Part shown: piece after piece, positions 1 to 64,000 of the stretch
Numbering within the stretch: the stretch's first letter is position 1
How the letters are laid out: each line of letters starts with the position of its first letter
DNA from: Embleya hyalina
Lineage (GTDB): Bacteria; Actinomycetota; Actinomycetes; Streptomycetales; Streptomycetaceae
Direction of reading: 5' to 3'
Assembly (NCBI RefSeq): GCF_003967355.1
Contig: NZ_BIFH01000046.1
Coordinates: 1 to 64,000 of the forward strand
Length of the DNA stretch: 64,000 bases
Program-made: the position numbers and the translations under genes
The notes under the pieces: generated by a model
The model's database searches: none
What the model was told of the DNA's origin: nothing
What the model saw: only the letters and a program-made list of their open reading frames with translations

Positions 1-280
1 CGGGAACGCACGCCCGGCGAACCCAACTCGACCGCCCTCTCTGCCGGCCGCTGCAGGTCGCTTTTTCGCCGAGCAAAATGCCGGTCTCGCCGAAGGCCCG
101 AAGTCTCGGAGCCCCACGCCGGCGGCGGACCACCACCGACCCGGGCCGGCCCCGCACCGGCCACCCGCAACCGAAAGCCCTCAACCCACCCGAAACGGCC
201 GCGCACGGTCCGACCCCATTTCCGTTCGAGCCCCCGTCGTCCTTTCCCCTTCGGACGACGAGGTCTCGGCGCGTGGTCGT
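1..280. other. No gene seen; left-edge intergenic DNA
   Basis: No convincing coding frame. An open frame on the plus strand runs from here into the next gene but is an antisense shadow of it. I see no promoter or terminator that I would defend. Confidence 0.4.
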
Positions 281-2089
281 CTACCCCGCGGCCGCCGCGC
301 AGACGTCGGCCAGTTCGTCGAGGGTGCCCTCGAAGTCGGGGGTCAGGGTCGTGAAGACGACCCAGGCCTCCGGGTTGGGGCCGATTCGCTTCGCGAGTCG
401 CGCGAGTGCGGGGCGCGGGGCGGCCTTGGACCAGTGGTTGGTGTCGATCGAGGTCAGGGCCGCCAACGCGAAGCGGACCGGGCGGGCGTGGCGGACGACC
501 TCCTCGCAGTCGATGTCGCCGTCCGCGGCCGCTGTGACGAGCCAGGAGTGCCACTGTTCGAGGGGGCTGTCCCGCAGTCGCTCGCCCGGGGGGCGGCGGT
601 GCTCCGGGACGGGGGGTTCGGTGCGTGGGCCCCGGTCCCACTTGGCGCGCAACTCCCTTAGGGGCGCGGGGTCTTCGGCGGCCAGAGCCGCCTCGGCCGT
701 GGTCCGGATCCGGTCCGGGAACAGGTCGCGGTGGCGGGTGAGGACATCGCGCGCGACCCGGGGGTCGGCGCGCTCCCACAGGTTCAGCACCACGTCGATC
801 CAGTCGATGCGCCGCAGCTTGCGGGCCTCGCAGCGGGGCAGCGCGAAGTCCACCACGGCCGGATCCCCCGACCGGGCCATCGCCTCGTACTCGGCGCTGT
901 ACGCCGGAGTCTCCAGAAGCCGCGTGCGCAGATCCGGGTGCATCGGGACAAGGGGCCGCCCAGGTCGCCGGCCGGTGTAGATCTCCCGGCGCAACTCGGC
1001 GGTGACCCCCGAGTCGTTGTTCACCAGGAGCAGGTCGAGCGAGTCCTCGCCGAGGTCGCGCAGCCGGGTCGCGTACTGCCGTCCCACATGCTGGTGTTCG
1101 GCCAACGCGGCCAACAGCGCGGGGTGGCCGCACCGCAGCGCCGCCTCGGCGACGTGGGTCAGCGGCGGGACGTTGCCCGGGAGCAGCGCGACGGCCGTCG
1201 CGTCGTCCAGGTGCGGGATGACGGCGGTGAGTTCGTCCTCGTCCAGACGACGCAGCAGGAAGCCCACCGACGGGCGTACGGCGGCCGGCACCCGGATCGC
1301 GGCCTCGCCGGTGTGCGCCGTCGACTCGGCGAAGAGCTCCGGCAGGGTACCCGCGAATCGCCCGAGCGCCCGGGACAGATGCGCCCACGCGGCCGAACTC
1401 GTGCCCAGGGTTTCCACGATCATGGGCCGCAGCAGCTCGTGCACGGCCATCTCGCCCGTGACATAGGCGTGTTCGCGCGCGACCACCGCGAGCACCTGGG
1501 CCGCGACCCGGGCCGGACGCATCCGGAGCAGGATCTCGCGCGGCGCCGACACCCCGGCCCGCAACGCGGATCGGGCCTGGTCCAGGGCCTCGGTACGGGT
1601 CACCGGCGCGTCGGGCGAGTGCAACAGGCTCACGCTCCCCGCCTGGCGCGCGGTGTGCGCGAGGACGGGATGGGCGCGCAACAACTCGACGGCCCGCCCG
1701 GCGGATGTGCCGGGCCGCCGCAGCTCCGCCCGCCCCCGATCGAGCCCGCCCGCCGAACCGTCGACCGCGGAGCCCTCACCGCCCGCATCGGCCGGCGCCC
1801 CGCCCCCCGGCGACTCGACGTCCGGAGGAAAGGCCCCGGCCACCACCGCGTCGCCCCCGGCCTCGATCAGCAGGCACAGCTGACGTGCCGTCAATCGAGG
1901 GTTGGCGGCGGCCCGTACCAGCTCCGCGCCGCTGCCGATCCGGGCGATCTCGGCCACCACCGCGTCCGACAGACACACCTCGTTCGGCATCATCGCGTCG
2001 ATCCCGCGCAGTCCCGCCAAGCGCGGGAAGACACCCGCCGCGTCGGCTTCGGAAAGCTCGCGCAGCACCAACACCAGGCCCCGGTCCAT
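281..2089 (-). CDS. Hypothetical cytosolic protein, helical-repeat-like
   Basis: About 602 residues. I do not recognise a named family. The protein is Leu/Ala/Arg-rich, with repeated short amphipathic segments of the type LLxxHPxLAxxA and DPRVARDVL. These suggest an alpha-solenoid or variant leucine-rich repeat, which is inference. There is no signal peptide, membrane segment or catalytic motif. I chose the ATG at 2089 because GGGAGG sits about six bases upstream; an ATG 24 bases earlier is open but has no such site. The C-terminal part (WSKAAPRPALARLAKRIGP onward) is less repetitive. It is separated by about 70 bases from the next minus-strand gene's stop, so it could be the distal gene of that unit. 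Confidence 0.75.
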   Translation of the reverse strand: MDRGLVLVLRELSEADAAGVFPRLAGLRGIDAMMPNEVCLSDAVVAEIARIGSGAELVRAAANPRLTARQLCLLIEAGGDAVVAGAFPPDVESPGGGAPADAGGEGSAVDGSAGGLDRGRAELRRPGTSAGRAVELLRAHPVLAHTARQAGSVSLLHSPDAPVTRTEALDQARSALRAGVSAPREILLRMRPARVAAQVLAVVAREHAYVTGEMAVHELLRPMIVETLGTSSAAWAHLSRALGRFAGTLPELFAESTAHTGEAAIRVPAAVRPSVGFLLRRLDEDELTAVIPHLDDATAVALLPGNVPPLTHVAEAALRCGHPALLAALAEHQHVGRQYATRLRDLGEDSLDLLLVNNDSGVTAELRREIYTGRRPGRPLVPMHPDLRTRLLETPAYSAEYEAMARSGDPAVVDFALPRCEARKLRRIDWIDVVLNLWERADPRVARDVLTRHRDLFPDRIRTTAEAALAAEDPAPLRELRAKWDRGPRTEPPVPEHRRPPGERLRDSPLEQWHSWLVTAAADGDIDCEEVVRHARPVRFALAALTSIDTNHWSKAAPRPALARLAKRIGPNPEAWVVFTTLTPDFEGTLDELADVCAAAAG

Positions 2090-2162
2090 GTATGTCCTCC
2101 CTCGGGCGCACACGCTAACGCCCGCCTCGGACGCCGACCCGAGGCGCCCCGGGGGCCGATCC

Positions 2163-3335
2163 TCAGCTCAGCACCAGCCGCAGGATCCGGTCGTCGCCCT
2201 TCCGGGGCGTGCCCCGGCCGTCGGTCGCACCGGTGACCAACCACAACTCGCCACCCACGGCGACCACGGTGCGCAACCGGCCGTAGCGGCCCTGGAAATA
2301 CGCCTTGGGCTCGCCGACGGTGGAGCCCAGGATCGGAGCCTGCCACAGCCGTTCGCCCTTGAGGCCGGCCAGGTAGACCACGTCGCCCAGGATCGCGATG
2401 CCGCTCGGCGACGCGTCGTCGGTGGCCCACTGGGCGACCGGGTTCATGTACTCGGGCCGGTCGCTCGCGCCCTCCACCTCCGGCCAGCCGTAGTTGGCGC
2501 CGGAACGGATCAGGTTGAGCTCGTCCCAGGTGTCCTGGCCGAACTCGCTCGCCCACAACCGCCCGGTGGAGTCCCAGGCGAGGCCCTGCACGTTGCGGTG
2601 CCCCAGGCTCCACACCGGCGAGTTCGGGAACGGGTTGCCGGGCGCCGGGCGGCCCTCGGGGGTCAGCCGCAGGATCTTGCCGCCGAGCGAGGATTTGTCC
2701 TGGGCCGCCTCCTTCCGCCCGGCCTCGCCCGTGCCCGCGTACAACATGCCGTCCGGGCCGAACGCGATCCGGCCGCCGTTGTGGTTCGAGCCGGCCGGGA
2801 TCCCGTCGAGCAACACCTCGGGTTGGCCCAGCGGTTGCCCCGGCACGTAGGTCATCCGGACGATCCGGTTGTCCCGATCGGTGGTGAGGTACGCGTAGAG
2901 GAAGTGATCGGTCGCGAACTTCGGCGACACCGCGATCCCGAGCAGACCCCCCTCCCCACGATGCACGGAGCCCGGCACCGTCCCGACCGGCACCGGCGGC
3001 ACCGTGCCCGGCCCGAACCGGGTGATCGTCCCGGTGTCGCGCGAGGACACCAGCGCGTCCCGATCCGGCAGCACCGCGACACCCCACGGCGTGTTCAGGT
3101 CCCGGGCCGATTCCCCGGCGACGACCGGCTCGGGCGGCTTGGCCGCGGTCGGCCCGGTCGGCACGTTCGGCGCCCCGGTCCCTGGCACGGGCGGGCCCGA
3201 ACGCCCGGGCGTGGCCCGGTGATCGGCCGACCCGCCGTCACCTCCGCACGAGGTGAGCCCGGTCGCCAGCGCGACGACGAGCACGAGGGAGGACCAGCCG
3301 GCCCTCGGACGCCTACTGCGCACCGGAAACACCAC
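2163..3335 (-). CDS. Lipoprotein PQQ-dependent sugar dehydrogenase
   Basis: About 390 residues. The N terminus has an Arg-rich n-region, a hydrophobic stretch and a lipobox (LTSC) that puts the lipid-bearing Cys at residue 30, so the mature enzyme should sit on the outer face of the membrane. The rest is a six-bladed beta-propeller of the glucose/sorbosone dehydrogenase (GSDH) family. Diagnostic segments are NHNGGRIAFGPDGMLY, GHRNVQGLAWD and GANYGWPEVEG. The family oxidises aldose sugars with PQQ as cofactor; the actual substrate cannot be read from sequence. The GTG at 3335 gives the full signal peptide; a GTG four codons later is also possible because neither has a strong ribosome binding site. 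No pqq genes are in the window. Confidence 0.88.
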   Translation of the reverse strand: MVFPVRSRRPRAGWSSLVLVVALATGLTSCGGDGGSADHRATPGRSGPPVPGTGAPNVPTGPTAAKPPEPVVAGESARDLNTPWGVAVLPDRDALVSSRDTGTITRFGPGTVPPVPVGTVPGSVHRGEGGLLGIAVSPKFATDHFLYAYLTTDRDNRIVRMTYVPGQPLGQPEVLLDGIPAGSNHNGGRIAFGPDGMLYAGTGEAGRKEAAQDKSSLGGKILRLTPEGRPAPGNPFPNSPVWSLGHRNVQGLAWDSTGRLWASEFGQDTWDELNLIRSGANYGWPEVEGASDRPEYMNPVAQWATDDASPSGIAILGDVVYLAGLKGERLWQAPILGSTVGEPKAYFQGRYGRLRTVVAVGGELWLVTGATDGRGTPRKGDDRILRLVLS

Positions 3336-3404
3336 CCACCATCTCGGAACTCCTCGACCCTAATGCGCCCCCGCCCCCCGGCGGATGGATCGCCGTCCGA
3401 CATC

Positions 3405-3410
3405 TACAGT
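3405..3410 (+). promoter_or_regulatory. -10 hexamer giving a leaderless message
   Basis: TACAGT lies seven bases before the ATG at 3418, so transcription would begin at or next to the start codon. No Shine-Dalgarno sequence precedes that ATG. The -35 region is poor (GGATGG-like). Confidence 0.35.
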
Positions 3411-3417
3411 TCCTGCC

Positions 3418-4377
3418 ATGGTCAGCGACGGCAGGATCTGGGTCCCCTACAGCCTCGAACAACTCGCCCCCATCCCCGCCGCGCTGAGCGGCGCGGGCGG
3501 CGCGGACGGCTCGGGCTCCCGCATCGACGTCTACGACGGAGCCGACGGCCCGGTCCCCGACACCGCCGCCGAGGTCGAGCTGTACGTGCTGCCCTACACG
3601 TTCGCCCCGCACACGCTGGAGCGGATCGCGGACATGCCCCGCCTCCGGATGATCCAGACGCTCACCGCCGGCTACGAGCACGTGCTGCCCTACCTGCCGC
3701 CCGGCGTCCTGCTGTGCAACGGCCGGGGCATCCACGAGACCAGCACCGCCGAACTCGCCCTCGCCCTGACCCTCGCCGCGCTGCGCGACATCCCGGGCTT
3801 CGTCCGCGGTCAGGACGCGGGGGAGTGGCGCTTCGGGTTCTACCCCGCGCTGGCCGACAAACGGGTGTTGATCCTCGGGTACGGCGCGATCGGCGAGGCC
3901 GTCGACCGCCGACTCCAGGGCTTCGAGGTGGACGTGGTCCGGGTCGCGCGCACCCCGCGCGACGGCGTGCACGGACCGGTCCGGGCGATGAGCGAACTGC
4001 CCGACCTGCTGCCGCACACCGACGTGATCATCCTCACCGTGCCGCTCACCGAGGACACCCGCGGCCTGGTCGACGCCGACTTCCTGGCCCGACTGCCCGA
4101 CGGCGCGCTGGTGGTCAACGTCGCGCGCGGCCCCGTCGTGGACACCGGGGCGCTGCTCGCCGAGGTGCGGAGCGGCCGGCTCCGGGCGGCCCTGGACGTC
4201 ACGGATCCCGAGCCGCTGCCCGCCGACCACCCGCTGCGCTTCGCCCCCGGTGTGTTGATCAGTCCGCACGTCGGCGGCAGCTCGTCCGCCTTCCTGCCGC
4301 GCGCCCTGCGATTGATCCGTCGGCAGCTCGAACGCTGGTCCGAAGGGGTGACTCCGGCCAACATCGTGCGTCGTTGA
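3418..4377 (+). CDS. D-isomer-specific 2-hydroxyacid dehydrogenase
   Basis: About 319 residues, typical for the family. The NAD-binding Rossmann motif is ILGYGAIGEAVDRRL (around residue 150). It is followed by the catalytic Arg in VNVARGPVVDTGALL, the DPEPLPADHPL segment with the catalytic Glu, and the catalytic His in SPHVGG. The enzyme should interconvert a 2-keto acid and the D-hydroxy acid with NAD(P)H in the cytosol; the substrate is unknown. It lies next to, and is divergent from, the sugar dehydrogenase. The start at 3418 is preferred over the in-frame ATG at 3385 because a -10 element sits exactly where a leaderless transcript needs it. Confidence 0.88.
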   Translation: MVSDGRIWVPYSLEQLAPIPAALSGAGGADGSGSRIDVYDGADGPVPDTAAEVELYVLPYTFAPHTLERIADMPRLRMIQTLTAGYEHVLPYLPPGVLLCNGRGIHETSTAELALALTLAALRDIPGFVRGQDAGEWRFGFYPALADKRVLILGYGAIGEAVDRRLQGFEVDVVRVARTPRDGVHGPVRAMSELPDLLPHTDVIILTVPLTEDTRGLVDADFLARLPDGALVVNVARGPVVDTGALLAEVRSGRLRAALDVTDPEPLPADHPLRFAPGVLISPHVGGSSSAFLPRALRLIRRQLERWSEGVTPANIVRR

Positions 4378-4466
4378 GCAACCAAGACCGTTCGATCGCG
4401 CTCTGCTGGGACGTGGGGCCGGCACCGATACGGTGTGCCCCGCGCACGCGACCGGGACGGAGAGAC

Positions 4467-6035
4467 ATGGACGACAGGGGGATGGCGCACGGCGCTGTTC
4501 ACGAGCGGTTCGAGGCATCGGGACCGGCCGCGCCGGGCGATGCGCCAACCGCCCCGGCGGTCGCGGAGGGGGCGATCATCGCCCCCCGATCGGGTGAACA
4601 CGACCTCCGCCTGCGCACCGTGGTCGAGCGTGCCCGGGGCCGGATCGGCCCCGGCGGCCTCCCGTACCTGCTCGCCGCGATCTTCTTCGCGATCTACGCG
4701 GCCCACTCGCTGTTGCGCCACCGCCGGATGGAGACGCACGCGTACGACCTGGGTCTGTTCGAACAGGTGGTCCGGTCCTACGCGCACTTCGAGGCGCCGG
4801 TGTCGGACATCCGGGCGCCCGGGTTCAACGTGCTCGGCGAACACTTCCACCCGATCCTGGCGCTGCTCGGCCCGATCTACCGGATCTTCCCCGGCGCCGC
4901 CACCCTGCTGGTGGCCCAGGCGTTCCTGGTCGCGATCTCGGTGGTGCCGATCACCCGGATCGCCGCGCGCGCGTTCGGCACCCTCGGCGCCGCCGGCGTG
5001 GGCATCGCGTACGGGCTGTCCTGGGGCATCCAGTCGGCGATCTCCTTCGACTTCCACGAGATCGCGTTCGCGGTGCCGCTGCTCGCCTTCGGCCTCGACC
5101 GGTTCCTGCTCGGCCGGCATGTCCAGGCGCTGGCCTGGTGGTTGCCGCTGGTCCTGGTCAAGGAGGACCTGGGACTGACCCTGGCCGCCGCGGCCGTACC
5201 GCTGCTCGTGCTGCGCCGCTGGAGGTTGGCCCTCGTACATGTGCTGATCGGCGTCACCGCGTTCGCGCTGGCGATCTTCGTCCTGCTGCCGGCGATCAAC
5301 CCCAACGACACCTACGCGTTCTGGGGGAACCTCGACTCGTCCCAGCGCTCCGGCGCCGCCGACCCGTCCACCTCGCTGAGCCAGGTGCCGCTCACCGATC
5401 TGGTGATCGAACTGCCCAAGTCGATGGTGTTCCCCAGCGTCAAGTGGATGACCCTGTTCATGCTGCTGCTGCCCACGGGGTTCATCGCGCTGCGCTCGCC
5501 GCTGGTGGCGATGATCGCGCCCACCATCCTGTGGCGGTTCACCTCCAGCAACACGTTCTACTGGGGCACCTACTTCCACTACAGCGCGGTGCTGATGCCC
5601 ATCGTGTTCGCCGCGTTCGTGGACGGCGTGGTGAAACTGCGCGCGTCGCACGTGGACTGGCTGCGGCGCTACGCGGTCAAGGCGGCGATCGTGCCGTTGG
5701 CGGTGTCGATGGCGTTCGCGCGCGACTTCCCGCTGATGGACCTGCTGCACAAGCGCACCTGGATGGTCCAGGACCGGGTGCACTCCGCGCACAAGGTGCT
5801 CGACCGGGTCCCGGACGACGCCACGGTGTCGGCGACGATGAGCTTCTCGCCGCAGTTGACCTCACGTGCGCGGGTGACCGACTTCCCGACGATCCTGCCC
5901 GGTCCGGGTTACGCGGCGATCGAGGTGTGGGGCGACAACAAGGACTGGGCCCGGTACTGGATCGCCTTCCTGATCGGGCAGGGGTTCGCCGAGGTGGCCC
6001 GGGAGCCGGGCGCGGTACTGCTCAAGCGGAACTGA
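4467..6035 (+). CDS. DUF2079 family polytopic membrane protein
   Basis: About 522 residues. A disordered, acidic N terminus of about 55 residues precedes many hydrophobic helices. The first (LLAAIFFAIYAAHSLL) is followed by the family signature HAYDLGLFEQ and then GEHFHPILALLGPIY. DUF2079 proteins resemble the GT-C membrane glycosyltransferase scaffold. The conserved Asp in YDLGLFEQ and the HFHP motif face the extracytoplasmic side in that model. A soluble C-terminal domain (from about residue 440) ends the protein. The start at ATG 4467 has GGACGGAGA upstream; the open frame continues far upstream but that part is not coding. Function is unknown; a lipid-linked sugar transferase is a guess. 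Confidence 0.85.
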   Translation: MDDRGMAHGAVHERFEASGPAAPGDAPTAPAVAEGAIIAPRSGEHDLRLRTVVERARGRIGPGGLPYLLAAIFFAIYAAHSLLRHRRMETHAYDLGLFEQVVRSYAHFEAPVSDIRAPGFNVLGEHFHPILALLGPIYRIFPGAATLLVAQAFLVAISVVPITRIAARAFGTLGAAGVGIAYGLSWGIQSAISFDFHEIAFAVPLLAFGLDRFLLGRHVQALAWWLPLVLVKEDLGLTLAAAAVPLLVLRRWRLALVHVLIGVTAFALAIFVLLPAINPNDTYAFWGNLDSSQRSGAADPSTSLSQVPLTDLVIELPKSMVFPSVKWMTLFMLLLPTGFIALRSPLVAMIAPTILWRFTSSNTFYWGTYFHYSAVLMPIVFAAFVDGVVKLRASHVDWLRRYAVKAAIVPLAVSMAFARDFPLMDLLHKRTWMVQDRVHSAHKVLDRVPDDATVSATMSFSPQLTSRARVTDFPTILPGPGYAAIEVWGDNKDWARYWIAFLIGQGFAEVAREPGAVLLKRN

Positions 6036-6566
6036 GGCGGAGCGGGCGGGCGGTGGAACCGACCCGTTCCCGCGAGACCGCGTCCCCGCCGTCCCGCCGT
6101 CCCCGCCGCGAGCCCACCCCGTGAGCCCCGTCCCGCCCCGCCCGTGAGCCCTCCGCGCCGGTTCCGCGCTCGGCCGTCCGAGTTCTCCCGCCGCGCCGCC
6201 GGTCGCCGAGTCGGGCATCGGTCGGCGACCCCGATCGAGCCCCGTCGTGCCCTTCGGAGGGGTGCGAATCCGCTCCCGGGGCCCGCGACGGCCCGTGGAC
6301 GCTCCTTGAAACTCCCAGGTTTTCCCTGATCAGAGCCCCTTTTTCCGCCCAGTGTCGGGACTTTGTCACAAATGCGCGGGAAGGGACTCCCATGCCAGGC
6401 ATCATTAGTTACTCTGTGTTGAGAAAGACAAGCTCACAGTGACGGGTTGGTGTATCGTCCGAGTCGTGGGGCGTTGAGAGACGCGCACGGTCGGGTGTCG
6501 CCCCCCCGTCGCGCCGGCGCCGACCGCCCCGCCTCACGGCTGGGGTGTGAGGGCCGGTGCAGTGCC
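6036..6566. other. 531-base intergenic region
   Basis: No gene. The right half (6350-6450) is the least GC-rich part and includes a TTGAGAAAG tract. It probably carries the promoter of the GGDEF/EAL gene, but I cannot place -10 and -35 boxes with confidence. Confidence 0.4.
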
Positions 6567-9407
6567 ATGAAGCGCCGTGGCGGCGACTTCGGGCGGAGGG
6601 GAGTGCGGAATGCCGGGGGACCACTGCCGGAGTGGCCGAGCCACGACGACCCGGTGCGGCTGCTGATCTTGGCCGACACCCCTGCGCAGCGGCAGTTGAA
6701 GTACCTGATCGTGCCGTTGTGCCTCGTGTATGCGATCGGTGCGCTCCAGGGTTGGGGCAATCCGACGCTGTCGCTCGCGATGGGCGACTTCGGCCTGGCC
6801 GCCGCCGCGGCCGTGGCGGCGGTCTCGTGTGCGCTCAAGGCCGTGCACGAATCCGGCCGGGCCCGGTTGTCCTGGGCGCTGTTCGCGTTCTCCGCCACGA
6901 TGGTCTCGCTCGGCAACGGCATCTGGGGCTGGTACGAGGTCGTGCTCGGTGTCCCGGTGCCCACGCCGGGGCCGACCGACGTGATCTTCCTGCTGTTCGC
7001 GCCGCCCACCATCGTCGGCCTGCTGCTCGTCGCGCAACGCCCGCGCGGGATCGCGGCCTGGACCTGCATGGCCCTGGACGGCTGGCTGATCGCGGGCTCG
7101 CTGTTCACCCTCGGCTGGAGCCTGGCGCTGGCCCGCAGTACCAGCGGGGATCGTTCGGACATCATCAAGATCGTGCTCACGCTCGCCTATCCGGTGCTCG
7201 ACATCCTGATGATCAGCATGGTCCTCGGATTGCGATTTCGGGCCGGTTCCGGAGATCGCGCGGCGCTGAATCTGGCCCTGGTCGGCCTCGCGGTCACGGT
7301 GATGAGCGACGCGTTGTGGACCACCCCCGGGCTGAACAGCGGATATCGCTCCGGAGGGCTGCTCGACGCGGGTTGGTTCGCGGGCAGCCTGCTGCTCGCC
7401 ATCGCGCCGTGGACGGGCCAGGGGGTCGAGGCGCACGAGCGGCCCCGGCACCGGACCATCTCGATGTTGTCCGCGCTCACCCCCTACATCGCCGCCGCGG
7501 TGTGCACCGCCGGTGTGCTCGGCGGCGCGGTGGCCGGCCACGCGCCGGACACGGTGGTGCTCGGGGTCGGCGCGACCGTGCTGGTCACGCTGGTACTGCG
7601 GCAGGCCATCACGCTGGTCGACAACGTCTTCATGGCCCAGGAGTTGTCCGCCAAGGAGAGCCACTTCCGCTCCCTCGTCCAGGGCTCCAGCGATGTGATC
7701 ATGATCGCGGCGAGCGACGGCGTGCTCCAGTACGTCAGCCACGCGGTCCGCCGGGTGTACGGGTTCGAGCCAGAGGAACTGGTCGGCACCCGGCTCGAAC
7801 TGCTCATCCACCCGGAGGAGAGCGCCCGGGTGCAGCGCGAGTTGCGGGCGTTCCTGGACGGTGCGCTGCCCGCGGGCGAGGCGGACCCCGCGATGGTGCG
7901 GGTGGAGTGCCGGATCCGCTCGGCGGGCGGCACCTGGCTGCACACCGAGTCGGCGGTCAACCGCTACGGCGACGGGCTGATCTTCAACAGCCGCGATGTC
8001 ACCGACCGGATCAAGTTGCAGACCCAGCTCGAACACGACGCCTTCCACGACCGGCTCACCGATCTGCCCAACCGGGCCCTGTTCGAGGACCGGATCCAGC
8101 ACGCGCTGGCCCAGCGGCGCGGGGTCACCCCCACCATCGCGGTGTTGTTCGTGGACCTGGACGGGTTCAAGGCGGTCAACGACAACTACGGGCACACCGC
8201 GGGGGACGAACTGCTCGTCCAGGCCGCGCGCCGGCTGGAACACGCGGTCCGGATCGGCGACACCGTGGCCCGGTTCGGCGGCGACGAGTTCGCCGCGCTC
8301 CTGGTCGGCGACCCGAGTCCGCGCGCGATCCGCGAGATCGCCGAGCGGTTGTTGTCCACGCTGTCCTCGCCGTACCGGATCGCCGACGGCGAGGTCCGGG
8401 TCGCGGCCAGCATCGGAATCGCCTTCTCCGCGCCCGGGATCGCCCCGGCCGACCTGATGCGGCACGCCGACGCCGCGATGTACCGGGCCAAGGACGGCGG
8501 CAAGGGCCGCGTCGAGGTCTACACCCCGGACATGGACGCCGACGTCGAACGCCGGGCGGCCCGGGCCGCGGGCCGCCGACGGGTGGACCGCGACGGACGG
8601 CTGGCCGTGTCGTACCAGCCGGTGGTGGACCTGGACACCGGCCGGGTCCACGACGTCGAGGCGGCGCTGTGCCGCGTCGAGGACGGCGCGGTGCCCGCCC
8701 GGGCCGACCACGTGCGGTTGACCGCGGGGGTCGACGGGCGGCTGTCACCGGTGGGTCGCCGCCTCCTGGAGGAGAGCGCGCTCGCCGCCGCGACCTGGCG
8801 CGCGGGCGGCCACGAGATCGGCGTCACGGTCGGGCTCGCCGCCCGCCAGCTCACCGGTCCGGGCTTCCTGGAGGTGCTGGAGGAGACGCTGCACACGGCC
8901 GATCTGCCGGCCACCGCGCTCACCCTGGAGATCATCGACAACGTACTGCCCGACGGCGACGAGTTGTTGCTCGGTCGGATCGCGGTGCTGCGGCGGCTGG
9001 GCGTGCGGTTGTCGCTGGACGACTTCGGCACCGGCCACTCCTCGCTGACCTACCTGCGCCGGCTGCCGGTGGACGCGCTCAAGATCGACCGCTCGTTCGT
9101 CGCCGAGGTCGGCACGTGTCCACACCTGACGGTGCTCACCTCGACGATCGTGCGGCTCGGCCTGGAATCCGGGCTGACCCTGGTGGCGGCGGGCATCGAC
9201 AGTCACGCGCAGGTCGACATACTCCGCGAAATGGGCTGTCAACGGGGCCAGGGCACATGGTTCCACCCGGCGGTCCCCGGCGACGCCATCTTCGACGTCC
9301 TGGGCCAAACCCCCCTGGGCAACAGCGCCGTCCGAGGCCCGAGACCCGACCCCCTCCCGGAAGCCCGCACCCCCCTGCCGGTCCAGGTCCCCCGCCCCCA
9401 GACCTGA
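6567..9407 (+). CDS. Membrane PAS-GGDEF-EAL protein with degenerate EAL
   Basis: About 946 residues. The N-terminal 350 residues hold 8-9 hydrophobic helices (from LIVPLCLVYAIGALQGW, about residue 47). A PAS domain follows (about 362-480), then GGDEF (490-650) and EAL (680-925). The cyclase half looks active: RFGGDEF around residue 571, preceded by an RIGD inhibitory site five residues upstream. The EAL half has lost key residues: EAL is EAA, the catalytic Asn of the VNLSARQ motif is Gly (VTVGLAARQL), and AEG is AAG. DDFGTG (818) and KIDRSFV remain. The expected role is c-di-GMP synthesis regulated by a membrane or PAS signal. The ATG at 6567 is chosen; upstream sequence in frame is not coding-like. 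Confidence 0.88.
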   Translation: MKRRGGDFGRRGVRNAGGPLPEWPSHDDPVRLLILADTPAQRQLKYLIVPLCLVYAIGALQGWGNPTLSLAMGDFGLAAAAAVAAVSCALKAVHESGRARLSWALFAFSATMVSLGNGIWGWYEVVLGVPVPTPGPTDVIFLLFAPPTIVGLLLVAQRPRGIAAWTCMALDGWLIAGSLFTLGWSLALARSTSGDRSDIIKIVLTLAYPVLDILMISMVLGLRFRAGSGDRAALNLALVGLAVTVMSDALWTTPGLNSGYRSGGLLDAGWFAGSLLLAIAPWTGQGVEAHERPRHRTISMLSALTPYIAAAVCTAGVLGGAVAGHAPDTVVLGVGATVLVTLVLRQAITLVDNVFMAQELSAKESHFRSLVQGSSDVIMIAASDGVLQYVSHAVRRVYGFEPEELVGTRLELLIHPEESARVQRELRAFLDGALPAGEADPAMVRVECRIRSAGGTWLHTESAVNRYGDGLIFNSRDVTDRIKLQTQLEHDAFHDRLTDLPNRALFEDRIQHALAQRRGVTPTIAVLFVDLDGFKAVNDNYGHTAGDELLVQAARRLEHAVRIGDTVARFGGDEFAALLVGDPSPRAIREIAERLLSTLSSPYRIADGEVRVAASIGIAFSAPGIAPADLMRHADAAMYRAKDGGKGRVEVYTPDMDADVERRAARAAGRRRVDRDGRLAVSYQPVVDLDTGRVHDVEAALCRVEDGAVPARADHVRLTAGVDGRLSPVGRRLLEESALAAATWRAGGHEIGVTVGLAARQLTGPGFLEVLEETLHTADLPATALTLEIIDNVLPDGDELLLGRIAVLRRLGVRLSLDDFGTGHSSLTYLRRLPVDALKIDRSFVAEVGTCPHLTVLTSTIVRLGLESGLTLVAAGIDSHAQVDILREMGCQRGQGTWFHPAVPGDAIFDVLGQTPLGNSAVRGPRPDPLPEARTPLPVQVPRPQT

Positions 9408-9506
9408 CCTTCGCGGCTCTGCCCGACACCCGTCCCCGTCTCCCACCGCGCCCCGCCGCCCGTGCCCCCTCGCCGGCCTGCGAGCTTGATCAAATCTGGA
9501 CATCGA

Positions 9507-9523
9507 GTCTCGCATGGTGAGAC
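9507..9523. promoter_or_regulatory. Inverted repeat upstream of ilvB, candidate NdgR operator
   Basis: GTCTC-gcatggt-GAGAC, a perfect 5-bp inverted repeat with 7-bp spacer, 53 bases before the ilvB leader peptide. The same architecture occurs between ndgR and leuC. A second overlapping repeat (TCTCGCA ... TGCGAGA, 9508-9531) shares its left arm. A TTGACA hexamer follows at 9539. Confidence 0.55.
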
Positions 9524-9575
9524 GTGCGAGAGCCCGGCTTGACACGTATACCGGCGCAGAGGGAGAGTCGCGGGC

Positions 9576-9617
9576 ATGCAGACCCGAATCCTCGTACTTG
9601 AGAAGCGCGTGAACTGA
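9576..9617 (+). CDS. ilvB attenuation leader peptide
   Basis: A 13-codon open frame reading MQTRILVLEKRVN. Four consecutive branched-chain codons (Ile-Leu-Val-Leu) sit in the middle, and GGGAGAG lies upstream as ribosome binding site. It is followed 20 bases later by an intrinsic terminator and then by ilvB. This is the standard layout of transcription attenuation: ribosome stalling at ILVL when charged branched-chain tRNAs are scarce would favour an antiterminator. Such leaders are known before actinobacterial ilvB. Too short for ordinary gene calling. Confidence 0.8.
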   Translation: MQTRILVLEKRVN

Positions 9618-9637
9618 CCACCGAGTCGGTTCGCGCG

Positions 9638-9674
9638 CCCCCCTCGCTTGCCTAACGGCACGGGGGGTTTTTTT
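9638..9674 (+). terminator. ilvB attenuator terminator
   Basis: CCCCCC (9638-9643) pairs with GGGGGG (9662-9667). An inner GCC/GGC pair closes a TAAC loop, and the stem is followed directly by seven T residues. This intrinsic terminator is inside the ilvB leader, 73 bases before the ilvB start, so it must be bypassed to express the operon. Confidence 0.8.
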
Positions 9675-9746
9675 GTTGCAGTCCGACGGGTCCGGGCCTC
9701 GCGCCCCACTCGATATGCCGACTTCAGATCGAGAAGAGACGACAGC

Positions 9747-11492
9747 ATGACCGATCAGGTGACAGGAGCCCAAGCGCTGATCCGCTCCCTGGAAGCCGCA
9801 GGGGTGGACACGGTCTTCGGCATTCCCGGGGGCGCGATTCTTCCCGCCTACGATCCGATGATGGACTCGACGAAGGTGCGCCACGTCCTGGTCCGGCACG
9901 AGCAGGGTGCCGGCCACGCCGCCGAGGGATACGCCCAGGCCACCGGCAAGGTCGGGGTGTGCATGGCCACCTCCGGCCCCGGCGCGACCAACCTGGTGAC
10001 CCCGATCGCCGACGCGCACATGGACTCGGTGCCGATCGTCGCCATCACCGGCCAGGTGGCCAGCGCCGCGATCGGTACGGACGCCTTCCAGGAGGCGGAC
10101 ATCTGCGGCATCACGATGCCGATCACCAAGCACAACTTCCTGGTCACCGATCCGGCCGAGATCGCGCCCACCATCGCCGCGGCGTTCCACATCGCCTCCA
10201 CCGGCCGGCCCGGCCCGGTCCTGGTCGACATCTCCAAGGACGCCCTCCAGGCGACCACGGACTTCGTCTGGAACGGCACCCCCGAACTGCCCGGCTACCG
10301 CCCGGTCACCCGGCCGCACGCCAAGCAGATCCGCGAGGCCGCCCGGCTGCTCGGCGAGGCCAAGCGCCCGGTCCTGTACGTCGGCGGCGGCGTGCTCAAG
10401 GCACACGCGTCGGCCGAGCTGAAGATCCTCGCCGAGCTGACCGGCGCACCCGTGGTCACCACGCTGATGGCGCTCGGCGCGTTCCCGGACAGCCACCCGC
10501 AACACCTGGGCATGCCCGGGATGCACGGCACCGTCGCCGCGGTCACCGCGTTGCAGAAGTCGGACCTGATCTTCGCCCTGGGCGCCCGCTTCGACGACCG
10601 GGTCACCGGCCGGCTGGACACCTTCGCGCCGCACGCCACCATCGTGCACGCGGACATCGACCCCGCCGAGATCTCCAAGAACCGCACCGCCGACGTGCCG
10701 ATCGTCGGCGACGCCCGCGAGGTGATCGCCGACTTGGTGGTCGCGGTCCAGGCCGAGCACGAGGCCGGCCGGTTCGGCGACTACCAGGAGTGGTGGACCG
10801 CGCTGAACCGCTGGCGCGACACCTACCCGCTGGGCTACGACCTGCCGGCCGACGGCTCGCTGTCGCCGCAGCTGGTGATCGAGCGCCTCGGCGCGATCTC
10901 CGGCCCGGACACGATCTTCGCCTCGGGCGTCGGGCAACACCAGATGTGGGCCTCGCAGTTCATCCGCTACGAGAAGCCGTACACCTGGCTCAACTCCGGC
11001 GGCGCCGGGACCATGGGCTACTCGGTGCCCGCCGCGATGGGCGCCAAGGCCGGCATGCCGGACACCACGGTGTGGGCGATCGACGGCGACGGCTGCTTCC
11101 AGATGACCAACCAGGAACTGGTCACCTGCGCGGTCAACGACATCCCGATCAAGGTCGCCATCATCAACAACGGCACCCTGGGCATGGTCCGCCAGTGGCA
11201 GACGCTCTTCTACAACGAGCGCTACTCCAACACCGACCTGCAGAGCCGCCGGCTGCCCGACTTCGTCAAGCTCGCCGAGGCGATGGGCTGCGTCGGACTG
11301 CGCTGCGAGAGCCCGGACCAGCTGGACGAGACCATCCACAAGGCGATGTCGATCAACGACGCGCCCGTGGTCATCGACTTCGTCGTCCACCAGGACGCGA
11401 TGGTGTGGCCGATGGTCGCGGCCGGTTCCTCCAACGACGAGGTCATGGCGGCGCGCGACGTGCGTCCCGACTTCGGCGACTCGGACGACTGA
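9747..11492 (+). CDS. ilvB: Acetolactate synthase large subunit
   Basis: About 581 residues. Thiamine-diphosphate enzyme that makes 2-acetolactate or 2-aceto-2-hydroxybutyrate, the first common step of Val/Leu/Ile synthesis, in the cytosol. The catalytic Glu is in [15 protein letters not shown] (about residue 50). The FAD-associated middle domain contains [10 protein letters not shown]. The C-terminal ThDP motif begins at GDGCFQM and runs to [13 protein letters not shown]. Length and order are normal. It is first in ilvB-ilvN-ilvC and is controlled by the upstream attenuator. The ATG at 9747 follows an AGAAGAGACGAC stretch; the upstream in-frame extension crosses the terminator and is not translated. 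Confidence 0.97.
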
Positions 11493-11535
11493 ACAGGCCG
11501 ACAGGGCATCAGGAAGGCATAGGAGTCCAGCGATC

Positions 11536-12063
11536 ATGTCCAAGCACACCCTCTCGGTCCTCGTCGAGAACAAGCCCGGTGTCCTCGCCCGGATCACCGC
11601 ACTGTTCTCGCGCCGGGGCTTCAACATCGACTCGCTCGCGGTCGGCACCACCGAGCATCCGGACATCTCCCGGATCACCATCGTGGTCAGCGTGGTCGAG
11701 GAACTGCCGCTGGAGCAGGTGACCAAGCAGCTGAACAAGCTGGTCAACGTGCTCAAGATCGTCGAGCTGGACCCGCCCGCGTCGGTGCAGCGCCAACTCC
11801 TGCTGGTCAAGGTGCGCGCCGACCACGAGACCCGCTCGCAGGTGGTGGAGATCGTCCAGCTCTTCCGCGCCAAGACCGTCGACGTCTCGCCGGAGGCGGT
11901 CACCGTCGAGGCCACCGGCGGCCCCGACAAGCTCGCCGCGATGTTGCGCATGCTGGAGCCGTTCGGCATCAAGGAACTCGTCCAGTCCGGCGTCGTGGCC
12001 ATCGGTCGCGGCGGCCGCTCGATCACCGACCGCTCGCTGCGGTCGGTGGAGCGCTCGGCCTGA
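11536..12063 (+). CDS. ilvN: Acetolactate synthase regulatory subunit
   Basis: About 175 residues, the usual size. An N-terminal ACT domain begins SKHTLSVLVENKPGVLARI and contains the GFNIDSLAVG signature of valine-binding IlvN. A C-terminal domain (from about residue 85) completes it. It binds IlvB, raises its activity and confers feedback inhibition by valine. It starts 43 bases after the ilvB stop with an AGGAG-type site, so it is cotranscribed with ilvB. Confidence 0.96.
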   Translation: MSKHTLSVLVENKPGVLARITALFSRRGFNIDSLAVGTTEHPDISRITIVVSVVEELPLEQVTKQLNKLVNVLKIVELDPPASVQRQLLLVKVRADHETRSQVVEIVQLFRAKTVDVSPEAVTVEATGGPDKLAAMLRMLEPFGIKELVQSGVVAIGRGGRSITDRSLRSVERSA

Positions 12064-12127
12064 CACCGGCTCGGCCGGACCCCGTACCCCCGGTCCGGCA
12101 CGGTCCACATTGCAGACCGCGGACCCG

Positions 12128-13204
<1,077 letters not shown>

Positions 13205-13238
13205 TCCTCGACGAGTTGCCCGCCACGCGGCGGCACGG

Positions 13239-13270
13239 GTGCCCCGGACCGGATCGGTTCGGGGCACTTT
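13239..13270 (+). terminator. ilvC terminator
   Basis: GTGCCCCG pairs with CGGGGCAC (13260-13267), with an inner ACCG/CGGT stem, followed by TTT. It ends the ilvBNC transcript 35 bases after the stop. Confidence 0.7.
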
Positions 13271-13353
13271 CCGGATCGGGCCCCCGTCGTTCACGCGGGC
13301 TTCACCACGCGACGGTTTCGAGCGCCATCCCATGATCGCTTGACTCGGCGATC

Positions 13354-13734
13354 ATGAGTGATCCCTCCAAGATCCGGACCGTCCTGAACCCCGGTATGCC
13401 GCAGAGCGTGATCCCGCCCGGCAACGGCGGCACCACCGGCCCGAACGACAAGACCAAGGTCGAGGCGCAACAACTGCGCACCTCCGCCAAGACGTTGCAC
13501 CTGACCGCCGGCGAGGTGAACACCGTGCGGTCGGTGCCGGACGCGCTCGGCGCCAGGACCGCGTGCGCCGGTTGGCGGTTGGCCGCCCCGCTGACCACCG
13601 CACGGTGGAAGGACCAGATCGCGCGGCTGACCGCCGATCTGGGCGAGATCTCCGAGGGTCTGTACTCGATCGCCGACAACTACGACCGCAACGAACACGC
13701 CGTCACCATCTCCCTTGCCGGGAAGGTGGGTTGA
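13354..13734 (+). CDS. WXG100-like small protein
   Basis: About 126 residues. A Gly/Pro/Asn-rich N terminus (to about residue 30) is followed by a predicted helical hairpin. A Trp-containing turn, AGWRLAAPLTTARWKDQI, separates two helices, as in ESX/WXG100 secretion substrates. It ends four bases before the next gene's start, so the two are coupled. The pairing of a short helical-hairpin protein with a very large partner carrying its own N-terminal hairpin is typical of type VII-associated loci. No ESX secretion genes are nearby. Family assignment is inference. Confidence 0.65.
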   Translation: MSDPSKIRTVLNPGMPQSVIPPGNGGTTGPNDKTKVEAQQLRTSAKTLHLTAGEVNTVRSVPDALGARTACAGWRLAAPLTTARWKDQIARLTADLGEISEGLYSIADNYDRNEHAVTISLAGKVG

Positions 13735-13736
13735 CC

Positions 13737-15893
13737 GTGGTCGACTTTGCCCGGCTGCGCGACCTGCGGATCGAGGCGCTGCGCGAATCGGCCCAGGAGT
13801 TCTACGACTTCGCGTCCTGGCTGGACCACAACCAGCAGCTGATCCGGGTCGACGCAAGGGCGTTGACGGTGACCGGACAGTGGGACGGCCCCTCCGCCAA
13901 GGCCACCCTCGCCCGATACCGGGGCCTGGACGAGGTGTTCGAGGGCGGCAAGACCGAACTCCGGGCGATCTGCGCGATCCTGCGCGACGCGGCGGACGAC
14001 ATCGGCGGGGCGAAGAAGCGACTGACGGACGCCATCGCCGACGCCCGGGCCCACGAGTTGACGGTGGGGAACGACGGCTCGCTCACGTGGGGACCGCTCG
14101 AGCAGCAGGGCCATCAGCCGGATCCGCAGGACATCGAGGCGCACACGAACAGGATGCGGGGACTGGCGGAGGAGTTCCGGCACAGGTTCGCGAGCGCGCT
14201 CGACGACGCGACCGACGCCGACGCACGTGCCGCCTCGGCGCTCACGGGCGACATCGGCGCCGACGGCACCTCGTTCAACGCGAACGCGGTCGGCGGCGGC
14301 GAACTGCCCGACTCGATCCGTGCCGCGGAGTTGGCCAAGCGGGTCGACTCGCTGACGCCCGAGGAGGTGGAGGAACTGCGCAACCTGCTGCACGGCAACG
14401 AGAAGTCGTCGATCTTCGCCACCAACCTGCTGAACACCCTCGGTCCCGAAGGGCTGTTGCACCTGGAGACCGACGTGGTGAACAAGGGCCGGAACGGGAC
14501 CGGCGTCGACATCCCCGAATCCACCATCGCCGAGCTGCGCGCGATCCAGGACTCGCTGGGCGCCAACCTGGCCACCGCCACGCGGTCCACCGAACGGCCG
14601 CACGTCACGCAGACCTGGATCGACGGGCTCAAGGCGGCCGGCCGCGAGTCGTACGAGCTCCGGGACATCCCCACGCACCACCTCGCCGGGTACCAGCTGA
14701 TCGGCAACTGGCTGCACCGGGGCGACTGGGACACGCGGTTCCTCGCCGACGTGGGCAAGGACATGGTCGCCTTCGACCGGGACGGCTACCACCCGCACGA
14801 GCCCGTCCCGCTGACGTCCGACCGGTTCCCGGTGTTGGCGGCGGCGATGGGACCCGACGGGCACGACCTCGATCAGCTGTCCGGTCTGATGCACGCGCTC
14901 GGCCGCGATCCGAGCGCCGCCGAGCAGGTCTTCGACCCGAAGTCGGGCGACAACCTGCACTACCTGATGAAGCGGCGGGACTGGGGCAACGAGACCGGAC
15001 CCGGCTCGCCGGCCGACCTGTTCGGCCAGGCCTTCGAGGCCGCCGCCACCGGGCATCCGGCGGGCGCGACCGCGGGCGGCGCGCACACCGAGGCGGGCGC
15101 GCGGATCTTCGCCGACGCGATGCACACCGTGGGACAGGAGGGCCCCGGCGGGCACTTCGCCGACTACCGGGACAGCGTCACCAACGCGGTGGCCTCGTAC
15201 ATGCCCGACATCCACAACGAGTTGCGCAACGACCGCGCGGGCGGATCCCCGGGCCCGGACCCGCTGTTCCCGAACTCGGGGGAGGCTCGGGCCGCTTTCC
15301 TCGGCGGCACCCCCGACCACGACCTGATCCGCACGATGGCGGTCCTCGCCGAGGACCCCGGGGCGTTCCGGCGGATGGCCGACGCCGAACACGCCTTCAT
15401 CGCGGTCGGCCTGGAACGCATCTCGACCGGCAACCCGCCGGCCGGCATCTCCGCCGATCAGCATCTGGCCGACTCGGCCCAGGTGGTCGGCATGCTGGAC
15501 GAGGTGCGCACCGAGGCGATGCGGCACCAGCAGGTGGTCGCCGACGAGGAGTACAACGACCGGACCACCTGGACCGGCAAGGGCGCCGCCAACGTGGTCG
15601 CCGGCGCGGTCAAGACGAGTCCGCTGCCGACCATGGTCGCCGAGCCGCTGTCCCGGGTGGTCACGCTGACCGCCGACTACGCCGCGCAGAACAGCCAGGT
15701 GGACACCTCGGCCCAGGCCGACCGCGAGATCGCCGACCAACACGCGTGGGGGCGCGGCTACATGCAGCAGATCGCCGCCGACTGGGCCCACACGCACGGT
15801 CGGGACGACGAACTGCCCGGCTACGACACCACGTCGAACATCAACTTCACCGTCGGCAAGGACCGGGCCCGGGAGGCGATGGGCCGGCCGTGA
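13737..15893 (+). CDS. Large WXG-domain protein, possible type VII substrate
   Basis: About 718 residues. The first 100 residues form a predicted helical hairpin with a WDGPSA turn, resembling WXG/ESX domains. The central and C-terminal part resembles the DUF6571 type of large actinobacterial proteins: acidic and helical, with segments such as KRVDSLTPEEVEELRNLLHG and DFARLRDLRIEALRESA. No signal peptide, no membrane helix and no recognisable toxin active site. The GTG start at 13737 overlaps the end of the preceding gene's reading region, with GGGAAGGTGGG upstream. If it is a polymorphic toxin, no immunity gene is obvious next to it. DUF6571 assignment is from memory of sequence style and is uncertain. 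Confidence 0.65.
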   Translation: MVDFARLRDLRIEALRESAQEFYDFASWLDHNQQLIRVDARALTVTGQWDGPSAKATLARYRGLDEVFEGGKTELRAICAILRDAADDIGGAKKRLTDAIADARAHELTVGNDGSLTWGPLEQQGHQPDPQDIEAHTNRMRGLAEEFRHRFASALDDATDADARAASALTGDIGADGTSFNANAVGGGELPDSIRAAELAKRVDSLTPEEVEELRNLLHGNEKSSIFATNLLNTLGPEGLLHLETDVVNKGRNGTGVDIPESTIAELRAIQDSLGANLATATRSTERPHVTQTWIDGLKAAGRESYELRDIPTHHLAGYQLIGNWLHRGDWDTRFLADVGKDMVAFDRDGYHPHEPVPLTSDRFPVLAAAMGPDGHDLDQLSGLMHALGRDPSAAEQVFDPKSGDNLHYLMKRRDWGNETGPGSPADLFGQAFEAAATGHPAGATAGGAHTEAGARIFADAMHTVGQEGPGGHFADYRDSVTNAVASYMPDIHNELRNDRAGGSPGPDPLFPNSGEARAAFLGGTPDHDLIRTMAVLAEDPGAFRRMADAEHAFIAVGLERISTGNPPAGISADQHLADSAQVVGMLDEVRTEAMRHQQVVADEEYNDRTTWTGKGAANVVAGAVKTSPLPTMVAEPLSRVVTLTADYAAQNSQVDTSAQADREIADQHAWGRGYMQQIAADWAHTHGRDDELPGYDTTSNINFTVGKDRAREAMGRP

Positions 15894-16007
15894 GGGCGAT
15901 CCGCCCGACCGCGCGCCCGGGCGCAACCCCCGCGCGCCGGCGCGCGTGTGCACCGTACCGGACGTGTCACACGGCCCGGCAGGGTGAGTGACGGGGGATG
16001 CACGACC

Positions 16008-16310
16008 ATGACCGAGGAGGAGGCGATCGCCGGTGTGTTCGGCGCGTTCGAACGTGATGTGGGTCGCCTCCTCGCCGCCGCTCCGGGCGCCGGGCGCCCC
16101 TCGATCCGAGCGCTGTGCGCCCGGCGCGGGCACGTCCGCCGGATGTGGCTCGGCGCCGGTCTGACGGTGGCGCTGGTATGCGTCGCCGGGACTCGGCTGG
16201 TCGGTACACGGAACCGATCACCGCTTCGCGTGCGTGGGTGGGGGAGAGAAACCCGGGCCGGGGATTCGGCGACCCGAACCGGGATCGGATGCCCGCCCGG
16301 GGCCGGATAA
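16008..16310 (+). CDS. Small single-pass membrane protein
   Basis: About 100 residues. An acidic N terminus (MTEEEAIAGVFGAFERDVG) is followed by a basic stretch and one hydrophobic segment (WLGAGLTVALVCVAG, about residues 46-60), then a basic tail. It sits 54 bases before an ECF sigma factor. A short cytosolic domain plus one membrane helix is reminiscent of an anti-sigma factor, but it is too small and lacks the HCC zinc motif, so this is only a guess. ATG 16008 chosen by coding character. Confidence 0.45.
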   Translation: MTEEEAIAGVFGAFERDVGRLLAAAPGAGRPSIRALCARRGHVRRMWLGAGLTVALVCVAGTRLVGTRNRSPLRVRGWGRETRAGDSATRTGIGCPPGAG

Positions 16311-16364
16311 AGTACCGGGTCACGGCAGGACGAAACACGCCGCGACGGGACGCGGGGGAACACA

Positions 16365-16880
16365 ATGGGACGGGACAAGGGCGATCGCCCCGATTTCGAC
16401 GTGTTCTACGCGGAGAGCCACGGCGCCCTGGTCGCCCACCTGTACGCGCTGACCGGGGATCTCGGCGAGGCCCAGGAGGCCGCGCAGGAGGCGTACATCC
16501 GGGCCTGGAAGGACTGGGACCGGATCAGCTCGTACGAGAACCCGGTCGCGTGGATCCGGCTCGTCGGCCAGCGCATCGCGGTCAGCCGCTGGCGGCGCAC
16601 CCGGACCGCGCTCAAGAGCTGGATCCGACACGGTCCGGACCGCGACCTGCCCGCGCCCGGCCCCGAATCGGTCGCGCTGGTCACCGCGTTGCGGCAGATC
16701 CCCGAGGCGCAGCGGCGCGCGGTGGTGATGCACCACATGGGCGGTCTGTCGGTGGCCGAGATCGCCGCGCACGAGGGGGCGCCGGAGGGGACCATCAAGG
16801 CCCGCCTCTCGCGTGGCCGAGCCGCGCTCGCGGGGCTGCTCGCGGACGGCTCGGAAGCGGTCCGGACCGGGCGGTCCTGA
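16365..16880 (+). CDS. ECF (SigE-family) RNA polymerase sigma factor
   Basis: About 171 residues with only regions 2 and 4. Region 2 is FYAESHGALVAHLYALTGDL followed by EAAQEAYIRAWKDWDRI. Region 4 has the helix-turn-helix LSVAEIAAHEGAPEGTIKAR. It should direct RNA polymerase to a small set of promoters. ATG 16365 has GGGGGAA upstream. It is followed in the same direction, about 260 bases later, by a PP2C phosphatase and three FHA proteins, which may be its targets or partners. Confidence 0.9.
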   Translation: MGRDKGDRPDFDVFYAESHGALVAHLYALTGDLGEAQEAAQEAYIRAWKDWDRISSYENPVAWIRLVGQRIAVSRWRRTRTALKSWIRHGPDRDLPAPGPESVALVTALRQIPEAQRRAVVMHHMGGLSVAEIAAHEGAPEGTIKARLSRGRAALAGLLADGSEAVRTGRS

Positions 16881-17141
16881 ACCCGTGTGCGAACCCCGCG
16901 TCGAACCCGCGTGCGCGTCGGGTGTCGGTGCGCGCCGGCCGGGCGCCGTGCCGGGGCGCGCGCGGGGGACCGTCGCCCGCGCGATCCGGATGCGTCGAAG
17001 CCGGCGGATCCGGGAAACCCGAAGGAATTGGCCTCCGGTTCACATGCCACCGGCGTATTCGAGGCAGCATGCTTGAACGAGGCAGTGCTATCGCCGCACC
17101 GGACTTGCCGTTCCGGTCCGACATCGTGGAGCGTGAGACAC

Positions 17142-18863
17142 ATGAGGGGCAGAGGGGACTCGGGTCGGGAGACGACCGTGCCGGCTCGCGGTGGCTTCCC
17201 GGAACGGACGCTGCGGCAGGACGAATTGCGCGCGGAGCGGCCGGCCGCGGTCGACGACGACATCTTCGGCGACCTCTACCTCGACTTCGAGGACGCGCCG
17301 ACCCGGGCGCCGGTCGAGCCGCCGGCCGCACCGGAGCCCGCGGCCGAACCCGCCGTCGAGGCGCGGGCGCCACGGGGGTTCGACGACACCTTCGCGGCCG
17401 GGACGGATGACCCGGCGGACCCGGCGGACCGGCCGGAATTCGACCACGACGCCGACCCGGCGCGGCGGCCGGATCCCGACCACGCGCCGACCGCGGTCGG
17501 CGAGCCCGACGGCGCGGCGCGGGCGGCGTCCCCGTGGGACCGGGCGCCCCGACCGGCCGAGACCGTCGGGGCCGGGGGGCAGGACGCCGCGCCCGACCCG
17601 GTGCCGCACACGGTGACCCCGCCCGCGGTGCGCTCCGAGTCCCGGGCCGAGGCGGTGCCCCCGCCGCCCACGATCGCCGCCGCCGGTTCCACCGACACCA
17701 CGCTCGCCGCCGCGCACGCGGTGCCGCCCCTGCCCACGGTGCCGCCGATGCCCACGGCGCCGCCGCGCGTGCCGGAGCCGCCGTACGCGCCCGAGGCGGC
17801 CCGGGTGCCGCAGACGCCGTACGCGCCCGAGGCGGCGCGCGGGCCCGAGACGCCCCACGCGCCGGAGGAGGCCCCGACGCCCGAGTCGCGGACCGAACTG
17901 CTGCCGGTCGCCGTGCCCGTCGACGAGGCCGCCGAGGGGGCCGCCGAGGAGCCCGACGAACTCGACGTGCCCACCACCTCGCGCAGCGACAGCCTGCGCC
18001 GCGCCGAGGCGACCGAGGAGGAGATCCGGGCCCGCAGCGGCCCGCCGCTCGGCGTGCAGGCGTCCGCCTGGTCCACCTCCTCCCACCCCGGCCGTCGCCG
18101 GGCCGCCCGCCGCGAACGGCGCGGCCTGGGCCCGGAGCTGACCGCCCGGGACAACGACGACCGCTACGCCGCGACGGGCGAGGTGTTCATCGTCGCCGAC
18201 GGCCTCGGCGGCCACCCCGCCGGTTGGTACGCGGCCGACGTCGCGGTCCGCACCCTGGTGTCCGAACTCGCCGCCGCCGACCTGGCCGCGGGCTGGAGCG
18301 ACCGGCTCGGCGCCGCGATCGCGGTGGCCGACCTGGCGGTGCGCCGGCACGGGGTCGCGCAGTACGAGGGCATGCGCACCACCGTGGTGGCCGCCGTCCT
18401 GCAACACGGCCGCCTGCACCTGGCCGGGTGCGGCGACAGCGTGTGCTGGCTGGTCCGCGGCGGCCGGGCGTTCCGGCTCACCGAACAGGGCAACGCCGCC
18501 GAGTTCGGCCGCCCCTGGCTGCTCACCTCCACCCCCCTCGGCGGCTCCCAGGCGCCCGAACCCGAATTGCAGCGCATCGAACTGCACCCCGGGGACCGTG
18601 TGGTCCTCGCCACGGACGGCGTCGGCCACCTGCCCGACGAAACGGTCGCCGACCTGGTGCACGGCGACCCCTTCCACGCCGCAACGACCTTGACCAGGAC
18701 GGCCGTCGAGAGCGGTGACGACGACGCCACGGCGGTCGTGGTCGAGTGCGACGCACTGCCCGTTCCGGAAGGTCATCGCTCCGGCGCCGACCCCAGGGAA
18801 CAATCGGAGGATGCGTCGGGTACCCCCGGGGCCCTACGGTCGGACGGCGGAACGGCCTGGTGA
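17142..18863 (+). CDS. PP2C-type phosphatase with long Pro/Ala-rich N terminus
   Basis: About 573 residues. Residues 1-320 are disordered and rich in Pro, Ala, Glu and Asp, with short near-repeats such as YAPEAARVPQTP and YAPEAARGPETP. The C-terminal PP2C domain starts near residue 328. Motifs present are RDNDDRY, VADGLGGH (metal Asp), GMRTTVVAAVL, AGCGDSVCWLV, ATDGVGHL and GDDDATAVVV (metal Asp). It should dephosphorylate phospho-Ser/Thr, using Mn/Mg, in the cytosol. The start at ATG 17142 gives the usual coding bias from the first codons. It immediately precedes three FHA genes, which suggests that their phospho-peptide ligands are its substrates. Confidence 0.85.
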   Translation: MRGRGDSGRETTVPARGGFPERTLRQDELRAERPAAVDDDIFGDLYLDFEDAPTRAPVEPPAAPEPAAEPAVEARAPRGFDDTFAAGTDDPADPADRPEFDHDADPARRPDPDHAPTAVGEPDGAARAASPWDRAPRPAETVGAGGQDAAPDPVPHTVTPPAVRSESRAEAVPPPPTIAAAGSTDTTLAAAHAVPPLPTVPPMPTAPPRVPEPPYAPEAARVPQTPYAPEAARGPETPHAPEEAPTPESRTELLPVAVPVDEAAEGAAEEPDELDVPTTSRSDSLRRAEATEEEIRARSGPPLGVQASAWSTSSHPGRRRAARRERRGLGPELTARDNDDRYAATGEVFIVADGLGGHPAGWYAADVAVRTLVSELAAADLAAGWSDRLGAAIAVADLAVRRHGVAQYEGMRTTVVAAVLQHGRLHLAGCGDSVCWLVRGGRAFRLTEQGNAAEFGRPWLLTSTPLGGSQAPEPELQRIELHPGDRVVLATDGVGHLPDETVADLVHGDPFHAATTLTRTAVESGDDDATAVVVECDALPVPEGHRSGADPREQSEDASGTPGALRSDGGTAW

Positions 18864-18918
18864 CGGTTCACCGGGCGAAGATGGGCGATGCCCCAGGGCG
18901 GGGCACGAGACCGGACGG

Positions 18919-19749
18919 ATGGCGATGCTCGAACTGATCCTCACCGTGGCGACGTCGGACGACGCCGACCAGCAGGAGTCGGACCTGGCCCGGCCGCGCA
19001 CGGTGAAGGTGCAAAGCGAGCCCGGCAAGAAGATCGCGATCGGCCGGGACCCGTCGCGCTGTGGCCTGGTCACGCCGAAGGACTGGCGCTTCGTATCGCG
19101 CGTGCACCTGGAGTTCGTCTACTCCCTGGAACGCGGCTGGAGCGTGGAGTGGCTCCAGGGTTCGCACCCGCGCCCGGTGGCGCTGGTCCAGATCGACCGC
19201 GAGGGCGTGTCCGAACCGGTGCCCTACGGCGCGACGCTGCCGCTGGGTTCGCTGCGCCCGGGCCGGGTGGTGGTCACCGACCTCGCCCGGCGACGTCGGG
19301 TCCTGGTGGAGTGGCGGGTGTCCCTGCCGCAACGCCCCGGCGAGGAGCCGACCGAGCCCGACGTCGGCGTGCCCGAGACCCAGGACGTCGCGCCGTTCGT
19401 GTTGCAGAACCGCCTCTCCGAGACGGAGATGGAGGTGCTGGCCGCGCTGTCCTGCGACTGGGTGCACGGCCGTCCGGTCAAGCGCGCCAAGTCGACCAAG
19501 GAACTGTGCGACCTGCTGCACCTGTCGGCCGCCACGGTCGAGCGGTACAAGACCAAGTTGCGCCGCGAGTTCTACAGCTCCGGCCTGTGCCCGGAGCTCA
19601 ACTCCCTGCTCGGTCCGAACTACCTCGACACCGTGCGGCACGTGCACGGCGGCTGGGACCTGATAGCGCAGACGGCGGTCACCCACGGAATAACGGGACG
19701 CGGTCCCTGCCCGTGTGGTGCCGACGCCCCGCACGCGGGTACCAGGTGA
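18919..19749 (+). CDS. FHA-domain protein with C-terminal winged helix (paralogue 1)
   Basis: About 276 residues. The N-terminal FHA domain (about 35-120) has the phospho-threonine pocket motifs IGRDPSRCGL and FVSRVHLEF. A linker leads to a DNA-binding-like domain (about 165-260). This begins LSETEMEVLAALSCDW and carries a helix-turn-helix in STKELCDLLHLSAATVER. The end is HVHGGWDLIAQTAV and a Cys pair, GPCPCG. Architecture resembles an inverted EmbR (FHA plus HTH), so a phospho-regulated transcription factor is the likely role. ATG 18919 or 18925 is the start. It lies 55 bases after the phosphatase and 31 before paralogue 2, so it is probably in one operon with them. Confidence 0.8.
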   Translation: MAMLELILTVATSDDADQQESDLARPRTVKVQSEPGKKIAIGRDPSRCGLVTPKDWRFVSRVHLEFVYSLERGWSVEWLQGSHPRPVALVQIDREGVSEPVPYGATLPLGSLRPGRVVVTDLARRRRVLVEWRVSLPQRPGEEPTEPDVGVPETQDVAPFVLQNRLSETEMEVLAALSCDWVHGRPVKRAKSTKELCDLLHLSAATVERYKTKLRREFYSSGLCPELNSLLGPNYLDTVRHVHGGWDLIAQTAVTHGITGRGPCPCGADAPHAGTR

Positions 19750-19780
19750 GCGGTGGGACCCGGGAGGGGGCGAGGGGAAA

Positions 19781-20605
19781 ATGCTCGAACTGAACATGTC
19801 GTTCACGGCGTTGGAGGACGGTCGCGAGGCGGAACGTGATCCGCTGCCGAACCCCAAGAGCGTGCGTACGCCCGGTGTGGCGGGCACGCGGGTGTTCGTG
19901 GGCCGCGATCCCAGCACGTGCCGACCGCTGCTGACTCCGCACGACTGGCTGTTCGTCTCCCGCAAGCACCTCGTGTTCGAGTACAGCGAGGACCGCGGCT
20001 GGACGGTGGAATGGCCGCGCGGGACGCGGGACACACCGGTGGCGATCGTGCGGATCAAGCGCGGCGAGACGTCGCAGGACATGCCGTACGGCGCGATCCT
20101 GCCGCTGCCGGCGCGGACCAGCGGCAGCATCCTGGTCAGCGATCTGGCCCGTCGACGCAGCGTGGTGCTCGCGTGGCGGGCGATGCAGCCGATCCGGCCG
20201 TCGGACCCGGCCGGTATCGCGCGCGGCGCCGGGGTGGACACGACCGACGTGGGCCCGGAGCAGTTGCGCGCCAAGCTGCACGGGGTGCGTCTGGAGGTGC
20301 TGGCGGCGATGTCGTGCGACTGGATCCACGGCCGGGCCACCAAGCGCCCCCGCACCACCGACGAGTTGTGCGAGATGTTGTACATGGCCAAGGCCACGGT
20401 CGAGCGCTGCAAGACCGAATTGCGCAGGGATTTCTACAGTTCGGAGCTTTGCCCCGAACTGAACCATCTGTTGGGACCCGACTATCTGGACACCACCCCG
20501 CACGTCCACGGCGGGTGGGACCTGATCGCGCAGACCGCGGTCGTCTGCGGCATTGTGGGTGGCGAACCGTGCCCGTGCGCCCGGCGCGGCGGGTCGATCG
20601 ACTGA
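19781..20605 (+). CDS. FHA-domain protein with C-terminal winged helix (paralogue 2)
   Basis: About 274 residues, clearly paralogous to the preceding gene over its whole length. FHA motifs are VGRDPSTCRPL and FVSRKHLVFEY. The HTH part contains TTDELCEMLYMAKATVER and is followed by LRRDFYSSELCPELNHLLGP. The end is again HVHGGWDLIAQTAV with a Cys pair, EPCPCA. ATG 19781 has GAGGGGAAA just upstream. The two HTH regions differ at several recognition-helix positions (HLSAATVERYK versus YMAKATVERCK), so the two proteins may read different DNA sites or form heterodimers. Confidence 0.8.
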   Translation: MLELNMSFTALEDGREAERDPLPNPKSVRTPGVAGTRVFVGRDPSTCRPLLTPHDWLFVSRKHLVFEYSEDRGWTVEWPRGTRDTPVAIVRIKRGETSQDMPYGAILPLPARTSGSILVSDLARRRSVVLAWRAMQPIRPSDPAGIARGAGVDTTDVGPEQLRAKLHGVRLEVLAAMSCDWIHGRATKRPRTTDELCEMLYMAKATVERCKTELRRDFYSSELCPELNHLLGPDYLDTTPHVHGGWDLIAQTAVVCGIVGGEPCPCARRGGSID

Positions 20606-20685
20606 ACGGCGAGCCGGCCCGAGGGGTGGGACGGCACGGGGGACCGACCGAGGATCTGACGACCAGGAGCGTGGGGGAGGAACCG

Positions 20686-21078
20686 GTGCTCGATCTCAAC
20701 ATGGCGTCGACGTCGGGGGCGGACGACGCGGCGACGGTTGCCATGCTGATGGCAAGCGCGCCGAGCCGGCCGGGGGCGACGTTGGCGGTCGGTCGCGACG
20801 CGACCCGCTGCCACCTCGTGACACCGGCCGACTGGCTGTTCGTGTCCAGGGTGCATCTCGAATTCCAGTGCGGCGACGACGGCATCTGGTGGGTCACCTG
20901 GCGGCGCGGCTCGCAGGACGCGCCGGTGGCCGAGGTGCAGGTCGACGACGGCGAGGCACGCCTGCTGCCCTACGGCGGCACCGCGCCGTTGCCCCGGCCC
21001 GGGTCCGGCGAGGTGGTCATCCTCGACCTCAACGGGCAGCGCCGGGTCACCATCGGCTGGTTCCTGGCGGCCGACTGA
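20686..21078 (+). CDS. Stand-alone FHA-domain protein (paralogue 3)
   Basis: About 130 residues: only the FHA domain of the two preceding paralogues, without the HTH part. Motifs are VGRDATRCHL and FVSRVHLEFQC. The N terminus LDLNMAST matches LELNMSFT of paralogue 2, so it is a true third copy. The GTG start at 20686 has GGGGAGGA upstream. It ends ILDLNGQRRVTIGWFLAAD and stops cleanly, with no trace of a broken HTH region in the following 100 bases. It may compete for the same phospho-ligand. Confidence 0.8.
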   Translation: MLDLNMASTSGADDAATVAMLMASAPSRPGATLAVGRDATRCHLVTPADWLFVSRVHLEFQCGDDGIWWVTWRRGSQDAPVAEVQVDDGEARLLPYGGTAPLPRPGSGEVVILDLNGQRRVTIGWFLAAD

Positions 21079-21181
21079 GCACCGCCGCGGGCCGCCCGGA
21101 GCGGCCCCGCCGATCGGCACCTCGACCTGACTGACCATCAGAAATTGTGCCTCGTCCGCCCGCGTCCACACATCGGACATC

Positions 21182-21212
21182 TGTGAAGTCCTTCACAAGG
21201 CGGCGGTAGGAT
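21182..21212 (+). promoter_or_regulatory. Rex-like operator overlapping the serA promoter
   Basis: TGTGAA-GTCC-TTCACA (21182-21197) matches the TGTGAA-N4-TTCACA core of the Streptomyces Rex (NADH/NAD sensor) operator. A -10 hexamer TAGGAT lies at 21207-21212. The -35 position then falls on GTGAAG, inside the operator, so a bound repressor would block RNA polymerase. Predicted start of transcription is near 21219, about 68 bases before serA. Confidence 0.6.
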
Positions 21213-21286
21213 CGGCCACGCGTCAGGCCACCCGTCGTGCGGCTTCGCGCGCGACCACCCGTCATCGCAGCAGGCGAAGGAAAACC

Positions 21287-22876
21287 GTGAGCAAGCCCGT
21301 CGTTCTGATCGCCGAGGAACTGTCGCCGGCCACCGTCGACGCCCTCGGACCCGACTTCGAGATCCGCCACTGCGACGGTGCCGACCGCGGTGAGCTGCTG
21401 TCCGCGATCGCCGACGTCGACGCCATCCTGATCCGCAGCGCCACCAAGGTGGACGCCGAGGCGATCGCCGCGGCCCGGCAGCTCAAGGTCGTCGCGCGCG
21501 CCGGTGTCGGTCTGGACAACGTCGACGTCCCCGCCGCCACCAAGGCCGGCGTGATGGTCGTCAACGCGCCGACCTCCAACATCGTCACCGCCGCCGAACT
21601 GGCCTGCGGCCTGATCATCTCGGTCGCGCGCAACATCCCGCAGGGCAGCGCCGCGCTCAAGAACGGCGAGTGGAAGCGCAGCAAGTACACCGGTGTCGAG
21701 CTGTCCGAGAAGACCCTCGGCGTGGTCGGCCTGGGCCGGATCGGCGTCCTGGTCGCGCAGCGCATGTCCGCGTTCGGGATGAACATCGTGGCCTACGACC
21801 CCTACGTGCAGCCCGCGCGCGCCGCGCAGATGGGCGTGCGACTGCTCACCCTGGACGAGGTCCTGGAGCAGTCCGACTTCATCACCGTGCACCTGCCGAA
21901 GACCCCGGAGACGCTGGGTCTGATCGGCGAGGACGCGCTGCGCCGGGTCAAGCCGACGGTGCGGATCGTCAACGCCGCGCGCGGCGGGATCGTCGACGAG
22001 GTCGCGCTGGCGTCCGCGCTCAAGGAGGGCCGGGTCGCCGGCGCCGGGCTCGACGTGTTCGCCAAGGAGCCGTGCACGGACAGCCCGCTGTTCGAGTTCG
22101 ACAACGTGGTGGCCACGCCGCACCTGGGGGCGAGCACCGACGAGGCGCAGGAGAAGGCCGGCGTCGCGGTGGCGAAGTCGGTGCGGCTCGCCCTCGCCGG
22201 CGAGCTGGTCCCGGACGCGGTCAACGTGCAGGGCGGCGTGATCGCCGAGGACGTGCGCCCGGGTCTGCCGCTGGCCGAGAAGCTGGGCCGGATCTTCACC
22301 GCCCTGGCCGGCGGCGTCGCGGTCCGCCTCGACGTCGAGGTGCGCGGCGAGATCACCCAGCACGACGTGAAGGTGCTGGAGCTGGCGGCGCTCAAGGGCG
22401 TGTTCGCCGACGTGGTGGAGGAATCGGTCTCCTACGTCAACGCCCCGCTGCTCGCCCAGGAGCGCGGCGTGGAGATCCGGCTGACCACCGGTTCGGAGAG
22501 CCCCGACCACCGCAACCTGGTCACCGTGCGCGGCACGCTCGCCGACGGCGAGGAGATCTCGGTCTCCGGCACGCTCGCGGGCCCCAAGAACATCGAGAAG
22601 ATCGTCGAGGTGCACGGCTTCGACGTGGACCTGGTGCTCACCGCGCACATGGTCTTCCTGCGCTACGCCGACAAGCCCGGCGTGGTCGGCGTGATCGGCC
22701 GCCACCTCGGCGAGGCGGGCGTCAACATCGCCGGCATGCAGGTCGCCCGCGCCGCCAAGGGCGGCGAGGCGCTGGTCGCGCTCACCGTCGACACCACGGT
22801 CGAGCCGCACATCCTCAACGCCATCGCCGAGGAGATCGGCGCCGCGTTCGTGCGCTCGGTGAACCTGGAGGACTGA
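21287..22876 (+). CDS. serA: D-3-phosphoglycerate dehydrogenase
   Basis: About 529 residues, the long bacterial form. It catalyses NAD-dependent oxidation of 3-phosphoglycerate, the first step of serine synthesis. The catalytic domain has VVGLGRIGVLVAQRM (Rossmann), VNAARGGIVDE (catalytic Arg) and ATPHLGAST (catalytic His). An intervening domain (about 315-450) and a C-terminal ACT domain (KPGVVGVIGRHLGEAGVNIAGM) give serine feedback control. The GTG start follows GAAGGA. It lies 209 bases after the third FHA gene, with a Rex-like site and its own promoter between them. Confidence 0.96.
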   Translation: MSKPVVLIAEELSPATVDALGPDFEIRHCDGADRGELLSAIADVDAILIRSATKVDAEAIAAARQLKVVARAGVGLDNVDVPAATKAGVMVVNAPTSNIVTAAELACGLIISVARNIPQGSAALKNGEWKRSKYTGVELSEKTLGVVGLGRIGVLVAQRMSAFGMNIVAYDPYVQPARAAQMGVRLLTLDEVLEQSDFITVHLPKTPETLGLIGEDALRRVKPTVRIVNAARGGIVDEVALASALKEGRVAGAGLDVFAKEPCTDSPLFEFDNVVATPHLGASTDEAQEKAGVAVAKSVRLALAGELVPDAVNVQGGVIAEDVRPGLPLAEKLGRIFTALAGGVAVRLDVEVRGEITQHDVKVLELAALKGVFADVVEESVSYVNAPLLAQERGVEIRLTTGSESPDHRNLVTVRGTLADGEEISVSGTLAGPKNIEKIVEVHGFDVDLVLTAHMVFLRYADKPGVVGVIGRHLGEAGVNIAGMQVARAAKGGEALVALTVDTTVEPHILNAIAEEIGAAFVRSVNLED

Positions 22877-22938
22877 CCGCGCTTCGCGCGGCCCCTTGTC
22901 GCCGCGCCGCGCGACACGACGTCCGCCGCTTCGTCCGC

Positions 22939-22967
22939 AAGGCCCGGGAGGTTTCCTCCCGGGCCTT
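22939..22967 (+). terminator. serA terminator stem-loop
   Basis: Perfect 13-bp inverted repeat AAGGCCCGGGAGG / CCTCCCGGGCCTT around a TTT loop. There is no T-run beyond the arm's own TT. Confidence 0.65.
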
Positions 22968-23219
22968 CGGCATTTCGTCCGGGGCCGTGTCCCGTCGGCC
23001 GGACCACGCCTGGGCCGTTCGGGGGGAGTCGGTCTCAGATAGTAGGAACTCCGAGTAAATTGCAGACATCGATGTCGTTCGTCGCCTACCGTGAAGGAAG
23101 ACGGCTCCTTCCGTTTCCGGAAATCCCCGTACGGCAGGAAATTTCGGCACGCCCACAAGGCCCTCGCACGTGTCCGTCGCACACCGTGTAGTCGCCAGCC
23201 TTGTGAAGGAAGTGCAGTC
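22968..23219. promoter_or_regulatory. leuB upstream region with GTCTC half-site
   Basis: GTCTC at 23032-23036, followed after eight bases by GGAAC, resembles a degenerate copy of the repeat found before ilvB and leuC. The surrounding sequence is less GC-rich, as expected for a promoter. A GTGAAGGAAG sequence occurs twice (near 23091 and 23202). No gene is supported between 22968 and 23219. Confidence 0.35.
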
Positions 23220-23312
23220 ATGGACGAAACCACGCGCCGCAACGCCGCCCGAGCCCTCCAGCGCGCCCTCGACCGGCGCGACAACGGAGGCCCGGCCGAC
23301 GAGGAGCGCTGA
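23220..23312 (+). CDS. Small ORF upstream of leuB, 30 residues
   Basis: Encodes MDETTRRNAARALQRALDRR plus a short Asp/Glu-rich tail. A good GAAGGAAG site lies upstream, and G/C is dominant at third positions. It is followed 58 bases later by leuB. There are no branched-chain codons in a run, so it is not an obvious attenuation leader. It could be a genuine small helical protein; function unknown. Confidence 0.4.
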   Translation: MDETTRRNAARALQRALDRRDNGGPADEER

Positions 23313-23370
23313 GCGTCCCATCATCCGGACGCCACATGTCGGCCCATGGGACGAAAGGTAGGGTCCCCGC

Positions 23371-24414
23371 ATGTCTCGCAGCATTCGTCTCGCAGTGGTT
23401 CCCGGTGACGGCATCGGCCAGGAAGTGGTCGCGGAGGGCCTGAAGGTCCTTGGCGCCGTACTCCCCGCCGACGTCAAGGTGGAGACCACCGAGTACGACC
23501 TCGGTGCCCGCCTGTACCACCGCACGGGAGAGACGCTGCCCGACAGCGTGCTCGCCGAGTTGCGCGACCGGGACGCGATCCTGCTCGGCGCCATCGGCGA
23601 CCCGAGCGTGCCCTCGGGGGTCCTGGAGCGGGGCCTCCTGCTCAAGCTCCGCTTCGCCTTCGACCACCACGTCAACCTGCGCCCGGCCCGCCTGGCGCCG
23701 GGCGTCGTCTCACCCCTCGGACCCGACGCGAAGATCGACTTCGTGGTGGTCCGCGAGGGCACCGAGGGCCCGTACACCGGCAACGGCGGCTCGCTGCGCA
23801 CCGGCACCGAGCACGAGGTGGCCACCGAGGTCAGCGTCAATACCGCGTTCGGCATCGAGCGGGTCGTGCGCGACGCGTTCGCCCGCGCCCAGGCCCGGCC
23901 GCGCAAGAAGCTGACCCTGGTGCACAAGAACAACGTGCTGGTCCACGCCGGACACCTGTGGACCCGGATCTTCCAGGCCGTGGCCGCCGACTTCCCCGAC
24001 GTCACGACCGACTACCTGCACGTGGACGCGGCGACCATCTTCATGGTCACCCAGCCCGAGCGCTTCGACGTGATCGTCACCGACAACCTCTTCGGCGACA
24101 TCATCACCGACCTCGCCGCCGCCATCGCCGGCGGCATCGGCCTCGCGGCCAGCGGCAACATCAACCCGTCGGGCGAGTTCCCGTCCATGTTCGAGCCGGT
24201 GCACGGCTCCGCGCCGGACATCGCCGGCCAGGGCAAGGCCGACCCCACCGCCGCGGTGTTGTCGGTGGCCATGCTGCTCGAACACCTCGGCCGGACCGAG
24301 GAGGCCCGCCGGGTCGAGGCCGCCGTGTACGCCGACCTCGCCGAGCGGGCGACCCTCGGCGCGCGCACCACGTCGCAGATCGGCGACGCGCTCGCGGCCC
24401 GAGTAGCCGGCTGA
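23371..24414 (+). CDS. leuB: 3-isopropylmalate dehydrogenase
   Basis: About 347 residues. NAD-dependent oxidative decarboxylation of 3-isopropylmalate, third committed step of leucine synthesis. It opens [15 protein letters not shown] and has the substrate Arg cluster in [21 protein letters not shown]. The metal-binding motif is [24 protein letters not shown], and [19 protein letters not shown] is the NAD region. ATG 23371 with AAAGGTAGGG upstream. Confidence 0.96.
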
Positions 24415-24537
24415 CTCGCCGGCACCACCACGTCCGTCGACCGGGACCGTCGACGCGTGCCCCCTGCCGGACCGGCGAGTCGGTCGTTCGGCGGGACGGG
24501 GGCCGCGCCTGTCGGGATCCCGGTCGACTGCGTTAAC

Positions 24538-24554
24538 GTCTCACCGGGTGGAAC
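24538..24554. promoter_or_regulatory. Degenerate GTCTC repeat before ilvE
   Basis: GTCTC-accgggt-GGAAC: left arm and 7-bp spacing as in the ilvB and leuC sites, right arm 3 of 5 matches. It lies 105 bases before the ilvE start. The strand-reversed core GGTGAGAC is shared with the ilvB and cimA upstream regions. Confidence 0.35.
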
Positions 24555-24658
24555 GCGGGTGCGGTTCCCGGGACACTTCCAGTACGTCCATGTGCGGGAA
24601 GCCGGGTACCCGCAGCCCCAGCCCCGCCATACTCCACGGTGAAGGACGAGAACCAGCC

Positions 24659-25789
24659 ATGACGACTGCCGCCCCACAGGAGCCCGCCCTCCAGGCATCC
24701 CTGTCGATCGACCTCAAGCCCACCGCGCATCCGCTGAGCGACACCGAACGCGCCACGCGCCTGGAGAACCCCGGCTTCGGCCGCGTGTTCACCGAGCACA
24801 TGGTCACGATCAAGTGGAGTGCCGGACGCGGTTGGTACGACGCGCAGCTCACCCCCTACGCGTCCCTGGACATCGACCCCGCGAACATGACGCTGCACTA
24901 CGCGCAGTCCATCTTCGAAGGGCTCAAGGCCTACCGCCGCCCCGACGGCGGCGTGGCCACCTTCCGGCCCTACGCCAACGCCGAGCGCTTCCAGCGCTCC
25001 GCGCGCCGCCTGGCCATGCCGGAGCTGCCCCAGGACCTGTTCGTGGCCGCGGTGGACGCGCTGATCCGCCAGGACATCGCCTGGGTGCCCGGCGAGCCCG
25101 AGGAGAGCCTGTACATCCGGCCCTTCATGTTCGCCACCGAGGTCGGACTCGGCGTGCGCCCCTCGAACGAGTTCCTGTTCGTGGTCATCGCCTCGCCCGC
25201 GGGCCCCTACTTCGCGGGCGGCGTCAAGCCGGTCTCGGTCTGGCTCTCCCAGGAGTACGTGCGCGCGGTGCCCGGCGGCACCGGCGCGGCCAAGTGCGCC
25301 GGCAACTACGCCGCGTCCCTGGTCGCCCAGGCCCAGGCCATCGAGCAGGGCTGTGACCAGGTGGTCTGGCTGGACGCGGTGGAGCGTCGCTGGATCGAGG
25401 AGATGGGCGGGATGAACCTGTACTTCGTGTACGGGGAGGGCGAGGACGCGCGGATCGTCACCCCGCGCCTGACCGGCTCGCTGCTGCCCGGCATCACCCG
25501 CGACTCGCTCCTGCGGCTGGCCGCCGACCGCGGCTACGCCGCCGAGGAGGCGCAGATCTCGGTCGACGACTGGCGCGAGGGCAACGCGAACGGCACCCTC
25601 ACCGAGGTCTTCGCCTGCGGCACCGCCGCGGTGATCACCCCGGTCGGCTCGGTCAAGTCCAGCACCGCGAGCTGGACCGTCGGCACGGGCGAGGCGGGCC
25701 CGATCACGATGGAACTCCGCAAGGCCCTGGTCGACATCCAAACCGGCCGGGCCGAGGACGTGCACGGCTGGACGCACACGATCGCCTAG
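24659..25789 (+). CDS. ilvE: Branched-chain amino acid aminotransferase
   Basis: About 376 residues, class IV fold with PLP. It transfers amino groups between glutamate and the keto acids of Val, Leu and Ile, the last step of their synthesis. Characteristic segments are LHYAQSIFEGLKAYR, KCAGNYAASLVAQ (catalytic Lys region), WIEEMGGMNLYFV and GTAAVITPVG. The ATG at 24659 has AAGGACGAG upstream; the frame is open further upstream, but over the putative operator. It stands alone between leuB and cimA with its own promoter region. Confidence 0.96.
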   Translation: MTTAAPQEPALQASLSIDLKPTAHPLSDTERATRLENPGFGRVFTEHMVTIKWSAGRGWYDAQLTPYASLDIDPANMTLHYAQSIFEGLKAYRRPDGGVATFRPYANAERFQRSARRLAMPELPQDLFVAAVDALIRQDIAWVPGEPEESLYIRPFMFATEVGLGVRPSNEFLFVVIASPAGPYFAGGVKPVSVWLSQEYVRAVPGGTGAAKCAGNYAASLVAQAQAIEQGCDQVVWLDAVERRWIEEMGGMNLYFVYGEGEDARIVTPRLTGSLLPGITRDSLLRLAADRGYAAEEAQISVDDWREGNANGTLTEVFACGTAAVITPVGSVKSSTASWTVGTGEAGPITMELRKALVDIQTGRAEDVHGWTHTIA

Positions 25790-25886
25790 GCACGACGGCG
25801 GCCTCCGACCGACCCCCGGCACCGACGAGCCGGGGACGCGGCCGGGGGCCGTCCCCGCGGTGATCCGCGGCTCGCACCGACCACAT

Positions 25887-25895
25887 GGTGAGACC
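25887..25895. promoter_or_regulatory. GGTGAGACC half-site before cimA
   Basis: CATGGTGAGAC is identical here and upstream of ilvB (9513-9523). Only the right arm of the GTCTC-N7-GAGAC repeat is conserved (left position CGACC). Confidence 0.35.
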
Positions 25896-25935
25896 GCCCG
25901 ACCACGCGCCGCCGAGTATGCCAAAATCATGAACC

Positions 25936-26001
25936 ATGCAGCAGTGGCTCATTATTAGCCGCAGCGTGCCGGCAACGGGCCGATCCCCCCACAAGGGGTG
26001 A
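25936..26001 (+). CDS. cimA attenuation leader peptide
   Basis: A 21-codon open frame starting MQQWLIISRSVPATG, with Leu-Ile-Ile in tandem. It is followed 25 bases later by an intrinsic terminator and then by cimA. The layout parallels the ilvB leader, whose peptide starts MQTRILVL. An overlapping nine-codon frame at 25929 (MNHAAVAHY) lacks branched-chain codon runs and is less likely. No strong ribosome binding site is visible, which is the weak point. Confidence 0.6.
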   Translation: MQQWLIISRSVPATGRSPHKG

Positions 26002-26026
26002 GCGAACCGCCCACCGCCCGCACGCA

Positions 26027-26055
26027 GACCTCTCGCGACCGCGAGGGGTCTTTTT
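26027..26055 (+). terminator. cimA attenuator terminator
   Basis: GACCTCTCGC (26027-26036) pairs with GCGAGGGGTC (26041-26050), with one G-U pair and a GACC loop, followed directly by TTTTT. It lies 70 bases before the cimA start and downstream of the leader peptide, so it acts as an attenuator. Confidence 0.8.
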
Positions 26056-26124
26056 GTTTGCCGCGCCACCCATGCGGTGAGCACCCGCGCGCGGGCCCGC
26101 CATTTCTGACCTATGGGAGAACCC

Positions 26125-27753
26125 ATGCACCCCACGACGACCGACCCGAGCTCCTTCCACGTCTTCGACACCACGCTCCGGGACGGTTCACAACGCGAGG
26201 GCATCAACCTCACGGTGTCCGACAAGCTCACCGTGGCCCGCCATCTGGACGACTTCGGCGTCGGCTTCATCGAGGGCGGCTGGCCCGGCGCGGTACCGCG
26301 CGACACCGAGTTCTTCCGCCGGGCCAAGGACGAACTGCGGTTGGTCAACGCCGTCCTGGTCGCCTTCGGCTCGACCCGCAAGGCCGGTACCACCGCCGCC
26401 GCCGATCCCCAGGTGCAGGCCCTGCTGGACTCCGACGCGCCGGTCGTGTGCCTGGTGGCCAAGTCGCACGACAAGCACGTCTCGCTCGCGCTGCGCACCA
26501 CGCTCGACGAGAACCTGGAGATGGTCCGGGACACCGTCGCGCACCTGTGCGCGCAGGGCCGCCGGGTGTTCGTCGACTGCGAGCACTTCTTCGACGGCTA
26601 CCGGGCCAACCCGCGATACGCGCTGAGCGTGGTCGCCGCCGCGCACGACGCCGGGGCCGAGGTGGTCGTGCTGTGCGACACCAACGGCGGCATGTTGCCC
26701 ACCGGGGTCCGCGAGATCGTCACCGAGGTACACGCGAGCACCGGGGCCCGCCTCGGCATCCACGCGCAGGACGACACGGGCTGCGCGGTGGCCAACACCC
26801 TCGCGGCCGTCGAGGGCGGCGCCACGCACGTCCAGTGCACCGCCAACGGCTACGGCGAACGTGTCGGCAACGCCAACCTGTTCCAGGTGGTCGGCAACCT
26901 CGAACTCAAGCAGGACATGCGCGTGCTGCCCGAGGGCAAGCTGCGCGAGATGACCCGGATCTCGCACGCGATCGCCGAGGTGGTCAACCTCGCCCCCTCC
27001 ACCCACCTGCCCTACGTGGGCGTGTCCGCGTTCGCGCACAAGGCCGGCCTGCACGCGTCCGCGATCAAGGTCGACCCCGACCTGTACCAGCACATCGACC
27101 CGGCCCGGGTCGGCAACGACATGCGCATGCTGATCTCGGACATGGCCGGCCGCGCCTCGATCGAACTCAAGGGCCGCGAGCTGGGCTACGACCTCTCCGA
27201 CGACAAGGACCTGGTCGGCCGGGTGGTCAACCAGGTCAAGGAGCGCGAGGCGGCGGGCTACACCTACGAGGCCGCCGACGCGTCGTTCGAACTGCTGCTG
27301 CGGGACGAAAGCCTGGGCCGGGCACGGTTCTTCGCCCTGGAGTCGTGGCGCGCGATCAGCGAACAGCGCGGCGACGGGGTCCCGGTCAACGAGGCGACGG
27401 TGAAGCTCCACGCCAAGGGCGAGCGGATCGTGGCGACCGGTGAGGGCAACGGCCCGGTGAACGCGCTCGACCGCGCGCTGCGGCTGGCCCTGGAGCGCAT
27501 CTACCCGCAGCTCGCGACGTTCGAGCTGATGGACTACAAGGTTCGGCTGCTGGAGGGCCGCCACGGCACCGACGCGATCACGCGTGTGCTGGTGGAGACC
27601 ACCGACGGCAAGCAGGAGTGGAGCACCGTCGGGGTCGCGGAGAACGTGATCGCGGCGTCCTGGCAGGCCCTGGAGGACGCGTACACCTACGGACTGCTCA
27701 AGGCGGGCCTGACCCCCGGTGTACACCACACCGAGGGTCCGAACGGCGCGTAG
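26125..27753 (+). CDS. cimA: (R)-citramalate synthase
   Basis: About 542 residues. It condenses pyruvate with acetyl-CoA to citramalate, giving a threonine-independent route to isoleucine; LeuCD and LeuB (both in the window) carry out the next steps. The HMGL-type catalytic barrel begins HVFDTTLRDGSQREG. The metal-binding segment is GIHAQDDTGCAVANT, where a Gln stands in the place of the second His of the HxH motif of LeuA; I recall HxQDD as usual in the actinobacterial CimA branch. HVQCTANGYGERVGNANL follows. The C-terminal third is the LeuA-type dimer/regulatory domain. ATG 26125 is preferred over ATG 26113 because GGGAGA sits between them at the right distance. Confidence 0.9.
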   Translation: MHPTTTDPSSFHVFDTTLRDGSQREGINLTVSDKLTVARHLDDFGVGFIEGGWPGAVPRDTEFFRRAKDELRLVNAVLVAFGSTRKAGTTAAADPQVQALLDSDAPVVCLVAKSHDKHVSLALRTTLDENLEMVRDTVAHLCAQGRRVFVDCEHFFDGYRANPRYALSVVAAAHDAGAEVVVLCDTNGGMLPTGVREIVTEVHASTGARLGIHAQDDTGCAVANTLAAVEGGATHVQCTANGYGERVGNANLFQVVGNLELKQDMRVLPEGKLREMTRISHAIAEVVNLAPSTHLPYVGVSAFAHKAGLHASAIKVDPDLYQHIDPARVGNDMRMLISDMAGRASIELKGRELGYDLSDDKDLVGRVVNQVKEREAAGYTYEAADASFELLLRDESLGRARFFALESWRAISEQRGDGVPVNEATVKLHAKGERIVATGEGNGPVNALDRALRLALERIYPQLATFELMDYKVRLLEGRHGTDAITRVLVETTDGKQEWSTVGVAENVIAASWQALEDAYTYGLLKAGLTPGVHHTEGPNGA

Positions 27754-27772
27754 CGGCCGATGTGATGAACCG

Positions 27773-28297
27773 TCAGGGGCGGCCGGGGCGGAACGAACGC
27801 CACCCGTCGCCCCACGGTTCGTCCCAACCCGCCGGCAGCGGCGACAGGGCCCCCGGCGGCGGGGCCGGCAGCACGGACGGAGCGGGCGGGGCGGGCGGAG
27901 CGGCGGGCGGCACGGGAGTGGCCGGCGTCGCCCGGGGCTGCGGCGGAGTCGGCGGGGCGGGCGCGCGCACGGGGGAGGAGGCCAGCGGACTGGCCGCGGT
28001 CATCGGGTTCGGCGGCAGCAGCGGTTCGCTCTCCTCGAGACGTGCCAACTCGCGTCCGACGGCGAAGCGTTCCAGGCGCCCCCGGACCTCTTCCGGCTCC
28101 CGGGAGACCGATAGCTCCCGATCGAGGCCGAACTCCTCGGCCGCCGCGCCCGGCAGCAGGTTCGCCTGCGGGGGCCTTCGCGGCAGCCCCGATTCGGTCG
28201 TACCGTCGACCATCGGAAGGCGGGCCGCTTGTGCCGCGCGCCTGCTGTTGTCGTCCACCGAACCCCACCTCGGTTCGTTGTTGGGCCTGCGCCTCAA
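27773..28297 (-). CDS. Conservon-associated protein sharing the kinase tail motifs
   Basis: About 174 residues, largely disordered. The N-terminal half contains GLPRRPPQANLLPGA (about 37-51) and PEEVRGRLERF (about 68-78). Both recur in the C-terminal tail of the conservon kinase encoded at 29915-33976, as GLPRRVPRANLVPGG and [11 protein letters not shown]. The C-terminal half is Pro/Ala-rich and ends WGDGWRSFRPGRP. There is no membrane segment. It is downstream of the conservon GTPase on the same strand, 250 bases away across an inverted repeat, and its stop is only 19 bases from the convergent cimA stop. Possibly a soluble competitor or adaptor for whatever binds the kinase tail. Confidence 0.7.
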   Translation of the reverse strand: MRRRPNNEPRWGSVDDNSRRAAQAARLPMVDGTTESGLPRRPPQANLLPGAAAEEFGLDRELSVSREPEEVRGRLERFAVGRELARLEESEPLLPPNPMTAASPLASSPVRAPAPPTPPQPRATPATPVPPAAPPAPPAPSVLPAPPPGALSPLPAGWDEPWGDGWRSFRPGRP

Positions 28298-28461
28298 AAC
28301 GTTCTGATATCAATTGGGCAACAGATGGCTATGGGAGGACCCTAGCAATGCGTGAGCCGAGGCGGGGACTCGGCCGGGCATGTCGCCGCGTCCTGTCACA
28401 CGTTTGTCGAATTCCCCGTACAACCCTCGGGAATCCCGCCCCGTGCGTTCGCACGGCGACA

Positions 28462-28502
28462 ACACCTCAGGCGAACCCCGCAATGGGATTCGCCTGAGGT
28501 GT
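28462..28502 (-). terminator. Stem-loop after the conservon GTPase gene
   Basis: Perfect 14-bp inverted repeat ACACCTCAGGCGAA / TTCGCCTGAGGTGT with a 13-base spacer, 46 bases past the GTPase stop on the minus strand. There is no T-run, so termination would be factor-dependent or incomplete. A second palindrome, CCGTGCG-TT-CGCACGG, lies at 28441-28456. Confidence 0.55.
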
Positions 28503-28547
28503 GTTGGTGCACGATACGAAAAAAACAGGTGGAACAGGTACCGAAGG

Positions 28548-29138
28548 TCAGCGCAGGCGAGCCATCAGAGCATGCTCGACCAGCGTGATCAGGGTCGACT
28601 TGGCCGATTCGCGGCGCCGTGCGTCACAGCTCACGATCGGGGTGTCGGGCCCTATTTGCAATGCCTCGCGGACATCCTCCGCGTGGTGGGTCTGCAATCC
28701 GTCGAAGCAGTTCAACGCGACGATGAACGGCAGACCGCTGTTCTCGAAGTAGTCGATCGCGGGGAAACAATCGGCGAGTCGGCGGGTGTCCACCAGAACC
28801 ACGGCGCCGATCGCGCCGCGGACCAGGTCGTCCCACATGAACCAGAATCGGTGCTGACCCGGAGTACCGAACAGGTACAGGATCAGATCCTCGTCCAGCG
28901 TGATGCGACCGAAGTCCATCGCGACCGTGGTGGTCTGCTTGTCCGGCGTCGCCGACAGGTCGTCGACCCCGGCGCTGGCGGACGTCATGACCGCTTCGGT
29001 ACGCAGCGGAGCGATCTCCGAGACGGCACCGACGAGCGTGGTCTTGCCCACGCCGAATCCGCCGGCGACGACGATTTTCGCCGACGTGGTGGAGGACCTG
29101 GCGGGGACCGGGCCCGGGCTAGAGCTTGCGAAGTCCAC
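28548..29138 (-). CDS. Conservon GTPase (CvnD-type)
   Basis: About 196 residues. Small ATP/GTP-binding protein of the conservon set. The P-loop is VVAGGFGVGKTTLVG (about residue 20). The switch region is TTTVAMDFGRI, then LYLFGTPGQHRFWFMWDDL in place of the DxxG motif, and ALNCFDG in place of NKxD. Such proteins form a membrane-associated complex with the kinase, Roadblock and DUF742 proteins and resemble eukaryotic G-protein signalling. The GTG start at 29138 overlaps the preceding gene by 20 bases, which indicates translational coupling. Last gene of the four-gene block. Confidence 0.9.
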   Translation of the reverse strand: MDFASSSPGPVPARSSTTSAKIVVAGGFGVGKTTLVGAVSEIAPLRTEAVMTSASAGVDDLSATPDKQTTTVAMDFGRITLDEDLILYLFGTPGQHRFWFMWDDLVRGAIGAVVLVDTRRLADCFPAIDYFENSGLPFIVALNCFDGLQTHHAEDVREALQIGPDTPIVSCDARRRESAKSTLITLVEHALMARLR

Positions 29139-29493
29139 TGAGCACCCTTTCGAGCAGCGTGACGTCCGGCTGCCCCTGGTCGTTCCCGGGCTGGTGGATG
29201 ACCACCAGGCCGGCTTCGGCGAGATCCGCGACGAGGACGCGGGCGACACCGAGCGGGATGGTGAGCAGAGCCGAGATCTCGGCTACCGACTTGACCTCCC
29301 GACACAGCGCGCAGATGCGCTGGTGCTCGGGCAACAGGCCGGGTGGATTGGCCACCTGAGGTGTCGTGGTGACCAAGGCCTCCAGCGCGAGCTGATAGCG
29401 AGGCCGGGTACGACCACCGGTCATGGCATACGGGCGGACCAGGGTCTCGTGAAACTCCTGGTCCCCGTGATCGGACATATCCGAAGGTGTCAT
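29119..29493 (-). CDS. Conservon DUF742 protein (CvnC-type)
   Basis: About 124 residues. DUF742 signature: LVRPYAMTGGRTRPRYQL near the N terminus, then QRICALCREVKSVAEISALL and a winged-helix-like end, LPLGVARVLVADLAEAGLV in form. Its ATG overlaps the Roadblock stop (ATGA). A later ATG at 29478 is also in frame. The HTH-like fold in this family suggests a scaffold or a DNA-binding role, which remains open. Confidence 0.9.
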   Translation of the reverse strand: MTPSDMSDHGDQEFHETLVRPYAMTGGRTRPRYQLALEALVTTTPQVANPPGLLPEHQRICALCREVKSVAEISALLTIPLGVARVLVADLAEAGLVVIHQPGNDQGQPDVTLLERVLSGLRKL

Positions 29494-29918
29494 CGCGGCA
29501 GTGCACCTTGGAGTTCGGCGCGCAGCGCCGGCGTGAGCACGGCGCCCGCGCGATCGACGAGCAGGGCCATCTCGTAGCCGATCAGGCCGATGTCGCACTC
29601 CGGCGACGCCAGCACGGCCAACGAGGAGCCGTCCGAAATCGACATGATAAAGAGGAAACCCCGTTCCATTTCCACGACCGTCTGGGTGACGTGCCCGCCC
29701 TCGAAGATACGGGACGCACCCTGGGTCAGGCTGGTCAAACCCGATGCGACGGCGGCGAGCTGGTCGGCCCGGTCGCGAGGGAAGCCCTCGGACAGGGCGA
29801 GCAGCAGGCCGTCCGCGGAGACCACGACCGTGTGCGACACCCCGGGGGTGTTGTCCACGAAGTTCGTGATCAGCCAGTTCAGGTTCTGCGCGGCCTGGCT
29901 CAACGACTTCTCAGTCAT
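29490..29918 (-). CDS. Conservon Roadblock/LC7 protein (CvnB-type)
   Basis: About 142 residues, single Roadblock/LC7 domain: LNWLITNFVDNTPGVSHTVV, VSADGLLLALSEG, then MERGFLFIMSISDGSSLAVL. Such proteins dimerise and bind the small GTPase, possibly controlling its nucleotide state. It overlaps the kinase stop by four bases (ATGA) and is coupled to the DUF742 gene. Confidence 0.92.
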   Translation of the reverse strand: MTEKSLSQAAQNLNWLITNFVDNTPGVSHTVVVSADGLLLALSEGFPRDRADQLAAVASGLTSLTQGASRIFEGGHVTQTVVEMERGFLFIMSISDGSSLAVLASPECDIGLIGYEMALLVDRAGAVLTPALRAELQGALPR

Positions 29919-32900
29919 GCCTGCTCCTGGTTGTTCTCGTCACGAGGTCGAGGGGCGGATCCCCCGGCCCCGGCGGTGCGACCCTGCTGGATGCCCCGGC
30001 GGAAGTTGGTCAGCCGTCCACGGACCTCGTCGGGCGACCGGGACAGGCCCGGCCCGCTCGGCGCGGTCGGTCGACCCGGCTCCCGACGGGACCCGGCCGC
30101 GGCAGAGCCCGCACCCGTGTGACCCGGGGCCTGAGCCCCGCCGGACTGCTCGACGCCGCCCGGCACCAGGTTGGCGCGGGGTACACGTCGGGGCAGGCCC
30201 GCTCCGGTGGTGCCACCCGAGGACGGCTCACGAGCGGCCTCGGCCGCGCGCCAACCGTCGTCACCCGCGGAGTACCAACCCGACTGCGGCCCCTGCGGGC
30301 CGCCGGCGGGAGAGACCGCGGCGGACTGCTCGACGACCTCGTCCGGCTCCGTCGGCGTCCCGAACATGTCGGTGGCGGGCTGCTGACGCCCACCTCCGAA
30401 CGCCGGTGCCGGCTCGGCCGGTGCCTGCGGCGGATTGGTCGCCATCGGCACCCGACGGTCGAGATCGCCCAACGGACCCGGATCCGGGAGCGCCTGCTCG
30501 CCTGCCGGTACGGCTCGCTCCCCGCCTCGCGGCGTGGAACGGACCTGCGCGGCACGCATCCGACCGCCGCGGTTGCCCTGGCGGTGGAACCAGTCCGACT
30601 CGAGTGTGTCGAAGATGGGAAGCCTACCGTCGTCCCCGGTGCTCGGGGGCGCACTCATGTCCAACTCGGACGGAGCAGGCACCTGTTCGGCGATTTCCTG
30701 CGCACCGACGGGCGCGAACGGACCGGTTTCCGAGCGACCCGGACCGGCCGGCTCGAACGGCGAGACCGTCGGACGCACATCACCCTGCGGGCCGCGGACC
30801 TGCTCGGCCCGGGTGTGCTCGTCCTGCTCCGACCGCACCGGCAGGGGACGCGCCTGCGCCGGACCGCGCAGCACGGGCAGCGCGTCGCCGGTGTCCATCC
30901 CGAGTTCGTCCCCGGACTCGGTCGCCCGCTGCGGCAGTTCGTCGCGACGGGTCAACTCCTCCCGGCGCGGCGCGTCGTAGCCGGACGGCACCTCGGCCGG
31001 CGGCGCGACGGGCTCGATCGGCGGCAGCGGTGCCACCGGGGTGAGTTCGTCGTACTCGGTGCCCCAGGTCGGACGCTGCGGCTCGTCCCGCAGCGGTGCG
31101 AGCTCCGCACCCGGGCCGCCGAACGGCTGCCCGGACTGCTCGTATCCGAGCGGGTCGACGTCGGCCGCGGGGCGCGGCTCGTCCGCGTATCCGAACGGGG
31201 ACGCGAACTGCGAGGTGTCGCCCGCGCGTACGCTCCCGTCGCCGAACTGCGGCGCGGCCGGGAAGGACCCGGTGTCGGTGCCGAACGGCGCCTGCTGCGC
31301 CTCGACGCCGAGGTTGTCCTCGACGGTGCCGAACATCGGCGCCGGCGGCGCGGCCGGGAAGGCGCCCGTGTCCTGGTCCCGGGCCGGCGGCCCGACCGGT
31401 GCGAACGGGTTGTCCGAACCGGGCGTGGCCGGCGGCGGCGAACTCGGCGCGCGGTGCGCGCCGGTGCTGTGTACGCCCGGCTCGCCCGCGAACGGGTTCA
31501 CCGTGCCCGGGTACGGCGTGTCCTGCCCGGTGGAGGCGTCCTGGAAGGAGGGTGCCTCGAAGGACTGGGTGCTGCCGTAGGACGGCTCCTGCTGCACCGG
31601 CGCCTGGGCGGGCCGGTCCTCCGCGACCGGCGTCGGCTGGGGCGGCTGGTTGATCGGCTGTACCGGCGTCTCGGCGCTGCGCTGCGGCAGTTCGCGCCGC
31701 CGGTTGCGCTCCTGCGCCCGGCTGCCCACCCGGGGACCGGGCAGGGCGGGCGCGGCGGGCGTGGCCGAGGGCAGTTCCTCGCTCCAGCCGGACACCGCCG
31801 CCGCGGTCTTGTCGCCGCCCTTGCTCCACCCGTCGCCGCCACCGGGGCGGTCGCCCTGGATGAGCTCGATCGGGAGCATGACCAGCGCGGTGGTACCGCC
31901 ACCCTCGCCCGGCCGGAGCTGGACGCGGATGCCGTGCCGGGTGGCCAGTCGGCCGACCACGAACAGACCCATGCGACGCGAGATGGAGACGTCCACCACC
32001 GGCGGACGGGCCAGCCGCTGGTTGGCGTCGGCGAGGTCGTCGCCGGTGAGCCCGATGCCGTTGTCGTGGATCTCGATCAGCGCCCGGCCGTCGGGAAGGA
32101 TGTGGCCGGTGACGCGGACCTTGGTGTGCGGGCTGGAGAACGTGGTCGAGTTCTCCAGCAACTCGGCGAGCAGGTGCACGAGGTCGTTGACCGCGCGACC
32201 GGCGATGTCGGTGGTGGGCAGTGCGCCCAACTCGACCCGCTCGTACTGCTCCACCTCGGAGGCCGCGGCGCGCAGCACGTCGACCAGCGGAACCGGTCGG
32301 GTCCAGCGCCGGCCCGGCTCCTCGCCCGCGAGCACCAGGAGGTTCTCACCGTTGCGGCGCATGCGGGTGGCGAGGTGGTCGAGCTTGAACAGGTTGGCCA
32401 GCTGGTCCGGGTCCGCCTCGCGGTTCTCCAGGTCGGAGATGAGCGCGAGCTGACGCTGGATCAGGCTCTGGCTGCGGCGCGAGAGGTTGACGAACATCGA
32501 GTTGACGTTGCCACGCAGCAGGGCCTGTTCGGCGGCGAGTCGTACGGCCTCGGCGTGCACCGCGTCGAACGCGCGCGCCACCTGGCCGATCTCGTCCCGG
32601 GACAACACGCCGATCGGCTCGATGGCCAGGTCCACGTCGCCGGGGTCCGACTCGGAGAGCCGGCGCACCGTCTCGGGCAGCCGCTCCTCGGCGACCTCGA
32701 GCGCGGACCGACGCAGCGTGTTGAGCGAACGCACCAGCGAGCGGGCCACGATCACGCCGAGCAGGATGGTGATCAACAGCGCGCCGACGACGAGGATCGT
32801 GTTGACGAGGGCGTCGGTACGGGCCTGGTCGCGCAGGTCCTTTGAGGTGGCGATCAGCTTCTTGCCCAGCTGGGCCTCGACCTGACCGAGCGCGCCGATC

Positions 32901-33976
32901 TTGTCCGTGGACAGCGTCCACCAGGTCTGCTGGTTGAAGTCGGCGATGTTCTCCAGCTTGGCGTTGCCGCCGGGCTTGGGAGCGGACACCGCGGCGCCGA
33001 CCATGCCCTTGAACTGCTGGAAGGCCTCTTCGACCAGGGTGATCTTGTCCCGGCTGACGCCCGACTTGTACAGCGCGCTCCAGTCGGTGGGGGCGACGCT
33101 GGTGAACGCGCGGATCGCGTTCTGCTCGCCCTCGTTCAGCCGCGCGAGCGTCTCGCCCGCCTCCAGCGGGAGGTCGTTCGGCTTGAGCGCGTACGCGACG
33201 ACCGCGGCCCGCTGCGAGGACGCGTACGCCTTCGCCTCGCCGAACGAACCCAGCGCGCGGGCGCCCTGGATCAGGTCGGCGTCACGGGTGATCTCGGGCG
33301 CCTCCTGGTTGATCTGCAGCAGCTGCAGGATCATCTTGTTGTAGGCGTCGATCGTGCTGCGGGTGCTGGTCTTGAAGGCGTCCTGACGGGTGCGGTTCAA
33401 CTCCGTCAGCGAGTGGCCGATGTCCTTGAGCGTGGCACCGAGCACCGGCATCGAGTCGGTGTTCAGCTTCGCGGCGGTCGCGTTGTAGACGGTGACCTGG
33501 TCGTCGGTGGTCTTCTTGGCCTTGTTCACCTCGCCCGTCAGATCCGCCGGCGGAGCCACGCTCGCCTGCGCGAGCAGGTCGCGTTCCTGCTCCAGCCACG
33601 CGGCCAGCGTCGACGCCTGGTCGATGATGGCCGATGCCTTTTGCACCGTGTCCATCTCTTGCGTCTTGTCGATCGACGACTGGATACGCAGGCCGCCGAG
33701 CAACGCGGCGACCACGACCGGGAGCAGGAGCAGCGCGGTGATCCGGGTACGGATGCGCCAGTTCCCGATCGAGAACAGCAACTTGAGCCGGGACGGTGCC
33801 GCCCCGGCGGGCCGGGCTGCCCCGGCGCCGGCTATGGAATCCCCGACGGGGTCGGGGGTCTCGTTGGCGTCCTGGGGTCCGCTGGCTTGCTGCGGGGCTC
33901 GCACCTCCGGCGTGGCGGGGCCGGCCGTGGCCGGGGCCCCTGCGGAGTCGTGCTGCTTCTTCCGACGTCCCTGCAC
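29915..33976 (-). CDS. Conservon sensor kinase with nitrate/nitrite-sensing domain (CvnA-type)
   Basis: About 1353 residues. A basic N terminus precedes a membrane helix (ITALLLLPVVVAALLGGL, about 79-96). An extracellular helical NIT domain (about 105-375) and a second helix (LVVGALLITILLGVIVA, about 392-408) lead to a HAMP region. The ATPase core contains LAELLENSTTFSSP (N box, about 595) and HDNGIGL (about 634). A possible phospho-acceptor His is in LDHLATRMRRNG. From about residue 690 to the end is a long Pro/Gly/Gln-rich disordered tail. Near its end are GLPRRVPRANLVPGG and [14 protein letters not shown]. The GTG at 33976 begins VQGRRKK; the open frame upstream lacks coding features. First gene of the conservon. 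Confidence 0.9.
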   Translation of the reverse strand: MQGRRKKQHDSAGAPATAGPATPEVRAPQQASGPQDANETPDPVGDSIAGAGAARPAGAAPSRLKLLFSIGNWRIRTRITALLLLPVVVAALLGGLRIQSSIDKTQEMDTVQKASAIIDQASTLAAWLEQERDLLAQASVAPPADLTGEVNKAKKTTDDQVTVYNATAAKLNTDSMPVLGATLKDIGHSLTELNRTRQDAFKTSTRSTIDAYNKMILQLLQINQEAPEITRDADLIQGARALGSFGEAKAYASSQRAAVVAYALKPNDLPLEAGETLARLNEGEQNAIRAFTSVAPTDWSALYKSGVSRDKITLVEEAFQQFKGMVGAAVSAPKPGGNAKLENIADFNQQTWWTLSTDKIGALGQVEAQLGKKLIATSKDLRDQARTDALVNTILVVGALLITILLGVIVARSLVRSLNTLRRSALEVAEERLPETVRRLSESDPGDVDLAIEPIGVLSRDEIGQVARAFDAVHAEAVRLAAEQALLRGNVNSMFVNLSRRSQSLIQRQLALISDLENREADPDQLANLFKLDHLATRMRRNGENLLVLAGEEPGRRWTRPVPLVDVLRAAASEVEQYERVELGALPTTDIAGRAVNDLVHLLAELLENSTTFSSPHTKVRVTGHILPDGRALIEIHDNGIGLTGDDLADANQRLARPPVVDVSISRRMGLFVVGRLATRHGIRVQLRPGEGGGTTALVMLPIELIQGDRPGGGDGWSKGGDKTAAAVSGWSEELPSATPAAPALPGPRVGSRAQERNRRRELPQRSAETPVQPINQPPQPTPVAEDRPAQAPVQQEPSYGSTQSFEAPSFQDASTGQDTPYPGTVNPFAGEPGVHSTGAHRAPSSPPPATPGSDNPFAPVGPPARDQDTGAFPAAPPAPMFGTVEDNLGVEAQQAPFGTDTGSFPAAPQFGDGSVRAGDTSQFASPFGYADEPRPAADVDPLGYEQSGQPFGGPGAELAPLRDEPQRPTWGTEYDELTPVAPLPPIEPVAPPAEVPSGYDAPRREELTRRDELPQRATESGDELGMDTGDALPVLRGPAQARPLPVRSEQDEHTRAEQVRGPQGDVRPTVSPFEPAGPGRSETGPFAPVGAQEIAEQVPAPSELDMSAPPSTGDDGRLPIFDTLESDWFHRQGNRGGRMRAAQVRSTPRGGERAVPAGEQALPDPGPLGDLDRRVPMATNPPQAPAEPAPAFGGGRQQPATDMFGTPTEPDEVVEQSAAVSPAGGPQGPQSGWYSAGDDGWRAAEAAREPSSGGTTGAGLPRRVPRANLVPGGVEQSGGAQAPGHTGAGSAAAGSRREPGRPTAPSGPGLSRSPDEVRGRLTNFRRGIQQGRTAGAGGSAPRPRDENNQEQA

Positions 33977-34494
33977 TAGCGTCGCAACCTCTTGTGACCA
34001 GTCGTTAGACCCGCCGGTAAGGCGAGGCTCGTGTGCGCGTAAATCCCTGGATTCGCGTTCTTCCCAGGGCACCTCCGTCGCGCTCGCGCGACAAGGTGAA
34101 GGAACTCCGCTTGTTGGGAACCACCCCCGTGGTCGCAGGCATTTCAGCACAGCCACGGGGCCGCAACAAGATAGCGGGGTCCTGACAAACCATGATTCAA
34201 CCCGATCTCGGCAGTTAAGCCGTTTCGGGTGGTAATCGACCGGTATTAACGGACGATCAGGGGCAAAATGCCATACGTTTGTCGAGGTTCCGGGGAGGTG
34301 AAAATCACATATTGATGTGCCGGCTCGAACACCTGGTGTAAACCGTGATGTGCGGTCGGTAAGCAGCAGCCGTGGGTGACCCGTGACCACCCCCGACGTA
34401 ACCACGGGTAATCTTGGCGGGCAAGACCGCACAGGGTGCACGACATCGCACCCCGCGCGCATCTGTGGACGAGAACGAGCGAGAACCGGGAACC
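33977..34494. other. 518-base divergent intergenic region
   Basis: Lies between the minus-strand conservon and a plus-strand small gene. 34150-34330 is clearly less GC-rich than its surroundings and should hold promoters for one or both directions. I cannot place them reliably. No RNA gene seen. Confidence 0.4.
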
Positions 34495-34677
34495 GTGGAC
34501 ACCATCAGCACGCACCGCCCCAGCACGGCCAACCCCAGGCGTACGCAGGTCGACGCGGTGCTGCCGCGTCAGCGCACGGCAGAGGCCGCGCAGTCGGTCA
34601 TCGCCGAGGTGCGCACCGCGAACCCCCGGCGGACGAACCTGATGGACGCCCCGGTCGACGCCGCCGCCTCGGTCTGA
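34495..34677 (+). CDS. Small protein with two TANPRRT motifs
   Basis: About 60 residues from GTG 34495 (or 70 from GTG 34465). The motif TANPRRT occurs twice, near residues 11 and 44, separated by a short helical segment (AEAAQSVIAEVR). Third codon positions are almost all G or C, as in real genes. No membrane or signal segment and no family that I recognise. Confidence 0.55.
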   Translation: MDTISTHRPSTANPRRTQVDAVLPRQRTAEAAQSVIAEVRTANPRRTNLMDAPVDAAASV

Positions 34678-34849
34678 GCCGCCGCCGACCCGGATCCACC
34701 GCCGGCCGCACTCGTCACACCCCTCGCGCCCTTCGTACCGGTCACACCCGTCGCCCCCGCACCCGTCGCGGCGCGACGCCGAGCCGGGTCGGGCCCGCGT
34801 AGCCTTGGGCACGTCTCGTTCGTGACTCTCCGGCAAGGGTGACCCCATC

Positions 34850-35650
34850 GTGCGCATCGCCAGGTTCTCCACCGACGATTCCGTCTCCTTCGGGGTGGTG
34901 ACCGGCGACGCCGACCGACCCGAGTCGCTGGTCGTGCACGCCCTCGCGGGCCACCCCTTCGGCGAACTGCGGCCCACGGGCGCGCAACACGCGCTGTCCT
35001 CGGTACGCCTGCTCGCGCCGGTGCTGCCCAGCAAGGTGGTGGCGATCGGCAAGAACTACGCCGCGCACGCCGCCGAGATGGGAAGCGCGCTCCCGGACGC
35101 GCCGATCACCTTCCTCAAGCCGTCCACGTCCGTGATCGGACACGGCGACGGCATCGCGTACCCGCAGATCTCCGACGAGGTGCACCACGAGGCCGAACTG
35201 GCCGTGGTGATCGGCCGGATGTGCCGCGACGTGCCCGCCGAGCGGGTGGCCGAGGTGATCTTCGGCTTCACCTGCGCCAACGACGTGACCGCGCGCGACC
35301 TGCAGCGCACCGAGGGCCAGTGGGGCCGGGCCAAGGGCATGGACACCTTCTGCCCGCTGGGCCCGTGGGTGGAGACCGACATCACGCTCGACCAGGTCAC
35401 CGACGGCGAGGGGTTGACCGTGGCGTGCACGGTCAACGGCGAGGTGCGCCAGGCCGGCGGCACCGGGCAGATGATCCGCACCGTCGCCGAGTTGATCGTG
35501 CACGTCACCCAGGCGATGACGCTGCTGCCCGGCGACGTGCTGCTGACCGGCACACCGGCGGGGGTCGGACCGCTGCACGTGGGCGACCGGGTCTCGGTCA
35601 CCGTGGGTGGCGTCGGCACACTCACGAACACCGTGGTCAAGCGCGGCTGA
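34850..35650 (+). CDS. Fumarylacetoacetate hydrolase family protein
   Basis: About 266 residues. FAH fold with KVVAIGKNYAAHAAEMG, metal-binding Glu residues in EVHHEAELAVVIG, Asp in CANDVTARDLQ, and LTGTPAGVGPL near the C terminus. Members cleave or decarboxylate 1,3-dicarbonyl or 2-hydroxy-hexadienoate-type compounds; the substrate here is unknown. GTG start 34850. In Streptomyces, as I remember, this gene is followed by gltX; here it is followed directly by tRNA genes. Confidence 0.9.
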   Translation: MRIARFSTDDSVSFGVVTGDADRPESLVVHALAGHPFGELRPTGAQHALSSVRLLAPVLPSKVVAIGKNYAAHAAEMGSALPDAPITFLKPSTSVIGHGDGIAYPQISDEVHHEAELAVVIGRMCRDVPAERVAEVIFGFTCANDVTARDLQRTEGQWGRAKGMDTFCPLGPWVETDITLDQVTDGEGLTVACTVNGEVRQAGGTGQMIRTVAELIVHVTQAMTLLPGDVLLTGTPAGVGPLHVGDRVSVTVGGVGTLTNTVVKRG

Positions 35651-35724
35651 ACGGGTCGTCCGGGCACGTCGTGGGCGGGCCGGCCGGACTTGTGGTGGTT
35701 CGAACGGGGGGTCGGTAACCCGTT

Positions 35725-35753
35725 TTGGTCACGCGCGCCTCATCGGGTAAAGT
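35725..35753 (+). promoter_or_regulatory. Promoter of the tRNA-Gln/Glu cluster
   Basis: TTGGTC (35725-35730), 17-base spacer, TAAAGT (35748-35753): a good housekeeping-sigma promoter. Transcription would start near 35760, at a GTGCCGC / GCGGCAC stem-loop (35761-35785), about 75 bases before tRNA-Gln. Confidence 0.6.
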
Positions 35754-35834
35754 TCTTCTCGTGCCGCCCCGCAAGGGAGCGGCACGGAGCGAAGTCCTCG
35801 CAAAAGCCCCCGGGTAATGCGAAGGACCGAGCAT

Positions 35835-35906
35835 TGGGGTATGGGGTAATTGGCAGCCCGACGGTTTCTGGTTCCGTTAGTCTAGGTTCGAGTCCTGGTA
35901 CCCCAG
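35835..35906 (+). tRNA. tRNA-Gln (anticodon CTG)
   Basis: 72 bases. Acceptor TGGGGTA pairs with TACCCCA (35899-35905) and the discriminator is G. The anticodon loop is TTCTGGT with anticodon CTG, and the T-arm is CTAGG-TTCGAGT-CCTGG. CCA is not encoded (next bases CCG). Confidence 0.93.
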
Positions 35907-35956
35907 CCGCATCGCCTTCGGGCGATGTCGCTGGTAAGAGTTGATGATTGCGATCT

Positions 35957-36029
35957 GGCCCCGTTGTGTAGTGGCCTAGCACGCCGCCCTCTCAAGGCGG
36001 TAGCGCGGGTTCGAATCCCGTCGGGGCTA
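35957..36029 (+). tRNA. tRNA-Glu (anticodon CTC), copy 1
   Basis: 73 bases. Acceptor GGCCCCG pairs with CGGGGCT (first pair G-U) and the discriminator is A. The anticodon loop CTCTCAA has anticodon CTC, and the T-arm is GCGGG-TTCGAAT-CCCGT. The three following bases are CCA, so this copy encodes its own 3' end. It is 50 bases after tRNA-Gln. Confidence 0.95.
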
Positions 36030-36081
36030 CCAGATCGTCACCGTGTCGCCTCGGCGGCCCGGAGCAACACCGGCAATACGA

Positions 36082-36154
36082 GGCCCCGTTGTGTAGTGGC
36101 CTAGCACGCCGCCCTCTCAAGGCGGTAGCGCGGGTTCGAATCCCGTCGGGGCTA
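36082..36154 (+). tRNA. tRNA-Glu (anticodon CTC), copy 2
   Basis: Identical in all 73 bases to copy 1, exactly 125 bases downstream. The bases after the discriminator are CCT, so CCA must be added by enzyme. The 52-base spacer differs from other flanking sequence, so only the tRNA itself is duplicated. Confidence 0.95.
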
Positions 36155-36161
36155 CCTCGAA

Positions 36162-36202
36162 GAAGAAGACCTCTCGCAGTCGCGGGAGGTCTTCTTCGTT
36201 TT
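36162..36202 (+). terminator. tRNA cluster terminator
   Basis: GAAGAAGACCTCTCGC (36162-36177) pairs with GCGGGAGGTCTTCTTC (36182-36197), with one G-U pair and a four-base loop, followed by GTTTT. Strong intrinsic terminator. Confidence 0.85.
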
Positions 36203-36331
36203 CCCGGGCGCGGGTGCCGATGTGGGCGGCGACGCGGGAGACGCGTGGGTGGTCGGGTGCGCGGGCCGCGTCGGGGGATCGCGCCGGCGGTGGTGGCCCG
36301 GACGCCCGGCGGCGTCCGGGGCGGACGGGCG

Positions 36332-37057
36332 TCAGACCTCCACCTGGGCCCGGCGCAGTGCGTCGGACAGCTTGGCGGCGGCCTCCATCACGGCCTGCGC
36401 GTGCAGCCGCCCGGGGTGCCGGGTCAGCCGCTCGATCGGACCGGAGACGGACACGGCGGCCACCACGCGGTTGCTGGGGCCGCGCACGGCGGCGGAGACG
36501 GACGCGACGCCCGGCTCGCGTTCGCCGATGCTCTGCGCCCAGCCGCGGCGCCGCACACCGGAGAGCGTGGTGGCGGTGAACCGCGCGCCCTGCAGGCCCC
36601 GGTGCAGCCGCTCCGGCTCCTCCCAGGCGAGCAGGCACTGCGCCGCCGAACCGGCCTTCATCGGCAGCGTGCTGCCGACGGGGACGGTGTCGCGCAGGCC
36701 GGAGAGCCGCTCGGCCGCGGCCACGCACACGCGCATGTCGCCCTGGCGTCGGTAGAGCTGCGCGCTCTCGCCCGTGATGTCGCGCATGTGCGCGAGCACC
36801 GGGTGCGCGGCGGCCAGCAGCCGGTCCTCGCCGGCCGCGGCGGCCAGCTCGGCCAGTCGCGGGCCGAGCACGAAGCGGCCCTGCATGTCGCGGGCGACCA
36901 GACGGTGGTGCTCCAAGGCGACCGCGAGTCGATGCGCCGTGGGCCGGGCAAGACCGGTTATGGCGACGAGTCCCGCGAGCGTGGCGGGACCGGCTTCGAG
37001 CGCGGCCAGCACGACAGCGGCCTTGTCGAGAACGCCGACTCCGCTAGAGTTGTCCAT
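36332..37057 (-). CDS. ndgR: IclR-family regulator of amino acid metabolism
   Basis: About 241 residues. The N-terminal winged helix is [22 protein letters not shown] in form, with start [17 protein letters not shown]. The C-terminal IclR effector domain contains [19 protein letters not shown]. The sequence closely matches what I remember of Streptomyces NdgR (AreB in S. clavuligerus, LtbR in Corynebacterium), which controls leuCD and other branched-chain and quorum/nitrogen genes. It is divergent from leuC, with a palindrome 14 bases upstream of its start. The ATG at 37057 fits that N terminus. It likely regulates itself, leuCD and the other genes that carry the repeat. Confidence 0.93.
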
Positions 37058-37070
37058 GCCTTGATATTGC

Positions 37071-37089
37071 CGTCTCGGATTACGAGACG
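37071..37089. promoter_or_regulatory. Palindrome between ndgR and leuC, candidate NdgR operator
   Basis: CGTCTCG-gatta-CGAGACG, perfect 7-bp arms. Its core GTCTC-N7-GAGAC is the same as at 9507-9523 before ilvB. It is 14 bases from the ndgR start and 188 bases from leuC, so it would overlap the ndgR promoter. Confidence 0.65.
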
Positions 37090-37276
37090 CAAGTCCGCGC
37101 TCGGCCCCGGTGCCGGCACAGTGGCGCAACGCGCCGAGCCGACCACCGGAGAACAGCCGGGAAGCGTCGGGACGTGGGCACGCGTCAGGGCGTCGATCGC
37201 GGATACGGAATCAGCCGCACCCGCGCGACACGAGGGACACACAGCGCCGGCAATGGCGCCGGCCGGAGGGACAGCG

Positions 37277-38689
37277 ATGGGACGGACACTCGCGGAGAAG
37301 GTCTGGGACGCACACGTGGTGCGTCGCGCGGAGGGCGAGCCGGACCTGCTCTACATCGACCTGCACCTGCTGCACGAGGTGACCAGTCCGCAGGCGTTCG
37401 ACGGTCTGCGTCAGGCCGGTCGTCCGGTCCGGCGCACCGATCTCACGATCGCGACCGAGGACCACAACACGCCGACGCTCGACGTCGACAAACCCATCGC
37501 GGACCCGGTCTCGCGCGCCCAGATCGAGACGCTGCGCAAGAACGCCGCCGAGTTCGGGGTCCGGATCCACTCGCTGGGCGACGTGGAACAGGGCATCGTG
37601 CACGTGGTCGGCCCGCAGCTCGGGCTGACCCAGCCGGGTACGACCGTGGTCTGCGGCGACAGCCACACCGCGACCCACGGCGCGTTCGGCGCACTGGCGT
37701 TCGGCATCGGCACCAGCCAGGTCGAGCACGTGCTGGCCACCCAGACGCTGCCGATGGCGCCGTTCAAGACGATGGCGGTGACGGTCGAGGGCGCGCTGCC
37801 CGAGGGCGTCGGCGCCAAGGACCTGATCCTCGCGGTGATCGCGCGGATCGGCACCGGCGGCGGTCAGGGCTACGTCATCGAGTATCGCGGCCAGGCGATC
37901 CGCGACCTCTCGATGGAGGGCCGGATGACCGTGTGCAACATGTCGATCGAGGCCGGCGCGCGGGCGGGCATGATCGCCCCGGACGAGACCACGTTCGCGT
38001 ACCTGGACGGCCGCCCGCACGCGCCGCGGGGCGCCGACTGGGACACCGCCGTCGCGCACTGGCGGAGCCTGGTCACCGACGAGGACGCGGTGTTCGACAA
38101 GGAAGTGGTGATCGACGCCGCCGAACTCTCGCCGTTCGTCACCTGGGGGACCAACCCCGGCCAGGGCGCGCCGCTGGCCGAGTCGGTGCCGGACCCGGTC
38201 GCGATCGTGGACCCGGTCGAGCGCGCGGCGGCCGAGAAGGCCATCGCGTACATGGGTCTGACGGCGGGCCAGAAACTGCGCGACATCGCGGTGGACACGG
38301 TCTTCGTCGGCTCGTGCACCAACGGCCGGATCGAGGACCTGCGCGAGGTGGCCGACATCGTCAAGGGCCGCAAGGTCGCCGACGGTGTGCGGATGCTGGT
38401 CGTTCCCGGCTCGGTGCGGGTCTCGCTCCAGGCCGTTTCCGAGGGCCTGGACAAGGTGTTCACCGAGTTCGGCGCCGAGTGGCGCTACGCGGGCTGCTCG
38501 ATGTGCCTGGGCATGAACCCCGACCAACTCGCCCCCGGCGAGCGCAGCGCGTCCACGTCCAACCGCAACTTCGAGGGACGGCAGGGCAAGGGCGGCCGTA
38601 CCCACCTGGTCTCGCCGCAGGTCGCGGCCGCGACCGCCGTGCTGGGCCACCTGGCCGCCCCCGCCGACCTGAGCACCGCAGGAGTCTGA
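37277..38689 (+). CDS. leuC: 3-isopropylmalate dehydratase large subunit
   Basis: About 470 residues, aconitase superfamily with a 4Fe-4S cluster. With LeuD it isomerises 2- to 3-isopropylmalate (and citramalate to methylmalate). Cluster Cys residues are in [12 protein letters not shown] and [32 protein letters not shown] is the substrate-side signature. ATG 37277 has GGAGGG seven bases upstream. It is coupled to leuD across three bases. Confidence 0.96.
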
Positions 38690-38692
38690 GCC

Positions 38693-39289
38693 ATGGAAGC
38701 CTTCACCACCCACACCGGAACGGCCGTCCCGCTGCGCGAGAGCAACGTGGACACCGACCAGATCATCCCCGCGCACTGGCTCAAGAAGGTCACCCGCGAC
38801 GGTTTCGAGGACGGTCTGTTCGAAGCCTGGCGCAAGAACCCGGAGTTCGTACTCAACCGCCCCGAGCGCGCCGGTGCCACGGTTTTGGTGGCCGGTCCCG
38901 ACTTCGGCACCGGGTCCTCCCGGGAGCACGCCGTATGGGCGCTGCAGAACTACGGGTTCAAGGCGGTGATCTCGGCGCGCTTCGCGGACATCTTCCGCGG
39001 CAACTCGCAAAAGGGCGGGCTGCTGACCGTGGTGCTGCCGCAGGAGACCGTCGAACGCCTGTGGGCGCTGACCGAGGCGGACCCGACCGCCGAGATCACC
39101 GTCGATCTGGTGGGTCGTCAGGTGCGCGCGGGCGAGCTCGTCGCCGACTTCGAGATCGACGACTACACCCGCTGGCGCCTCCTGGAGGGGCTGGACGACA
39201 TCGGTCTGACCCTGCGTCACGAAGACGACATCACCTCGTTCGAGGCGGACCGGCCCGGTTGGCTGCCGCGCACCCAGCCGGTGGGCTGA
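38693..39289 (+). CDS. leuD: 3-isopropylmalate dehydratase small subunit
   Basis: About 198 residues, swivelling domain of the isopropylmalate isomerase. N-terminal [18 protein letters not shown] and the substrate loop [15 protein letters not shown] are intact, and [15 protein letters not shown] follows. It forms a heterodimer with LeuC, encoded immediately upstream. Confidence 0.96.
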
Positions 39290-39431
39290 TCACGAACTCC
39301 CTTGCGCAGTAGGCCGATCGGCCGAAAATGAACGGCGGGACGCGGTCGCGTCCCGCCGTTCGCGTGTTCGGGGTTCGCCCCAATGGCCGCCCCGTTGTGC
39401 CCATAGCCGGATGAGCTGTCACAATTGCGGT

Positions 39432-39692
39432 GTGGAGCACCAAGGCCGACACGTGAACGAGTTCGAAGAAGTGGAACTCTTCGCCGAACTGGCCACCCGG
39501 TTGAAGGTCGCCCACGCCCGGGTGCGTAGGCTCCGACTACCGAACGAGGCGAAAGTGGCGCTAATACGCCGCTTGTTGGTCATCACCGACGCGGCAAAGC
39601 ATGATTTGGCGGACGCCGACCGGCGACTGACCAAGTTGATGGACGAGTTGGACGCGGGGCCCGCGAGTTCGCGGGACACCGCCGAAGCCTGA
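39432..39692 (+). CDS. Small helical conserved-type protein between leuD and hupS
   Basis: About 86 residues, predicted almost wholly helical: NEFEEVELFAELATRLKVA, then ARVRRLRLPNEAKVALIRR and AAKHDLADADRRLTKLMDEL. No cysteine or membrane segment after the start region. GTG 39432 is chosen because CACAAT lies six bases upstream and could act as -10 for a leaderless message; ATG 39411 would add MSCHNCG. I recall similar small proteins at this place in Streptomyces, but no function. Confidence 0.7.
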   Translation: MEHQGRHVNEFEEVELFAELATRLKVAHARVRRLRLPNEAKVALIRRLLVITDAAKHDLADADRRLTKLMDELDAGPASSRDTAEA

Positions 39693-39808
39693 ATCCGTTG
39701 CGACACAAGGGTGATTCGCCCGTTCGGTAATTGCTTCGGCACTTTTGGATGCTTAGCGTGCCCAATGCCGGCTGAACTGTCCCGGCATCGGTTTCCGAAG
39801 GGGAAGAC

Positions 39809-40609
39809 GTGAACAAGGCGCAGCTCGTCGAGGCGGTCGCTGACCGACTGGGTGGCCGCAAGGCCGCCGCAGAGGCAGTCGATGCCGTCCTCGACACCAT
39901 CGTTCGTGCGGTGACGGCGGGAGACCGGGTGTCCATCACGGGCTTCGGCTCGTTCGAGAAGGTGGACCGTCCGGCTCGATACGCCCGCAACCCGCAGACC
40001 GGTGAGCGGGTGCGCGTCAAGAAGACCTCGGTGCCGCGCTTCCGCGCGGGCCAGGGCTTCAAGGACTACACCAGCGGGACGAAGAAGCTCCCGAAGCCCA
40101 ACGTGAAGAGCGCGGCCGCCAAGAGCAGCCCCACTCCGCGCGTGGTCGCGACGGACGCCGCGGCGCCCGCCGCGAAGGCGACCACCCGCAAGACCACCGC
40201 GACGACCAAGGCGTCGGCGAAGCCGGCGACCTCGCGCGCCGCCGCGGTCAAGACCCCGGCCGCCACCACGCGCAAGACCGCGGCCGCGGCCAAGACCACG
40301 GCGACCGCGAAGCCCGCCGCCAAGAAGGCGACCAAGGCGCCCGCGACCAAGGCGCCCTCGACCAAGGCGGCGACCAAGCCGGCCGCCGCGAAGAAGGTCA
40401 CCGCCAAGGCCGCGACCACCACCAAGGCCACCACCACCAAGGCCGTCAAGAGCACCCCGGCCGCGGCCAAGGCTCCGACGACCAAGGCGAAGGCGACCAA
40501 GGCCGCGCCGAAGGCCGCGACCGCCAAGCCGGCCGCGGCCAAGCCCGCCGCCGCCAAGGCGCCCGCGGCCAAGAAGCCCGCGACCAAGCGCGCGGCCAAG
40601 AAGGCCTGA
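39809..40609 (+). CDS. hupS: HU-family nucleoid protein with long Lys/Ala tail
   Basis: About 266 residues. The N-terminal 95 residues are a complete HU fold: MNKAQLVEAVADRLGG, ITGFGSFEKVDRPARYARNP and VRVKKTSVPRFRAGQGFKDY. The remaining 170 are a low-complexity Ala/Lys/Thr/Pro tail with KxA and AAK repeats, like histone H1. This two-part form is known in Streptomyces HupS, which compacts DNA in spores, and in mycobacterial Hlp/HupB. GTG start 39809 with GAAGGGGAAG upstream. Confidence 0.93.
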   Translation: MNKAQLVEAVADRLGGRKAAAEAVDAVLDTIVRAVTAGDRVSITGFGSFEKVDRPARYARNPQTGERVRVKKTSVPRFRAGQGFKDYTSGTKKLPKPNVKSAAAKSSPTPRVVATDAAAPAAKATTRKTTATTKASAKPATSRAAAVKTPAATTRKTAAAAKTTATAKPAAKKATKAPATKAPSTKAATKPAAAKKVTAKAATTTKATTTKAVKSTPAAAKAPTTKAKATKAAPKAATAKPAAAKPAAAKAPAAKKPATKRAAKKA

Positions 40610-40644
40610 CGCGACGGACTTCGCGAGTCGGCGGTAGCCGTACG

Positions 40645-40692
40645 ACGGCGACGGGCCGGAATCCCCACCCCGGGGTTCCGGCCCGTCGCCGT
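40645..40692. terminator. Bidirectional terminator between hupS and a convergent gene
   Basis: Perfect 17-bp inverted repeat, ACGGCGACGGGCCGGAA at 40645-40661 against 40676-40692, with a 14-base loop. It serves hupS from the left and the small minus-strand gene from the right. Confidence 0.75.
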
Positions 40693-40749
40693 ATGTCCGA
40701 TCGTGGCCCGGTCCGTCGGCGCGGGTCGCGGGCGGTGCGGCCGGCGAGG

Positions 40750-40962
40750 TCAGCGCGGCGGATCCGGCAGTGTGTACAACGTCACCAGCACCACCCGATC
40801 GCCCGCCGGGTCCAGGGTCATCCGAACCCGCTGGCCGGGGCGCAGGAAGCGCATCCCGCCGGCGTCGAACGCCGCCGCGTCGAAGGGCACGGGAGAGCCG
40901 TCGTCGAGCAGCACGACGCCCTCACGCGAGTCGGTCTCGAAGGTGTACACGGTGCCCTGCAT
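40750..40962 (-). CDS. Small cold-shock-like (OB-fold type) protein
   Basis: About 70 residues: GTVYTFETDSREGVVLLDDG, then FDAAAFDAGGMRFLRPGQRV. The pattern G-x-V-x-x-F ... G-x-V-x-L-D-D-G followed by RPGQRV resembles a cold-shock domain without its aromatic RNA-binding motifs. It lies 47 bases downstream of fbiD on the same strand. Function unknown. Confidence 0.7.
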   Translation of the reverse strand: MQGTVYTFETDSREGVVLLDDGSPVPFDAAAFDAGGMRFLRPGQRVRMTLDPAGDRVVLVTLYTLPDPPR

Positions 40963-41009
40963 GACCCCATTGTCACCGGCGTCCGGACCGCCGCGGAACC
41001 GACGCGGCG

Positions 41010-41729
41010 TCAGGAGGCGGCCGCACGCGGCAGAAACGGCACGGACGGGAGCACCGCGGCGGTGGCCGCGCCGACCCCGAGCCCGATCGCGGTCCGCAGA
41101 TCCTCGCCGGTGTCCACGTCCCGGCGCACCGAATCCACGTCGTAGGGCGTGAGTTCGATCGCACCCGAGGCCAGGTGGCGGGCCCGCGAGGGGCCGCCGA
41201 AGCCCGGCGCCAACGCCACCCCGGGCGCGGCCGCGAGCAGCGTGGTGCCCACTCCCGCCGCGTCCGCCAGGAAGGCCCGCCGCACACCCGTCGCGGCGGC
41301 CAGCACCCGATCCAACTCCTCGGCCCGCAACGCCGGGAGGTCGGCGGACAGTGCCGCGACGCCGGTGCGCGGTCGGGCCGCGCCGGCGATCCGGGCACCG
41401 TGCGCGAGCGCGGCGTTCAGCCCGCCGCCGACATCGGCCACGACGTCGGCGCCCAGCCCCCGGATCGCCGCGGCGACCCGGGCGTCGTCGGTGACCACGA
41501 GCACCCCGTGCACCCGGTCGCAGGTCAGCGCGGTGCGGACGGTATCGAGTGCGAAGGCGAGGGCGAGTTCGGGGCGATGGCCGGGACCGATCGCGCCGGC
41601 GAGGCGACTCTTGGCGATCGACAGCGGCTTCACCGGCACCACGAGCCGCCATCGGGGCGGGGCGGGGCGGACGCGGTCGCCGCGGCCCGCGGCGCGGCGC
41701 GGGGCGGTGGAACCCGTGGCGGGGGACAT
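41010..41729 (-). CDS. fbiD: Phosphoenolpyruvate/2-phospholactate guanylyltransferase (CofC/FbiD)
   Basis: About 239 residues. The nucleotidyltransferase fold opens LVVPVKPLSIAKSRLAGAIG (about residues 29-48), the signature of CofC/FbiD in coenzyme F420 synthesis. VVTDDARVAAAIRGLGADVV and VAALSADLPALRAEELD follow. It attaches GMP to PEP or phospholactate to start the F420 side chain. ATG 41729 chosen; upstream in-frame sequence runs into the plsC promoter region. No other F420 genes are in the window. Confidence 0.85.
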   Translation of the reverse strand: MSPATGSTAPRRAAGRGDRVRPAPPRWRLVVPVKPLSIAKSRLAGAIGPGHRPELALAFALDTVRTALTCDRVHGVLVVTDDARVAAAIRGLGADVVADVGGGLNAALAHGARIAGAARPRTGVAALSADLPALRAEELDRVLAAATGVRRAFLADAAGVGTTLLAAAPGVALAPGFGGPSRARHLASGAIELTPYDVDSVRRDVDTGEDLRTAIGLGVGAATAAVLPSVPFLPRAAAS

Positions 41730-41838
41730 CGGCAAGATCCTCGCATCCGTACCGTAAGCCCATATCCTCATCGGTCGACGAGGACGTTTCTCGACAATGC
41801 GGAAGGCCCAGGGGAAACTATGGGGTCCGCCCGTACAG

Positions 41839-41926
41839 CATCGATGTTCCGCCAGCATCGATGTTCCACGCCGCACGCGGGGAACGTCGATGGTGTGAGG
41901 AGCGACACGGCCGCGGAACATCGCGG
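41839..41926. repeat. Four copies of a 12-bp motif before plsC-gpsA
   Basis: CATCGATGTTCC occurs at 41839-41850 and 41856-41867. Its complement with one change, GGAACGTCGATG, is at 41881-41892, and GGAACATCGCGG is at 41915-41926. The arrangement is two direct and two inverted copies in 88 bases of the divergent fbiD/plsC gap, as expected for a regulator-binding array. Confidence 0.6.
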
Positions 41927-41983
41927 TGTGCGTCCGCGCCGACACACGTACGAATTCGAACCACATGAACGGGAGGAACGCCG

Positions 41984-42835
41984 GTGGCCCGCCGAAGGAT
42001 CGGTTTCTGGTACCGCCTGGCGGTCGTGGTGGTCAAGCCCCTGCTGTTGCTGTTCACCAAACGCGACTGGCGGGGCACCGAGAACATCCCGACGTCGGGC
42101 GGGTTCGTCACGGCGGTGAACCACATCTCCTATGTCGACCCGCTGACCTACGCGCATTTCCAGTACGACACCGGCCGAGTGCCGCGCTTTTTGGCCAAGT
42201 CCGGCCTGTTCAAGATTCCGTTCGTCGGGCGGGTGCTGGCCGGCGCCGGGCAGATCCCGGTGTACCGGGACTCCGCCGACGCCGCGCTCGCGTTCCGCGC
42301 GGCCGTGGAGGCGGTCGAGAAGGGCGAGTGCGTCGCGGTCTACCCGGAGGGCACGATCACCCGGGACAAGACGTTGTGGCCGATGCTCGGCAAGACCGGC
42401 GCGGCCCGGATCGCGCTGACCACCGGTGCGCCGGTGATCCCGGTCGCGCAGTGGGGCGCGCACGAGTTGTTGCCGCCGTACACGAAGCGACCCCGGTTGT
42501 TGCCGCGCAAGACCATGCACGTGCTGGCCGGTCCGCCGGTCGACCTGGACGAGTTCCGGGGGCGCGAGTTGACCGCCGAGGTGCTGCGCGGGGCGACCGA
42601 CCGGATCATGGAGTCGATCACCGAACTGCTGGTCGAACTGCGGGACGAACCGGCCCCGCCGAACGCCGGCGTGCGCCGGGGGTCGGGCCGCAGGAGCGCG
42701 GTCGAGGGCGCCGGCGTCGAGCCGACGGCCGCCGAGGCCGCCGAGGCCGAGCCGTCGGATGCCGGGTCCACGGGTGCCAAGCCCACCGAGGCCGACGGCA
42801 TCGACACCGACGGCGCCCGGGGCGGTCGCGCATGA
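41984..42835 (+). CDS. plsC: 1-acyl-sn-glycerol-3-phosphate acyltransferase
   Basis: About 283 residues. PlsC acyltransferase: [14 protein letters not shown] carries the H-x4-D catalytic pair (about residue 46), and [12 protein letters not shown] the PEGT substrate motif. It converts lysophosphatidate to phosphatidate at the inner membrane. The last 65 residues are a disordered Ala/Glu-rich tail not needed for the fold. GTG 41984 has GGGAGGAA upstream. Its stop overlaps the gpsA start (ATGA). Confidence 0.92.
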
Positions 42836-43827
42836 CGCGGTGCGCGGTATTCGGCATGGGGTCCTGGGGGACCGCCTTCTCGGTCGTGCTCGCCGAGGCG
42901 GGGTGCGACGTGGTGATGTGGGGGCGGCGCCCGGAGCAGGCCGACGCGATCAACGCGCGGCACGAGAACGAGGAGTACCTCCCCGGCATCGCGCTGCCGG
43001 TCGGGATCGAGGCCACCACCGATCCCGCCAAGGCCGCCGAGGGCGCGGAGTTCGTGGTGTTGGCGGTGCCGTCGCAGACCCTGCGCGGCAACCTCACCGC
43101 GTGGGCGCCGATGTTGTCCGACGACGCGATCCTGGTCAGCCTGATGAAGGGCGTCGAACTGGGTACCGCGAACCGGATGAGCGAGGTGATCCGCGAGGTC
43201 GCGGGCGTGCCCGAGGGCCGGATCGCGGTGGTCAGCGGCCCCAACCTGGCGATGGAGATCGCCCAGCGCCAGCCCGCCGCGAGCGTGGTCGCGTGCACCG
43301 ACGAAGAGGTCGCCCGGCGACTTCAGGAGGCGTGTCACACGTCCTACTTCCGCCCGTACACCAACACCGACGTGGTCGGCTGCGAACTCGGCGGCGCGGT
43401 CAAGAACGTGATCGCGCTCGCCGTCGGGATGGCCGACGGCATGGGCATGGGCGACAACACCAAGGCGACGCTGATCACCCGCGGTCTGGCCGAGACCGCC
43501 CGCCTGGGCGCGGCGATGGGCGCGGACGCGCACACCTTCGCGGGCCTGGCCGGCCTCGGCGACCTGGTGGCGACCTGTACCTCGCCGCTGTCGCGCAACC
43601 GCACCTTCGGCGAGAAGATCGGCCGCGGCACGCCGATCGAGGAGGCGGTCCGGGACAGCCGCCAGATCGCCGAGGGCTTCAAGTCGTGTGAATCGGTGCA
43701 GATGTTGGCCCGTCGGTACGGCGTCGAGATGCCGATCACCGACGTGGTCGTGTCGATCATGCACGGCGGCAAACCCCCGACCGTCGGCATGGCCCTGCTC
43801 TCCCGCTCCGCCAAGCCCGAGCGGTAG
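42832..43827 (+). CDS. gpsA: NAD(P)-dependent glycerol-3-phosphate dehydrogenase
   Basis: About 331 residues. It reduces dihydroxyacetone phosphate to glycerol-3-phosphate, the backbone for phospholipids and so the supply for Pls[22 protein letters not shown] is the nucleotide-binding motif. [19 protein letters not shown] and [19 protein letters not shown] (catalytic Lys) are intact. It is translationally coupled to plsC. Confidence 0.95.
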
Positions 43828-43886
43828 CCGTACTCCGCGCGGTGCCGGCCGCGCCGGGGAGCGGCCGGTCGGTGTCTCGGCGCTCC

Positions 43887-43925
43887 GACCCGGTCGACCC
43901 GCCCGTGCCGGGCGTCGACCGGGTC
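43887..43925 (+). terminator. gpsA terminator stem-loop
   Basis: GACCCGGTCGAC pairs with GTCGACCGGGTC, with an inner GCCCG/CGGGC stem around TGC. Very stable hairpin without a T-run. Confidence 0.65.
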
Positions 43926-44011
43926 GGGGCGTCCTCGCCGCGGTCCGGTCGGCGGCGTCCCGGCGGGCCGTTCCTGCACTCGAACGCGCTCCGGGATAGG
44001 GTTGTTCGACC

Positions 44012-45154
44012 ATGAACGACCTTTCGGGCACCCCCCACTTCTCCTCGCGCCCCCGCGTCGCGGTCGTCTTCGGCGGCCGCAGCTCCGAGCACGCGGTCTC
44101 CTGCGTCACCGCAGGGAGTGTGCTGGCCGCGATCGACCGCTCCAAGTACGACGTGTTGCCGATCGGGATCGGTACCGACGGGCGCTGGATGCTCGTCGGG
44201 GACGATCCGGCCCGACTGGCGATCCAGGGCGACCGGTTGCCCGAGGTCGCCGACGTCGCGGAGTCCAGCGCGCCGCTGATCCTGGCCGCCGACCCCACGG
44301 CGCGCGAGATCACCGTGCTCGAACCCGGCATGCTGCCCAAGCTGCTGGGCGAGATCGACGTGGTCTTCCCGCTCCTGCACGGCCCCTACGGCGAGGACGG
44401 CACGTTCCAGGGCTTCCTGGAACTGGCCCAGGTGCCCTATGTCGGGTCGGGTGTGCTGGCCAGCGCGGCGAGCATGGACAAGGAATACATGAAGGCCCTG
44501 TTCGCCGGCTTCGGCCTGCCCTCGGGTCCGTACGCCACGGTCCGTCCCCGGGAATGGGAGCGCGACCCGGCCGCCGTGCGCGAGGCGGTGTCCTCGCTGG
44601 GCTTCCCGGTGTTCGTCAAGCCCGCCCGGGCCGGCTCCAGCATGGGCATCACCAAGGTGCACCGGATCGAGGACCTGGACGCGGCGATCGAGGAGGCCCG
44701 CCGGCACGACCCCAAGGTGATCGTCGAGGGCATGCTGACGGGCCGTGAGATCGAGTGCGGCGTACTGGAGTTCGAGGACGGGCCGCGGGCGAGCGTGCCC
44801 GCCGAGATCCGGGTCGGCGGCGGTCGTGAGTTCTACGACTTCGCGGCCAAGTACCTGCCCGACAACGGCACCGAGTTGGACGTGCCGGCGGCGCTGAGCA
44901 AGGAGCAGACCGCCGAGGTGCAGCGACTCGCGATCGCCGCCTTCGAGGCGCTGTCCTGCGAGGGCCTGGCCCGGGTGGACTTCTTCCTGCTGGAGAACGG
45001 CCAGTTCGTGATCAACGAGGTGAACACGATGCCGGGCTTCACGCCGGTGTCGATGTACCCGAGCGTGTGGCAGGCCACCGGCGTGGACTACCCCGAGCTG
45101 ATCGACCGGCTGATCTCGGCGGCACTGCGCCGCCCCAACTCGCTGCTGCGCTAG
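44012..45154 (+). CDS. ddl: D-alanine--D-alanine ligase
   Basis: About 380 residues, ATP-grasp enzyme that makes the D-Ala-D-Ala dipeptide for peptidoglycan. Motifs: VVFGGRSSEHAVSCVTAGSV at the N terminus, FPLLHGPYGEDGTFQGFLEL, KPARAGSSMGITKV and VNTMPGFTPVSMYP. The YGEDG context predicts the D-Ala (vancomycin-sensitive) rather than D-Lac type. A TAGGGT hexamer lies ten bases before the ATG, so the message may have a very short leader. Confidence 0.95.
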   Translation: MNDLSGTPHFSSRPRVAVVFGGRSSEHAVSCVTAGSVLAAIDRSKYDVLPIGIGTDGRWMLVGDDPARLAIQGDRLPEVADVAESSAPLILAADPTAREITVLEPGMLPKLLGEIDVVFPLLHGPYGEDGTFQGFLELAQVPYVGSGVLASAASMDKEYMKALFAGFGLPSGPYATVRPREWERDPAAVREAVSSLGFPVFVKPARAGSSMGITKVHRIEDLDAAIEEARRHDPKVIVEGMLTGREIECGVLEFEDGPRASVPAEIRVGGGREFYDFAAKYLPDNGTELDVPAALSKEQTAEVQRLAIAAFEALSCEGLARVDFFLLENGQFVINEVNTMPGFTPVSMYPSVWQATGVDYPELIDRLISAALRRPNSLLR

Positions 45155-45162
45155 CCACGTGT

Positions 45163-45188
45163 GCGGCGGCCGATCGTTCGGTCGCCGC
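45163..45188. terminator. Short stem-loop between convergent ddl and DUF3515 genes
   Basis: GCGGC-ggCCGA and TCGGtc-GCCGC around TCGT, in a 34-base gap between two convergent stops. Confidence 0.45.
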
Positions 45189-45695
45189 TCACCGCTCCGA
45201 CAGGTCCAGCGTGACCGGCACCGCGCGGCTGACCGCGTCCGCGACGTCGGCCAGCGGCGCGGCCGGCTCGGCGAACTTCTCCGGCACCGACACCTCGACG
45301 TTGGCCCGACGGTAGACGGTGGTGAAGCGCACTCCGCCGGCGTACTTCGAGAACGCCCACGTCACGCCGTTCACCTCGACCGAGTCGGCGGGCTCCGAGT
45401 TCACCTTGGTCGGGTCGATCACCCGCATCGACGCGGGCAACCCCACCCCGCAGCGCAACACGATCGCCGGATCGCCCCACGCGGCGGTCAGCGGGGACTT
45501 CGGCGAGACCTCGCGCGGCCCGGCGTCCATCACCCTGCTCGGCAGCGCGTCGTGCAGGGCCCGGCACGCCTCGGTCGCCGCCCCCGGCGCCGGCGTCGGC
45601 GCGGTCACGTCGACCCGCCCCGATCCGTCGGCGCACCCCGTCGCGGTCAGTACGAGGACCGGAAACAGGCATGCCAGAACACGGGAAGAGCGCAC
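45189..45695 (-). CDS. DUF3515 lipoprotein
   Basis: About 168 residues. Signal peptide RSSRVLACLFPVLVLTATGC puts a lipobox Cys near residue 20, so it is exported and lipid-anchored. The mature domain has CRALHDALPSRV, RCGVGLPASMRV and NGVTWAFSKYAGGVRFTTVY, typical of DUF3515, which in actinomycetes sits beside ddl and thiL. Function unknown. GTG 45695 chosen to give a normal signal peptide. Confidence 0.85.
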   Translation of the reverse strand: MRSSRVLACLFPVLVLTATGCADGSGRVDVTAPTPAPGAATEACRALHDALPSRVMDAGPREVSPKSPLTAAWGDPAIVLRCGVGLPASMRVIDPTKVNSEPADSVEVNGVTWAFSKYAGGVRFTTVYRRANVEVSVPEKFAEPAAPLADVADAVSRAVPVTLDLSER

Positions 45696-45739
45696 GCCCT
45701 CGATCCTAGGCGCGTCGGGTGCGGCACTCCGTCGCCGGG

Positions 45740-45976
45740 TCAGCCCAGATTGACCACCGGACAGGTCAGGGTGCGGGTGATGCCGTCGATGCGCTGCACC
45801 TCGGCGACCACCAGGCGACCCAACTGGTCCACGTCGGTGGCCTCGGCCCGCACGATCACGTCGTAGGGGCCCGTGACGTCGTCGGCCCGGGTCACCCCCG
45901 GCAGTGCGGCGACGGCTCTGGCCACCGACGCCGAACGGCCGACCTCGGTCTGGATCAGGATGTATGCCTGTACCAC
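45740..45976 (-). CDS. Stand-alone Lrp/AsnC ligand-binding (RAM) domain protein
   Basis: About 78 residues: VVQAYILIQTEVGRSASV, then GPYDVIVRAEATDVDQLG and the end GITRTLTCPVVNLG. This is the effector domain of Lrp-family regulators without the DNA-binding half. GGGAGG lies five bases before GTG 45976. Such proteins bind small molecules, often amino acids, and can pair with full-length Lrp proteins. Confidence 0.85.
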   Translation of the reverse strand: MVQAYILIQTEVGRSASVARAVAALPGVTRADDVTGPYDVIVRAEATDVDQLGRLVVAEVQRIDGITRTLTCPVVNLG

Positions 45977-46195
45977 CACGGCCTCCCGGCGCGCAGGATG
46001 ATGGGATCTTGACGGGACCCCCGCTGCTGCGACCATTGTCGGCCCGGCGGGGCTCGGCGACCACAGCGGGAGCCGATGCATCACGGGCGACGGTTCCCGA
46101 ACCGGCGTCCCGTACGGGCAATCCCGAACGAACACCCCGAACAAACATGGTCGACGAGGCGGATCAGGGCTGATGGGCATGGCAGGAGAGCGGCG

Positions 46196-47146
46196 ATGAG
46201 CGGGACGCTGGGCGATCTCGGCGAGTTCGGCCTGATCGGGGCGCTGGTCGCGCGCGTGCCGACGGGGCCGCACGTGTCCCTGGGGCCGGGCGACGACGCC
46301 GCGGTGGTCACCGCCGCCGACGGTCGGGTGGTGGCCACCATGGACCTGCTCGTCGAGGGTCGGCACTTTCGGCGCGACTGGTCGACCGCGTACGACGTGG
46401 GCCGCAAGGCCGCCGCGCAGAACCTGGCGGACGTCGCGGCGATGGGCGCGGTGCCGACCGCGCTGCTGATCGGGCTGTGCGGACCGCCGGACCTGCCCAC
46501 CGGATGGGCGCTGGAACTGTACGACGGCCTGCGCGACGAGTGCGCGGTGGTCGGCGCGGGCGTGGCGGGCGGCGACGTGGTCGGCGGCGACACGGTCACG
46601 GTCGCGGTGACCGCGCTCGGCGACCTCCAGGGGCGCGCCCCGGTCGTGCGCTCGGGGGCCCGGCCGGGCGACGTGGTCGCGGTCGCGGGCTGGCTGGGCT
46701 GGTCGGCGGCGGGGCTGGCGATCCTGGGCCACGGGCACCGCGCGCCGCGCGCGTTCGTGGAGGCGCACCGCCGGCCCGAGCCGCCCTACGACGCCGGGCC
46801 CGGCGCGGCGGTCCTGGGCGCGACCTCGATGATCGACGTCAGCGACGGGCTCCTCGCCGACCTGGGACACGTCTCGCGCGCGTCCGGGGTGCGCGTCGAC
46901 GTGCTGTCCGGCCGGCTGGACGTACCGGCGCAGATGCGCGACGTGGCGCGTGCGCTCGGCGCCGATCCGCTCAACTGGGTGCTCACGGGCGGTGAGGACC
47001 ACGCGCTCGCGGCCACCTTCCCAGCGGGCACCGCGCTGCCGGCGCGCTGGCGGGTGATCGGCCGGGTGCACGCGGGTACGGGGGTCACCGTGGACGGGCG
47101 CGACCCCGACGTCGCCGGCGGGTGGGATCACTTCGACCGGGGCTGA
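46196..47146 (+). CDS. thiL: Thiamine-monophosphate kinase
   Basis: About 316 residues. It phosphorylates thiamine phosphate to thiamine diphosphate, the cofactor of IlvB. PurM-like fold: [27 protein letters not shown] (metal Asp pair), [14 protein letters not shown], then [14 protein letters not shown] and [14 protein letters not shown] 46196 with GGAGAG upstream. It is 80 bases before thiD. Confidence 0.94.
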
Positions 47147-47226
47147 GGGACGTCGGGTCGAAGGTCGGTCGGGCCCGTCGGGGGCGGGAAAGTGGGCCCG
47201 AAACGGGCGCGGATAGGCTGCACGGC

Positions 47227-48027
47227 ATGGTGCAGACTCCTCCGCGTGTGCTGACGGTGGCCGGCTCCGACTCCGGCGGCGGCGCCGGGATCCAGGCCGA
47301 CCTGAAGACGATGCTGGCCCACGGCGTGCACGGGATGAGCGTGATCGCCGCGGTGACCGCGCAGAACTCGCTCGGCGTCCAGGGCTACTGGGAACTGCCG
47401 GCCGAGGCGGTGCGGGCCCAGTTCCGCAGCGTGGTGGACGACATCGGCGTGCAGGCGATCAAGACCGGGATGCTCGCGTCGCCGAACCTGGTGGCGGTGG
47501 TCGCCGAATTGCTGGGCGACGTACGGGCGCCGGTGGTGGTCGACCCGGTGGCCTCGTCCAAGCACGGCGACACGCTGCTCGCCAACGACGCGCTGGAGAC
47601 CCTGCGCACCCGGCTGCTTCCGGTGTCCACGCTGGTCACCCCCAACCTGTACGAGGTCGAGTTGCTGACCGGCCACAAGGTGCGCGAGCGCGCCGACATG
47701 CGCGGCGCGGCCGAGGCGATGCTCGGCTTCGGCCCGAGCTGGGTCCTGGTCAAGGGCGGCCACCTGGAGGGCGAGGCCGCGGACCTGCTCTTCGACGGCA
47801 CCGAGGAGCGGTGGTTCACCAGCCCGCGCTACGACAACCGGCACACCCACGGCACCGGCTGCACGCTCGCGAGCGCGATCGCCTCGCGGCTCGCGCTCGG
47901 CGACACCGTGCCGGACGCGGTGGCCGCCGCGAAGGAGTACGTCACCGGCGCGATCCGGGCCGGCTTCCCGCTCGGCGAGGGCATCGGTCCGGTGGACCAC
48001 GCCTGGCGGTGGCGCGACGGGTTCTGA
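47227..48027 (+). CDS. thiD: Hydroxymethylpyrimidine (phosphate) kinase
   Basis: About 266 residues, ribokinase-like. [19 protein letters not shown] is the substrate motif, [13 protein letters not shown] follows, and the active-site [10 protein letters not shown] is near residue 215. It makes HMP diphosphate for thiamine synthesis and pairs functionally with the adjacent thiL. Confidence 0.95.
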
Positions 48028-48034
48028 GCGACGG

Positions 48035-48065
48035 ACGGGCCCGGGCACACGCGCCCCGGGCCCGT
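48035..48065 (+). terminator. thiD terminator stem-loop
   Basis: ACGGGCCCGGG and CCCGGGCCCGT, perfect 11-bp arms with a nine-base loop, eight bases past the thiD stop. Confidence 0.6.
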
Positions 48066-48090
48066 ACCGACGCACCCGCCCCGGACATGC

Positions 48091-48128
48091 CGAAGGGCCG
48101 GTCCACCCAGGGGTGAACCGGCCCTTCG
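48091..48128 (-). terminator. rpmB terminator stem-loop
   Basis: CGAAGGGCCGGT and ACCGGCCCTTCG, perfect 12-bp arms, 21 bases past the rpmB stop on the minus strand. It can also catch transcripts leaving thiD. Confidence 0.6.
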
Positions 48129-48149
48129 AGAAGTCGAGCAGTCGCGCGA

Positions 48150-48335
48150 CTAGCGGGAAACCTTGCCCGCCTTGATGCACGAGGTGCAGACGTTGAGGCG
48201 CTTCGGCGTGGCACCGACCTTCGCACGCACCGTCTGGATGTTGGGGTTCCAGCGACGGGGCGTCCGGCGGTGAGAGTGCGAAATGCTGTTGCCGAAGCCC
48301 GGCCCCTTGCCGCAGACGTCGCAGTTGGCAGCCAC
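48150..48335 (-). CDS. rpmB: 50S ribosomal protein L28
   Basis: About 61 residues. [20 protein letters not shown] and [14 protein letters not shown] identify L28. Two CxxC pairs (CDVC, CTSC) make this the zinc-binding form; a zinc-free paralogue under Zur control often exists elsewhere in actinomycete genomes. GTG 48335 with GGAG upstream. Confidence 0.96.
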
Positions 48336-48584
48336 GGGAACACTCCAAAGACGAATGGGAATTGCGTACGAACACGTGCCGGCGAATGCCGGACAACCGC
48401 AGAAGAGTAACCGACGGACCGGGCGATGCGCGAACCCGGGATGATCCGGGCATGGGCAATCGGTCGATCTCGCCATGCTTCCCGCCAAGCCTAACCCATC
48501 CGGGTCGGCCGCTTCACCGCTCCCCGTCTCGATAACCTGCCGGCGAACGGGACGCGCACAATCGGATTCGTACAGGAGGTGGGC

Positions 48585-50246
48585 GTGCAGGGCCTGCTGG
48601 GAGAGCTGGACGGTCCGGCGGTACGCCGCTGGGGTCGCGTCGCGCTGGAGTTGATGGGCCGGGCGCGCGAGGAGATCGACGCGCTCAACGTGTATCCCGT
48701 GCCCGACGGCGACACCGGCACGAACCTGTTCCTGACCCTGGAATCGGGAACCGCCGAGGTCGACGCGCTGTTCGGCGCCGACCTGCCCGAACCCGACCTG
48801 CCGACCGCCTTCCGGGCGCTCGCGCACGGTGCGCTGATGGGCGCGCGCGGCAACTCCGGGGTGATCCTCAGCCAACTCCTGCGCGGCATGGCCGAGCGGT
48901 TCGAGGCCGAGCAGGCCGCGGCGCGCGAGAGCGGCCGGGAGGTGCCCGCCGGACTCGCCCTCGCGCACGCGCTGCGCACCGCCGCCGACGCCGCGTACGC
49001 CGCGGTGGCCCGGCCCGTCGAGGGGACCATGCTCACCGTGGCCCGGGCCGCCGCCGACGCCGCGGCCGGGGCGGGCGAGGAGATCCGACCGGTGGTGCGG
49101 GCCGCCGCGACCGCCGCCCGCGGCGCGCTGGCGCGTACCCCCGAGCAGCTGGACGTGCTGCGCCGGGCCGGAGTGGTGGACGCCGGCGGGCGCGGGTTGA
49201 CCGTGCTGCTCGACGCGCTGCTGGCGGTGGTCACCGGCGAGCGTTCGGCGTACCGGATCCACCCGCACCAGGTGCAGACGCCCGTCCCGGTCCCGTACGC
49301 CGACCCCGTCGGGTCCGGGGAGGACGCCGGCGGCGGGCCCGGGTTCGAGGTGATCTACCTGCTCGACGCGCCCGACGACGCGCTGCCGGCGCTGCGCGAG
49401 CGGCTGGGCGCGCTCGGCGACTCGCTCGTGGTGGTCGGCGGCGAGGGGTTGTGGAACGTGCACGTGCACGTGGACGACGCGGGCGCCGCCGTCGAGGCGG
49501 GCATCGCCGCGGGCCGCCCGCACCGGATCCGGATCACCCACCTGGAGCGGGTGCTCGTCGGCGCCGCGGCGCCCGAACCCGCGGCGACGCGCGGGATCGT
49601 CGCGGTCGCCCACGGCGACGGCCTGGCCACGCTGTTCGCGGAGAACGGCGCGCACGTCGTGCAGGCCGGGCCGGGCCGGGGACCGTCCACGAGCGTGCTG
49701 GTGGACGCGATCCGGCGGACCGAGGCGCGCGAGGTGGTGCTGCTGCCCAACGACGCCGACTGCCACGCGGTGGCCGGGGTGGCCGCCCAGCAGGCCCAGG
49801 CGGCGGGCGTACGGGTCCAGGTGATCCCGACCAAGGCGGCCGTCCAGGGCCTGGCCGCGCTCGCCGTGCACGAGCCGGGTCGGCGCTTCGACCAGGACAT
49901 CGTCGGGATGACCTCGGCCGCCGGCGCGACCCGCTACGGCGCGCTCACCGTCGCCGTCCGCGAGTCCTGGACGATGGCCGGCGTATGCCAGGCGGGCGAC
50001 GTGCTCGGCGTGATCGAGGGCGACATCGCGGTGATCGGCCAGGACCAGCGCGAGACCGGCACGGTGGTGGTGGACCGGATGCTCGCCGGCGGCGGCGAAC
50101 TGGTCACCCTGGTCACCGGCAGCGCCTGCCCGCCGGGCCTGGCCGCCGCGATCGAGCGCCACCTGCGGGCCACCCGGCTCGGCGTGGACGTGATGGTCTA
50201 CGAGGGCGGCCAGGAGGTGTATCCGCTGCTCATCGGCGTCGAGTAG
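48585..50246 (+). CDS. DAK2/DhaL domain protein, FakA-like
   Basis: About 553 residues. The N-terminal DhaL domain has [19 protein letters not shown] (metal Asp residues) and [17 protein letters not shown] central region is followed by a C-terminal DegV-like domain ending [18 protein letters not shown]. In Gram-positives this family (FakA/YloV) is the ATPase half of fatty acid kinase and works with a DegV-type fatty-acid-binding protein; none is in the window. GTG 48585 follows AGGAGG by five bases; GTG 48579 overlaps that site and is rejected. Confidence 0.88.
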
Positions 50247-50293
50247 GCGTGGAACCGTACCGATGACACCGCCGCCCAGTACCGTTGGGCGGC

Positions 50294-52567
50294 ATGTCGC
50301 GCCTTGACGAACCGCTGAAGAAACTCGTCGGCGACCGCACGGCGACGGTGCTGGCCAAATCCCTCAAGCTGGACACCGTCGGTGATCTGCTGCGCCACTA
50401 CCCCCGGCGCTACGCGGAGCGCGGGCGCCTGACCGACCTCTCGCGCCTGGAGCCCGAGGAGCACGTCACCGTGATGGCGGAGATCGCCAAGGTGACCAAG
50501 CGCCAATTCCGCAACCGGCGCGGCAACCTGCTCGAGGTCGAGGTCACCGACGGGCGCGGCAAACTCACCCTGGTCTTCTTCAATCAGGCCTGGCGCGAGG
50601 AGGAACTGCGGCCCGGCCGGCGCGGGTTGTTCGCGGGCAAGGTGGGCCGGTTCAACAACGTGATCCAGCTCAGCCAACCCGACTACCAGCTGGTCGGCGA
50701 GGACGACGAGGACGGCGTGGCGAACCTGTTCGCGGGCGCGCTGATCCCGGTCTACCCGGCGGCGGCGAGCATGCCGTCCTGGAAGGTCGCCCAGTGCGTC
50801 GGCATGGCGCTGGACACGCTCGGCGAGATCGGCGACCCGCTGCCCGCCGAGATGCGCACCCGACGCGGCATGCCGGGCCTGGCCGAGGCCCTGGTCCGGG
50901 TGCACCGCCCCACCTCCTGGGAGGACGTCGCCGCGGCCAAGGACCGGCTCAAGTGGGACGAGGCGTTCGTCCTGCAGATCGCCCTGGCCCGCCGTCGACG
51001 CGACGCCCGCGCCCAGTCCGCGGTGGCCCGCCCCCGCCGCCCCGACGGCATCCTCGACGCCTTCGACGCCCGCCTGCCGTTCGAACTCACCGACGGCCAG
51101 AAGGAGGTCTGCGCCGAAATCGAGGCCGACCTGGCCACCGAACACCCCATGCACCGCCTCCTCCAGGGCGAGGTGGGGGCCGGGAAGACGCTCGTGGCGC
51201 TGCGCGGGATGCTGGCCGTGGTGGATGCCGGGGGGCAGACGGCGTTGTTGGCGCCCACCGAGGTGTTGGCCCAACAGCACTACCGGTCGATCGTGGAGAT
51301 GCTCGGGCCGCTGGCCGAGGGGGCCGGCATGTTGGGCGGATCCGAGGTCGGGACCAAGGTGACCCTGCTCACCGGGTCGATGGGGGTGCCCGCGCGCCGG
51401 GCCGCGCTGCTGGATCTGGTCACCGGTGAGGCCGGGATCGCGATCGGCACGCACGCGTTGATCGAGGACAAGGTCGAGTTCCACGACCTGGGTCTGGTGG
51501 TGGTCGACGAGCAGCACCGGTTCGGCGTCGAGCAGCGGGACGCGCTGCGCGGCAAGGGCAAACGACCGCCGCACCTGCTGGTGATGACCGCGACGCCGAT
51601 CCCGCGCACCGTGGCGATGACCGTGTTCGGCGACCTGGAGACCTCGATCCTGGCCCAACTCCCCTCCGGGCGTTCGCCGATCGCCACCCACGTGGTCCCG
51701 GCGAAGGAGAAGCCGCACTTCCTCGACCGCGCCTGGGAGCGGGTGCGCGAGGAGGTCGGCAAGGGCCATCAGGCGTACGTGGTCTGCCCGCGGATCGGCG
51801 ACGAGGAGGACGATCCGAAGGCGAAGAGGAAGGCCGGGACGAAGGCCGCGCGCAAGGGCGCCCGCAAGCGCGACGAGGACCTGCCCGCCGAGGCGTACCT
51901 GGACGACCCCGACGACATCGGCGCCGACGCCGAGGGCGGGGCCGAGGAACGTCGGCCGCCGCTGGCCGTACTGGACATCGCGGCCGCGCTCGGCGAGGGC
52001 CCGCTGGCCGGTCTGCGGATCGCGGTGCTGCACGGCCGGATGGCGCCCGAGGACAAGGACGACGTGATGCGCCGGTTCACCGCCGGCGAGGTGGACGTGC
52101 TGGTCGCGACCACGGTGATCGAGGTCGGCGTCAACGTACCCAACGCGACCGCGATGGTGATCATGGACGCCGACCGGTTCGGCGTCTCCCAACTGCACCA
52201 GCTGCGCGGCCGGGTCGGCCGCGGCAGTGCCCCCGGACTCACCCTCCTGGTCAGCGAGATGCCCGGCGGCACCTCGGCGCGCGAGCGCCTGGACGCGGTG
52301 GCGGCGACCCTGGACGGCTTCGAGCTGTCCCGGATCGACCTCGAACAACGCCGCGAGGGCGACGTGCTCGGCGACGCGCAGTCCGGCTCCCGGTCCTCGC
52401 TGCGCATGCTGGAGGTGGTCCGGGACGAGGACCTGATCGTGGCCGCCCGCGAGGAGGCGAGCTCGATCGTGACGACCGACCCCGACCTGACCGAGCACCC
52501 CGACCTGCGCAGCGCGCTGGCCAGCATCCTGGACGACGAGCGCGCGGAGTACCTCGACAAGGGCTGA
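50294..52567 (+). CDS. recG: ATP-dependent DNA helicase RecG
   Basis: About 757 residues. The N-terminal wedge/OB region ([21 protein letters not shown]) is followed by helicase motifs: [15 protein letters not shown] (Walker A), [14 protein letters not shown] (DExH), MTATPIPRT and [10 protein letters not shown] (motif VI). It reverses stalled replication forks and processes recombination junctions. Residues about 503-556 are an extra Lys-rich then acidic insertion ([20 protein letters not shown] and onward) inside the second RecA lobe. It is 47 bases downstream of the DAK2 gene, a pairing common in actinobacteria. Confidence 0.95.
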
Positions 52568-52652
52568 CCGCCCTCGCTCCGCTCCGACGCGCCCCCCGCG
52601 ATCACCCGTTCGGATCACGCGCGACACCCGGCCGGTTGGCTACCAATGGGCC

Positions 52653-53198
52653 ATGGACGCACGTACGGGGGACGAGGGCTTCGACGCGCTCTTCTGCGGG
52701 TTGCTCCCTCGGTTGTACCGACGGGCCGTGTTGCTCGCCGGCGAGGGCGGCGCCGAGGACGCGGTGCACGAGACCTACCTGAAACTGGCCCGCAGACCCG
52801 ACCGGCTCCTGGGCCACCCGGAGCCGTACGCGTACGCGTTCCGCGCGCTGGTCAGCGTCACCCGCGACATATGGCGGGTGCGCAGCCGACAGGTCCTGCT
52901 GGCCGAGCCGCCCGAACCGGAGCACGCGCACGCGGGCGCCGTCGACCCGATCGCCCGGCGCGAGGCCGAGTGGGAGGCGGTGCGGATGCTCGGCTCGCTG
53001 CCCGCCAAGCAGGCCGCGGCGGTGCTGCTGGTCGACCTGGACGGCTACACGATCGATCAGGCCGCCGAGATCCTGGGCGTGCACCGCGGGACGGTGTCCC
53101 GCTCGCGCGAGCGCGCCCTGACCCGACTGCGCGCCGGCCTGGGCGGCCCCACCGGCCGGTTCCGCCGCCGGGACCGGCACGAAGGAGTGACCCGGTGA
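52653..53198 (+). CDS. ECF sigma factor
   Basis: About 181 residues with sigma regions 2 and 4 only. Region 2 spans FDALFCGLLPRLYRRAVLLA and AEDAVHETYLKLARRPDRL. Region 4 HTH is YTIDQAAEILGVHRGTVSRS. The stop overlaps the next gene's GTG (GTGA), so sigma and putative anti-sigma are translationally coupled. Confidence 0.88.
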   Translation: MDARTGDEGFDALFCGLLPRLYRRAVLLAGEGGAEDAVHETYLKLARRPDRLLGHPEPYAYAFRALVSVTRDIWRVRSRQVLLAEPPEPEHAHAGAVDPIARREAEWEAVRMLGSLPAKQAAAVLLVDLDGYTIDQAAEILGVHRGTVSRSRERALTRLRAGLGGPTGRFRRRDRHEGVTR

Positions 53199-53773
53199 AC
53201 CCGTCGCCCCCCGATCTCGACGACCCCGACGTCGCGGTCCGCGAACTGCGCGTCCGGCTGCGCGACGCGGACGCGGACTGCGCCGAACCGCCCGGCCTCG
53301 CCGCGCGGGTGGTGCGCCGACCGGCACCGCGCCCGAGGTGGCGCGGGGCGTTCGCGACGGCGCTCGCGGCCGTCGTGGTGGTCGCCGTGGTCGGCCTGAG
53401 CGCGTTCCTGGCCGGGCGGCACAATCCCGCCGAGCGGCCGACGCCCAGGCCGCCCGCCGAGCGTGCGGCCAGTGTGCAGGGCGAGGTGCACAACTCGGAG
53501 GAGCCGTGTCGGGCGCTGCGCACGATCGAGTGCTCGCTCGGCGTCTTCCGGAAGCCGGCCCTCTCGTCGCGGACGGCCGACCTGGCCGACCGGGTCTGGC
53601 ACGGCGACCGGGTGCTGCTGATCTGCCTGCTCGCCGACGGCCCGCGCGTCACCGACGAGACCGGCGTCGCCTCCCGACACTGGTATCGGGTGGTGGTCCT
53701 GGGCACCGGCGCCGAGGGCTGGCTGCCCGGCGTACGCACCCGCAACGAGACCGAGGTCCCGGACTGCACGTGA
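53195..53773 (+). CDS. Membrane-anchored anti-sigma-like protein with SH3-like exterior domain
   Basis: About 192 residues. An acidic N-terminal cytosolic part (about 1-50) is followed by one membrane helix (FATALAAVVVVAVVGLSAFLAG, about 53-70 in its core). An extracytoplasmic domain follows with CSLGVFRKPALSSRTADL, then WYRVVV and GWLPGVRT, a pattern of secreted SH3-type domains. Four Cys residues outside may form disulfides. Position, overlap and topology suggest an anti-sigma factor, but the N terminus shows no known anti-sigma motif, so this is inference. Confidence 0.75.
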   Translation: MNPSPPDLDDPDVAVRELRVRLRDADADCAEPPGLAARVVRRPAPRPRWRGAFATALAAVVVVAVVGLSAFLAGRHNPAERPTPRPPAERAASVQGEVHNSEEPCRALRTIECSLGVFRKPALSSRTADLADRVWHGDRVLLICLLADGPRVTDETGVASRHWYRVVVLGTGAEGWLPGVRTRNETEVPDCT

Positions 53774-53832
53774 GCCGCGGCCGACCCGGCACACGAGCCC
53801 GGGCCGTCCCGGCACGGGCCGGACGGCCGGAC

Positions 53833-53866
53833 GCGGCCGGGGGAGGGGACACCCGCCCCCGGCCGC
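53833..53866. terminator. Bidirectional terminator between convergent genes
   Basis: GCGGCCGGGGG and CCCCCGGCCGC, perfect 11-bp arms with a 12-base loop, between the anti-sigma-like gene and the convergent secreted-protein gene. Confidence 0.65.
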
Positions 53867-53881
53867 GCCGGGTTGTTCCGG

Positions 53882-54250
53882 TCAGCAGTGGTACATGCCC
53901 GGCATCGGGTCCTGCGGGGTGAGCACCCGCTGCGCGGGCAGGAAGCCGTGCCCGCCGTCGTCACCGTCGGTGTGGTACCAGATGTCGTTGCCGCCCGAGT
54001 GCGGGTCGCCCTCGGTCCAGCAGTCGAAGTAGCTGTAGGTGGTGGTCAGCCGGCTGACCACGGGGGCCTGGAAGTGGGGCTCCGGGCGCAGGTCGCTCGC
54101 GCCGTTGCCGCAGTGCAGGGTGCCGTTGCCGTCCACGTGGCAGTTCGCCGCGGCGGTCCGCGGGGCGGCCGCGGCGACCGCCGGGGCCGTGCCGGACGCG
54201 GCAAGCGCGACGCCCGCCACGGCCATGGCGAGAAGGGTGCGGAGCATCAT
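53882..54250 (-). CDS. Small secreted SH3-like protein
   Basis: About 122 residues. Signal peptide MMLRTLLAMAVAGVALAASG, probably cleaved near APAVAAAA. The mature part has four Cys and the pattern SYFDCWTEGD, DIWYHTDGDD, GHGFLPAQRV, and so resembles a bacterial SH3-type domain and the exterior domain of the convergent membrane protein. ATG 54250 with GGGAGA upstream. Role unknown. Confidence 0.8.
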   Translation of the reverse strand: MMLRTLLAMAVAGVALAASGTAPAVAAAAPRTAAANCHVDGNGTLHCGNGASDLRPEPHFQAPVVSRLTTTYSYFDCWTEGDPHSGGNDIWYHTDGDDGGHGFLPAQRVLTPQDPMPGMYHC

Positions 54251-54529
54251 CGGGATCTCCCGGTGCGTGGGGTGGATGTCGCCGAGCCGCGTCGATCGCA
54301 CGGATCGACGCGGCGGATCGACGCGGTCGTCGCACGGCGGTGGCGCCCCCGCCGTGCACACCCTCCATACGATCGGGAACCTCCGCGTGTATGACACGTC
54401 ACGCACCGTATTCGGGCCCGGATGCCGTCGGACGCGACCAGTCGATAGCGTGGACGCCATGCCGGACACGTACGCCGAACCCGCCCCCGTCGCCGCCCAC
54501 GCGGCCGTCCCACGACCGCGAGTGCGCGG

Positions 54530-55099
54530 ATGACCCGGGTGATCGCCGGCGCGGCGCGCGGCCGTCGGCTCGTCACCCCGCCGGGGGAGAACACCCGGCC
54601 GACCTCGGACCGGGCCCGCGAGGGGCTGTTCTCCACCCTCCAGTCGCTGCGCGGCACCATGCACGGCGCGCGGGTGCTCGACCTGTTCGCCGGCTCCGGC
54701 GCGGTCGGTCTGGAGGCGCTGTCCCGCGGCGCCGCGCACGCCCTCCTGGTCGAGTCCGACACCGGGGCGGTCGGCGTGGTCCGGGAGAACATCCGCCTGG
54801 TCGGCCTGCCCGGCGCGGAACTGCGGCCGGCCCGGGCGGAGAAGACGGTCGGCGCGCGTTGCCCCGCCGAGCCGTACGACGTGGTTTTCCTCGATCCGCC
54901 GTACGCGGTCACCGACGGTGAGGTCGGCGCGCTGCTCGACACGCTCGCCGAACACGGCTGGTTGGCGGCCGACGCGCTGATCGTGGTCGAACGGTCCACG
55001 CGGGGTGGGCCATTCGCGTGGCCCGCCGATTTCGTCGAGATCAGATCCCGTCGCTACGGCGAGGGAACGCTCTGGTACGGTCGCGCCGCGCAAGCCTGA
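54530..55099 (+). CDS. rsmD: 16S rRNA (guanine-966-N2)-methyltransferase
   Basis: About 189 residues. SAM-binding motif RVLDLFAGSGAVGLEALSRG and catalytic VFLDPPYAV are intact; the N terminus TRVIAGAARGRRL is typical. It modifies G966 of 16S rRNA during 30S assembly. It is followed by coaD 60 bases later, a widely conserved pairing. Confidence 0.93.
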   Translation: MTRVIAGAARGRRLVTPPGENTRPTSDRAREGLFSTLQSLRGTMHGARVLDLFAGSGAVGLEALSRGAAHALLVESDTGAVGVVRENIRLVGLPGAELRPARAEKTVGARCPAEPYDVVFLDPPYAVTDGEVGALLDTLAEHGWLAADALIVVERSTRGGPFAWPADFVEIRSRRYGEGTLWYGRAAQA

Positions 55100-55159
55100 T
55101 CAGGCGACCGGACCATCGGGTCCGGACCCGCCGGCACCCGATTTCGAGGGGAACCTCCG

Positions 55160-55642
55160 TTGCGTCGAGTCGTCTGCCCCGGTTCGTTCGACCCGGTCAC
55201 CAACGGTCATCTGGACATCATCGGCCGGGCCTCCAGCCTCTACGACGAGGTCTATGTGGCGATCGGCTTCAACCGCGCCAAACGTTCCGGTCTGTTCACC
55301 ATCGAGGAGCGCATCGACATGCTCCACGAGGTGGTCGAGCAGTACGGGAACGTCAGGGTCGAGGCGTTCGAGGGGTTGCTGGTCAACTTCTGCAAGGAGC
55401 GCGGGATCCCGGCCATCATCAAGGGCCTGCGCGCGGTCACCGACTTCGACTACGAGTTGCAGATGGCCCAGATGAACTACGGTCTTACCGAAGTGGAGAC
55501 CCTGTTCGTCGCGACGAACCCCCTCTACAGCTTTCTGTCGTCGAGTCTCATCAAAGAGGTCGCGACGTACGGAGGCGACGTGTCCGGCCTGGTGCCGGAG
55601 ACGGTGCTACGTCGGCTCACCGAGCGGCTCGCGCAGGGCTGA
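55160..55642 (+). CDS. coaD: Phosphopantetheine adenylyltransferase
   Basis: About 160 residues. It transfers AMP to 4-phosphopantetheine, the penultimate step of CoA synthesis. CPGSFDPVTNGHLDIIGRAS carries the T/HxGH-type nucleotidyltransferase motif, and KGLRAVTDFDYELQMAQMN and SSSLIKEVATYGGDVSGLVP complete the family pattern. The start is TTG 55160 with GAGGGGAA upstream; no ATG or GTG fits the conserved N terminus. Confidence 0.95.
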   Translation: MRRVVCPGSFDPVTNGHLDIIGRASSLYDEVYVAIGFNRAKRSGLFTIEERIDMLHEVVEQYGNVRVEAFEGLLVNFCKERGIPAIIKGLRAVTDFDYELQMAQMNYGLTEVETLFVATNPLYSFLSSSLIKEVATYGGDVSGLVPETVLRRLTERLAQG

Positions 55643-55750
55643 CGCGGCACGTGCCTCGTCGCCGGGCCGACCGCCCGGGGCGAGTCGGTCCGTCACGCGA
55701 TGCCGGCGAACACGACGGCTACCGTCGGTTTGAGGAGAGAGAGCAAGCCC

Positions 55751-56713
55751 GTGGACGTGCAGCCCAAGCTCGATGAACTGATCGCCCTGGTGGAGAACGC
55801 CCGCTCGATGCCGATGTCGGCGTCCTGCGTGGTCAATCGTGCGGACGTGGTGGCCCGGCTCGAGGAACTCAAGAACCTGCTGCCCGAGGAGTTCCATCAC
55901 GCCCGCCGGGTGCTCGGCGACCGCGAGTCGGTGATCGAGGAGGGGCGTCGCGAGGCCGAGCGGGTGCTGGCCAAGGCGCGCGAGGAGCGCGGTTCGCTGG
56001 TCGCCGACACCGAGGTCGCGCGCGAGGCGTACGGCGAGGCGGAGCGGATCCTGACCGAGGCCCGCCACGAGGCCCAGCGCATCCGCGAGGAGGCCGACGA
56101 CTACGTCGACCAGAAGCTGGCCAACTTCGAGGTGGTGCTCACCAAGACGCTCGGCGCGATCGGCCGGGGCCGGGACAAGATGCGCGGCCGGCGGCCCTCC
56201 GACGAGCTGGGCGAGTACATGCAGGCGCAGGAGCTGGCCGACGCGCAGGCCAAGGCCCGCCCCGGCAGCCTCCAGGCCCAGCTCGACGGCCACGAGGAGA
56301 CCTTCGCCGCTCCGCAACAGCCGCAACAACAGCCGCAGCAGCCCGGCCTGCCGGAGTACCCGAGCGCGCCGCCCGCCGCGCCGACCGTGCCCGCGCAGGC
56401 CGGCCCCTACGGCCAGGACACCTACGCGCAGCCCGGCTACGGACAGCCCGCCTACGCGCAGGGCGGCGGCGTGGACAACGGCTACGCCGGCGGCTACGAG
56501 GGCCAGTACGACATGGCGCAGTACGATCAGCACGGGCAGCCGCAATATCCGGGCCCGCACGACCAGGCACCGCACCACGCCGGGCCGAACACCGGACAGC
56601 AGCCCGCCTACGACCCGCAGGGCGGCTACGGCCAGTCGCTGGACGAGACCAGCTTCTTCGACACGAGTCTGATCGACGTGCGCCAGTTCCAGCAGGACGG
56701 CGGCCGGCAGTAG
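55751..56713 (+). CDS. DivIVA-like coiled-coil protein with Gln/Tyr-rich tail
   Basis: About 320 residues. A helical N-terminal half (PKLDELIALVENARSMPMS, then a long coiled coil with EEGRREAERVLAKAREE) is followed after about residue 180 by a disordered tail. The tail is rich in Gln, Pro, Tyr and Gly, with repeats such as YGQDTYAQPGYGQPAYAQ. Ends SLIDVRQFQ. Such proteins between coaD and the YceD gene in Streptomyces have been annotated as cell-division-initiation or ATP-synthase-B-like on the basis of the coiled coil alone. Likely cytoskeletal or scaffold role. GTG 55751 after GAGGAGAGAGAG. Confidence 0.8.
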   Translation: MDVQPKLDELIALVENARSMPMSASCVVNRADVVARLEELKNLLPEEFHHARRVLGDRESVIEEGRREAERVLAKAREERGSLVADTEVAREAYGEAERILTEARHEAQRIREEADDYVDQKLANFEVVLTKTLGAIGRGRDKMRGRRPSDELGEYMQAQELADAQAKARPGSLQAQLDGHEETFAAPQQPQQQPQQPGLPEYPSAPPAAPTVPAQAGPYGQDTYAQPGYGQPAYAQGGGVDNGYAGGYEGQYDMAQYDQHGQPQYPGPHDQAPHHAGPNTGQQPAYDPQGGYGQSLDETSFFDTSLIDVRQFQQDGGRQ

Positions 56714-56916
56714 CCACCCCGCCCGACCGGCTCCGGCGTTTCGCGCGGCCCGCTCGAATGGCCCCGTTTGGGGCCTGGCGCGCGGGCTGCGATACTCTTA
56801 CGGACCGACCCTGCCCGAGGCGTGTTTTTCGCGTGCCCCGAGGGTCGGCACCCTGACCATTCGAGCCTCCCGGCGACGGGAGGTGGCATTGCATGAGGTA
56901 GGACACCCTGGACCGC

Positions 56917-57492
56917 TTGGATCACCGCGCACCGCTCGTCGTCGACACACGCGAGCTGGGGCGCCGGCCTGGATCCATGCTGAAGGTGTCCCGCACCGTG
57001 CCGGCCCCGGTGGACATGGGTGTGGCGGATGTGATCGGCGCTCCCGAAGGTGTCCCGATCCGGCTGGGTGTCCGGCTGGAAGCGGTCATGGAGGGTGTGC
57101 TGGTCACCGGCGTCGCGCAGGTGCCGCTGACCGGTGAGTGCGTCCGGTGCCTGGAACCGCTCGAGCGCGAGCTCACGGTGCGTTTCCAGGAGCTGTACGT
57201 CTACCCGGACACGGACGCCGACGAGGACGCCCTCCGGCTGCAGGACGACCTGTTCGACCTGGAGCCGGTACTGCGGGACGCGACGGTGCTCGCACTGCCG
57301 CTCTCGCCGCTGTGCCGGGAGGATTGCCCGGGTCTGTGCTCCGAGTGCGGAGCGCTGCTCGCGGAGGACCCCGACCACAGTCACGAGCTCGCCGACCCCC
57401 GGTGGGCGAAGCTGACCAGCATCTTCGACGGACCTTCCGCCGAAGCCGACGTTGACGGCGCCTCCGGCGCCGACGAGAACCAGGAGAAGTAG
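56917..57492 (+). CDS. DUF177/YceD family protein
   Basis: About 191 residues. [19 protein letters not shown] at the N terminus, [20 protein letters not shown] in the middle and a Cys cluster [16 protein letters not shown] match YceD, which almost always precedes rpmF. The family is linked to 23S rRNA/ribosome assembly. The start is unusual: a TAG at 56899 closes the frame and no ATG or GTG follows before the conserved N terminus. TTG 56917 is used here, but CTG 56908 with AGGTAGGA four bases upstream may be the true start. Confidence 0.88.
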
Positions 57493-57494
57493 CC

Positions 57495-57668
57495 GTGGCT
57501 GTTCCGAAGCGGAAGATGTCGCGCAGCAACACCCGGCACCGCCGGAGCCAGTGGAAGGCCACTGCCGCCAACCTGGTGACCTGCGAGCGCTGCCGTGAGC
57601 CCAAGCTGTCGCACATCGCGTGCCCGAGCTGCGGCACCTACAACCGCCGCCAGGTCCTCGACGTCTGA
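57495..57668 (+). CDS. rpmF: 50S ribosomal protein L32
   Basis: About 57 residues: [20 protein letters not shown] and a zinc ribbon formed by CERC and CPSC. GTG start two bases after the YceD stop, with GGAGAA upstream. Confidence 0.97.
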
Positions 57669-57688
57669 TCAGGCCGGTGGTCGTTCCG

Positions 57689-58417
57689 GTGACGGAATCA
57701 CTCGCGCAATACGCGGATCTGGAAGGGCGGCTGGGCTGGTCGCTCGACGCCGCCCTTCTGGAACGCGCCCTCACCCATCGTTCGTACGCCTACGAACACG
57801 GCGGGTTGCCGACCAACGAGCGCCTGGAGTTCCTGGGCGACTCGGTGCTCGGCCTCGTCGTCACCGACACGCTCTACCGCAGGCACCCCGACCTGCCCGA
57901 GGGCCAGCTCGCGAAGCTGCGGGCCGCGGTCGTCAACTCGCGCGCCCTCGCGGGCGTCAGTCGGCGACTGGACCTGGGCGCCTTCATCCGGCTCGGCCGC
58001 GGTGAAGTGGGGACCGGCGGGCGGGACAAGTCCTCGATCCTGGCCGACACGCTCGAGGCCATCCTCGGCGCGGTGTACCTGGACCAGGGCCTGGACGCGG
58101 CGACGGAGCTGATCCACCGGTTGTTCGATCCGCTGATCGAGCAGTCGGCGAACCTCGGCGCGGGCCTGGACTGGAAGACCAGCCTCCAGGAGCAGACCGC
58201 CGCGGCGGGCATCGGAGTGCCCGAATACGTGGTCTCCGAGACCGGACCCGACCACGAGAAGACCTTCACGGCCCTGGCCCGGGTCGCGGGTGTCGATTAC
58301 GGCACCGGCGTCGGACGGAGCAAGAAGGAGGCGGAGCAGCAGGCCGCCGAAAGCGCTTGGCACTCGATCCGCGCCAAGTACGGAGACGGTTCCGGCACCC
58401 CGTCGGCCACCGCCTAG
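57689..58417 (+). CDS. rnc: Ribonuclease III
   Basis: About 242 residues. The RNase III catalytic signature [16 protein letters not shown] (about residue 39) and the second acidic motif [13 protein letters not shown] (about 120) are intact. A double-stranded RNA-binding domain follows from [14 protein letters not shown] to the end. It processes rRNA precursors and structured mRNAs; in Streptomyces the orthologue (AbsB) affects antibiotic production. GTG 57689 is chosen; GTG 57677 is also possible, with no strong ribosome binding site for either. It is 20 bases after rpmF. Confidence 0.95.
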
Positions 58418-58428
58418 TCTCCGAGCCG

Positions 58429-58509
58429 AATGCCTGCCGATAGGTAAGTTCGAACCGGTCGACGACCCCCGTGGTCGCCCCGGCACGACCTCACCTACCG
58501 GCAGGCATT
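58429..58509 (+). terminator. Long 17-bp-arm stem-loop between rnc and mutM
   Basis: AATGCCTGCCGATAGGT (58429-58445) pairs with ACCTACCGGCAGGCATT (58493-58509), with a single A-C mismatch, then TT. The loop is 47 bases. It begins 11 bases past the rnc stop. It may end rnc transcription, but arm length and loop size are unusual for a terminator. Confidence 0.65.
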
Positions 58510-58580
58510 TTCGCATTCCCGAACCCGGCCCCGCCGGGTCCGGCTTCCTCAGTCGCGCCGTCTCCAGGGGGAGTGCCCAC

Positions 58581-59459
58581 GTGCCCGAACTGCCCGAGGT
58601 CGAGGTCGTCCGTCGCGGACTGGAGACGTGGGTGGTGGGCCGCACCATCGCACGTGTCGAGGTCACCCACGAGCGGGCGATCCGCCGCCATCTCGCGGGC
58701 GCGGCGGACTTCGCCGACGCGCTCGTCGGCACCCGCGTGCACGCCGCGCGCCGCCGCGGCAAGTATCTGTGGCTGCCCCTGGTGGCACCCGGCGCCGACG
58801 AGCCCGACGACGCGCTGCTCGCGCACCTGGGGATGAGCGGCCAACTCCTCGTGCAACCGGCCGAGGCGCCCCGGGAGAAACACCTGCACGTGCGCTTCGG
58901 CTTCACCGACGGCGGGCGCGAGTTGCGCTTCGTCGACCAGCGTACGTTCGGCGGGCTCGCGGTCGAGCGCGGCGGCGCCGAACTGCCGCCCTCGATGGCG
59001 CACATCGCGCGCGACCCGCTCGATCCGCTGTTCGACGACACGCTCTTCCACGCCGCGCTGCGCCGCCGCAACACCGAGGTCAAGCGCGCCCTCCTGGACC
59101 AGTCGCTGGTCAGCGGCATCGGCAACATCTACGCCGACGAGGCGCTGTGGCGCAGCCGACTGCACGGCGCGCGGCCGACCGGACGGTTGACCCTCGCGCA
59201 GACCACGCTGCTGCTCGCCTCGGCCCGCGACGTGATGAACGACGCGCTCGCGGCGGGCGGCACCTCGTTCGACAGCCTGTACGTCAACGTGAACGGGGAG
59301 AGCGGCTACTTCTCCCGCGGCCTGGACGCCTACGGCCGCGAGGGCGAGCCGTGCAACCGGTGCGCGACGCCGATCCGGCGCATCTCGTTCATGAATCGCA
59401 GCAGTTACTTCTGTCCGTCCTGTCAGCGCACGCCACGCAGGGCGACGGTCGGGGCGTAG
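58581..59459 (+). CDS. mutM: Formamidopyrimidine-DNA glycosylase
   Basis: About 292 residues. The catalytic N-terminal Pro-Glu is in [28 protein letters not shown] carries the conserved Lys, [13 protein letters not shown] is present, and the C-terminal zinc finger is CNRCATP with CPSC. It removes 8-oxoguanine and nicks the DNA. GTG 58581 with GGGGGAG seven bases upstream. Confidence 0.95.
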
Positions 59460-59482
59460 GCACGGTAGTCAGGGAGCGTGTC

Positions 59483-60085
59483 ATGGGATTCAACGGGGAC
59501 ATCGTCGTCGTGCGTGGGGCACGACCGTTGTCCGAGTTCGCGCCGCACGTGGACACCGCGGCGCACCCGGCCCGAACGATGTGGGAGTCGCCGGACGGCT
59601 GGACCGCGACGCATGTGCGGCACGACGACGATCCCTTCGCGTTCGAGCGGCCGTGGGTCGCCGCGCTGGCGGCCAAGGCCGATTCGCCGGTGCTGGTGTG
59701 CTGGGTGTTCGAGACGCACGTGGTGCACGTCCAGGGGGTGAGCGAGGCCGGGGAGTGGGAGGCCTGGCTCAACCCCGGCGAGGCGGCGGCGCATCTGGCG
59801 ATGAGCCGGCTCGAACTGGAGGCGGCGCGCACCGGCGACGACGTCTTCGACCGCGACGGCGACCTGCTCCGGCCGGCGCGTTACGCCGAACTGCGCGACG
59901 AGGTGGCCGAGGTGCTCAATCGGGCCCGGCCGAAGGTGGCCGCGGCGGCGGTGCGCTGGGCCCGGGCGGCGGGTCGGCCCACCACCCGGCCGGCGATCGA
60001 GGGGGTACTCGCGCGCAACCAGGGCGAGTCGGGACTGCGCGTGTTCGGCCTGCTGGCGGACCGACTCGGGGTGGGCCCCTGCTGA
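59483..60085 (+). CDS. Hypothetical protein downstream of mutM
   Basis: About 200 residues. The N-terminal half (MGFNGDIVVVRGARPLSEF) has beta-rich segments with PVLVCWVFETHVVHVQG; the C-terminal half is helical (LRDEVAEVLNRARPKVAAAA). No signal peptide or catalytic motif that I recognise. ATG 59483 with AGGGAG upstream, 23 bases after mutM, so probably cotranscribed. Confidence 0.8.
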   Translation: MGFNGDIVVVRGARPLSEFAPHVDTAAHPARTMWESPDGWTATHVRHDDDPFAFERPWVAALAAKADSPVLVCWVFETHVVHVQGVSEAGEWEAWLNPGEAAAHLAMSRLELEAARTGDDVFDRDGDLLRPARYAELRDEVAEVLNRARPKVAAAAVRWARAAGRPTTRPAIEGVLARNQGESGLRVFGLLADRLGVGPC

Positions 60086-60119
60086 CCCGAGCCCGCGGTG
60101 TCGGTGTGCGTGGAGCGGG

Positions 60120-60950
60120 TCAGCGGCCGAACTCCTGCGTCCACCACGGGCCGCCGGTGCCCTCGTGGATGCCGACGCCGAGTTTGGTGAGCGAGCAGTC
60201 GAGGATGTTGCGGCGGTGGCCCGGGCTGTTCATCCAGGCGCGCATCACCGCGTCGGCGGTCTTCTGGCCGCGCGCGATGTTCTCCGCGCCCAGATAGGTC
60301 ACGCCGGCCTTCTCGGCCCGGTCCCACGGGGTCTGCCCGTCGGGCGTGTTGTGGTCGAAGTAGTCGCGGGCGGCCATGTCGGCGCTGTGCGCGCGGGCCA
60401 GCGCGACCAGCTTCGCGTCGTTCTTGACCGGACCGCAGCCCGCGCTCGCCCGCTCGTCGTTGACCAGCGCGAGCACCCGCTCCTCGGGGTCGCTCGGCAG
60501 TTTCGGCGCGCTCGTGGACGGCGTCGCCGCGGGCTTGCTCGGCGCCGGGGTGCTCGGGCTCGGCGTGCCGGTGCCGGCGGTGCTCGGGGTGCTCGGCGGC
60601 GCGGTCGTGGCGGGGGCGGTACCGGCGCCGGGATCCGGCAGGGCGGTGCGGCCGGTGGTCGCCGCGCCCGGCAGCAGGCTGCGGGACGCCTCGTCGCCGG
60701 TGCGGTCGGCGCCCGCGGCGCCGGCCGGCCCCGATCCGTCGACGGGCCGCCCGGCCCGGTCGCCCTCGGCGCCGCTCGCGTGCCGCGTGGACGACTCGCC
60801 GGCGTGTTCCGAGACGACCATGCCGGCCACCGTGCCGCCCACGGCGAGTACGGCCAACAGGGCGAGCAGGGGCGCGAGTCGTCGCCGTCGCGACCTCGCG
60901 CGTCGTCGATGCGGGTGTGCCGACGTCGGAGTGCGACTGTGCCGGGCCAT
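60120..60950 (-). CDS. Secreted or membrane-anchored CAP-domain protein
   Basis: About 276 residues. A short Arg-rich cytosolic N terminus and one hydrophobic helix (LAPLLALLAVLAVGGTVAGM, about 26-45) are followed by a long Pro/Thr/Ser/Ala-rich linker (to about 155). The CAP/SCP domain has VLALVNDERASAGC, HSADMAARDYFDHNTPDG, LGAENIARG and WMNSPGHRRNIL. The His/Glu cavity residues of the YkwD-type family are present. ATG 60950 or GTG 60965 are both possible; neither has ideal spacing to GGAAGG. Exported role unknown. Confidence 0.88.
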   Translation of the reverse strand: MARHSRTPTSAHPHRRRARSRRRRLAPLLALLAVLAVGGTVAGMVVSEHAGESSTRHASGAEGDRAGRPVDGSGPAGAAGADRTGDEASRSLLPGAATTGRTALPDPGAGTAPATTAPPSTPSTAGTGTPSPSTPAPSKPAATPSTSAPKLPSDPEERVLALVNDERASAGCGPVKNDAKLVALARAHSADMAARDYFDHNTPDGQTPWDRAEKAGVTYLGAENIARGQKTADAVMRAWMNSPGHRRNILDCSLTKLGVGIHEGTGGPWWTQEFGR

Positions 60951-61300
60951 GGAGGGTCGAGTCACCTTCCGGCAGGGGATTTCGATTCACCCGAACGGGT
61001 GTGGTGCCGGTGTGACTCTAGGGCACGGCTGTCGGGAGTTGGCGGACAACCGGAATCTTCTTGACGCCGACGTCGAAAGATGATCTCGTACACCCAGCAC
61101 GACGACCGTCGCCCCAGTCCGCGGAAAAACCGCGTTGATCGGGTGAAGGTCCCGTTATCGTGCCGTTATGATATTGACCTCCTGCGCTTTTGATGCGACG
61201 CTGGAAGCCCGCGCACCCTATCAGGAGCCTTGCGGCCGGGTGCCACATTTAGACCCGCGAATCTGCGTGGTCATTCATTTTCAGCGTGGAGGACCCTCTC
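60951..61300. promoter_or_regulatory. 350-base divergent region with a -10 element
   Basis: Separates the CAP gene from a small coiled-coil gene. TATGAT at 61167-61172 is a near-consensus -10, with a weak -35 (TGAAGG at 61144), pointing rightward with a leader of about 120 bases. No RNA gene recognised. Confidence 0.4.
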
Positions 61301-61507
61301 ATGGCGAAGGCGCTTCTCGGTTACGTCGGTGGCCCCGATCCCCGACTGCTCGCCGAGAATCGACGGCTCCAGCAGCGTGTTCGTGACCTGGAAACGGAAC
61401 TTGTCCGTGCCCAGGAGCGTAACGACGCGCTCAACGCCGCCGCTTCGGACGAGCTGCTTGCCGGCTTCGACGTATCCGCGGCGGAACCCGCGCTGTCGCG
61501 AGCGTAG
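61301..61507 (+). CDS. Small coiled-coil protein upstream of smc
   Basis: About 68 residues: MAKALLGYVGGPDPRLLAE, then a heptad-patterned helix (NRRLQQRVRDLETELVRAQE). GGAGGACC lies upstream. I recall short proteins starting LLGYVGG in this neighbourhood in many actinobacteria, with no known function. It has its own promoter region and terminator, so it is an independent unit. Confidence 0.8.
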   Translation: MAKALLGYVGGPDPRLLAENRRLQQRVRDLETELVRAQERNDALNAAASDELLAGFDVSAAEPALSRA

Positions 61508-61524
61508 GTCCGTAAGCGATAACC

Positions 61525-61546
61525 AGGGACGCCTTCAGGCGTCCCT
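61525..61546 (+). terminator. Terminator of the small coiled-coil gene
   Basis: AGGGACGCC, loop TTCA, GGCGTCCCT, then TTGT. Good intrinsic terminator 17 bases past the stop. Confidence 0.8.
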
Positions 61547-61852
61547 TTGTCGTTTCCGGGTCGTCTTCCTCGGGTTCGTCTCGGGTTCTTCTTCGGTTCG
61601 TCTTCCGGGAGGTGTCGTTTCCGACCCCGTTCCCCGTTCCTTCGGTCCCCGCGCGACCCGTGTGCGGCGCGCCCGCCGATCCGCGCGCCCGGTGTTTTCG
61701 CCAACCGCCCCGTGTGTCGTCCCCGCCCGTCCCCCTTGCCCGCCCACCCGCTCGCTTCCAGCGTTTGATACCCCCATCCGGGGCACTCGACACGCCGTGC
61801 CGTCGACGGAGCACGGCAATCGTGTGGGCACCGCCGACTACCCTTTCGTCGC
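61547..61852. other. T/C-rich intergenic region before smc
   Basis: No gene. 61550-61620 is a strand-biased pyrimidine tract (repeated TCGTCTTCC / GGGTTCG units), followed by C-rich sequence. TACCCT at 61839-61844 could be a -10 for a near-leaderless smc message. Confidence 0.4.
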
Positions 61853-64000
61853 GTGCACCTCAAGAGTCTGACCCTGCGTGGCTTCAAGTCCTTCGCGTCG
61901 GCGACGACGCTGCGCTTCGAGCCCGGCATCACGTGCGTGGTCGGGCCCAACGGCTCCGGCAAGTCGAACGTGGTCGACGCGCTGTCGTGGGTGATGGGGG
62001 AGCAGGGCGCCAAGACGCTGCGCGGCGGCAAGATGGAGGACGTCATCTTCGCCGGCACCGCCGGCCGGCCGCCGCTCGGGCGGGCCGAGGTGAGCCTGAC
62101 CATCGACAACACCGACGGCGCGCTGCCCATCGACTACGCCGAAGTGACCATCACCCGGCGGATGTTCCGCAACGGCGGCTCCGAGTACGAGATCAACGGC
62201 AGCACCTGCCGGCTGCTCGACATCCAGGAACTGCTCTCCGACTCCGGGATCGGTCGGGAGATGCACGTGATCGTCGGCCAGGGCCGGCTCGACTCCGTGT
62301 TGCAGGCCGACCCCACCGGGCGGCGCGCGTTCATCGAGGAGGCCGCGGGCGTCCTCAAGCATCGCAAGCGCAAGGAGAAGGCGCTGCGCAAGCTGGACGC
62401 GATGCAGGCGAACCTGAACCGGGTCCAGGACCTGACGGGCGAGCTGCGCAGGCAGCTCAAGCCGCTCGGCAGGCAGGCCCAGGTGGCCCGGCGGGCGGCG
62501 GCGATCCAGGCCGACCTGCGGGACGCGCGGCTGCGGCTGCTCGCCGACGACCTGGTGGGGTTGCGGCGGGCGCTGGCCGAGGAGGTCGCCGACGAGACGG
62601 CGCTGCGCGAGCGGCGCACGGTGGTCGAGCGCGAGTTGGGCGCGGTCCAGGCCCGGGAGGCCGAACTGGAGGCCGAGGTGCGGGCGATGGCGCCGCGCCT
62701 GGCCCGGGCGCAGGAGACCTGGTACACGCTGTCCGCGCTGGCCGAACGGGTGCGCGGGACGGTGGGCCTGGCAGGCCAGCGGGTACGGCACGCGAGCGCG
62801 CCGCCGGCCGACGAGCGGCGGGGGCGCGATCCGGAGGAGATGGAGCGCGAGGCCGAGCGGATCCGCGAGCAGGAGGCGGAGCTGGCCGCCGCGCTGGAGT
62901 CGGCGCAGGTCGAACTCGCCGAGACGGTGGAGCGGCGCGGCGAGCTGGAGCGGGCCCTGGACGCCGAGGAGGGTCGGCTCAAGGTGGTGGCCCGGGCGCT
63001 CGCGGACCGCAGGGAGGGACTGGCCCGGCTGGTCGGGCAGGTCGGCGCCGCGCGCAGCCGGGTGGCCGCCGCGGAGGCCGAGATCGGGCGGCTGGCCGGC
63101 GCCCGGGACGAGGCGCGCGAGCGGGCGGTCGCGGCGCGGGAGGAGTACGAGGAGCTGCGACTCGGCGTCGAGGGTTCGCCGGACGACGGTGACGGCGGGT
63201 CCGGGCTCGCCGCGATCGAGGCCCGGTCGGCGGTCGCCGAGGAGGCGCTGGTCGCCGCGGAGGAGGCGTTGGCCCGGGCGCGTGACGCGGAGCAGGCGGT
63301 GGAGCGGGAGCGGTCGGCGGTGACCGCGCGCAAGGAGGCGTTGGAGCCGGCGTTGCGCCGCCGGGACGGTACCGGCGCGCTGCTCGCGGCCGGTGACCGG
63401 CTCGGTGGCGTGCTGGGCACGGTGGCCGCGCTGATCACGGTGGAGCACGGCGCCGAGCAGGCGGTGGCGGCGGCGCTGGGGGCGGCCTCGGAGGCGATCG
63501 CGGTCGACGGCGTGGAGCCGGCGGTGGACGCGCTGCGGCTGCTGCGCAAGGACGACGCGGGGCGGGCGGCGCTGGTGCTCGCCGGAGCGGCGGCGGAGGG
63601 GCCGGCGGCCGGGGGGCCGGAGGGGTGGCCCGCGTTGCCCGCGGGCGCGGTGTACGCGACGCGGCTGGTGGTCGTACCCGAGGCGTTGCGCGGGGCGCTG
63701 GCCGCGCTGCTCGATCGGGTCGCGGTGGTCGACGACCTCGGCGCCGCGGCGGAGCTGGTTCGGGCGGTGCCCGGGGTGCGGGCGGTCACCCGGGACGGGG
63801 ATCTGGTCGGCGAGGGCTTCGCGTACGGCGGGTCGGCGGGCGCGCCGAGCCTGCTGGAGGTGCGCGCCGCGGTGGACGAGGCGGTCGCGCGGCTGGACGT
63901 GTTGACCCGGGGGTGCGCCGCGGCGAAGGACGCGCTGGCCGACGCGGTGGCGGGTCGGCGGGAGGCCGCGGCGACGGTCGAGCGGACCCGGGCGGAGCGG
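61853..64000 (+). CDS. smc: Chromosome segregation protein SMC (partial, 3' end outside window)
   Basis: 716 codons are present, continuing past the window. GTG 61853 gives VHLKSLTLRGFKSFASATTL, the canonical SMC N terminus. Walker A is VGPNGSGKSN (about 30-39). The Q-loop region (LSWVMGEQGAKTLRGG) and VIVGQGRLDSVL follow. A long coiled coil rich in Glu/Arg/Ala runs from about 165 to 500, and the hinge begins near residue 515 (LGGVLGTVAALITVE). The C-terminal coil and Walker B head lie beyond the window. It forms the ring-shaped condensin with ScpA/ScpB. No Shine-Dalgarno sequence is evident. Confidence 0.95.
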   Translation, partial: MHLKSLTLRGFKSFASATTLRFEPGITCVVGPNGSGKSNVVDALSWVMGEQGAKTLRGGKMEDVIFAGTAGRPPLGRAEVSLTIDNTDGALPIDYAEVTITRRMFRNGGSEYEINGSTCRLLDIQELLSDSGIGREMHVIVGQGRLDSVLQADPTGRRAFIEEAAGVLKHRKRKEKALRKLDAMQANLNRVQDLTGELRRQLKPLGRQAQVARRAAAIQADLRDARLRLLADDLVGLRRALAEEVADETALRERRTVVERELGAVQAREAELEAEVRAMAPRLARAQETWYTLSALAERVRGTVGLAGQRVRHASAPPADERRGRDPEEMEREAERIREQEAELAAALESAQVELAETVERRGELERALDAEEGRLKVVARALADRREGLARLVGQVGAARSRVAAAEAEIGRLAGARDEARERAVAAREEYEELRLGVEGSPDDGDGGSGLAAIEARSAVAEEALVAAEEALARARDAEQAVERERSAVTARKEALEPALRRRDGTGALLAAGDRLGGVLGTVAALITVEHGAEQAVAAALGAASEAIAVDGVEPAVDALRLLRKDDAGRAALVLAGAAAEGPAAGGPEGWPALPAGAVYATRLVVVPEALRGALAALLDRVAVVDDLGAAAELVRAVPGVRAVTRDGDLVGEGFAYGGSAGAPSLLEVRAAVDEAVARLDVLTRGCAAAKDALADAVAGRREAAATVERTRAER

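Follow-up and report, generated by a model that had tools for sequence, protein, structure and literature searches.

A PP2C phosphatase and FHA-like gene set between ilvC and serA in Embleya and Yinghuangia: a tentative phosphorylation-read switch on transcription

To our knowledge, direct reading of phosphothreonine has been described for few bacterial transcription factors. The window analyzed here, a stretch of 64,000 nucleotides from the 12.05-Mb genome of an Embleya-like actinomycete, raises the question of whether a short row of its genes encodes two such factors together with the phosphatase that would reset them. The initial annotation had joined a sigma factor, a PP2C phosphatase and three FHA paralogues into one phospho-switch on transcription; the PP2C, FHA1 and FHA3 genes do form a core, and the sigma gene falls outside the conserved unit. 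Eight genes, every one on the + strand, occupy the interval between two flanking genes that we take from their sequences to be ilvC (12188-13204) and serA (21287-22876); these genes, and a conserved block at the start of one of them, are as follows.

13354-13734, + strand: WXG100/EspC-like gene (profile matches)
13737-15893, + strand: DUF6571 gene (profile matches)
16008-16310, + strand: small ORF of 100 aa with one hydrophobic stretch (ORFs 91% and 51% identical at the equivalent position in two other Embleya)
16365-16880, + strand: ECF sigma factor, SigE-like (Sigma70_r4_2, E 4e-15)
17108-17161, + strand: conserved block over the PP2C gene start (34 bases 5' of the ATG and the first codons)
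17142-18863, + strand: PP2C-type Ser/Thr phosphatase, 573 aa (PP2C_2, E 3e-12)
18919-19749, + strand: FHA1, with an N-terminal FHA-like and a C-terminal helical, HTH-like domain, 274-276 aa (ATG at 18919 or 18925)
19781-20605, + strand: FHA2, a paralogue of FHA1 with both domains present, evolving faster
20686-21078, + strand: FHA3, an FHA-like domain alone, 130 aa (GTG start)

The common direction of these genes and the gaps of 55, 31 and 80 bases after the phosphatase had been recorded correctly, the 55 bases running from the PP2C gene to the FHA1 ATG at 18919. Position 16008, from which the annotated set had been counted, is the start of the separate small ORF (16008-16310) and not of the sigma gene.

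Comparison with other genomes shows that the core unit is PP2C – FHA1-HTH – FHA3, which is smaller than earlier claimed. This core lies between ilvC and serA in all five Embleya and Yinghuangia loci that are readable on both sides, and two further loci, both interrupted by contig ends, agree with the arrangement. In Embleya G002 (L037), the full set of the window is found between ilvC and serA; in E. scabrispora (L029), the sigma, PP2C, FHA1, FHA2, FHA3 and serA genes are visible and the contig ends before ilvC; and locus L028 is cut off inside the PP2C gene, leaving FHA1, FHA2, a partial FHA3 and serA in view. Three Yinghuangia loci (L030, L031 and L032) carry PP2C, FHA1 and FHA3 in the ilvC-serA interval, with neither the sigma gene nor FHA2, and the order and spacing of the three shared genes are kept across both genera. 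The co-occurrence in other genomes by which the grouping was to be judged is thus found for PP2C, FHA-HTH and FHA3 across two genera, and not for the sigma gene, which is absent from all three Yinghuangia loci. Because ilvC directly adjoins serA (237-414 bases apart) in all 17 Streptomycetaceae genomes of other genera that we examined, within the family sample the module was either gained in the Embleya-Yinghuangia line or retained there alone. Outside Streptomycetaceae, the same adjacency was seen at one of seven loci, the other six showing no ilvC in the short stretch read, with one of them incomplete.

The distribution of the individual proteins follows the same two genera. Profile searches scored few candidates per genome (6 in the family, 13 in the class and 12 in the phylum sample), so that misses are possible, and they found full-length FHA-HTH proteins in 7 of 394 family genomes (four Embleya, three Yinghuangia), the HTH domain in 1 of 345 genomes of the class sample (the window's own), and the FHA3 family in 8 of 346 genomes of the phylum sample, from two genera. 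In 121 further family genomes, all of one genus, the match was confined to the first 168 of 275 positions. FHA1 and FHA3 orthologues are present in all seven Embleya and Yinghuangia genomes; the HTH domain occurs in 4/4 Embleya and 3/3 Yinghuangia, and FHA2 in 4/4 and 0/3, respectively. At E 1e-15 the PP2C was found in 6 of 37 relatives' genomes, all Embleya or Yinghuangia, and a comparison of FHA1 with plasmid and phage records returned nothing at E 0.001. The FHA-HTH pair appears to be new and restricted to these two genera in the samples searched; the literature search, which reached its sources in part, did not find the PP2C – FHA-HTH – FHA3 gene set described.

In a tree of 26 FHA domains, the FHA1 sequences of both genera form one group (98/95) and those of FHA2 another (99/97), and FHA1 and FHA2 together split from FHA3 and its one-genus relatives (100/99); on the midpoint-rooted tree FHA3 is not a single group (10% of bootstrap trees). 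If the tree is rooted between its two halves, this topology suggests that the FHA1/FHA2 duplication predates the split of Embleya and Yinghuangia and that Yinghuangia lost FHA2. Every gene compared gives a dN/dS well under 1, indicating purifying selection. Constraint is strong on FHA1 within Embleya (0.015 against E. scabrispora) and weaker on FHA2 (0.19, and 0.29 against G002).

Assignment of the FHA domains is based on motifs and predicted structure. The Pfam FHA scores of the three proteins (15.9, 16.4 and 18.3 bits) do not reach the cut-off of 20.7, and a whole-genome Pfam FHA search listed eight other places and none of FHA1-3; among related proteins, FHA is nonetheless the commonest weak match (9/9 and 20/21 members). 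An AlphaFold2 model of FHA3, computed from 21 aligned sequences, has ten strands and a mean pLDDT of 91.7. Compared with the PDB, it matches FHA-containing proteins at all of ranks 1-28, counting Nbs1 and KLP-6, which we presume to contain the domain; ten matches lie at E ≤ 0.001, the best at 1.5e-4, and Rad53 FHA1 with a phosphothreonine peptide is matched at E 4.4e-4. FHA3 is accordingly modeled, and thereby predicted, to have the FHA beta-sandwich fold. A full-length model of FHA1 (pLDDT 72.1) has a single PDB match at E ≤ 0.001, the CT664 FHA domain (5e-4), and the FHA profile, when searched against PDB sequences, gave four matches, all at E of at least 0.2 and none an FHA protein.

In FHA domains, Gly-Arg and Ser-Arg-x-His contact the phosphate, and in the classical motif an Asn after the Gly-Ser turn holds the peptide. 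The pocket residues are present in part: Gly-Arg and Ser-Arg-x-His are invariant across 21 aligned rows, and the Asn is replaced in all three proteins (GSHPRP in FHA1, GTRDTP in FHA2 and GSQDAP in FHA3), as it is in the one-genus FHA3-like relatives. Phosphothreonine binding by FHA1-3 is plausible, because the first two motifs do not vary, and unproven, because the Asn has been replaced. Elsewhere in the same genome, contig C13 (L035:9529-10065) encodes a 178-aa protein that begins with a Cys-rich stretch and has a domain sharing about 31% identity with the N-terminal domain of FHA2; it has no Ser-Arg of the pocket motif and no Pfam match.

FHA1 and FHA2 are 52-54% identical, and share a C-terminal region of about 110 residues that is more similar still (64% over 115 aligned positions). 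Both had been assigned a C-terminal winged helix, with the third protein described as FHA only. The latter description fits, as FHA3 consists of the N-terminal domain alone; the winged helix was rejected, since the FHA1 model, with its middling confidence, places only helices after residue 133, with no strand of three residues or more, and hence no wing. A GerE match was obtained for two of nine members (15.6 bits, against a cut-off of 23.5), and the four-helix pattern of the domain resembles GerE by eye; one of the nine weakly matches sigma region 4. A PDB sequence search gave three matches, all at E of at least 0.38, and no credible relative. The domain is best called HTH-like, and may bind DNA.

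The phosphatase has a variable, Pro/Ala-rich N-terminal region (about residues 1-304) followed by a catalytic domain (about 335-535). The Asp motifs for metal binding are present (VADG 351, GDS 431, TDG 491 and DDAT 527) and conserved between genera, and the catalytic part is 88% and 90% identical to that of two Yinghuangia species. Relative to PstP of the same genome, the protein has fewer residues between GDS and TDG, in an alignment that is rough at its start. The Pro-rich segment, earlier described as a tail, is in fact this N-terminal part, with 57 Pro, 57 Ala and 23 Thr in residues 1-304. The suggestion that it serves as the ligand of the FHA proteins is weakened because most of the region is unalignable between genera; in its favor, three short motifs, ERTLRQDEL, DLYLDF and TSR(S/T)DS, two of which contain Thr, are kept in all five further loci examined (two Embleya, three Yinghuangia).

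A second element conserved between the genera lies at the start of the phosphatase gene. The 34 bases before its ATG are identical at 30 positions in each of the three Yinghuangia loci, as compared with 27/46, 27/59 and 29/57 in alignments of the preceding 60 bases; set against a background of 65% (third-position identity in the PP2C catalytic part), 30/34 gives P 0.002 per locus, the loci not being independent of one another. With three mismatches allowed, the pattern was found in 6 of 41 genomes, at a single place in each, and was absent from the other 35, and a reversed-pattern control found no match in the 41. This block may be a promoter, a ribosome-binding site or an operator for self-control. 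No second copy was found in the window's genome, and therefore no regulon is visible. The four differences within the 34 bases all fall at third positions of the PP2C frame, as would fit coding; a longer PP2C start was rejected because inspection by eye showed no in-frame start codon that the loci share. An RNA element was likewise dismissed (no Rfam match, and three sequences that fold worse than most shuffles), as were shared repeats or a dyad upstream of PP2C in the window and L030, where there are no direct repeats and the inverted pairs are not common to both. Conservation of the block at the DNA level (17108-17161) also takes in rare AGG/AGA codons.

Upstream of the block, the genes differ between genera. 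The ECF sigma factor scores 139.1 bits with NCBIfam SigE-fam, slightly below the cut-off of 141.55, and its gene, 261 bases from PP2C, is found in the three readable Embleya loci and in none of the three Yinghuangia loci, for which reason it was rejected as a core member. The small ORF at 16008-16310, which has no Pfam or NCBIfam match, is a possible companion of the sigma factor, judging by position only. The space from ilvC to PP2C is taken up by type VII secretion-like genes in the window (13354-15893), in L030:5268-7751 and in L031:2640-8357; they are WXG100/EspC-like, DUF6571 and Abhydrolase_8 genes, their number and kind vary between genera, and the window's WXG100 match is below its cut-off.

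Taken together, these features lead us to propose a lineage-specific switch on transcription that is read through phosphorylation. A Ser/Thr kinase encoded elsewhere would phosphorylate a partner protein at a threonine; FHA1 and FHA2 would bind this phosphothreonine with their FHA domains, altering DNA binding by their HTH domains; and PP2C, the product of the first gene of the operon, would strip the phosphate and reset the switch. FHA3, which has no DNA-binding domain, could compete for the phosphopeptide and so set a threshold, and the conserved block ahead of the PP2C gene may be the site by which the switch regulates its own operon. The earlier observation that the locus holds no Ser/Thr kinase extends to the whole contig (C46), on which there is no Pkinase match; the genome has 67 such matches, 63 of them over the cut-off (some being fragments or repeated places), and it is easy to imagine a kinase that acts from another part of the genome. 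We count in favor of the switch the linkage of PP2C, FHA1 and FHA3 in two genera, the FHA3 fold, the pocket motifs, the PP2C metal motifs, the helical C-terminal domain with its weak GerE similarity, the low dN/dS, the many kinases of the genome and, as far as its published account is available, the EmbR/MstP precedent. Counted against it are the replaced Asn, FHA scores under the Pfam cut-off, an HTH that is weakly GerE-like and has no sequence relative in the PDB, an FHA1 model with a pLDDT of only 72.1, the want of a linked kinase and of a second start block, and FHA3-like proteins of another genus that have no such PP2C in two loci read over 20 kb. Because we infer phosphate binding, DNA binding and targets (and with them the kinase, the role of FHA3 and self-control), and because the Asn is lost, we put this switch forward tentatively, at somewhat less than an even chance.

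Other readings assign the same genes different roles. The FHA domains may have ceased to read phosphate, instead holding regulators together or binding an unphosphorylated partner, with PP2C acting on other proteins; replacement of the Asn in FHA1, FHA2, FHA3 and the one-genus relatives, and the low FHA scores, would be explained in this way, but the invariance of Gly-Arg and Ser-Arg-x-His in 21 rows and the presence of a PP2C gene beside the FHA genes in both genera would not, and we regard this loss of reading as unlikely. We give rather less credence to the PP2C and FHA genes being mere neighbors with no common pathway. Their conserved order and spacing in two genera, set between ilvC and serA, argue for more than chance proximity, even though FHA2 has been lost in Yinghuangia and the FHA3-like genes of another genus are separate from such a PP2C.

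Two further readings turn on the genes upstream. If the main role of the set were post-translational control of the secretion-like genes (WXG100-like, DUF6571, alpha/beta-hydrolase), as in type VI secretion with its threonine phosphorylation pathway, this would account for WXG100/EspC-like genes between ilvC and PP2C in both the window and Yinghuangia; the differing number and kind of these genes, the sub-threshold WXG100 match and the HTH-like domain on two of the three FHA proteins make it decidedly unlikely. For the sigma factor to be an output or member of the switch is the least probable of the readings, its position just ahead of PP2C, on the same strand, in all three readable Embleya loci being outweighed by its absence from all three Yinghuangia loci, its separation from PP2C by 261 bases and the conserved start block, and the small neighboring ORF of its own. 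Very improbable, too, is a self-contained version in which a kinase would phosphorylate PP2C itself, at Thr23 (in ERTLRQDEL) or Thr279 (in TSR(S/T)DS), the FHA-HTH pair would dock there, self-dephosphorylation would release the DNA-binding proteins and FHA3 would act as decoy; if true, the transcription factors would be sequestered by their own phosphatase. Under the preferred reading of a phosphorylation-read switch, a compact pair of FHA-HTH proteins and the phosphatase that comes with it, located in a conserved region of amino-acid genes and seen here in two genera only, would offer a simple system for studying how FHA binding alters DNA binding, and would also test whether an FHA domain works without the usual Asn.

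Several known arrangements invite comparison. Among them are standalone FHA3-like genes from another Streptomycetaceae genus, which we take to be Streptomyces; they are 56-61% identical to FHA3 and keep the invariant motifs, and the two loci read over 20 kb have no such PP2C. Across 31 loci from 29 genomes of that genus, a methyltransferase gene lies alongside in 27 of the 29 genomes and a DUF1992 gene likewise in 27; in L033:9124-10787 and L034:9265-10867, the FHA3-like gene sits between O-methyltransferase and DUF1992 genes, an order kept in most loci examined. It is common in actinomycetes for a PP2C gene to neighbor FHA genes. The genome of the window itself has a cluster (L079) that we take to be fhaA-fhaB-pstP, in which FHA genes directly adjoin a PP2C gene; unlike the set described here, its FHA domains pass the Pfam cut-off and the region also has a kinase gene, along with genes that are presumably cell-wall-like. 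The minus strand of the window (28548-33976) also carries what we presume to be a conservon-like row (GTPase, DUF742-like, roadblock-like and large sensor kinase genes). On contig C24 of the same genome (L082:1-4674), the end of a kinase gene is followed in a row by PP2C-like, von Willebrand-like and FHA genes, as labeled partly by eye, a row that resembles the actinobacterial kinase-PP2C-vWA set as outlined in the accessible part of its description (PMC7159879).

As far as the available accounts describe it, the PpkA-PppA-Fha pathway of type VI secretion has a similar logic of kinase, PP2C and FHA reader, but it acts on a secretion machine and its kinase is linked. The EmbR/PknH/MstP system of Mycobacterium tuberculosis is alike in that an FHA transcription factor is reset by a PP2C phosphatase: in the accessible portion of the published work, the DNA binding of EmbR falls in vitro upon dephosphorylation by MstP, and EmbR is laid out with an OmpR-type domain at its N-terminus, then a BTA domain, and an FHA domain at its C-terminus (PMC4601284). 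The proteins of the window differ in having the FHA domain at the N-terminus and the HTH at the C-terminus, with no BTA or OmpR-type Pfam match. The likeliest reading of the set is a switch that resembles EmbR/MstP in logic and not in architecture.
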